From the NCBI RefSeq assembly GCF_910592395.1, contig NC_088317.1, positions 17,530,039 to 17,594,038 of the forward strand: DNA of 64,000 nt, given 5' to 3'. Below are positions 1 to 64,000 of the stretch, one piece after another. This DNA comes from Lineus longissimus. Lineage: Eukaryota; Nemertea; Pilidiophora; Heteronemertea; Lineidae. The notes below the pieces were generated by a model. That model had not been told where the DNA came from. It made no database searches and saw only the letters and a list, made by a program, of their open reading frames with translations. A program made the position numbers and the translations under genes. How positions within the stretch are numbered: the first letter of the stretch is position 1; each line of letters starts with the position of its first letter.

Positions 1-51
1 TCAGTTATGGAAACTCACTTATATCGCCGCAGCAACAGCTGGTAACATCAT

Positions 52-128
52 GTTGCTATGGCAAATGAATATGGTGGCTATGGCAACAACAGGGTTGCTG
101 TAGAAACACGCATTGTTTCCGTGGAAAC
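52..128. promoter_or_regulatory. Array of four RFX-type X-box motifs
   Basis: Four 14-bp sites match the RFX X-box pattern (two GTTNCC-like half-sites inverted around 2 bp): GTTGCTATGGCAAA at 52-65, GTGGCTATGGCAAC at 74-87, GTTGCTGTAGAAAC at 94-107 and GTTTCCGTGGAAAC at 115-128. Starts are 22, 20 and 21 bp apart, so all sites face the same side of the helix. A further near-match ends at base 14. RFX factors bind such sites upstream of ciliary genes. No gene start is visible here, so the target, if any, may lie to the left of the window. It could also be a repeat family that merely resembles an X-box. Confidence 0.5.
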
Positions 129-1186
129 TGAGTGAGATAAATACCTTTCCTCCTTGTGACTTAGACTCTGAGCAGTTTTCTCAAAAAAAACCTCCAGTGT
201 GAATGTGCTCCGGTAAAAATGAATTGAAGGGTCGGTATTGCCCATCGTACACAATCAAATGTCTGGTCCGGTTTTCTGAACATGCTCATTCAGGTCCTAC
301 ATGTGGGCAGTAATATTCAAGCCTTATGCCCTGAACCAGTATTTTCAGAAAGTTGAGTGAAAAACTTGAAGTGCGTAATGAAATTTTATTCTCTGTAACA
401 AAAATTTGCTTTTGTGCTGTGGGCAGATGATTGTTTTCCTTCCTGAGCACACACAAACGCAATACCAAATGTTGTTGACAATTATTGTGTATTTGTTTAT
501 TTTTTCTAGACCATGGTTAGTTTGCATCAATTTTTTTGGCGCCAGTACCCCTCGTCTGTATGAATTGTAAATGTGGAGCAGGCATTTTCCAAGCGGCGAC
601 AAGGTTTTCTCAAAATGTGGCGAAATTGCAGCTGAGACTCCTTTGGGAAAATTTCATATTTGGACAATTTCTGTATCTTGGGGAGTCGGTCCGGAATCTG
701 TGAAATACTTGAGGTTAAAAGTCAAATTTGCTCCATTTTGAAGTGTTGATAATTTCTTCAAATTTGGTGCCGAAAAGTGACAATTTCCTTTTAATAATTT
801 CGTCTTAACAAATTCACCGAGATTGCACCACTGTGACATAGTTTACTGATGGAATGATCTGGGGAAGCCACCTGGTGACCTCTAGAAGAAGCTTGTCTTC
901 GGACTTATTTGCAATGTGTTGATTCAAAAATATCATGCTTCTGTAAACAGCAAAACTAATTTTTCCTATGTGAGATTTAATGTCATTCTGACGCTACGTT
1001 TCGCTTTACTTTCAAAAAGATCTCGAAAAAATTCTTCAAAATTTTTACAAATGATGAAGCTATTTTTTGCAATAGTTGTTGAAAACGTTGTCGCCCCTCA
1101 TCTAGTTTTGTACATAGAGTTAAACCTAGCGATGATAGCAAACTGTACAAAGCCTTAGTCTAGTTGATTCATGTACGTTTTAGCGG

Positions 1187-1200
1187 GTTGCCGTGGCGAC
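1187..1200. promoter_or_regulatory. Single X-box-like motif
   Basis: GTTGCCGTGGCGAC has the two inverted half-sites with a 2-bp spacer expected of an RFX site. It stands alone, unlike the groups at 52, 3,497 and 4,626. No gene start is recognisable beside it. Confidence 0.3.
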
Positions 1201-3496
1201 GTGACTGCCACCTGGTGGGAATATGATGTATTAAGAAATCAATAGTGTCATGTATTGTTCTGTATGTGATGGTTCAGTTTCTTATTATAAATATTGTCGA
1301 CTTTTGAGTTGTTAAACGGAGAGGCGTTGTAGTATTTTGGTTTGTAATGCGGGCAACAGTTTCTGCCCAAAATTTTAGTTGAACTGGATTTGTAAAGTCA
1401 GCTTACAGTTGCTGTTTTAACTTCATCAGATTTTTTGTTTTAAGTGCATCAGATTTTTAATCACGATATGATTCTTTGTCTGTAAGCAAGGACCACAACC
1501 CATTATGTTTAATTCTTTTAAGAAAACCCAATCGCTGCAATGATTTCAATTATAATTGTAGAAATTTTACAGTTCTTCAATCGAATCTGAAAATTCTCTC
1601 ACCCTTAATCGGTGCATTAATGAGATTTTATGTTTTGTTGTCCAACTCTATTACTCTGGTAATTTGCCAGTTTTCCACTTTTCATACATTTACAACTTTG
1701 GGTTTACGAATCAATCCTTAGAGAGTAATACATCAAGTAATACATTAAGTCATTGATTAAGTAATGGAGTATTACTCTCTCCAATTCTTACGTAAAACAT
1801 CCCCAACTCCAAACTTATGGACTTGTCCTATAAGACAAACAGCCAGTTCCTCTCTGGACCAGTCCACTTTAACAGGGGGGTATGGTACTCTTAATAAGAG
1901 ATTAGCAACCTTTCATTGACAGAAAAACAGTACTTACTTAAATTCTACTCAAGTACAGTCCGTTGCCTGACATCTTGTGCAACCCTTAAAATATACTGTG
2001 ATATTATTACAGAGGCTACAATTGGAAATCACCTCACGTTACTCAAGAATTCGTTGTCAACATATTTGTTTTCCTTGGCACCGTCTCTTGTCGCCACCTA
2101 GGATGTTAACGGCAAAATGATGACCTCATGTCAGTACAACAGCAGTGTGGTCGCATACCAAATGTCATAGCGTATTTTCGTTATGGGTGTTATCTGTCTT
2201 TCACTGTTGTCACATGATCGTTTTGCCATCCAGTATGGCGGCACGACACAACATTATGATCCTTTGATACAGCCCTAATTAACTATGACCATGACCTTTT
2301 TTTTAAAAGACACCATAATGGACAAGTCTAATTATCTGCTGAGGCGATTTGGTAAAACGTTTCTCCATCTTGGTAGGATTACACTCTATAGTAACACCAC
2401 TTCCGTTAAAATTTCCACTTTCCAAAAATGCCCTCTTATATATTATCATGTCGAGGTTGTTCTCGTCGGGAATCAAAGTATTTGATTTTACCCGCCGACA
2501 ATCTGGTGTAGTGTTTACTCCTTCGTGTTGACAATTTGGTGCCCAAGTTTATCGTGTGTTTGACGGTGCCGAAGTAGAGTTTGTTTCTGAATTATCAGTC
2601 GAGGCCTATTTCATCAGTTTGCTGTATTTCAAAGGTAATATGTAATAATCAAATGTCACCAATATCTATGAGGCGAGTATTTTATAAGCCTTCTCCCCAA
2701 GTTTTTTTTGCTTCTTTAAACAAATCACGCAGAAAAACGTACTTATAAAAATCATGTTGAGATTAAATGTTTGAAAATGGACAGGTAATTTTATATGAAT
2801 TTAGAAAATTTGACAATTAAATTTATGTCTAGTTGTTATGTTAGCCCTATCTGTGGTGACCATATTCTTTGTCAATATTTATTGAACTTTAAAGCACTGA
2901 GGGTTGCATTAGAACATTGCGAAAGAAAAAAGTCTGTCAAAAGACAATATTTTTCCACACTGCTCCTAATTGAGGATATCTAATTTAATTGACATTTTAA
3001 TTGAAATTTCCTGTTGACCTGTCAATCATTGTGGTGACACTTAAAACAAACCCTCAGTCTTTAATTATATTGGTAAAGTGGCCTTAATGTTAATTAAAAT
3101 CTAGAAACATCAAATTTGAAATGGGTGACCTCTTGGTGTCTGCCCAGTTTATTGATTCGAGGGTCATTTTTGTAATGTTTTGAAGGTCACTTTGGGATAT
3201 CAAGCATACTCATTACGGCAAAGAACAAACTTCGAAATCGCTTCATTTATTTTTAAAACTGCTTTGGTTTCAATTCGTTCCTGCACAAACACTAGATGTA
3301 AACTATGTATGAATATGAGTCATAAATTTACAAGCAACTTCATAATCCTTTCAATTTATTTTGCGAAATTATGAAATTTTGTGATACACCAATTACAATA
3401 TATGGATATTCCAAAATGCTTATCATTGTGAAAGGTCGTTGGAATGCTTTAGTGATGGACACTAGCTGCAGCTGTGTTTGGTTGTCAGTGCGGCTT

Positions 3497-3569
3497 GTTG
3501 CAATGGTGACTGATGTTACCATGGTTACAGAAATGGTTGCTATGGCAAAATGTGTGTTGCCATAGAGTG
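3497..3569. promoter_or_regulatory. Second array of four X-box-like motifs
   Basis: Sites are GTTGCAATGGTGAC (3497-3510), GTTACCATGGTTAC (3515-3528), GTTGCTATGGCAAA (3536-3549) and GTTGCCATAGAGTG (3556-3569), the last being weaker on its right half. Starts are spaced 18, 21 and 20 bp, copying the architecture of the array at 52-128. The sequences between sites are not obviously the same in the two arrays, which argues for selection on or amplification of the 14-mer rather than a simple long repeat. Confidence 0.45.
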
Positions 3570-4625
3570 TCTATAAGGAGATCAGGTACATCGTTTTTCT
3601 TCGAAACTTGAACAGTTAACGTTACACACTTTTCACATCTTTCAAATTTTTGGCGTCCCATTAACGCATGAAGTTTGTATTTCTAGAAAAGTTGTACCTG
3701 CACCTAGTGGCCATGGGATATATATTTTCACCACTCCAGACAAGCCAGGGGGTGGTGTCCTATTTCACTAACTCCGCAAAGCATGTCGACTGGTTAAGAT
3801 ACAATGTTATATAACGTATTAACTGCGTAGCATTTATGTGGATAGGCGATTTCATCTCGGCTAGAGCAGCCCAGCCACCGAGGGGCGCTTTATTTGGGGA
3901 GGGTCTTAGTTAATTCAGCGGGTCCTGAATTCAGTTACTCGATGTTTATTTATTGTGCAAATGAAGAGTGGGATGTGACCGAGAGGGTTGGAGTGATCAC
4001 TTTGAGACGAATGCTGAGAAATGAGAAGAAAACATTGCTTAAGTAAGGCAGCACACAGGTGACTAAGTTGTGCTTGACATTGATACATGTATGAGGACAG
4101 CAATGCCCAGATAATCACTTTTTTGCACCTCGATTTCAGTCGCCTGTATGTGCTAAACTAAAAGCATTTCAAATCATACTAATACAAGGTTAAGTTGGTA
4201 AACTCTCTGCATTTGCTTCTTTCAAACCAAAGTGATCCTTAGTTCTCTCAGCTTGTCCATATCTGTGTTTGAACAAATGCTGTGTTTCACCCTTAGTGTG
4301 CTCGACAGTCCTCTACCATTCGTTGCCTAAGGCTAACTCGGGGTGCAGGAAATCCAGGCACACCAAGGCTGAGACTTATCATTTTGCATGTTTGTGTTCG
4401 AGCACATTACGGAGTACTGCAATACACATCTTTGTTAACTTCTCTCAAGAGTGGTGTGGTGCAATTCTCAGCCGAGATCAAATTTGGTAGTTAATTTGTT
4501 GATATTTTGCAGAAAACACAAATCATTTCTGCTGTGGAAACATCCTCGTACCTAGGAAACTCAAAACGTCTTCAATCTACGTGTTCAGGATGTAACTGGC
4601 CGTCCAATGGCAATGGTTTCTATGC

Positions 4626-4659
4626 GTTTCTTTGGTAACCATGATGTTTCCATAGCAAC
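4626..4659. promoter_or_regulatory. Third X-box-like group
   Basis: GTTTCTTTGGTAAC (4626-4639) and GTTTCCATAGCAAC (4646-4659) are 20 bp apart. A weaker match lies at 4616-4629. This repeats the spacing of the arrays at 52 and 3,497. Confidence 0.4.
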
Positions 4660-4884
4660 TAGAAGTATCTTGGATTGTAACCATACCATTGAAGTCTCAT
4701 GTGTGAATTTGAAAGGAACAATAAAAATTACTCTTCTTGAAAAACTATCTGTTTTGTCTTAGTACTGTGGAGCATGGCTTATTGCCCGACACAAAAAAGT
4801 TAGGGCCTCATGTGATGTTGATTGACATTGCCATTTCTCCACCATCAGGCCAATCTGGCTGCAAACTGAGGGATGGACGGTAAT

Positions 4885-5590
4885 GATAATTTCAGACCGA
4901 TCAGAGTGTCAAAAGTTCAGAGCGAAATCACCAGACAGTTATATGAAGTTACATCACAAGGCTGACCCTTCACTTTATTTGTAAATAGGTGTTGGATATT
5001 TTTGTCACATTTAATGGACCCAGTCCAACAATCTCTGGAGGGTTCAGTGCGCTAAATTGCACAGGTTTTCAAAAGTGAAAACAAAAAGGTCACAATACAC
5101 TACCTTAGCTACAGTAACAAGAATACAAGGTGTGGCTATTCCATTATACAATCTTTACTCCAATTACCAGATTTTCAACTTTTCAAATCACATACTACAG
5201 AGCACTTACAACACAATTATAGGCCTCCACAGGCCTGCTTATGGTAAAGTAGATTCACAGAAACTATCCTCAAATGAGCCATTCGATCAGAGTGTCACAA
5301 GTTCAGAGCGAAATCATCAGACATTTATATGGAGTTACATCAAAAGGCTGATTCTTCACTTCATTTGTAAATAGGTGTTGGATATTGTTGTCACATTTAA
5401 TGGACCCAGTCCAACAATCTCAGGAGGGTTCAGTGCGGCAAATCGCACAGCTTTTTAAAAGTGAAAACAGAAAGGTCACTATACACTAGCTCAGCTACAG
5501 TAACAAGAATACAAGGTGTGGATATTCCATTGTACAATCTTTACACCAATGACCAGATCTACAACTTTTCAAATCACATACTACAGAGCA
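4885..5590. repeat. Two degenerate relatives of the satellite unit
   Basis: Two diverged copies (from about 4,891 and about 5,284, roughly 390 bp apart) share a block beginning near GATCAGAGTGTCA. They continue through a TTTGTAAATAGG stretch and the ATGGACCCAGTCC motif into a region ending near CAGATCTACAACTTTTC. The first part of this block is also found inside every 1.26-kb unit to the right. These look like older fragments of the same repeat family left at the edge of the array. Confidence 0.65.
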
Positions 5591-8500
5591 CAAACTAACA
5601 AGCAACACCAATTAACAAAGGATGTGAAAGAGTTAACAATTTGACGGAATGCCACCTAACTATCAGCAACGATATTGCTTCAAAGCAAAAATGATGTTTG
5701 CACATAATTACTGGTATTGTAGATGTGCCTGTTCGACAAAAGACCCTGAACACTACCAAGCAACACTAATTTACAATTGACATGAGAGTATACAGTTTGA
5801 GGCAAAGCCACATAACTATTAGATAATCGCCCTCAGAAATGGTGACAATCTGACTAGCCTGAAATTCTCATTATCGACCACTCCTCAGTGGAAATGAATC
5901 CAACAAAAAATGGGGTCAATACTGTATTACCCCGATGAGAAGCACTTTATTGATGTCCCACACTCTCAACTAAGATATTTGTGCGTGTACCGGTTTGACT
6001 ACGGGCTGAAGTTGACGATGTACTCCTGACGGAGCCATTGGGTGCTTCGCCCGCTCATTGACCGAGGCATGGTGACCTGGAGACAGTGACCGGATTGGCA
6101 CTAGCTGGTCGAAGGACACTTCACAGGGCGTCAATTCGCAACTTCTCATCTTTTTAAGGCACGACCTATTAACGTGGACCAAGTTTTACCCAAAAACCTA
6201 CTCCTTACGTAGCGTGGGGTACCAACCCACCGCAGATTCAGGAGTGTGCAATGGTTTCGGAATATCCTACACCAAGTTGTGCTGCCCATTCGCAATAGGT
6301 TTGCCGACCGTCATGCACTTCCGACATCGCCATCTCTCAGGTCGGTAACAAGAAGGTGCCATGCGGCTGCAAAATTTTCCCAGAGGAGCGAGATTATGAT
6401 TATTTCAGACCGATCAGAGTGTCACAAGTTCAGAGCGAAATCACCTGACAGTTATATGGAGTTGCACCAAAATGCAGACTCTTCATTTCATTTGTAAATA
6501 GGCATCGATTATTTTTGTTACATTCAATGGACCCAGTCCTACAATCTCTGGAAGAGCCAAGTCTGCACATAATTACTGGTATGCAGATTTGTCCGCGAGG
6601 CAGAAAAGACCTGAATATTGCCACTGCTTTAGGAGTGTAGCAACAATATTGCTTCAAAGCAAGAAATGAATCTGCACATATTTACTGGTATGCAGATATG
6701 CCAGCAAGGCATCAAAACCTTCGTAAGCCCTTAATGAGCAACTGATTTATAAAATTACAAACAGGATTTATCTTACAACTGTACTGCTCCAAAGAAAGAG
6801 CCAAGTCTGCACATAACTACTGGTATGCAGATATGTCAGCGAGGCAGACAAGACCTGAACACTGCCACTGCTTAACAAGGGTACCACTGATATTGCTTCA
6901 AAGCAAAACTAAAGTATGCATATAATCGCTGGTATGCAGATTTGCCCGCGAGGCAGAAAAGACCTGAAGACAGCCACTGCTTTAGGAGTGTAGCAATGAT
7001 ATTGCTTCAAAGCAAAAATGATGTTTGCACATAATTACTGGTATTGTAGATGTGTCTGTTCGACAAAAAGACCCTGAACACTACCAAGCAACACTAATTT
7101 ACAATTGTCATGAAAGGGTATACAGTTTGAGGCAAAGCCACATAACTATTAGATAATCGCCCTCTGTACTGGTGATAATCAGACTGGCCTGAAATTCTCA
7201 TTATCGACCACTCCTCAGTGGAAATGAATCCAACAAAAAATGGGGTCAATACTGTATTACCCCGATGAGAAGCAATTTATTGATGTCCCCCACTCTCAAC
7301 TAAGATATTTGTGCGTGTACCGGTTTGACTACGGGCTGAAGTTGACGATGTACTCCTGACGGAGCCATTGGGTGCTTCGCCCGCTCATTGACCGAGGCAT
7401 GGTGACCTGGAGACAGTGACCGGATTGGCACTAGCTGGTCGAAGGACACTTCACAGGGCGTCAATTCGCAACTTCTCATCTTTTTAAGGCACGACCTATT
7501 AACGTGGACCAAGTTTTACCCAAAAACCTACTCCTTACGTAGCGTGGGGTACCAACCCACCGCAGATTCAGGAGTGTGCAATGGTTTCGGAATATCCTAC
7601 ACCCAATTGTGCTGCCCATTCGCAAAAGGTTTGCCGACCGTCATGCACTTCCGACATCGCCATCTCTCAGGTCGGTAACAAGAAGGTGCCATGCGGCTGC
7701 AAATTTTTCCCAGAGGAGCGAGATTATGGTTATTTCAGACCGATCAGAGTGTCACAAGTTCAGAGCGAAATCACCTGACAGTTATATGGAGTTGCACCAA
7801 AATGCAGACTCTTCATTTCATTTGTTCATTTTAATTACTGGTATGCAGATTTGTCCGCGAGGCAGAAAAGACCTGAACATTGCCACTGCTTTAGGAGTGT
7901 AGCAACAATATTGCTTCAAAGCAAGAAATGAATCTGCACATATTTACTGGTATGCAGATATGCCAGCAAGGCATCAAAACCTTCGTAAGCCCTTAATGTG
8001 CAACTGATTTATAAAATTACAAACAGGATTTATCTTACAACTGTACTGCTCCAAAGAAAGAGCCAAGTCTGCACATAACTACTGGTATGCAGATAAGTCA
8101 GCGAGGCAGACAAGACCTGAACACTGCCACTGCTTCACAAGTGTAGCACTGATATTGCTTCAAAGCAAAACTAAAGTGTGCATATAATCACTGGTATGCA
8201 GATTTGCCCGAGAGGCAGAAAAGACCTGAACATTGCCACTGCTTTAGGAGTGTAGCAATGATATTGCTTCAAAGCTAAAATGATGTTTGCACATAATTAC
8301 TGGTATTGTAGATGTGTCTGTTCGACAAAAAGACCCTGAACACTACCAAGCAACACTAATTTACAATTGACATGAAAGAGTATACAGTTTGAGGCAAAGC
8401 CACATAACTATTAGATAATCGCCCTCTGTACTGGTGATAATCAGACTGGCCTGAAATTCTCATTATCGACCACTCCTCAGTGGAAATGAATCCAACAAAA

Positions 8501-11500
8501 AATGGGGTCAATACTGTATTACCCCGATGAGAAGCAATTTATTGATGTCCCCCACTCTCAACTAAGATATTTGTGCGTGTACCGGTTTGACTACGGGCTG
8601 AAGTTGACGATGTACTCCTGACGGAGCCATTGGGTGCTTCGCCTGCTCATTGACCGAGGCATGGTGACCTGGAGACAGTGACCGGATTGGCACTAGCTGG
8701 TCGAAGGACACTTCACAGGGCGTCAATTCGCAACTTCTCATCTTTTTAAGGCACGACCTATTAACGTGGACCAAGTTTTACCCAAAAACCTACTCCTTAC
8801 GTAGCGTGGGGTACCAACCCACCGCAGATTCAGGAGTGTGCAATGGTTTCGGAATATCCTACACCCAATTGTGCTGCCCATTCGCAATAGGTTTGCCGAC
8901 CGTCATGCACTTCCGACATCGCCATCTCTCAGGTCGGTAACAAGAAGGTGCCATGCGGCTGCAAATTTTTCCCAGAGGAGCGAGATTATGGTTATTTCAG
9001 ACCGATCAGAGTGTCACAAGTTCAGAGCGAAATCACCTGACAGTTATATGGAGTTGCACCAAAATGCAGACTCTTCATTTCATTTGTTCATTTTAATTAC
9101 TGGTATGCAGATTTGTCCGCGAGGCAGAAAAGACCTGAACATTGCCACTGCTTTAGGAGTGTAGCAACAATATTGCTTCAAAGCAAGAAATGAATCTGCA
9201 CATATTTACTGGTATGCAGATATGCCAGCAAGGCATCAAAACCTTCGTAAGCCCTTAATGAGCAACTGATTTATAAAATTACAAACAGGATTTATCTTAC
9301 AACTGTACTGCTCCAAAGAAAGAGCCAAGTCTGCACATAACTACTGGTATGCAGATAAGTCAGCGAGGCAGACAAGACCTGAACACTGCCACTGCTTCAC
9401 AAGTGTAGCACTGATATTGCTTCAAAGCAAAACTAAAGTGTGCATATAATCACTGGTATGCAGATTTGCCCGAGAGGCAGAAAAGACCTGAACATAGCCA
9501 CTGCTTTAGGAGTGTAGCAATGATATTGCTTCAAAGCTAAAATGATGTTTGCACATAATTACTGGTATTGTAGATGTGTCTGTTCGACAAAAAGACCCTG
9601 AACACTACCAAGCAACACTAATTTACAATTGACATGAAAGAGTATACAGTTTGAGGCAAAGCCACATAACTATTAGATAATCGCCCTCTGTACTGGTGAT
9701 AATCAGACTGGCCTGAAATTCTCATTATCGACCACTCCTCAGTGGAAATGAATCCAACAAAAAATGGGGTCAATACTGTATTACCCCGATGAGAAGCAAT
9801 TTATTGATGTCCCCCACTCTCAACTAAGATATTTGTGCGTGTAACGGTTTGACTACGGGCTGAAGTTGACGATGTACTCCTGACGGAGCCATTGGGTGCT
9901 TCGCCCGCTCATTGACCGAGGCATGGTGACCTGGAGACAGTGACCGGATTGGCACTAGCTGGTCGAAGGACACTTCACAGGGCGTCAATTCGCAACTTCT
10001 CATCTTTTTAAGGCACGACCTATTAACGTGGACCAAGTTTTACCCAAAAACCTACTCCTTACGTAGCGTGGGGTACCAACCCACCGCAGATTCAGGAGTG
10101 TGCAATGGTTTCGGAATATCCTACACCCAATTGTGCTGCCCATTCGCAATAGGTTTGCCGACCGTCATGCACTTCCGACATCGCCATCTCTCAGGTCGGT
10201 AACAAGAAGGTGCCATGCGGCTGCAAATTTTTCCCAGAGGAGCGAGATTATGGTTATTTCAGACCGATCAGAGTGTCACAAGTTCAGAGCGAAATCACCT
10301 GACAGTTATATGGAGTTGCACCAAAATGCAGACTCTTCATTTCATTTGTTCATTTTAATTACTGGTATGCAGATTTGTCCGCGAGGCAGAAAAGACCTGA
10401 ACATTGCCACTGCTTTAGGAGTGTAGCAACAATATTGCTTCAAAGCAAGAAATGAATCTGCACATATTTACTGGTATGCAGATATGCCAGCAAGGCATCA
10501 AAACCTTCGTAAGCCCTTAATGAGCAACTGATTTATAAAATTACAAACAGGATTTATCTTACAACTGTACTGCTCCAAAGAAAGAGCCAAGTCTGCACAT
10601 AACTACTGGTATGATAAGTCAGCGAGGCAGACAAGACCTGAACACTGCCACTGCTTCACAAGTGTAGCACTGATATTGCTTCAAAGCAAAACTAAAGTGT
10701 GCATATAATCACTGGTATGCAGATTTTCCTGAGAGGCAGAAAAGACCTGAAGACAGCCACTGCTTTAGGAGTGTAGCAATGATATTGCTTCAAAGCTAAA
10801 ATGATGTTTGCACATAATTACTGGTATTGTAGATGTGTCTGTTCGACAAAAAGACCCTGAACACTACCAAGCAACACTAATTTACAATTGACATGAAAGA
10901 GTATACAGTTTGAGGCAAAGCCACATAACTATTAGATAATCGCCCTCTGTACTGGTGATAATCAGACTGGCCTGAAATTCTCATTATCGACCACTCCTCA
11001 GTGGAAATGAATCCAACAAAAAATGGGGTCAATACTGTATTACCCCGATGAGAAGCAATTTATTGATGTCCCCCACTCTCAACTAAGATATTTGTGCGTG
11101 TACCGGTTTGACTACGGGCTGAAGTTGACGATGTACTCCTGACGGAGCCATTGGGTGCTTCGCCCGCTCATTGACCGAGGTATGGTGACCTGGAGACAGT
11201 GACCGGATTGGCACTAGCTGGTCGAAGGACACTTCACAGGGCGTCAATTCGCAACTTCTCATCTTTTTAAGGCACGACCTATTAACGTGGACCAAGTTTT
11301 ACCCAAAAACCTACTCCTTACGTAGCGTGGGGTACCAACCCACCGCAGATTCAGGAGTGTGCAATGGTTTCGGAATATCCTACACCAAATTGTGCTGCCC
11401 ATTCGCAATAGGTTTGCCGACCGTCATGCACTTCCGACATCGCCATCTCTCAGGTCGGTAACAAGAAGGTGCCATGCGGCTGCAAAATTTTCCCAGAGGA

Positions 11501-11863
11501 GCGAGATTATGGTTATTTCAGACCGATCAGAGTGTCACAAGTTCAGAGCGAAATCACCTGACAGTTATATGGAGTTGCACCAAAATGCAGACTCTTCATT
11601 TCATTTGTTCATTTTAATTACTGGTATGCAGATTTGTCCGCGAGGCAGAAAAGACCTGAACATTGCCACTGCTTTAGGAGTGTAGCAACAATATTGCTTC
11701 AAAGCAAGAAATGAATCTGCACATATTTACTGGTATGCAGATATGCCAGCAAGGCATCAAAACCTTCGTAAGCCCTCAATGAGCAACTGATTTATAAAAT
11801 TACAAACAGGATTTATCTTACAACTGCACTGCTCCAAAGAAAGAGCCAAGTCTGCACATAACT
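5591..11863. repeat. Tandem array of ~1.26-kb satellite units
   Basis: Five units follow one another. A landmark in each unit (stop codon of the minus-strand frame) falls at 5970, 7300, 8562, 9824 and 11083, giving periods of 1330, 1262, 1262 and 1259 bp. Units are nearly identical. The first is longer because it keeps about 68 bp near 6,497-6,565 that later units lack, and the 1,259 period reflects loss of 3 bp near 10,614. The last unit breaks off at about 11,863. Each unit contains internal copies of a roughly 107-140-bp module starting near ACTGGTATGCAGAT, so the array has two levels of repetition. Homogeneity implies recent amplification or gene conversion. I cannot assign it to a named satellite or transposon family. 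Confidence 0.9.
5944..6182 (-). other. Conserved 70-codon frame plus AATAAA in each satellite unit
   Basis: On the minus strand every unit has a 70-codon open frame (first copy 5970-6182; others 7300-7512, 8562-8774, 9824-10036, 11083-11295). It is followed about 20 nt after the stop by AATAAA (5946-5951 in copy 1). Between copies there are only single substitutions in the peptide. A plus-strand frame of up to 108 codons (for example 8838-9164) overlaps the same unit. I recognise neither product. Conservation is explained by recent array expansion as well as by selection, so this is not a gene call. Confidence 0.25.
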
Positions 11864-12000
11864 AAAACAAAAAGTAACCAAACTTTTATGACTGGCATAA
11901 ATTTGTAAGCCATTAGACACGAAAGTCTCCGACACTTGACCTCCTGAAGCTTCCATCCTTTCGTTGACTGGCTGTTGATATTTCATCGTAGCAAGATTGC
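11864..12000. other. Right flank of satellite array
   Basis: Unit identity stops abruptly at about 11,863 and unique AT-rich sequence begins. No target-site duplication or terminal repeat is evident at this edge. Confidence 0.4.
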
Positions 12001-12684
12001 CTAGCTGAGGTGGCTACTTTGTACATATACCCACGGCAAGGCATCCTGTTTTAGAGCCCTCCTCTCGTCTTCCGACAATTCAAAAACTTTAGTCAGCTTA
12101 ATTTTGTCATTGTCAACTATAACAAGTGCAATGACTGGCATCGCTATGTCGACAGCTCGACTGCATCGGATCAGAGGCAGGGTCTTTTCAAACTGCAAAA
12201 TTACTGCAGAATGAATTCTCTCACAAAAAACTGGCACCCCTTTGGTTGACAGTTTGTCTATGGATACTTAAGCCTCGCCAAACCAAACTGTTCCGTCTCC
12301 CTTGGACAGCCTCGGTGACATCCACTCCCGCTGAACAAACCCAGGCTTTCTACTGTAGTGGTTCTTGTTTTCTCCAATGATCTTGAAACCAAGCTGATGC
12401 TGGTGTGAACATCATGACTTGTCCGAATCTTGCTGTTCTTGCTCCGTAACATCATTACTTGCCTCTCTTGCCATCTACACATAGCTTTTGGTTTGCAGAA
12501 GGGCTGGAAAGGGAGTACAGATCTCATGATAAAACCCTGCTGAATTTTGTGCCATTCTCGTTGGCTTTCCAAGACACATCACAAAGCTATTGTCTCTTTG
12601 GCAATATTCTGGTACAACTTCTTCAATCAGTACACCCCCAAAGCAGTAAGGTCCCAGAGAGCATGTATTTGGTCTTTCCTGCAA
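12001..12684 (-). pseudogene. Unidentified coding-like remnant
   Basis: The 3' part reads as about 78 residues ending at a stop (12001-12237). Its composition is protein-like: hydrophobic stretch VIALVIVDNDKIKLTK, then ELSEDERRALKQ. The same frame continues upstream through one internal stop into ...KGDGTVWFGEA and KPGFVQREW, then a second stop near CSHQHQLGFKIIGENK. Another frame upstream (12475-12684) also looks protein-like (GPYCFGGVLIEEVVPEYCQ). This pattern suggests an old gene or retrocopy broken by stops and at least one frameshift. I do not recognise the family. It could be a chance open region. Confidence 0.3.
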
Positions 12685-13162
12685 GTGTCTTTCTGGCCAT
12701 TTAGGACTACCTGGGGTTCTGCGTTATTTGAAATGAATACTGATTTTTAAATCCAGTATGCTTTCCATTGCACTTGGTCAGCTGCTCATCTTATGCTGGC
12801 TCTTCAAATCAGTTGGCAATTCTGTGAATTGTTTGCAATGAAAGCTCCAATTGTTCATCTAGTTTGCCACCTACCTATTCAGATGCAACATACCACACCT
12901 AAAGCTTTTATTTAGTTACCATAGCATCTAAAGCAACATGCAACAGCATCTTGGATAGCACAAACAATTTCGAAATCAAATGAATTAGGATGAAACTAAT
13001 CTCACAAAACATTTGCGTCCCAAGTTGTGGGAGCAATCTGACTTTGAAAATATTTGAATGTGCTAGCAGATCCAGTAATAGGACAGGGCTGTCGACAAAA
13101 GACCAAATGAAGAGTAGAGATGGACTGAGACCTTAAGTCCCACAAAGGATAAGGAGCAAGGT

Positions 13163-13460
13163 CTTGCAAAAGTTGACCATCTTGTTGAATACAAAGAATT
13201 GGACTCTAAACATGGGTGAAGTCATTCACGCACTGCTCATGAAGTTCACCGAGTTGTCAATAAGATTAAGAACCTATGCAATAATAATCACCCTACCAGA
13301 GGTCTGGCTCCAGTCTCCCCGAACAGTTGTTAACTTTGCAGTCTAGACGCCACCATCCTGGCCTGTTATTGTCTTCCAGCCTGCCTTTGAGTGTGTGTCT
13401 TCAACATTGATCCTGCAAAAGTAGACCATCTTGTTGAATACAAAGAATTGGACTATAAAA
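13163..13460. repeat. Direct repeat pair, ~50 bp
   Basis: Two similar segments begin at about 13,163 and 13,411. They share CCATCTTGTTGAATACAAAG followed by AATTGGACT, and are separated by about 248 bp. Nothing else in this stretch is recognisable. Confidence 0.55.
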
Positions 13461-13730
13461 TGTTCATCTACAGTGCTGGTTTCCACAAGGTAAACAGCCT
13501 AGCAATGGGTCATTACCCTGGCTGAGTCGAGTGTTCTAATAATATCCAAAACAATCCTGCATACCAGCTGACCATCTTAGTCCCACATACTGGAAAAAAA
13601 TGGACAGGGCCATTGTGCTCACCTCATGTGGAGGAAAGATGGATAAAGAGCATGGTATTGTGCCATGTAGTGTTAGGTTTGATGTAGGTCCAAGCAATTA
13701 CAATTTCCCCAAAATGGCCAATTTACAGTA

Positions 13731-14680
13731 CATTCGACCTCTGTGACCTTGAAAAGTAGGTCAAATCAAAGACGACCCGGGTGACACATTGAATGGTTGT
13801 TAGAATTAGATGTACCTATGATATAAAATTGGTGCCAATCGGGCAAGTAATTACATGTACTAGGAATAATGGCATTTTGAAGAATTTAGGATTTGGCCCC
13901 CTCCCTGGAGGCCAAACAGCAAATCAGATCGCACCAAACTTCGGTACCTGAGATCACCTGACTAAGGGGTACATGTGTACTTAATTTGTGATCAATAGTC
14001 ATTGCAGTTAAGAAACGTGCCATAGTTACGGCCTGACGGCCAATTTACGCCATTTGACCTCTGTGACCTTGACAAGAAGGTCAAATTAAAAACCTGTGTG
14101 ACATATCCTGTATGGTGGTTAGATGTACCCATGATATCAAATTGGTGGCAATCGGGCAAGAAGTTAAGGAATAATCAAATTTTTAAGGTTTTTGGATTTT
14201 GCCCCCTGGTGGTCAAGTGGTGAATCATATTGGACCAAACTTCGGTCCCTGAGATCACCTGACTAAGGGGTAAATGTGTACCAAATTTGGGATCAATAGT
14301 CATTGCAGTTTAGAAACGTGCCATCGTTACATCCTAATGGCCAATTTACACCATTTGACCTCTGTGACCTTGAAAAGTAGGTCAAATCAAAAACCCGTAT
14401 GATATGTGATGTATCCTTGCTAGGAGTACCTACCATAAAATTTTTATTGAAAACGGATCATTAATAAGAGACATATCACACTTTTTATGTTTTAAGTTTT
14501 AGCCCCCTGGTGGCCAAGTCATGAACCAGACCGGACCGAAATTCAGTGTCGGAGTACCTCTGACCTAGGGGGTCATGTGTACAAAGTTTCAAGTTCATAG
14601 CACAAGCGGTTAAGAAACGTGCCACACAGGATACGGACGACGACGACGACGACGACGACAGACACAGGGCTATCGTATAG
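13731..14680. repeat. Three copies of a ~300-bp repeat with everted AGGTCA sites
   Basis: Copies centred at 13,741, 14,061 and 14,362 (spacing 320 and 301 bp) share CTGTGACCTTGAAAAGTAGG and later blocks such as GATCACCTGACTAAGGGGTA. Each carries TGACCT, 8 bp, then AGGTCA (13744-13763, 14064-14083, 14365-14384), an everted repeat of nuclear-receptor half-sites. The last copy ends beside a (GAC)n run. Degenerate matches to the core occur near 16,437 and 44,321, so it is dispersed as well as tandem. Confidence 0.7.
14634..14660. repeat. (GAC)n microsatellite
   Basis: An uninterrupted trinucleotide run of about eight to nine units at the end of the 300-bp repeat block. Confidence 0.9.
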
Positions 14681-14959
14681 ACTCCCCTAACGATGAGCCA
14701 AAAAGAGACGACTGAAAAACTCCTGACATGTCTAGTCGCTTTGTATGTGCCTGTCTTAACTGTCCAAGGACAGCCCACAAAGAACCTAAAATTTGAATTG
14801 CTAAAATTATCTATTGACATCCTGGTTGTGGCTTTGTCCTCAAAGACAATTTGAGATGAATCAAAATGATAACAAATACCTCATGATATCTGACCATGCA
14901 CAAAGTTATCATTATAAGAATAATTTTCAATGAGTTTTCATCACAGCAGGTTAATGTTG

Positions 14960-15820
14960 GACTCTCCTCATTGATGTTGAATTCTGAAATGTATATGACC
15001 AGTCATGGTCACATCAAGAAGTTTCCTCATGACCGACCCCAACTCTCTCGGTGTAATTCTTTACACAACTGTGGATCCCCTCAGGCACAACTTACGTGTC
15101 ATGACCCTTTACTCAGTATGTATCCGTCATTGAAAGCCCATCCTCTAGGAAGGAAGCAACAAAAGATTTCAGGTTTAAATAATTAAAAGTTTTACCTCGA
15201 AATGCTCTCAACTGAAGTGGTTCTAAGTTGGAAGTTGGTATGGCGGTGAAGAGAAGTGAATCCATAGGTAAGCACTTGTCATTATGCAAGAAGTCACATC
15301 TCTGGCAAGGCTGTCTGCAATTAAAAAACAAATCAAAATCTTCATGTTGAATATTGAAATGTATCTGACCATTCATGGGTTACATCCAGAAGCAAGATGG
15401 AGTCTCATCACACGTTGAGGAGGAATACTCCCTGGAGAATAGCATCTTCGAGTGCAGAGCAATGCTCAAGGCAAAGAAGAACTTAAAGTGCCCCCTCCAT
15501 GTCCAGCCCTACACTCCATGGGTGCGGTTCATTTCATAATAGACTTGTAGGCTTTGACACAGGTGTAGTTTTCCTCTTCAGGCACAACTCTGAAAGGTGT
15601 CATGACCCTGTACTAAGTTTGTTAATGACAGCCCATATCTCAGAAGGATCAGGTTCAAAAAATTAAAGTTTTACCTGCTGTAGAACTGAAGTAGTTCTTG
15701 CTTGGAAGTGGGTGTGGTGATGAGGTGAACTGATTCCATAGCTAAGCACTTATACAAGCACGGTATACAAGGAGAAACAACTCTGCCCATGCTGTCTGCA
15801 ATAAAACAGTAAGTTTAAAG
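14960..15820 (-). repeat. Duplicated ~0.4-0.5-kb block containing an exon-like segment
   Basis: Two related blocks are visible. One shared segment lies at about 14,973 and 15,342 (TGTTGAATTCTGAAATGTAT-like). Another lies at about 15,081 and 15,580 (CAGGCACAACT, then GTCATGACCCT). On the minus strand each block has an acceptor-like TTGCAG, a cysteine-containing open stretch and a donor-like GTAAAAC (about 15195-15312 and 15684-15787). The translations share KCL(P/A)M(D/E)S and a preceding C-x-x-C, but differ by a 7-nt indel upstream. No parent gene is recognised. These may be duplicated exons of an unknown minus-strand gene, or a repeat that resembles one. Confidence 0.4.
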
Positions 15821-16472
15821 TTTCTATGATGAAAATGTTTTTGACCTAATTTTGAGAATGAAATTGCAAACTCTTGACATAAACACACTGATTCAGTGAA
15901 CAACAAGTCCACAACAAGCTGATAACATATGTGAGGCGCATTTATAGATGCACTCCCAGCCTACCCCTGACTAGGCGGGTCTACCTTGGCTTGGGGCAAT
16001 AAAAATTGGACTAAATAAGTCATAGACCGTATGCGAAAATAAATTTCGACCATCTTTTCACAGGCAGTGCAAGTTTACCATGACATAAAAGTCATGTTTT
16101 CAATCAAATCATCACCAAAAGCATTCAAAATATTGAACATTGAAAGGCAATGACAACTAGAAGTAAATTGCTTGAATTAGCTTGAATATTTGTACTTTTA
16201 TGCCATGGTAAACAAATGTTGCATGTGAAAAGCAGTGAAAAGGGTCGTTTCAAAATGGCTAAAGGGTGTCTCTTCAAGAAAATAATGATAAATATCATAA
16301 TCATGCATGGGTAAGGGGTACATGTATGAAGAACCTGGCATAAAATCATTAACAATGATCAATTAAACAATGAACAGGGTACATTTCATCCATTGCTGCA
16401 TTGACAAATACAGTGTAAGACTAAGCTAGGCCAAGTAGCCTTGAAAAGTAGGCGGGAAAATACGCACCCAAT

Positions 16473-17645
16473 GGGTGATTTCAAAGTTGGTTTTGGTTTT
16501 GACACTGAGATTTAGTGTTAATCTTAGTGTTAATCTATGGCTATTAATTCTGCTATCAGATTAAAACTAATACTTTGTTTTCTCTGAACACTTACACTGA
16601 CACTAAAATGAGAACTTATGATAAAACCTGAATTGAAATCTGGTAAAGTGTTAGTTTTAACACCTAGATTTTGTCTTATCCTGGGGTTTAAGTGCCACAC
16701 CAACACCAAGATTACGGTCTTAATCCAAGCTTGGTGTATTGTTCTCAGCACAAGCAATGCATTTTGTATTACCAATAACACTAATTCCTTAGGCATTAAC
16801 AACAAACAGTGTTTAGACAAGGTTTTATCTTAGTATTAGTTCAAGTGGGTGATTTCAAGGTTGGTTTTTGTTTTGACACTGAGATTTAGTGTTAATCTTA
16901 GTGTTAATCTATATGGCTATTAATCCTGCTATAAAACTAATACTTTGTTTTCTCTTAACACTTACACTGACACTAAAATGAAAACTTATGATAAAACCTG
17001 AATTGAAATCTGGTAAAGTGTTAGTTTTAACACCTAGATTTTGTCTTATCCTGGGGTTTAAGTGCCACACCAACACCAAGATTACGGTCTTAATCCAAGC
17101 TTGGTGTATTGTTCTCAATACAAGCAATGCATTTTGTATTACAGATAACACTAATTCCTTAGGAATTACCAACCAACAGTGTTTAGATAAGGTTTTATCT
17201 TAGTATTAGTATTAGTTCAAGTGGGTGATTTCAAGGTTGGTTTTTGTTTTGACACTGAGATTTAGTGTTAATCTTAGTGTTAATCTATGGCTATTAATCC
17301 TGCTATAAAACTAATACTTTGTTATCTCTTAACACTTACATGACACTAAAATGAAAACTTTTACTTATGATAAAACCTGAATTGAAATCTGGTGAAGTGT
17401 TAGTTTTAACACCCAGATTATGTCTTATTCTGGGGTTTAAATGTTTGACAGACGCCAAAACCATCCCCTAGTGTACTATAAGTGTAAAACCTGGTGTGAT
17501 GCTAAAACCTACTTTGAAACAGGATTAAAACTAATACCAAGTATTACACTAACACCAAGCATGTTTTCAATCTTGGTCTAATCCGTGGTTTTAGTGTCAG
17601 ATCTGGTGTTAAAACCTCATCTTAAAACTGACTTTGAAATCACCC
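16473..17645. mobile_element. MITE-like element with TIRs and internal tandem copies
   Basis: The left end GGGTGATTTCAAAGTTGG (from 16,473) is matched in inverse orientation at the right end (CTGACTTTGAAATCACCC to 17,645). AAT flanks both ends (16470-16472 and 17646-17648), a plausible 3-bp target duplication. Inside are about two and a half tandem copies of a 370-bp module (starts near 16,473, 16,848 and 17,221), rich in GTGTTAATC and GTTTTAACAC motifs. The short open frames repeated at 370-bp spacing come from this module and are not genes. No transposase is encoded, so it is non-autonomous. Confidence 0.65.
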
Positions 17646-19261
17646 AATGCACAGGGCCAAAGCACATGGTCTACATGCATGCACAATGCATGCAACACTG
17701 TATTCCGCTTTCTCACCAATGATTTTTTGATGCACGTTTTTCTTGAGAAAAAACGCTCAAAGAACTGATAAAATCCAGTTTACCAGAAGTAAAAATACAC
17801 ATACAACACAAATATTTGGTTCAAATGACCTGGACGGGTTGCTAGAACTTCCAATTTAAATTTTTTTGAGAAGTTCTGAGCGCCCACTTACCAAAAGTGT
17901 CGGCGCCATGTCACTTTTTTTGTGCACCAGGAAAAATCACGAAATATTGCATCAATAGTGAAAGCAACGAATCAAAATCAATGTATCGATGAGCTATGGC
18001 ATCTCAGCTATCAATTGATACCGCTAAAAGATGCCTTTACTCACTTAAAGAAACGTAAAATCGAGGTTTTTAGCGGAGAAGTTTTGATGCTCCCGCCTCC
18101 CGCTCAGTGTATCTTCCACGTTGCAGACGATTTCATGACTACTGCGCATGATTTTTGGAGTAGACACAGGTGCGTGAAGAAACCGGGCTCATGGAGATCG
18201 ACCCGGGGCAATAGATCAGCCTAATACACAGAACATAAAATCCAATATTTTATGTTCAAGTATCATATATTCTGCAGTTTCTTTATCTGTTTATTTGAAG
18301 ACGCCCAGGCTGATCGAGCGCTAAGATTGATTTGGCGATTCTAATACCGTCAGGCGCCTGTGATAACTCGGAACCCCGTGGAATAAAAATCCGCGAGAAC
18401 TTGAAACCCCGTGGAATGAAAATCTCGCGCGATGACGTAATCGCTGTAACCTTTGTCAGGTTGTGCCTTTGTCCTTGTCTTCAGTCGCTTCCCTGATCTG
18501 GAAACGATGTTTCTGTGATCTATGAGACCAGTGAAAAAACTTGCAAAGCTACAGAACTACTAAGGACGGGAAACAATGCCAAAGACTGAATCAGCTCTGT
18601 GGCATCTTCCATCATGTAACGGATTGCTAATTGAAGGGGACGCACACTCATTAGCCATATGCATGGACTTGGCACTAGACGGGATAGAGCGGAGTTCACA
18701 GTAAATTGGCCGATGCGGGAGCCTGCATTAAGTGAGAACGGAGCATTTTGCTCTGTCTATCTAAGAGTTTCGCACAAAAGGAGCTGATAATTTCGAGGAA
18801 TGCTTACCAAATATAAATAGTTCTGATGGTTTTGCAGAAATTTGCTTCATATCTCTTAAAAATAGAGGTTTTTTGTGAAAAACTTAGTGGACATCTTTCC
18901 ATGCCTTCGGCCCGGACGCCACGTGGAATGCCGATCACGGGTCTCGCGAAAAGCGAGTTCGAACTCTTTGTCAATGGCACATCATGAAATCGACATGGTC
19001 AGAGTCGTAACGCCAGCATAAATTTTAGTTCTTTCATTGTGATAAATACATGTCGCGGGTCTAAATTATTGAAACATGGCCGCATTGAAGGAATATTTAT
19101 GTCATCGAGACTACAACCAGGGTTCTATATCATATCATTCTGAAGATAAAACGAATTTGAATTGATGAGATAGAGCTTCCAACTGATGGCGAGCTTGTGG
19201 GTAATGATATTTCAGAGCTTCCGCCAAGACAGGTTGTGCCATTGTGGGATGGTGTCTCTGA
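17646..19261. other. Intergenic, no gene recognised
   Basis: A 100-codon plus-strand frame (17922-18224) shows no recognisable family or splice context. A short direct repeat (two copies of CCCCGTGGAAT followed by AAAAATC or GAAAATC, about 18,375-18,425) lies next to a CRE-like TGACGTAA at about 18,434. This could be promoter sequence, but I see no gene attached to it. Confidence 0.5.
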
Positions 19262-19540
19262 ATGGGTCATCCTGGTGATTTGGCAAGCCGTTTGTTAGGT
19301 TTGGGGACCCTATATAGGACCTTCATTATCAAAGGACCGTTTGTCATTGGGCCATCATGTCCTGGTGGGACCCTAGGACCTTTACTCTCAAGGGACAGAC
19401 GTGCAACCTTGGGCCATCATGCATGTTCTGGTGGGACCCTAGGACCATCAAGGGACAGTGTGACCTCGGGGCATCATTTACTGGTGGCATCCTAAAGGAC
19501 CTTCATTCTCAAGGGACAGTTAGACTGAGGGTCATCATCC
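19262..19540. repeat. Minisatellite, ~60-bp units
   Basis: About four imperfect units run in tandem, each with GGGCCATCAT, CTGGTGGGACCCTAGGACC and CAAGGGACAG segments. Unit lengths are roughly 55-65 bp. The two overlapping plus-strand open frames here only reflect the repeat. Confidence 0.8.
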
Positions 19541-19654
19541 TTCTCTACAGCAATTTAGATCTGCAAAGTTTACAGAGGTCCATCTGAAAGTTTCCACCTC
19601 TTTCAGGGGGATCGTAACTGATGCAAATACCCGCAAAAAACCAACAAGAGTACG

Positions 19655-21185
19655 CTTCATGATAAATCAAATGTTTATTTTGTAAAAAAGAACATGATTT
19701 TTCTGATCTCTTTTCCTACAAAAGGAAAAGAACCACTCTCAATACCTGTCCCTCCGCGACATCCATCTTGTACCCACTTAATGTGTTGTCTTGTTTCAGA
19801 TGGCATCTCAGTGGGCCTATTTTCCTCCATTAACATAATTCCACCAGCAGATTTTATCTCCTGGGGGAAAAACATCTTAACCCTCACTGATACACAAGCA
19901 AGCATACGCACAAGACCTCCCTCCCCATCGTCACATAAACACCACCGAACTACAGAAATGGAAATTGACCCCCGTCGCACTTCGGTTAGAAGATAACCCG
20001 AAATCAGAGGATCAAATTTTGGTCATTCCAATCGACAAAAATCAAGTTGGCAAATTCCTATATGATCTGCACACATGTGGGTGTTCCCCACACTTGACCT
20101 CCCTTGGGGAACGATGTCCCATTATTTCATCATTAATCAAAGTAAACTATCAAGGCTCATTACATATAAATCTATTGAAGGTTGTCAGTTATGACACGTG
20201 AAACACTTGAAGACAAGCACTGTGTAAGGAAAGCAAGGATATGTGGAAACTTCTCCAACTTGAATACTGCCTATTATACAATTTTAAAGCATTCATAACC
20301 TGACCACACAGAGCGACTTGGTCTCTCCAACTAACAGTTTTGACAATTTTTTACAATCCCTGAAAAAGGTTTTTCTGTCAATTGTGGCTCTCATTCTCAC
20401 TTAAAGAGTATGCATTTCATTTCAAATAGAGTCATCACAAGAAACAATTTACTCCATTTTATTTTTGTGCCAAATGCCAACTTCTCCTGGAGAGTCTCAC
20501 ATCAAGTTTTGGCAAGATCATAAGTACATTTCATACACATTAACAATTCACACCCAAGGTTGATCAGACTTACAAATTAGGGATCACCTCAAACTACATT
20601 CAAGTTGACAAATACTTGATAAGGAATAAATACCTTTACTTCATATAAATACCTTTACTTAATAAAGGATTAATACCTTAACTTAAAACAAGGGATTAAT
20701 ATCTGATTTTCAAATGTTGAGAACTACTCAAAGAATTGATAAAACTATAAGTCAGAACACAGGCAGACCGCCTCATGTTTTAATTTAGACTCCATTTTCA
20801 TTTGATAGACAAGTGTTAACAGAAATAATTTCATCACATGCAATTTAGTCTCTTGATGTTGCTAAACCCTTAAACAGAAGTCAGAAGCCAAAATGCCACT
20901 GTTGTTCAGGCAGCAAGTGGTCAAGGGAGAACCTAGACAGTTTCTTACAGGGTTAACGCCTTTTGAGATAATCCCTCACGGTAATGTGCCCATGATCAGT
21001 TATGATTGACAGCGTCTACTTTGAACAGAAGAACTGCGATGAATGACAGTAAAGTTCTTGGTCATCCACACATAACTGTAGGAGAACATCCAGAGAAGGA
21101 TCCCAAGGTTTTAGCGCAGCACAGTTCTTGGTAGGGAACAAGTCTATTTACATGAAACGATCAACATTAACAATGCTAGCTAATT
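19655..21185 (-). other. Probable 3' UTR of U2SURP
   Basis: AT-rich sequence without recognisable coding exons follows the stop codon at 21186-21188 and runs to the AATAAA at 19,674. Assigned by position only. The true end could be earlier. Confidence 0.4.
19674..19679 (-). terminator. Candidate polyadenylation signal for U2SURP
   Basis: AATAAA on the minus strand, about 1.5 kb downstream of the U2SURP stop codon. No other gene lies between. A shorter 3' end within 19,680-21,185 is possible. Confidence 0.4.
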
Positions 21186-36879
<15,694 letters not shown>

Positions 36880-37350
36880 CTTGGCGCTGTACTCCACCGC
36901 CACCCCTCGACAGAAGGTAAAACTAAATTGTCGGCCAGGTATCCTGTTGGTTCGCTCCCTGATCTTTTCGCCCCCAGTCGTTTCGCTCCAAATCGAAGTC
37001 GTTTTGGAGATGACTGTAACATGTGGTCTTCAAAAAGCGGCTTTTTCAAATGAGGGAGATTGAACATGAAAGGTGCAATTCTTGATATTTGGATGTATTG
37101 ATTGAGACAATAAAGAAAGCATTATGTTGATGGGACATTACGTCTTCCTTTATTTCGAGATGTCCTCCATGTATTATTTAAAGGACAGGTTCATTCGTCA
37201 AGTTGTTTGCGGTCTGTACTAGTCACAATTTCAGGGTTTCTCGCCCGAAGGAAACGGGTCACGCATGCCTTCGACTGGACACCAGTTTCCCCGTAGTCTG
37301 TCACGTGCAGTGACCAATCAGCGCCACCCGTGGGGCCTGGTGATCGGAGG
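36880..37350 (-). promoter_or_regulatory. Probable U2SURP promoter region
   Basis: Immediately upstream of the U2SURP start. An E-box CACGTG (37302-37307) and a CCAAT box (37314-37318) lie about 430 bp from the ATG. No TATA box is evident. Assigned by position and motifs only. Confidence 0.35.
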
Positions 37351-37858
37351 CTTGATTGTGACAAGCGGCACAACCGTCTTCAATGAAGGATCAAGTACAT
37401 TCGATACCTTATTTTTTTTACATTTTCAGACTCAGACTTTCAGACTATCACACCTATCAGTATCATGATGCTGTCATAGTCAGGCACTCAATCAGAGCTA
37501 GAGGCAGACAGCGCAGTAGCCTACCTAACCTGAGGCTGAGACCGAGTGGGCGTGGTTGCATGGATGAAGATTGAAAAGTAGCCTACAATGCCTGGACGGA
37601 GGGATTCCACAGCAACATGTTTTTGTTACCTTGGGTCATCATGCATGCATGTCACAAATAAGGAAGAATTGTACTTTCGAATCAGAACGTTTGGGCGAAA
37701 TGTTAGGATGAAATATTTCCCCTAAATCGGGTATATTACTTTTGCCTCGCTGTCCCAAGAGACTTCTTTTATGATGACGGGCAAAAATTATCTGTACAGG
37801 CGTGACATTTGGTCTTATACACAAATCAACAAGTAAACAACGGTTTTTGGAAATATCA
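37351..37858. other. Intergenic between U2SURP and collagen IV 3' end
   Basis: About 0.5 kb separates the U2SURP promoter region from the candidate collagen polyadenylation site. Both genes are on the minus strand, so the collagen transcript ends upstream of the U2SURP promoter. I see no gene here. Confidence 0.5.
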
Positions 37859-40035
37859 TTTATTTGTTATACTGCACTGAAAAAGTTAATTTCACCAACT
37901 AATTTATCACTACTGTGTTGGGTAGGATTTGAGAGAATACAACACCATGCACAATGCACATCTAATCCATATGGCAATGCAAATGTTGAACAAATTTATA
38001 CCAGTTTGTAAGATTGGATTCATGTTCAAAAACAAGAATGTCACCAGCAGTATACTAGAAGTTCACTCAAAGGAACCAGATAATAGACTATTTATTACGA
38101 CAGTACAAATATTCAATACATGGAGTTGTTTTTCCTATAAGATATCAATATTATGCTTTTACATTTCTATCTCGATATTTCGCTAAAGATTCACACTTTT
38201 TGCCCAATATCTAGATATCTGAGATGATTAGACACTAGCCAACATCCTCTGCTGGTATTTACAGCATTACCCATTAACCCCTTAGCCCAGTCCCCCACAA
38301 ACACCTTACCCCTCAAAAATTGATCGGACACAATATTTGTGACCCTCCAGTAAAAAAACAATCACAAGTTTACGACCATTTAACAGGGGGAGCAAGTCTT
38401 CTCCTCATTTCACAAAAAGTGACCTCAGTTTGGGGAGAAAAAATTCAAAAGTCACACATTCTGGTTGAAATGTACAGTTAGTACAATTTTCAGTCCTTTT
38501 TCTCATAATTTTGTCAATTTCTTGCAATATATGATAGGTCTGGCTATAGAGGGTCACATCTGAATATAAGCATGCATGCAAATTTCAATAACAATACATG
38601 TAAATTTCAACTAATTCTTGCATAGTCAATTAAAAATGGTAATTCAATCAATGTTTAAATAGCCTAATGGTATATGCACATACACATATATTTGCATTAT
38701 TTGACTGTATAATATGAGTGACAGATTCCAGTGGTCAGTTCAATGTAATGACAAGAGACCAGGGCTACCATTACAATAAACCAGTCACTGAAATCGACAA
38801 GCGCAACTACTTTTCTAAGCACTCTCTAAGGGCCCTATACATATTTACATAATTAGTGATACATTATAATTTTAGGCCAAGCTAGAACTTTCTCGTCCAT
38901 ACATCAGACTGAGCAAGTGTGTGTAAAGTTATGATGATCTTTATACATACATGGTCTTAAACATAATGGTATTCGAAAGAGAAAGGACAATTGGAAAATG
39001 TCATCTTAATTTTGCTTGTTCAAATACAGTGAAATCTGAACAAAATAATTTTGATCCAAAAGCATGCCAACTACAATTTTTTCTTGAGGCCTTAAATTTC
39101 TCGAGTATTACCAGGGACTTGATTGGCAGTGATTGCTGATTGACAAAGTTATTTGAATCATGGCTAATTAACATTGATTAATTAACCTCATTAATCTTGA
39201 TTATCACCACTTGATTAACTCTCATGCCAACTTGACAAACCACAAAATGCGAAAAAAAACAACACTGGATAATGTTTTGAACAAAAATTGGCATTTTACA
39301 GAATCTGCCAATTCGCAAAGCACGTGCTACCTTCTAAAGAATGATATTTTCAAATTTTGCTTTTTCGAGCTCGAAATGGGTGAAGACTTATGACTACACA
39401 TTTGGTATCTTTTCTAAGGATGTTTGTATGTTAAGGTTAAAATATGAAAATTCATGCTATAAAATGCCTCATTCTTCAAGAAATGTGCCTCCATAAGTCT
39501 GCCCCAGTTTCTTTAGAAGGTGAGGTAAGATGGTACAATGACAGCCTCTGTGGGCATTGAGGTGTACTCTTTTCAACACTGTAGAGGCTATAACTGTACC
39601 CCTTTACCTTATTCGGTGACATAGCTGACAATACTGGCCTTAGTTTTTATTGCAATCACTTGTGTGTCCGATTTCATGAGTATTTACTTCAGTTTTAGCA
39701 CCAATGATCAGCAATCTTAACAAAATATTCTTAAGTACCTATAACCAGTTTCATATCAAGCTGACAGCTTAACCAGTGCAAAGACATGTTACAATACACT
39801 GGCCAACCATAGCAAACTGAAACTGAAACCAGCTTTTTCTAACTCGAACTTATTCATAGATGACTTAAGTGAGAAAAGTTCTTAGCCACCTATCAATCCA
39901 GAGTTGACTTCATATTTCTTAAGTCAAATCATATGTGGAATCCAAATATCTAATTTCATTGTTACTGAAGTGAATCCAGAATCCACAATCCAACCAAAGT
40001 CACATTTTACACCCAGCTAGAAGCAGACGACACAC
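37850..40035 (-). other. Probable 3' UTR of collagen IV gene
   Basis: AT-rich sequence following the stop at 40036-40038, with no splice-compatible coding exon. Extent inferred from the AATAAA candidates at 39,646 and 37,859. Confidence 0.4.
37859..37864 (-). terminator. Candidate polyadenylation signal for collagen IV gene
   Basis: AATAAA on the minus strand about 2.2 kb past the stop codon. Another AATAAA lies at 39646-39651 and could be used instead. The region between is AT-rich and free of exons, as expected of a long 3' UTR. Confidence 0.35.
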
Positions 40036-40326
40036 TTAGTGTTTTGCACTTGTGAATTCAAAAGCTGGTTGGCTGCTATTTCGCATGCAGACTTGACATC
40101 TGCTTATTCTCTGCGTCAAACTGCCTGCTTTGAGCGTCTCGGGCTGTGGGCGTGTAAATTGAGAATATCTGTCTATCGTGGCCAACCAGAAGCTGTAAGT
40201 TGTTGCGTAATAGTTGCACGTTCCGTGGCCATGGCACTCGATGAACGGAGACGGTCGGAAATCTTCCAAGCAGCTTCCAGGAGATTGCAGCGACTGTCCT
40301 GTGGCCTCGGCTCCGGCCCCTGTGTG
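40036..40326 (-). other. COL4A1: Collagen IV exon 31: NC1 C-terminal subdomain and stop
   Basis: Encodes [33 protein letters not shown] and RISRCQVCM, with five cysteines. With exon 30 these complete the canonical twelve. The lysine of TLKAG aligns with Lys211, the partner of Met93 in the sulfilimine bond. After RCQVC the chain runs on for 16 residues ([16 protein letters not shown]), longer than the short human alpha-1 end. An 1.8-kb intron separates it from exon 30b. Confidence 0.93.
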
Positions 40327-43300
40327 CTGTGAAAATGAAGAATCAAAGAATAAATGTTCATTCAAACAGTTTTGAGACAGATTGGGACGTTTGGATTGTC
40401 CTTAATAGAAACGTGTCTGTTGTGGAGCAAACTGTCCAGGAGTGATTCTCATCTGGGAAGAAGCAGTCCCGAGACTGACAGACTGATCGTCGGCAAGTGA
40501 CACATAACAATATCTTGCATAAATAATATCCAGTGGAGCTCTTCCTGACAATTCCCTGTAGACACCCACTGGACAACCATCAAAAGGTTGTATGGCTAAC
40601 TCTAACCAAAACCTCTCCTTGAAGTATTAGTCAGGGATTCTGCAATAAAGCTGAAATTCGGGTCAGACTGAACATGGACAAGCTTGTGTAACTTCCAAGT
40701 CCTTTTTATGAACGCACATGTACCCAATAGCAAGGGTGCTACAGACAGCTAGTGGTGTGTCAACCATACTTATAAAGTGTCGCTCTTACGGACATGCGTA
40801 CAGAGTGCTCCCTGATGGTGAAACCTATCATCACAGGTGCGGTGAGAAGATATATACATCTGTGTAGATTTAGCCGATTAGTGTCTCTTTCAAAGACATG
40901 CATACCGATGGCTACCAAGTGCAGTGCTGTCCCTTGCATACACATCAAGGCTATAAGTATAGAGATCCTTCACTGGAAATCATTCTACCACTACATCTCA
41001 AAATCTCCAGTTACCCAACAGTTCAACACTTAGATGATGACTTGAAAATGTTATGACAGTTCAGACATTGTTTCAATTCCACTTTTCGTATTCTGACGAC
41101 CAAATATGGATGGCTGATTCTTCTTCTTTGATGAAATCTTGTGACAATAATGAAGAACCTCCCTGTATACGTCAGGGAAGTGAGTCAGCATTGTAAGCAC
41201 TTGCAAAGTTCAGATTTCATTGGCCCCAAAGCCGAGTTGTGCTAGCGGTCCAAACCAATACTGGTCGACTTGGTATGAAATCATGCTAGTTCAAGACTTC
41301 ATTGCCACTGGTGGCAGAATCGTGCTAGCAGTCCAATACAACGCTGGCCTTTTTGGTATGAAATCAACACTTTCAAGAGATTTTCACAGCGACAACACCT
41401 TATCAACAGTAGTCAAAAGTCTCTTCTTAGTTTAGATTTCACTTTCTTGTGAGAGTTACATGTATGAATAATTTCTACATTCTTCTCAAAATAATCACGT
41501 TTTAGATGGGGTAAACAGTAATTGCTCGAATAAAAGCAGCAGAAAGCACAGCTAAACATTGTCGTAAAAGCAAAGCTCATAATTCAAATATTGGATAGTA
41601 GTATAGTACGCACTGTAAATGTAAATACTGCCAAATTTCTGTGAGCATTTTATTTAACATAAAAGTTTGGGGAAAAAAAATTAATTGAAAGAAGAAAGAA
41701 AATGCTAAGTTTACCAAAATACAAATTGCGAAAATTAGCGAATTGCAAAAATCAAGAGGCACACGAAGATTTGGCAGTTTACAGTTACATAATGAAGAAT
41801 GACTCATAGAACCCATTATGGACAGATACACCATTACTCTCCATAATGGGTAAGGCAAGAGTTTTTATCGTTTGGTTCTCAATGACCCAGTTGACCAGGT
41901 TATGAGGGCAGGGGAATACAATGAAGTAAGATTAACATCTTTTGAGGGGGATATGACCAAATGTTCATGTCGGATCACTGGAGTACCAAACATTAAAAAA
42001 GTCTTGCCTAACGATAGTTTATGATAGTGTCTGCTTTTCTAGCTCTAGGTCTACTTAGCGATGTTAGCAGCGGTATCATAACTATGATGTCATTCACAAT
42101 GTTCGATATGAACCTTACCATCACCCAGCTATAGCCAATCCAGAGGCCTCGCCAACCAGAAGGACACTTCGGGATTATCATAGTCTGGCTGTGGACAGCC
42201 ACTACCTAGACACCCGAGAGAAAATACATGTTAGTGGGCCATTAGATATTGTACGTCACCTATGGGGACTTACCATAATGAAAGTGTAGCCGATCCACAT
42301 TCCTTTCCAGCCCTTGGGGCATTCTGGGACCATCATTGTTTGGCTGTGGACAGCCATGACCTGAGCAAAATTGACGAAAACGGTGAAAATTACGATATTT
42401 GCAAATTTAGAAATGGAAAGCATGCAGTATGTCCCAGTGACATTCGAAGATGAGCTTATGAGTCATTAACGGTATTAAGTCTAAATCGCTGTAATCAACT
42501 TTACCAATCAAGACAGCACCAAATACAAAGCTCTCCAGTTTAATCATGAAGGAACCTGAAAACGGAAGCCAATTTTTCAGTGTATTTCAGTTTTCACATC
42601 TGTCATTCAGAGATGAAGTAATCATTCTCAAACCTGTGCTGGTGATTCACAGACGCTGCATCGACTGATGTATTTCTGTAGAGGCGCCCCCTGGATAGGA
42701 TTCATCATTGGCGTCATTGGTTCGGGTGTCGACAGCCAGTAGCTGTAATCGTTCCTACTGGCGACATTACAGACGTTGTTCAGATTGCAGAACATAAACG
42801 GCATTGTGCTGAACCTCTGCAGACAAGAGCCGGCAGTACCTGCGGGAAGAAAATAAAGACGACATTGATCAGCAGTGCTAAGTGGGAGTTGCTTGCCATA
42901 ATTGGCGTGAAATGGAAACTACATCGATATCGTGTATGGATTTATACCCATACAATTAACTCAAAGAGAAATGCTTAAGTATTAGAACATCAGACAGTAT
43001 AAAGTTTGTTGTCGGCGACATTAGGCTCCTGATAAGCTTCCAGGACCAAAAGCAAGCTCACCGCCATGTGGATAATACATGTACCAGTAATGAATGTTGG
43101 GTAAAGTATGCCCCTCTACCCGTTTATGAGACTCACCCAAATCCTGTCCATGCGCACGTTCATTGCCCTGAACAAACAGTAAGGAGTAGCCATCCCACAT
43201 CTTGGTCGTACCAACTGGACAATACGGTACTTCAGCCGTCTGGCTGTGCCTGCAGTGAACAACACAACTTTTGTCATCTCATATATCTTTTTAAATATAA

Positions 43301-46300
43301 CTAGCGTTCTTAGAAAAATACAATAATTACCTTTACTTCTTCGGTCTCCAAGTCCGGCAGTTTCAAATTTCATACAATTTTTGCGTCATGATGCTCTTGA
43401 CTGGAATACTGGTCTGTCTTAACAAAGTGGTGAAGCCTCTTTCAAACCATACAGAAGAACCAGGCACAAGGGTCATCAAGGAAAACAACTTTGCCTCCTC
43501 ATCTTTTAAGTTGTTCTTACGATTACCTTACCTAGTCATATAGAATCCAGCAGTTCCCCTCTTTGGTCCTGCGGGTCCCACTTCACCAGGGAAACCCTTG
43601 GAACCACCTCGGCCAATACGCCCTTCAAGACCCCTCCTGCCAAATGGCCCTTCCATACCCTTGCGACCAGCAAATCCATCGCGTCCCTCTTGGCCTGGTT
43701 TGCCTTCCTCCCCTTGTCGTCCCTTCAAGCCGGCCAGCCCTGCAAAGAGATTGTTAGTTTTTTGGAACTGTTTAAAAAGAACAATGATATATCACCTGAC
43801 CTACATGTATCACCTTTAAGTCAGGGTTGAAGAGTAAAATTCAAAGAAGGGTGTCATGCTCAAGTCAAATCGTGTTATTTTATGATGTGATAATTTAGCA
43901 TATGAAACATGAAGGGAATCCCTGAAAAATATCTTGCATCCCATTCATGTCCTAGTTATTTTTTCTGAAAAATACTCCACCAGTGATAATCCTGTCCTAA
44001 GACTAACCAATGGTAAAAGTTTCAGTCAAATCGCTGATGCACACCTTATCACTTTTTGCATGGTCTATGGACAGACACTTAACCGTTGATGAATGCTATG
44101 TAATTAGCGTCATTTCAACAACTTACCTGGCAAGCCGCTGAATCCCCGAGCCCCCTTCTGTCCGACGAAGCCTTCATCTCCTAGGTCTCCAGTCTCTCCA
44201 GCCTTGAGGGGACCAAGGGGTGGCTGTCCAGGATCACCACGCTCGCCCTTCCGACCTTGAACGCCTGGAACAGAAAGTTACATTGAATCACCCAGATGAC
44301 AGGATGAGTTTGACCCGGTGGCCTTGAAAAGTAGCTCAAATAAAAAAGTTGATATCTAGTAAGGTGTCCTTGTTAGACGCACTCACCAATGTTAATAGTT
44401 TGAAGGTGATACAGCAATTATTTCAGGACTTGTAGAACTTTAAATGGTAGTTTTGGCCCCCTTTTGACCAAGTTCAGAGTCAGTTCGGACTGAAATTTGG
44501 CCTTTGTCGAGGTGTACTTGCTATGATTGCTTGTATGCAGTGTGCTTTACTGAAGGGGTTAAACTTCTCACCTTGGAAACCAGCAAGACCTGGGCGTCCA
44601 GGAAACCCATCTTCACCGTTCAGACCTCTCAGGCCATCCAATCCAGGAAGGCCTATCTCTCCGTCCATACCAATCATACCACGGAGACCTGGTAGCCCGG
44701 AATCACCCTGAAATTACGGAAATAACAAGTTCAGCTAAACAACTATTGCAGACCGCCATAACTTTGGCAGGCGTTTTATTTTTGTGGGTTTTGTGAAAAT
44801 TGGGTAGCTTACTGCATTACTTTTATCAACTCATGTGTGTCCTACTAGAAGATATTGGCTACTCCTACAGGAGGTGATTCCAGCGCATTGCGGCATCTAA
44901 TCTTGGTCTTTGGAAAGTGGCCTTGAGGTTGGCCCACTCAGGGCGTTTTCAGTCCCGATGCTTGGTAGTGACTTCCCACCTCGGTCAAGTATCTTTCAAC
45001 TCAGTTCCTCTTTAGCAAGTCTACTTATTTCTCATGGGGTGCATTCCACAGGTAATATTTCATTATGTTTCCAGGATCTTATTCCCGATTTCATAGCCTG
45101 GCCCCAAAACTTACAGGCAAGCCTCTGAATCCGGGTAGACCAGTGAATCCTTTTGGTCCAATAGGACCATCAAACCCAGCATCTCCTTTAGGTCCTTGAA
45201 ACCCAGGGAATCCAGGCTGACCCTTCTGACCCCTTGGTCCCTCAGGGCCTGCTGGTCCATCGTCTCCATTAAAAGCAGGGCGGCCCTTCACGCCCTTGAA
45301 GCCAGCTGCGGTCTCTCCAACCTGACCCTTCAAGCCGGGAAAACCTGGGTCACCAGTAAGTCCCTTGCGTCCGGGCAGGCCATCCCGTCCATCGCGACCG
45401 GGGAGGCCAGGCTGACCCTTATCACCGGGGACACCTGCAAGATAGATAGATAGGTAGATAGACAGATGCAAAAATATCATAAGAAGGCAAGAAGTTTCAA
45501 CTGTCTCTTTTGCTTGTGATCATCTCAGCAGTAACCTTGGCAAATATCCTATTTCATCAAGTGCCCTGCAGTTGATTTGAACTTGCATCCAAGAGGTTCT
45601 GAGCCCAATCAACCATCACTACACCACCACACTTAAACCTACCTGGAAGAGGCTGGAATTGTCGCTCTGGGCGACCACCTGGTTCTCCTTCTTCTCCCTT
45701 GCGTCCATCCAATCCGACGCGTCCTGGACGTCCAATCACACCTGGCTCACCACTCGGTCCCTTCTCTGCTGGCAACCCATTTAATCCGTCGACACCAGGT
45801 GGCCCAGGGAGACCATCCTCTCCATTGGCACCAATCCGACCAAAATCGCCCCTCAAACCGAATTTTCCAACCTCGCCTCGTTGGCCGTCAAGGCCTGTAT
45901 CGCCACGAAAGCCCTTCATTCCCTTGAGGCCTACCCTTCCTGGGAGGCCATCAAAGGCCCTGATAGCTGGTAAACCTTTAGGACCTGAGAAACCAGCAGG
46001 ACCCTGCAGGGAAATATTGTAAGTGATTATTATGATAGTCAATGGGACTGTAGCAGGGGCTGGAAAATATCAAGCATCTAACAAAGAAAGCATAGACAAA
46101 ACTCGAGTTGCCCTTGTCATCCTTTTCAGCGTTGATCTAAGACCTGGGACTTCTTCTTCAAACAAAGCGACTTTTCTGAATTGTTATCAAGCAGAACTGG
46201 ACCATTTACAAGTTTTTACAAGCTGTGACTCTTGACACAGGCTATATTTTAAATAGGTCTTCTTCATGCGGACTGCTATTTACAACACTTTGGAAAACCA

Positions 46301-49300
46301 AATGGCAGGAGTACTTACCTTTGGTCCTTTTGGTCCAAATAGCCCATTCAGACCTGGATCACCTCCCTCTCCCTTATTACCAGGCAGCCCATCGCGACCA
46401 TCACGTCCAGTAACTGCATCTTTACCACGATCACCTTTCGCACCATCTTGGCCTACAAATGTTGAAAAACAAAACGTGATAAACAATCCATTTCAACACC
46501 CAGTGGGTAGCAAGAAATGGTGGCTAATTCAAAGTCCGACAACATCAAGAAACTGGAGAGAGAACTGGACACTGCCACCTTTCTACGAAAACATGGCCTA
46601 TGTGATTCTGCCATCTGTGAATGTGGTTCCTCGGCACAGAGGTCGGAACACACCCTGAAAGAATTTCCTCTAATTACCAACCAATTGGAGGCCTAGCCGG
46701 AGTCCACATCTCTCCAAGAAAAGCTATGGGGAACAGAGGCATCTTACTGCCACGTTCTTGAGGACCAACGGTGTAGAAGTTTGACCATTCAAACACCAAG
46801 AAGAAGAAACAATCAATTGCAATGTCTATGAGCTGCTTTCAGAGTTTCTTTCGCTGTGTTTCTGCCGCTCTGCATGAGTTTTTGATTTAAAGTCTAATAT
46901 TAATGGAAGAGTTCCAGGCATGGTTGTTCAAAACAAACGGGCCCAGAAAAACATTTGACTCCAATCTGTCTCATTGACAGAATTAAGAAGTTGATGCTGT
47001 TGTTGAATGTTAGAGCATTAAAACAAATGCCCTATAAATGCTCACATTATTACAAACAACTTACCTGGTTTTCCCATCATTCCTACGTCTCCCTTTTTGC
47101 CGGAAAGCCCAGGGCTGCCGTTTGGTCCTAGGGGTCCAGGGAAGCCCTTTGGCCCGTCATCGCCAGGGAGGCCATCCCCTAGGTCACCTCGGAATCCCTT
47201 GAGGCCTCGGACTCCATCGAGACCTGGTCTGCCAGGCAAGCCATCAAGACCTGAAATTTAGACAAGGGTACTGAACTGGCTATGGCATCAAAAGAAGAAA
47301 GGCCGGTTTCCAAGTCAAAGGATGATAGCTAAAGTTAGTAAGCAACCAAAGAAGAATGCCCCTACCTAACCTGACAGCAGAATGTCCATTAATCAACATT
47401 AGAAGTAAGCCATTCCGCTTAAAATTTGCTATCCATGGTCATGTGGATGTATTATAATGCTGTTTAGCCATTTTGACATGCAGACAAAACTTGAGAGGCC
47501 AGGTTTATTTCTTCTTCAGCATTCAGAGTTTTGTAACAACCCTATCTAAGGTCATGGGCTGCAACAGAATTGCCACTTTACTTCAGGTCTTTGGTGGTTC
47601 TCCTTTGCTTTGTCTTCAGTGACACTGGCTGCTGTGAAAAGTCCTGTTTTCTTTTCATCAAGGGACAGTCCAGTAGAATGTGCTCTGGTGTTCGGTCACC
47701 AAGTCAACATTTGCAAGAAGCAGCTGGAAAGAGCCCCAGTGGCCAGGGTAATGAAAATGGGCTATGGTCCTACCTAAACTACAAAACAACTAACCTGGTC
47801 TGCCATCTTCTCCCTTCTTCCCTTGAGCACTTGGTGGGGATGGATCTCCCTTGGCACCCTTCCCACCAGGGAAGCCATCCTCTCCTCTGGGACCTCGCCG
47901 GCCGTCGAAACCATTACGTCCTGGGTTCCCATCTAGTCCCTTCTCTCCAATAAGACCTGCAGAAATCGTAAAAAGATGAAACTTAATATCCCGATTGTCT
48001 AATGGTTAAGGCGTTTGCTTCGTGAATGGAAAGTCAAAGGTTTTAGCCTTGGTAGCTCTTCTGATGCAAGCGGTTGGTTAGCAGCCACCTAGGTGCCACG
48101 CTAGGTGCCTGGCCTTAGAGATAGATGTTTGGACTGGATGACACAGCCAAGCCTTTTTTCAGAAGTATAGAGTTCTGATTAATCTGAGTTTATTCATCAA
48201 ATTAGTTGCATTAATTCATGTCATGGCAGGCTTATATCAGCACACCTTTAACTTTAACACCTTGACAAAAAAAAAATTCATTGTTTCCAAAATTGAGATG
48301 AGTAAGTGAATGAGAAATATTGCGCATAAAAGTTATTTTCCTAACCTTTCCTTCCAGGGAGTCCAGAGTTTCCATCCCGTCCAGGGTTACCATCGGGCCC
48401 AGGTTTAGCCATCACCCCATCCAAACCCTTTCGACCTGGTCCACCAGCGAGTCCGGCGTCACCATGGCGGCCCGGCAGTCCATCACGGCCGGCAGGCCCG
48501 TCAAGGCCACGGCGACCACCAAGGCCATCATCACCAGGAGCACCTTTCAGGCCGTTCAAGCCAGGGAGGCCGCGCACACCATGTTCACCAGGGAAGCCAG
48601 ATTGACCTGAAATAAATAATTTTCTTCATTCATAGAAAAGTTTTTTTGGAAATGCAAAATCTGAGATTTCCGATTTTTTTTTGCACAAACCTGGATCCTG
48701 CTGGAAATTTTCTACTCGGACCAAGATTCCGCGGGATTTTTTCTACTAAGACCATGATCTCAACTAGATTTTCGCTACATTTTGTCAGATAACAGATGAA
48801 GATCCAAGTGAGATATTTTTATCAGATCATCTGTGTTATACCAAAAAGCAAATAATTACCTGGTCTGCCATTTGCTCCAGTTTCTCCTTTAAGCCCGTCG
48901 GCCCCAGGTCCACCCGTGCCCTGATCTCCTTTTGGTCCTTTGCGACCCTCGAGTCCTGGGAAGCCATCATTACCTATCAATGAAAGAATTGGGTTAGGTA
49001 AGGTTCCTCTTTTGACCTGAAAACGTTGATGTAGATTGAAGCATGGAGGTATTATTAAGATACCTCCATGATTGAAGCACTTCTTCAATCTTTAGCTTGA
49101 TAGGTTAGCACTTTTGACCCAAAACTGAGATGTAGAACAAAGAACTTTATAAAAAATTAAAAGTCTTGGAATTCGGCAGTTTACAGTAGCAACTTTCAAG
49201 GTAATAAAACTTACCCCTTTGTCCTTTGGGCCCTCTGTCCCCTGGGGGGCGTTGCTTGCCATCGGGGCCAGGCAGACCAGGGATACCTCTCATACCCTGT

Positions 49301-52300
49301 GGGCCAATATCGCCCGATTCACCAGCTCTGCCAGGAATTAATGCTTCGCCAGGGGGTCCAATTTCTCCCTGTAAGGAACATAAAAACAAAAGATTAACAA
49401 AAGATTTACTTCAGTTTAAAAGCTCTTGTGTGTGCAGTGTCCCAATGTTATTAAATATCTATCTATTAAACTAATAATAAGTTGGATTTTCACACCAATG
49501 AACCAACTTGTAAAAGCATGTTCGAAAATGATGAAAAAGACTGTTGGGTCGGAGTCTTAACCTCTCTGATAATTACACAGCCGATGCAACAAATATATCC
49601 ACAAACTCCTACCTTCTCTCCATCTAAACCTCTCAAACCATCAACGCCAGATGGACCTTTGAACCCAGGTAATCCAGGCAGGCCTCGCTCACCAGGGAAT
49701 CCAGGCAATCCCTTGAGTCCTGGTAGGCCATCGACAGACAATCCAGGCGGCCCTTGGTTGCCTTTCAAACCTTCTGGGCCAACTAGACCGGGGAAACCTC
49801 GCCTACCCTCATCGCCAGGGTCACCTGTGGAGAAAGGCAGACGCACAATAATCAACCATAACTTACAATGGATAACTCGCCGACCCAATCAGATGCCAGT
49901 CCAGGATTCAGCAAAATAGGCTGCTTCACTCTCAAAATCCTGGTCAATTTCAACGATTTGTTCAAACTTACAACATTTCAAGGTCAATTTCAAAGATACT
50001 TGTCAAATAAGACATGGCATGTGGCTACTACTGCATCCATTGGATCTACCCCTGCAATCTTTCATAAGACTAATACCGAAAAAAATCATCCTTCCACAAC
50101 AGGCCTTTGTGTGGTTCCTAAAACAAACTTAATCTCTGCTAAAATCGTCCCGTTGGTTGAGATATCATGGCCAATACATCAAATGGGTATCACCCTACTG
50201 TCCCATCGTCACATCATACAGTAAATTTGAACAGATTGCGTTGACCAAGCATCTCCCATGATCCAATACAGTGTGAGCCCACAATGCACCTTCACATTAC
50301 AAGATACAAAATTCAAAACACCGAATTAATCAATCAGCTACAAGGCTGTCTTTTTGCAAGAGTTCTCTAAACTTACCTTTCAACCCCGGCAATCCATTTA
50401 GGCCTCGTCGACCATCAGTTCCAGGAAAACCCCGATCTCCTCGCATCCGTTCCATGACGCCCGCTGGCGCAGGGTCACCTTGTACCCCTGGGGCGAGAGA
50501 AATAAGGAGATAATCGTCTTTGAAACAATAGCAAATCCCTTCAATGTTACATGTAACCTAATTCCTCTTCTCGAAGAGAACAGCCCAAAGTCCAAGCTAC
50601 AAGCATTCAGAATGCATTAAAGGGTGACTAATGTAAGGAGCCATGGAGGTGAGATTAAGTTACATGAAGTCCCCAATAGGTGCTCTCCTATCACACAGTA
50701 CATCATAACTATTCAGGCTTGTATGAGGAATATAACCATTGCTGAGTTAACCTGACCCACGCCGGTGGTATTCTAGAAACTCCTAAGATTTATCAAAGAA
50801 AGCTTTTCCCACCAAAGGGTTTTAACTGGGCCATTCATAACTAATTTTTAACCTGGTAAGCCTCTCTAGATAGGTTTTCTTTAAAATTCCACATACCCTT
50901 TGAACCATTTTGTCCATCAAATCCTGGTAAACCATTGTCACCGTCCTCACCAGTGGGGCCATTCCTGCCAGGGAAACTCTCACCCGGTTGTCCCTTTGAA
51001 CCCTCAGGTCCAACGGGACCAGGCAGGCCATTCAGGCCATCGACACCAGTGTCACCACGACTTCCCTGGAGATAAAAACATCATGTCATCAAGAAAAAGT
51101 CTATAGCTATAATGACATAACAATTTCATTTTCAGAAACCAAGTAAACAAAATTCATTCCAGTCCTTCTTCTGCATCTTATTCCAGTTTGTGCATAGGGA
51201 CCTGATTTTCACTCTGGTTGGTTGCTTCCAACCTCAGTTGTTAGGGTTTAGTTTGGAGTCTCCTGGATGTCTTGCCATCCAAGGCTCACGTGCAATTTCC
51301 TCCAAGTCAGACTGCCCGCTGGCCAAGGCTGAGAAGGCCAGTTTCTCAAAGATTCAACTCCTATAGCACAGTATTACGACCAACATGGTTTTGATTCCGT
51401 CATGTTGGAATAAGATATCAGTTGGCAGGGATCTCGTATGAATGAGTTGTTGTAATGTCAGACAGTCTCCTGGCTGGATTTTTCACCCTGACCCTGATCC
51501 AATTGACCTTACTTTTGGCAATTATTGTGAATGCTACTTTACCTTATCGCCAGCAAGTCCTGGCAGGCCATCCAGACCAGACCTGCCAGCCCTTCCAGGG
51601 AGACCAGGCAAGCCAGGCCGCCCAGGAGTACCCTTGTCTCCCTGCTCTCCATACACCCCCTTCACCTGCGGGGGGTAAATCAGTTCACCAGGGTCTCCTT
51701 TACCTCCCTTATCTCCAAGCACGCCAGGGGTGCCGACAGGACCCTAGAATTAAAGGCAATGATTCACAATCACTAAGATTTACAGTCGAACCTCTCTATT
51801 AAGGACATCCTTTGGACTGACAAATAATGCCTCAGGGAGGTGTTCTGATAACAGAGGTCCAGTGGAAAAGGAACGATCCATCTGAGACCAAACCTACATG
51901 TTCTGTCCCTAAAATATAGACACTAATCCTCCTCCAAGGTGGATAAGCAGTATGTGTGCCACTATGGCTACACACCAATTTGGGTTATAGGCCAAGTGTG
52001 GAGCACATTTGTAGGATGAAGCAATGTAGGGTTAAGTGCCTTGCACTAAGGTACAAAGACAAAACAGCGGTGATCCATCCAAGAGTTGAGTCCACAACCT
52101 GCTTATTGTGAGCCCTGCACGGACCTGAGCCCCAATACCAAGTAAAGGTTAACTCACAGAAATGCCGGTAAGACCTTTGTCTCCTAGGTCTCCTCGAAGA
52201 CCTTGTGGGCCTGGTAAGCCATCTAAACCTGGGTCTCCTTGTCTGCCCTTCAAACCTGAAAAAGTTGGTATTCATAACAAAATTGTCACAACTCCCCAAT

Positions 52301-55300
52301 ACTTACTTACTAACTTACTTAGCCTGCGTATTAGGCATCCATTCAAGAAAAAAAACGTTCTCAAACATTTCTTTTCGTAACATTTCTTGTATACGTTTCA
52401 GGGTGGTTGGTCCTGCGTACATCCCCAACATTAAGGACATTCAAGGGATTCATGTTTAAAAGGCCTCGTGAATCTCTGATGATTGCGAGATTAACATATA
52501 TGTAAGGTACAGAAGTGGTTGAAATTAGCCACTGCATTTTTCATCTCCAACAATACATACCACCAAGTCCTTCTTGTCCATCATCACCCTTGGTGCCAGG
52601 AACACCATCTGGGCAGAAACCACAATCATCACCCTTGAGGCCGTCCCGCCCGTCCAAACCAGGCAAGCCGCTCCTACCAGGTTCTCCACTCTCTCCAGGC
52701 GGTCCGCGGCCACCAGGATCACCTACTGGGCCGATCTTGTCCTCGCCTTCAACCTCCTCGCCCGGTAATCCAGGGTCACCAGTGTTACCCCTCTGACCGT
52801 CCAGACCTAAAAGAAGGAGAAAAGATGGCTCGCTAAGTCTGAAAAATCAGGATAAGCGAGAAGTTGCTTCGATTTTCTCAAACATGAGAACTGTGACAAA
52901 CAAACATCAGTAATGTGAGTTGATATCTACTGGCAATCATAGAGTAACTGCACAATGTAAACTGACTAATTTCTGTAAATCGAACCCGACGCTGTAAGTA
53001 CGTTGCCCGTATGTATATTGGTAATAACGTTTCCCAATAGGTGGCCAGTGTGGAGCCAATAAAGTCTTCGGTTTGATTCAGTATTGTAATGTTAGAGTCA
53101 CACATTGGCTGCTCAGACCACTTTGTCACGAGATGCCACAGGTACATTTAGTTTGAGAGTTGTATGTAGTTGATGCGGAAACAAATTGATATACACTCAC
53201 CAGATAAACCATCAATGCCGCGACGTCCATCCAAACCAGATGGTCCAACAATATCATCTCCAGCAGCACCCTTCTCTCCGACTCCACCGTCTGGGCCTGG
53301 TCTCCCGGGCAACCCAACTCGGCCTTCCTCCCCTGGGAGTCCAGCGGTGCCCCGCATTCCCTTCATGGAGAAACCACGTGCTCCCTTCTCTCCGTCAAGA
53401 CCGCGGTAACCAGGCTCACCCGGTTCACCTATCAAGCCACTCGAGCCAGGCAGGCCATCGCGTCCTTTCTCACCGGACAGGCCGGGTAGGCCTGGGATAC
53501 CTGGTAAACCTATTGGCCCTGGTTTGCCTTGTTTGCCTGATCCTGGTCCTGGTGGCCCCTGAAAGATTTGAAAATAACGAGAATAACTTTTCAGGGTCGA
53601 ATGTGACAAGCCAAGTTTTTTGCGGGCGTTTTACGGGATCAATTCATGAAAATAAAATTCACGAAAAGATATTTTTCTAATGCAAATAATGAAAGAAATT
53701 GCCTAGCATGCCAAATCTACAATCATGAAAATTCGTTTTTCATGAAAGTTCTGTTCAAATATCGGAGTAACACACATGAGAAGGAAGGTATTTGGCAGTG
53801 AAATTGTTGTAGCTTAATTGTAAATTGTTAGCTACTGATGTCTTTCTAAACTTACCGCATTACCACGTGGCCCCTGGCGACCATCGTAACCAGGGAATCC
53901 CCTCGCTCCTTTTGGGCCCTTCTGTCCAGTGTCACCATCAGAACCAGATGGACCCTTATCACCCTTCGGTCCGAACCTTCCAGGAGGTCCTTGCTTTCCC
54001 CTCTTGCCCTGAAGCAGGAAGTTGACAAATATCAATAAAATATATTGTTGAATCGAAACGCTGTGATGCAGTTTCACATTTCTGCAAATAAAACTTGGCC
54101 TTTGATAAATTATACAAGTCGGTGATGATTATCATGATCCAAATTTTAGATTTCAAAACTTGTCTTGATAAAATAAAATCCATTTTTGGCCACGTCAGAA
54201 AAAGCAATTGAAACTTCGAATTCACTCTGAAATCCACTGGAAATATTAGGCACACAGTTGGGCAATGAGGTTTTTCTTTATCCAGGATCCAATTGAAAAT
54301 CTTTGCTCACAGTTTTTGCAATAAAGCGTGTATGTTTCAATTACTTACCCGTCGTCCCTCCGGTCCAGATTCGCCAGACATACCCTTGTCACCTCGCCTT
54401 CCATCGATGCCCTGAATCAGGAAAACTAACCAATTATATATGGAGTCTGACACCAATAGAATGGCCAAATGGTTTTACTGAGCTTTCAAGCCGATTGACG
54501 CGGCAAATTGCATAAATCACTGGAAATGATAAATGTAAACTTAATTGACAAATAAAATTATTGAGGGTCATGATGGTATAGATTATCTTCACCAGGACTA
54601 TTTCTTGGGCTTTTCGCGCAGAGGTGTGCACTGAGTGGTAGCCCTCTCAGGGGGGGGGATCCGCACCTGCTGACTGGTTGACAGCAACCACCATGACTTA
54701 CATTAACACCAGGCAGGCCAGGCAGACCTTGAATACCCTTGTCTCCTCTGTCTCCGTCTGGGCCTTTTGGGCCTGGTGGGCCTTGGAGGACGTCCTTGGC
54801 TTGTTCTGAGCTGAGGGCACCTGGAGGCCCATCTGGTCCAACTTCACCGGCTTCTCCCTGAATTGGACAAGAAAAACATGATTTGGAATGGAACTAGGCG
54901 AAGGATAATGCTCAAACTGCTCTGACTAAAAGAAGAGATCATTGGACAGATTTTATGCCTGTGACAAAACACAGACAACAGAAAAGTAGGTCGATGTTTT
55001 TTACGTGTTAGATGCTTTAGAGCCAACATTTCAAAGAGAATTACCTCAAAATGATACGGGACGGATCTGGGGTTAAATTGATGTCTTTTACCTTTTCTCC
55101 CTTTGGTCCCTCTAAGTTGTCTCCCATGGTACCCTTGGGTCCAACAGGACCCTCGGGGCCAGGCAGCCCTTCTCTTCCATATACCCCCTGCATTCCCTTC
55201 TCCCCGGAATCTCCTGGCAGACCGTCAAAACCCTGTAGAAAAACAATTAATATCAGGATGAAGTATGTTCAAAAGTGACATGGATTGACGTACATGGGCC

Positions 55301-58300
55301 GAAAAAACCAGCTTTCAGTTTCCAAGGGGATGAAAAAAGTCCAACTATTTTTTTCACTTGTTTTTTTTCTGCTCAAAATGAAGAAACATCATCAGCCCCA
55401 AAAAGTTTTTGACTTTGAAAATTTTTCAAAATTTTGAACTTAAAAAAAAATTCAACCCTGGAAGATGAAAAAATGTCTAAGTCCAAATATTTTTTTCACT
55501 TTTGCCTACAATCCAAGATGGCCACCAAAATCAAAAATGGCTGCCAAATGACCTAAGTGGAGTAGGCAAGTCCAGCATGAGGACCAAATATACCATTGTA
55601 TATCATTATGTAATGCACCAGCAAACAGCTTCAAAATGAGTTTTCTTCACCCTTGATCAGGACATCTCCCTTGTTGTCTTATTCAGAATGAATCAAGCCG
55701 TGACCCTAAATAGGACTTGGTGAAACAATCAGACTTACCGGAAATCCAGGCCGTCCTTTTTCACCACGCTCTCCTTTGAGTCCTACACCCCTACTGACGA
55801 TCTCACCGGGGTCTCCCTTCAGTCCCCTCCTACCATTGCGTCCTTGCGTCCCATCAGGTCCAGGGACACCGGGCAGACCTCGGAGGCCGTCTTGACCTTT
55901 CGTGCCGTTGCAACCATCGAAGCCTTGAGGTCCTTTTGGTCCTTCCAAGCCATCTAAGCCCTATTGAGAAGAAATTGGATACACTTAAGCTCACACCACT
56001 TCATATTGTATCGCTAGTTGAGAATCAGTACTCTCAACTGATCACTGTCAAAGTCATCAGTAACATTCTTCTCTATGCACAATTCAGAAACATTCGGTTC
56101 AAGTGAATGTTCAGTTTTAACAATACCATCAGAAAAAGTCAGTCCTGCTGGAAGCCATATCTCATGCCAACGCTGTTCCTTTAAAATTATAGCATGCACT
56201 TCACCCACTGCGAAAGGGTTAAGGAAAACCACTCCTGTTTCTTTTAAGTTTTTTAGGTTCTCTTGCCATTTTAGGTGGTCGAAAGTATTGTGGAAGGAAC
56301 AGATCACCTTTGAAAAATATTCCGATACTCTAATTGGTATTTTGACGGATTTTCAGGAATAAAAAAGTTAAGATTTACAAAAACCACTCTTAGACACCCA
56401 ATTAAATATTTTATCAATTTCATGAAAACAATTGTGCTCAGTTACGGTGGTCAAGTACTGCTGTGACATACTGTCTGAGTGTAGCCAGGATGTTCTTCAA
56501 CATGGAAGGAAATAACACAGTGACCTTACAACGTCTGCTCATTATGATTAAGATGCACCACTTCCACAGAGCTTCGTTTATTTGGTACGTGGGAAACTCG
56601 AGATTTCATAGTTGGTTACAGAATTTGTCACTAGGGTGAATCAGTATTGCTTGAAAATTATGGATGTCGCAACCTGAAGTTATCTGCTAAAGTGTGATAA
56701 TATGATGGGTACATGGGAATTCGAGATTTCATAGGTTGGTGCCTAAAGATATCACCAGGGGGCATAGGAGATATGTCATGTCAAACTTGTGATATGCAAA
56801 ATATAAGTGATACACTTCCTAATAATCAAAACTATGAAATTCCAGAAAACCGGAACTCATTTGTTAAAGGGAGTTTTAAGATTATTTTCACACCCGTTAT
56901 CCATAATCTCAAACCAAAGTCTAATGTGCCAAAGATTTAAGGATTAAACGCCCTTCACTTAGACCAAGTGGTGCCATGCGTGGTCGTTAAATCATCAGCA
57001 AATATTTGTCCACGCGCAATCTCGAGATAGAGTCAAAAGATAAGAAACACGACTCCCCTTCGCCCAATTTCTGGCCACAACGGGTTATCATATTAACCCA
57101 TTCAGTGCAGAGTGCTCATATGAGCCTGACTTTGCCATCAACCACTTGCTACAGTCCTTCATCACAGTACCTCCCCTTCAGTTGGGTGGTGTATTGTGAT
57201 GATGTCATCACAGTACCTCCTCTTTGGGACTTACCGGAACTCCAGGGACTCCAGTGAAACCTGGCGGACCTTGCTGACCCTGCAAAGATAAATCACCCGT
57301 TAAGTTATAAGATAGAAGACAACTAACTTACTTGGTCCTCCTTGTGCCTGCAGGGCACATAAGGCTTCAATCTTCAGTCCCCACGCTGTCCGGTTGGCAG
57401 TCTGTCTGTGGATGTTTCCCCAGGTCAGACCAAGCTGACTCATCTTCTTTTCTACTGTTCGGCCTCGGCCTCAGACGGCCTCGATTCCTTTTCCCATCAG
57501 CTGTCCGATGGAGTGCTGTCTTCGGGAGTGTGGTTGGGGGCATTCGACACAACTCCAGCGTCAAAAGACAAAGCGGCAAAATTCAAGGCTGCAATCAACT
57601 TGTCAAAACTGCCTTTGAGAGGAGTTACCAAGCTTACAAGTTTGCTACCTCATTGAGGATTGAAATAAAAAAATATCTGTAACATTTGTTTTTGAAGACC
57701 ACCTACCCTGATCCCTTTGTGTCCTCTTCGGCCGTACTCTCCAAGTTTTCCCTTGGGCCCTTGTACGCCATATTGCCCTTCTGGACCTGGGAACCCGGGT
57801 AGACCAGGGGGTCCCTGCAGACCCGTGATACCTTGTACGCCCTAAAAACAAGAAAATACAATATTTTGTTGATCGAAATAGCAAAATAACAACAACATGT
57901 GTCATATCCCATCAACTTTAGATCGGGTTGCAATACTGCTGCAATATTTGATACTGTACTGTAACCCTTCATATTTTTGTGCTCCTTTTTTGCAGTTTCC
58001 CTCTTAGTATGACAGAACTTACCGGTTGTCCCTTATGTCCCTTACAGTCACATCGCTTCGGACCCTTGCATCCTTTACACGCCTGAAAATAGAGACAGGA
58101 ATAAAAGATGTCAACAATATCAAAAAGAGACAAAAATGATGGAATTTATTCCATGAGGGCACTAGCGCAGTCAAGGCGTGTGACAAAAATTACTTTTTCT
58201 CTCTTACTGCCCTGGCTCAAAACTAGATGGTTAATAAGAAGTGGCACGAAATCTGTCTAGGCCTAAACAGGAAACGGGTGACAAATTCGTGGGCGGGCAA

Positions 58301-61060
58301 GAATCTTTGTCCCCGGACTGCTGTCTGTGAGTGCCTTCCTCAAACACGTCAACAAAACATCTTTCTCAGCGATAAGAAAAGTGGAAATACATGTTTAGGC
58401 ACCTTATTGTATGAATGAGCATAGAAATATGGATTTCAAAGGGTCTTTGTTGATTGTCTGGGACATGAGGTGAAATTCGTCCATTAGAGGTGACATCTTG
58501 AACTTTCTGATGCAAAGAGCAAATCTCTGCATAAAAAGCTGTGATTTTTTGGTTGCAAAGTGACATGAGAAACATGAATAGCTATTGCTGAATATCTTAG
58601 CACTGCGGTTCACGTGGAGTGTGGATGGGAAGTTAAAATCTGATGGGTCAGCTATGTCCTTTCAGTATCATGTTAGTGACCAATTTTTCAGTAGCGAAAG
58701 GATTGAATAGACTTATGTATGTTTCTATCGGTGAACTTGGAGCCAAAAATATACCCAGTCCAAGCTGTTGATAACGTGAAATGGTACAACTGGACAATTT
58801 TGGAACTCTCTCAAAACTACACATACAGTTATCAATTAATGAGCTACCTAAGGGTTAATTCCAAGGCACGGTATCCTAAGTGTTCAGTGTTGGGGGTCAA
58901 GATTTCAAGTAGGTTATGCACCTCAGCTGAACACTTATTCAAGTGCAAGACCAGTGGAGACAAGATAGGGAATCATGGGTCAAGTGGACATCAATGCCAC
59001 TGTGATCCGTCCATCCAAAGAAACGAAATATTTCCTAAATTATTACTAACAAATGGTAAATTACGGCATATCGAATATCAAAGACTAATAGGTCTGGACA
59101 CAATTTGTTATGATGACATATTTTGTACTATTCTGATATTGTTACACTTTGAAGATGACCCCTGTCCAATGTTGACAAATAATGTGACATTGTATGTAAA
59201 TATAATAGGCCTAATAATTAGCCTGAACATGCATAAGTGGCACAATGGGGTATACTTTGAATGGACCTTTTATCGGAGAGGTTCTCAAGGGTTCTCAACG
59301 ATCACCCCTTGCCCACGTCTGCCTATAATGTAACATTGTAAAGGCCAGTTACATAGACTAATTGTTATATGCCACTTAAATGATGACATCAAAATTAGTT
59401 TGAAAGTAACAAAAAAAATTACAAAAATATAAAATATCAGGATGTTAATAACTCTAATTTTACTCTTTAGAAGAACATTTTATTCTCCTGGACAAGATTC
59501 ATGAACAGAAAGGGTTAAGTCTGTAAAAGTGCATCGATTAAATCCTGAAAGCTGGGATGCACAAAAGAAGAAGGAAAAAACATCAAAGACAACAATGAAG
59601 TGGTACACATAGGCCTAGGTGAAGGCACCGGTCTTTGCACCATGTCTGGATACAGAAAAAATGACCCACTAACTTTAAATAGGCTAGCAAACCACACAAA
59701 AGAAATTTCTTTGTAATTTCACAGCGAGCATCTTGCCTGACAATTTACCATTTTAAAATTGTAAAATAGACGGCCATTAACATTCTGATGTAGGTTTGGT
59801 TCTCCACGATTTTTATTGAAGTTATTAACACACTCCCTTTAATTATCAGTTTCTCCACCTTGACCCTAAACTTTTGGACTCTACCCGACCCACACTTTTA
59901 GCAGACACCTCTGTTATCCGGACCCCTCTATTGAGGACACTTTCTTAACTGACCTCAACTAGCTCAACTGACCACAAACCCATGATGCCTTTCTTGCTGC
60001 AATTGAATCGGGCCTACAAAGGTCCGCTTTAGAATTCAAAGAGCCACCCAGTACCAGGGGGTAAATATTTAGACACATAGTCACCTGCAGATTCAGTGAC
60101 TTAACAGAATGAAGGCCTACATAGGACAAGGTAAAAGAAGCTTTTTTCAGATAAAAATCTCACAAATTGTATTCCTTGATATTCAAAGACACAATTTCAT
60201 GCAAATAGTGAACTTATATCCGTCACCTCATTTTGATTCTAGAAGTATTTCACAGTTACATAAGAGATGTCACATAGTTTCAATAAGTATAGTAGGTGAC
60301 TATGATAATATCAAACCCAAATCATGTAATGTAAAGAAATTTAATTATTATGATGACAATATGTGCCATAGTCAAATCCCTGATAAAAACTATCTAAAAT
60401 TAACACCCTTGGATAACACACATGATATAAGGATCACATTTCTATTCATATCTGTCTTATCATGTGCCAAGGAATGAATACTGATAAGAAACTACATTCA
60501 CTTGATACCACAGCTTATGATTGTAGTTCTTCTATCCACCAGATGGCGGCGCCACTCACTAGGCCAAGAAACGGAAAAACGCATCGGCTTGGCCTATGCC
60601 CCAGTTGAGATCTTAGTGAATTAGCCCTTATACACGTAAACTATTGAAGAAAGTGTACGTATGATACATGAAATCAGGGTACCAAGAACTGAACTAACTA
60701 ATAGAAACGAGAAAGTGAAGAATAATTTTGTCTGAAGAGGAGATATTCTGTACTTTTCACGAGGCACTTTAGAATTACGCGCAAATCTTGACGAGCTCTT
60801 GTCAAAAGTTACCAGGCGGGTGGTAGCGATTCAATTAGAAAAACCGAGCCAACTTTTCGGTTTCTTGAAAACGGTTTTTAAAACTGTTCTGGGCATGAAG
60901 AAATACACCAAAGAGTAGGAATCTTTAGAGATTCGAAGCAAAAGATCAGAAAATACAAGGTACTCACCGCTCCCTCCGCGCTATCCGCTAAGAAGCCAAA
61001 TAGGACAACCCCGAGAATACACAGAAATAACGGCACTCGCAGGACGGAATTAAACGCCAT
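40036..61060 (-). CDS. COL4A1: Collagen type IV alpha chain, alpha-1 class
   Basis: Basement-membrane network collagen. Coding exons (transcript order): 60968-61060, 58023-58082, 57707-57841, 57235-57279, 55739-55960, 55092-55232, 54702-54857, 54349-54411, 53856-54008, 53201-53558, 52561-52806, 52158-52255, 51543-51743, 50897-51065, 50377-50487, 49613-49824, 49215-49368, 48860-48973, 48346-48606, 47795-47956, 47065-47250, 46319-46452, 45643-46003, 45115-45434, 44572-44707, 44127-44264, 43532-43739, 43137-43249, 42634-42839, then either 42274-42360 or 42119-42205, then 40036-40326. All junction phases agree. The sum is 5,334 nt (1,777 residues), usual for the family. The NC1 end ([20 protein letters not shown]) is closer to vertebrate alpha-1/3/5 than to alpha-2/4/6. 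The symbol denotes class, not strict orthology. Every exon was joined by eye, so a missed in-frame exon is possible. Confidence 0.95.
42119..42205 (-). CDS. COL4A1: Collagen IV NC1 exon 30b (alternative)
   Basis: This 87-nt twin of exon 30a has the same phases (CTAG acceptor, GTAAGG donor). It encodes [16 protein letters not shown] then [13 protein letters not shown]. The cysteine, the HSQT motif and the WIGY motif are kept. There are 10 differences from 30a, including Glu to Lys immediately before the cysteine. No stop or frameshift and intact splice sites mean it is not a decayed copy. The gap to 30a is only 68 nt. Confidence 0.92.
42274..42360 (-). CDS. COL4A1: Collagen IV NC1 exon 30a (alternative)
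   Basis: This 87-nt exon is phase 0 at both ends (CAG acceptor, GTAAGT donor). It encodes 29 residues: [16 protein letters not shown] then [13 protein letters not shown]. It starts the NC1 C-terminal subdomain (about NC1 residues 117-145 in human numbering) and supplies its first cysteine. It joins in frame to exon 29 and to exon 31. The neighbouring exon 30b encodes the same segment with 10 of 29 residues changed, so a transcript should use one or the other. Confidence 0.92.
42634..43249 (-). other. COL4A1: Collagen IV exons 28-29: NC1 N-terminal subdomain
   Basis: Exon 28 encodes [19 protein letters not shown] and the [18 protein letters not shown] motif. Exon 29 encodes [31 protein letters not shown] and [13 protein letters not shown]. 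Together they carry six cysteines at canonical NC1 spacing. Counting back from RCSVC, the methionine used for the sulfilimine cross-link (Met93 of human alpha-1 NC1) is conserved, as is the Arg76-Asn-Asp motif tied to chloride-dependent assembly. Confidence 0.93.
45438..45468. repeat. GATA-type microsatellite
   Basis: An imperfect tetranucleotide run (GATA/GACA/GGTA) directly beside the acceptor of collagen IV exon 24. Confidence 0.8.
47985..48070 (+). mobile_element. tRNA-like SINE head
   Basis: GTCTAATGGTTAAGGCGTTT resembles a tRNA D-arm and A-box. About 40 nt later AGGTTTTAGCC resembles a degraded B-box. It has no intact acceptor stem, so a tRNA-derived SINE or tRNA pseudogene in a collagen IV intron is more likely than a working tRNA. 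Confidence 0.4.
51783..51862. mobile_element. Fragment of the pogo/Tigger-like MITE family
   Basis: ACAGTCGAACCTCTCTATTAAGGACATCC matches one end of the element at 32,457 and lies just upstream (in transcript order) of collagen IV exon 13. The opposite terminal repeat is not recognisable. Confidence 0.55.
55739..58082 (-). other. COL4A1: Collagen IV exons 2-5: 7S domain
   Basis: Exon 2 encodes [20 protein letters not shown] with four cysteines (residues 33, 36, 42 and 44). Exon 5 holds the fifth in [10 protein letters not shown] (residue 128), followed by the conserved GLKGDPGEI. This is the cysteine layout through which four collagen IV protomers cross-link at their N-termini. Exons 3 and 4 are uninterrupted Gly-X-Y. 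All exons here are phase 0 on both sides. Confidence 0.93.
55961..57234 (-). other. Collagen IV intron 4
   Basis: A 1.27-kb intron within the 7S-coding part. No exon-like segment with Gly-X-Y character is visible, and I see no repeat I can name. Confidence 0.5.
58083..60967 (-). other. Collagen IV intron 1 (large)
   Basis: A 2.9-kb first intron between signal-peptide and 7S exons. On the opposite strand it contains two unusually long open frames for AT-rich DNA: 204 codons at 58719-59333 and 122 codons at 60109-60477. Neither resembles a family I know. A degenerate MITE-like stretch (GACACCTCTGTTATCCGG, CCCCTCTATTGAGGACAC) lies at about 59,900-59,941. First introns of collagen genes often carry enhancers, but no specific motif is claimed. 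Confidence 0.6.
58719..59333 (+). other. Unexplained 204-codon open frame
   Basis: An ATG-initiated frame antisense to collagen IV intron 1, with no stop for 204 codons. The product has scattered cysteines and N-glycosylation-type sites (NWT, NYT, NVT) but no signal peptide or motif I recognise. It could be a single-exon gene, a retroelement fragment or chance. Confidence 0.15.
60968..61060 (-). other. COL4A1: Collagen IV exon 1: signal peptide
   Basis: ATG at 61060 (context AAGATGG) opens [19 protein letters not shown], a basic n-region with a strong hydrophobic core, then [11 protein letters not shown] with a likely signal-peptidase site near ADSAEG. It ends phase 0 at a GTGAGT donor. A 2.9-kb intron follows. 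Confidence 0.92.
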
Positions 61061-62161
61061 CTTCACCTAAATCTTTGAAGAAAGTCAAAGATCTATATCT
61101 GTTACAGATTTCAGCGGTCAAGCTAGCGCATTATTCGCCACAAGACCGTTGAAATTGTCCTTTTTCCGCAGCACTGTCTCACGGACGATTTCATAAATCC
61201 ACCATCTTGCTGCTAGCACATGCAACAGTCGATAGCCGACGGTATCTTGAGCGGAAGGATATGACGATATCTGTCACTCAAAAACAATGAAGTTGTTTTC
61301 CACTATAGAAGCGTCCACAATCTTTAGAAAACAATATTTTACAAAAGTGTATTCCGGCAGAGTCACGTTTAAGGGAGAAAGACACCCAAAATGAAGACGT
61401 TTGTTGGAAATATCTACAGAACTATTCCACCCGCGAACTCAGGAAATGCACCCACTCAATTTCATTTACATAAATATCAAGCCCAATCACAGCTTTTCTG
61501 TCAATCAAACTTGGGTTGGCCCGGCGCTCGCAGAATTGAAACGGGATATTTTAAGAATGGACTCTCCCGCTTGATGATAATGGGGGTTTTAGGTTTACTT
61601 TCGAGGGACACCACAATAATTTATTAGCGTTTTCTGATAAGTTATTCCGGCTTTCGGCATTGGCAACTCATTTGAGAACAACTTTTGTTCAAAATGTAAT
61701 CGTCTTTTTGTTTTGATGCACTGGATTTATCGAGTTTGGTCACCTCTAAACCTACTCATACCCCTTTGTGGAATAGACGCACCTGAAGTGGGGTCGTTTG
61801 GCTTCCTCCTGTGGTCCAAATCAGATACAGGAAACTCCGCCCTAATCTAAAAGAAGACCTAACTCCACTTCTGTGTGTAGAGTTCGTAGCTGTGAGTTTG
61901 GAGTCCTCTTCCGATTTCATTGTTTTAAAACTTATGTCGGAACATTAGAAAGCCGTGATTTTGGAGAGAGGAGCAAAACGTAGTGTCGAACGCGCTCCGG
62001 AAAATTTACCGGAGGCAGGAGTTTTAGGGACGAGAAAAAAACGGTGCAAAAATGCCCTGTTTCAGCGAGCGCCTTTTCCCGGCGCCATCGCCTAAACTGG
62101 ATAGTATAAAAATCCCGCTAACTACTATTTCCTCTGGATTCGGCCGCTGGAATTTACAGCA
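61061..62161. promoter_or_regulatory. Divergent promoter region between two genes
   Basis: About 1.1 kb separates the collagen IV start codon (minus) from the first donor-like site of a plus-strand transcript. A TATAAAA box lies at 62105-62111 for the plus side. The minus side has no clear TATA. Head-to-head pairs sharing one promoter are the usual layout of collagen IV genes in animals. Confidence 0.5.
62105..62111 (+). promoter_or_regulatory. TATA box for plus-strand gene
   Basis: TATAAAA, about 55 nt before a strong splice donor (GTAAGA at 62,165). It implies transcription starting near 62,135 and a very short first exon. Confidence 0.5.
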
Positions 62162-62164
62162 ATG

Positions 62165-63108
62165 GTAAGATAATAAAGTTTTCTTCCTCTTCTAGAAATT
62201 CGCAAAGTTTGCCTTGATTTGAATCGTGAGAAAAATTCGTTTTCTTCTCACGCGCGCAAGTGGGCCATGCTGATAATTTCAGCTGTTCAGGCCAAGCCAA
62301 TTTAATTTCGCGCCATTTTCTCAGATGCGCGCTTTTGATTTTTTTTTGATAAATCGATATCTAATGAATTTCTATCTAACTTTAATATTCTTTTGTGTCA
62401 TTACACATCCTTCTGTCTAGTATGTATGTCTTTTTACTCATATTTAGTCTTTTAGCAGTCTTTGATTTCAGACCTAGATTAACCCTCTCATCTGTTGTCA
62501 AGTATGTTCAGCTGTCCCTCTATCATTAGATACATAGGACTACGTGAGGAATACAAAAAGTTTTTGCCAAAAATATGCAGAATCACCAATTCAGCTAATC
62601 CTTGGGCCGGAATCTTGAATGGCTTCCAGCTCCAGAAAGAAGCCCTTTCTCTATTTCTTAGAGGATTCCATATTCCTGAGAATCTTGGATAAGGGGCCAT
62701 TTTCCGGGTCATTGGTTTTGTTGGCTTCTTCCCCAGGCCTTTTCTTGGAAACCACAGGAAGATTATTGGAATCGGAGAGGACTTCTCCGGGATTATAACC
62801 AGAGCTAAGAGTCCCAGGGTCATTGATTTATTCCTATTCTGAGGGGGAACACCCCAGGAAGTAATTTCTCTAATCACAAGAAGGGCTGGCACACAGATGT
62901 TGGGAAAATGGTTCTTCAGAAGTATGCCTCTTTCAATGCTCTGTTCAAACTCTTTGAAATTGGCAGGGGGGGGGGCATCTCAAAAGTTAACATTAATATT
63001 AACTTGACCTCTCTCATCAGGATACCTCTAATCTAAGAAGAGAATTTGTCAGTTCCAAGGATGTCCTTATTAGAGAGGTTCTTCTGCATGCACTTTAGTA
63101 CCATTCTC
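62165..63108 (+). other. Probable intron of the divergent gene
   Basis: Runs from the GTAAGA donor at 62,165 toward the signal-peptide exon. Contains a short MITE-related stretch near 63,000-63,085 (TTATTAGAGAGGTTCTTCTG) and a G run near 62,967. Nothing else recognised. Confidence 0.4.
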
Positions 63109-63204
63109 ATGAGCGTCTTCTTACTTTTCAGGATTTTGTTAGTTTTGGTAGCGTTTGCGACGATTAATGCAGCAGCATCTCAGACTGAAACATCTTCTGG
63201 ATCG
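63109..63204 (+). CDS. Signal-peptide exon of a divergent gene (possible collagen IV partner)
   Basis: ATG at 63109 opens MSVFLLFRILLVLVAFATIN then AAASQTETSSGS, a typical secretory signal, ending phase 0 at the strong donor GTGAGT (63,205). The phase matches exon 1 of the minus-strand collagen gene. An alternative is an acceptor at 63,131 (TTTTCAG), spliced in frame to an open stretch beginning at ATG 62051 and ending at the 62,165 donor. If the TATA box at 62,105 is used, that ATG would be upstream of transcription. Head-to-head placement suggests an alpha-2-class collagen IV, but no collagen sequence is inside the window to prove it. Confidence 0.5.
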
Positions 63205-63449
63205 GTGAGTAAACACAATATAGGGGGCACTGCCTCAGATTAATATTCGATGGCTGTCATCACGTCCTGTATGCAACACACACTTCAGGTTCTACACTTT
63301 GTACCAGTGACAATGTTAGTTTGGTCATCTCAGCAGCAAACTATTCCTTAAAGGGCTATGCCATTCACAGTCATGTTTAACTGGTGTCTCAGGAAAACAC
63401 TCCCAATCCTGGCTTTAAAATACCTTTGGTAGGCCCTACAATGTCTCTT

Positions 63450-63555
63450 AGTGGATATAACTCTACTAAGGACACCCTCTCTATTAAGGATGCTGCATGT
63501 GGTCACAAATTACCTCTGTAATTAGGACACCTCTCAATAAAGAGAGGTTCTACTG
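63450..63555. mobile_element. Pogo/Tigger-like MITE fragment
   Basis: Interior CTCTATTAAGGA-type blocks and an intact right end GAGGTTCTACTG followed by TA match the element at 32457-32652. The left terminal repeat is degraded. Confidence 0.6.
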
Positions 63556-64000
63556 TATGTAATTTCTGAGACATCCCCTCACTTCATCTTCAGGGTAGGA
63601 TGTCTTTCCTGAGATGCCGCCTTATCTTCACCTCCTGTGTTTCTACAGTGATAATACCTACCCTGCATCTGTATCTTCATTATGCCAATTATGGCTAATT
63701 CCAGGATGAATGTTTCTAATCTTGAGCAGCTTTTTAGATCACTGGTACACTGTGGTTTAACCCCTTGTTACATGCACTTAATACGCACACATGTGGCACT
63801 TCTTTACTGAGTCCTACTTTCATGCCGATGGGTACAAACTCTAGAACAACTGTACATATGAGAATTGTTTTTTTATTTTTTGTTGTAGAGTATGTTAAAG
63901 TTAGCCCCCACTCATAAAGATTTTGTATTGGAAAATTGAGGGACCATCTCAAATATATACTTGATGCCACAAAACAGAGAACCAGTCTCCAATTGTTCTC

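What the first reader, a model, noticed from the sequence alone, without database searches (positions are those of the whole stretch)
42119..42360. Apparent mutually exclusive exons inside the collagen IV NC1 domain
Two adjacent 87-nt exons (42274-42360 and 42119-42205) encode alternative 29-residue versions of the same segment, which opens the NC1 C-terminal subdomain. Both have intact acceptor and donor, both are phase 0 to phase 0, and both keep the subdomain cysteine, HSQT and WIGY. They differ at 10 positions, including Glu versus Lys next to the cysteine and Thr-Phe-Ile versus Ser-Trp-Val at the end. Using both, or neither, would break the fold while keeping the frame. NC1 drives chain selection and hexamer assembly, so one gene could make two chains with different assembly surfaces. 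Mutually exclusive exons are known for a nematode collagen IV gene near its N-terminus. I do not know of a case in NC1.
Basis: partly seen in the sequence, partly recalled or inferred. Interest (0 to 1): 0.85.

Follow-up and report, generated by a model that had tools for sequence, protein, structure and literature searches.

The report
Alternative collagen IV NC1 exon pair
A marine worm's gene for basement-membrane collagen carries two alternative versions of one exon, so one gene could swap a surface hairpin in the domain that joins collagen molecules together; the DNA supports this well, but no RNA evidence was available.

Summary
In an alpha1-like collagen IV gene of what is almost certainly the bootlace worm Lineus longissimus, two adjacent 87-nt exons, both phase 0/0 with intact splice sites, encode alternative versions of NC1 residues 117-145, differing at 10 of 29 positions. 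Synonymous divergence is saturated and protein divergence low, so both look constrained. One exon gives 12 NC1 cysteines; both or neither give an odd number. The intron between them is 68 nt, shorter than the 94 introns sampled elsewhere in this genome (minimum about 102), which points to steric exclusion.

The exon is a hairpin cassette: strand beta1', the surface loop known in alpha3(IV) as the Goodpasture EB region, and a strand leading to the SM1' trimer hairpin. Five of the ten differences lie in that loop. The known chloride-ring and sulfilimine positions lie in constant exons. Each twin breaks one member of a nearly invariant Ser-Phe pair (Thr142 in A, Trp143 in B). 'Different assembly surfaces' is therefore only partly supported; a changed recognition hairpin fits better. 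No report of alternative exons in NC1 was found in the open-licence library. Transcripts could not be tested.

The parts
42274..42360 (-). Twin exon A, 87 nt, phase 0/0, NC1 residues 117-145 (Thr142, Phe143)
   Evidence: Pfam C4 1.3e-8
42119..42205 (-). Twin exon B, 87 nt, phase 0/0, NC1 residues 117-145 (Ser142, Trp143)
   Evidence: Pfam C4 2.5e-8
42206..42273 (-). 68-nt intron between A and B; ACTAAC at 42230-42235 is a branch-point candidate (its A at intron position 43, 25 nt from the acceptor)
42634..42839 (-). Constant NC1 exon upstream of the pair (weak donor CAG|GTTTGA)
40036..40326 (-). Constant last NC1 exon with stop codon
   Evidence: Pfam C4 1.2e-27
43137..43249 (-). Constant NC1 exon
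43532..43739 (-). Exon joining the last Gly-X-Y stretch to the start of NC1
43561..57841 (-). Region holding the Gly-X-Y exons of the same gene (exon ends approximate)
   Evidence: home-made spliced model

Best explanation
A tandem exon duplication in an alpha1-like collagen IV gene made a pair of mutually exclusive exons. Each encodes the first hairpin of the NC1 C-terminal subdomain: strand beta1', the EB loop, and a strand (beta2'/beta3') that leads to the SM1' trimer hairpin. The spliceosome does not join A to B because the 68-nt intron is too short for this genome's machinery. A, with the better donor and acceptor, is probably the default, and B is used where A is repressed. The gene thus makes two alpha1 chains that share the same chloride-ring and cross-link positions but show different outer hairpins and a different Ser-Phe motif next to the trimer-packing hairpin. 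Shown: the sequence, frame, constraint, intron length and place in NC1. Inferred: that both are expressed, that choice is exclusive, the steric mechanism, which is default, and the effect on recognition.
For: Frame, length and splice sites of both exons. dN 0.21-0.23 with dS saturated; 0 of 20,000 unconstrained simulations kept 19/29 identity. 12 cysteines with one exon, 13 with both, 11 with neither. The A-B intron of 68 nt compares with a minimum of about 102 nt in 59 kinesin-gene gaps and 113 nt in 35 collagen introns. The segment is 117-145 by ungapped alignment to PDB 1li1 and strand-loop-strand in a homologue's model. Positions 121-123, 128, 130, 131 and 140, identical in 133 of 133 homologues, are kept by both twins.
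Against: No transcript, peptide or second nemertean genome was seen. Thr142 (0 of 164 homologues) and Trp143 (0 of 164) are unprecedented in the sample and could mark relaxed constraint on a little-used exon. The B acceptor is only middling (54 of 231). Introns of 60-70 nt are spliced routinely in flies and worms (recalled), so steric exclusion is not certain; the myosin calibration could not be run.
Confidence: 0.72

Rival explanations
1. One twin is an old duplicate that is rarely or never spliced in; the other does all the work.
For: Each twin departs at one nearly invariant residue. B has the weaker acceptor. By whole-NC1 alignment score A is nearer the family, 89 against 12 of 134 with 33 ties.
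Against: Both keep every other invariant position and both splice sites at saturated synonymous divergence. By identity over the segment B is the nearer one, 99 against 16 of 133 with 18 ties, so neither is plainly the decaying copy.
Confidence: 0.17
2. Both exons are often included together, or chosen without exclusivity, giving a longer NC1 with a duplicated hairpin.
For: Frame is kept with both or neither, and both splice-site pairs are intact.
Against: Both would give 13 cysteines and a repeated strand-loop-strand in a compact fold. No homologue with a doubled segment was seen among the listed hits, though isoforms are clustered at 90% there. The 68-nt intron is below all sampled introns.
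Confidence: 0.06
3. Assembly artefact or collapsed haplotypes.
For: Tandem near-copies are a usual source of such errors.
Against: The copies are 68% identical, differ mainly at third positions and share nothing beyond the splice sites; the assembly is from long reads with Hi-C (PMC8593623, passages).
Confidence: 0.02

Closest known systems
let-2 of Caenorhabditis elegans, collagen IV gene with a mutually exclusive exon pair regulated by the STAR protein ASD-2
   Same: Collagen IV gene, two alternative exons (PMC3585155 and PMC3469465, passages).
   Different: The let-2 pair lies in the N-terminal part of the chain, outside NC1 (recalled); here it lies in NC1. Regulation here is unknown.
Mammalian alpha-tropomyosin exon pair, excluded sterically by closeness of donor and branch point
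   Same: Close tandem exons with a donor near the branch point; the principle is stated in PMC3585155 (passage), which cites Smith and Nadal-Ginard 1989 (not seen).
   Different: Here the branch point is only a sequence candidate, and the intron as a whole is very short.
Vertebrate alpha1-alpha6(IV) NC1 paralogues, whose EB loops (127-141) differ
   Same: Variation of the same surface loop on one fold (PMC8093946, passages).
   Different: There the variants are separate genes; here they would be splice forms of one gene.

Membership tests
Mutually exclusive tandem exon pair | Adjacent homologous exons of equal length and phase | tested here: met
   87 nt each, phase 0/0, 19/29 aa identical
Mutually exclusive tandem exon pair | Both exons under purifying selection with intact splice sites | tested here: met
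Mutually exclusive tandem exon pair | A barrier to joint inclusion (steric, U2/U12, frame, or regulated) | tested here: inconclusive
   Intron of 68 nt against sampled minima of about 102 and 113 nt; frame is no barrier, because joint inclusion keeps it
Mutually exclusive tandem exon pair | Transcripts carry exactly one of the two | not testable with these tools
   No RNA data
Collagen IV alpha1-like chain | Gly-X-Y exons followed by an NC1 of two C4 subdomains with 12 cysteines | tested here: met
Collagen IV alpha1-like chain | Closer to alpha1/alpha5 than to alpha2 NC1, with a head-to-head alpha2-like partner | tested here: met
   Single-chain bit scores alpha5 327, alpha1 325, alpha2 264 (constant exons plus exon A); partner on the opposite strand. 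No tree was built
let-2-type collagen IV exon pair | Pair lies in the N-terminal part of the chain | tested here: not met
   Pair lies in NC1; the position of the let-2 pair is recalled

The most novel reading that the evidence does not exclude
By splicing, one alpha1 gene supplies two NC1 recognition types of the sort vertebrates made with separate genes. The choice of EB hairpin, together with Thr142-Phe143 or Ser142-Trp143 at the entry to SM1', sorts chains into different protomers or gives basement membranes of different tissues different binding sites.
Probability: 0.25. Interest if true: 0.82.

Novelty: new variant of a known kind. Interest (0 to 1): 0.62.

Why it matters
NC1 decides how collagen IV chains trimerise and join into networks. 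A splice switch inside NC1 would be a second way, besides gene duplication, to diversify basement membranes in an animal with a single alpha1/alpha2 gene pair. It would also be a natural swap experiment on the hairpin that contains the EB region of Goodpasture disease.

Tried and rejected
Literature. Ten searches were made. Those aimed at this question: ('mutually exclusive exons', 'collagen IV', 'NC1') held 0 papers; some searches gave lists of which I saw 6 of 6, 20 of 49, 10 of 45 and 15 of 4,351, with no such report among those listed. The library holds open-licence papers only, so this is weak evidence of absence.

A regulatory reading through STAR-family CUAAC sites, as for let-2, was considered. 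ACTAAC occurs once in the A-B intron, but ACTAAY is no commoner in the window than expected (65 found, 65.7 expected), so it is kept only as a branch-point candidate.

Competing RNA structures: of six inverted repeats in 40327-42840, five lie in the long intron after B and one is a palindrome in the intron before A, so no docking model is offered.

A relative carrying Thr142 or Trp143 was sought in three protein searches. None was found in 164 of 166 listed proteins where the position could be read (P0013 and P0148 not covered). Only the best 120 of 854 hits were listed. P0070 has His143; by eye its NC1 resembles that of the snail protein P0028.

Hidden short introns in kinesin matches were looked for by eye at two places with excess length; none was seen. 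108 of the 150 kinesin matches were typed into. The myosin calibration could not be run.

A twin in the partner gene or elsewhere near: none in the window or in L009, L011, L012, L013, and no further C4 match in the genome.

Full report
What is there. The window lies on contig 10 of a 391-Mb, 30-contig assembly. The lengths of its 19 large contigs agree within 0.01 Mb or so with the chromosome table of the Lineus longissimus genome paper (PMC8593623, passages), for example 29.44/29.45, 25.59/25.60, 19.40/19.41 and 13.63/13.63 Mb. The species is therefore almost certainly this nemertean. The minus strand carries a collagen IV gene. Its Gly-X-Y exons run from about 57.8 kb down to 43.56 kb. NC1 is encoded by 43739-43532, 43249-43137, 42839-42634, one of the twin exons, and 40326-40036 with the stop. 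The chain is alpha1-like: single-chain PDB scores are 327 bits for alpha5, 325 for alpha1 and 264 for alpha2 (no tree was built). An alpha2-like partner lies on the opposite strand, head-to-head, beyond the window. The Pfam C4 family gives 9 matches in the genome, five in this gene and four in the partner.

The twin exons. A (42360-42274) and B (42205-42119) share 59 of 87 nt and 19 of 29 residues; 17 of 28 nucleotide differences are at third positions. dN is 0.21-0.23; dS is undefined by one method and 22 by another, that is, saturated. In 20,000 unconstrained simulations from exon A to 28 differences, 38% stayed open and none kept 19/29 identity. The similarity ends at the splice sites. A and B are 19/29 identical to each other, while they share 20/29 and 22/29 with a chain of the hemichordate Saccoglossus (P0017, named alpha-2(IV)-like in its record) and 18/29 and 19/29 with the partner gene. 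The duplication is therefore old, or diverged fast and then froze. The partner has one copy. It lacks an intron before residue 117 but has the same phase-0 intron after residue 145, so the 3' boundary looks older than the 5' boundary.

Why exclusive. One exon gives 12 cysteines in NC1, both give 13, neither gives 11. The intron between them is 68 nt, with a branch-point-like ACTAAC whose A is intron position 43. Elsewhere in this genome the shortest of 59 kinesin-gene introns, estimated from profile gaps, is about 102 nt, median 278 (108 of 150 matches used), and the shortest of 35 collagen introns flanked by exons of 60 nt or more is 113 nt (home-made gene model). Steric hindrance between close exons is a stated basis of mutually exclusive splicing (PMC3585155, passage). 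The upstream donor is weak (25th of 233), the A donor is the best GT of the region (1st of 233), and the A acceptor is better than B's (18th against 54th of 231). From this I infer that A is the default and B is chosen where A is repressed.

What the swap changes. By ungapped alignment to PDB 1li1 the exon is NC1 residues 117-145. In a model of a bird alpha1 NC1 (P0024, numbering one lower; mean pLDDT 74.7) the segment is strand 117-121, loop, strand 134-145 in alpha1 numbering. Confidence is 89-94 for P0024 blocks 111-140 but only 56 for 141-150, so the end of the exon is poorly modelled. The loop contains the EB region, residues 127-141, surface exposed in the hexamer (PMC8093946, passages; the limits are from the title of its reference 14). 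The exon ends where SM1' (144-154) begins, the hairpin that lines the trimer tunnel and is disordered or altered in abnormal oligomers (PMC6211539, section 14). The ten differences are at 118, 126, 127, 129, 132, 135, 137, 142, 143 and 144. In 133 homologues with the full segment, eight of these positions vary, some only conservatively. Two do not: 142 is Ser in 164 of 164 and 143 is Phe in 163 of 164 readable homologues, of 166. A has Thr142-Phe143 and B has Ser142-Trp143, so each twin breaks one member of a nearly invariant pair. The chloride-switch and chloride-ring positions (PMC6527180, passages) and Met93/Lys211 (PMC6211539, passage; that these form the sulfilimine bond is recalled) all fall in constant exons; of these, 64, 66, 76, 78, 93, 175, 189 and 211 carry the usual residue, while 179 is His and 187 is Thr. 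The most direct effect is a changed outer hairpin, with a possible effect on trimer packing through 142-144. A change of chain selection is possible but not shown.

Results that point the other way. By whole-NC1 alignment score A is nearer the family (89 against 12 of 134, 33 ties), by identity over the segment B is nearer (99 against 16 of 133, 18 ties); neither twin is clearly canonical. The changes at 142 and 143 could mark relaxed constraint. Introns of 60-70 nt are normal in some invertebrates (recalled), so the steric step rests on the sample above. No RNA, peptide or second nemertean genome could be reached.

What is known. let-2 of C. elegans has a regulated exon pair in a collagen IV gene (PMC3585155, PMC3469465, passages; its place in the chain is recalled). 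The review of COL4 gene evolution (PMC12141075, searched by term only) has no occurrence of 'splic', 'isoform' or 'nemerte'; the Drosophila NC1 paper (PMC10694668, searched by term) has no 'splic'. Searches listed no report of mutually exclusive exons in NC1 among the entries seen. I rate the pair a new variant of a known kind.

Noticed in passing
window 22338-24194, minus strand: Exons of another gene downstream on the same strand: 22338-22880 has a cwf21 domain (PF08312, 2.1e-7). With the DLDG repeats of 23730-24194 (no Pfam match) it looks like the splicing factor U2SURP (recalled).
   Followed up: partly
window 6803-10827: Four arrays of 109-nt tandem units start about 1.26-1.30 kb apart (6803, 8065, 9327, 10624), as if a longer unit holding them were itself repeated.
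   Followed up: no
window 16472-17440: Tandem array of a 370-nt unit, 2.6 copies, 93% matches.
   Followed up: no
window 40036-40326: In this alpha1-like chain NC1 residue 179 is His, where Arg/Lys is given as the group 1 chloride ligand, and 187 is Thr, where Asn/Asp is given.
   Followed up: partly
protein P0070 (database hit): An NC1 protein with His at position 143 (GYSHIL), the only one of 164 readable homologues without Phe there; by eye it resembles the snail protein P0028.
   Followed up: no
window 41231-41366: In the intron after exon B, a 53-nt direct repeat, 77% alike, copies 83 nt apart.
   Followed up: no
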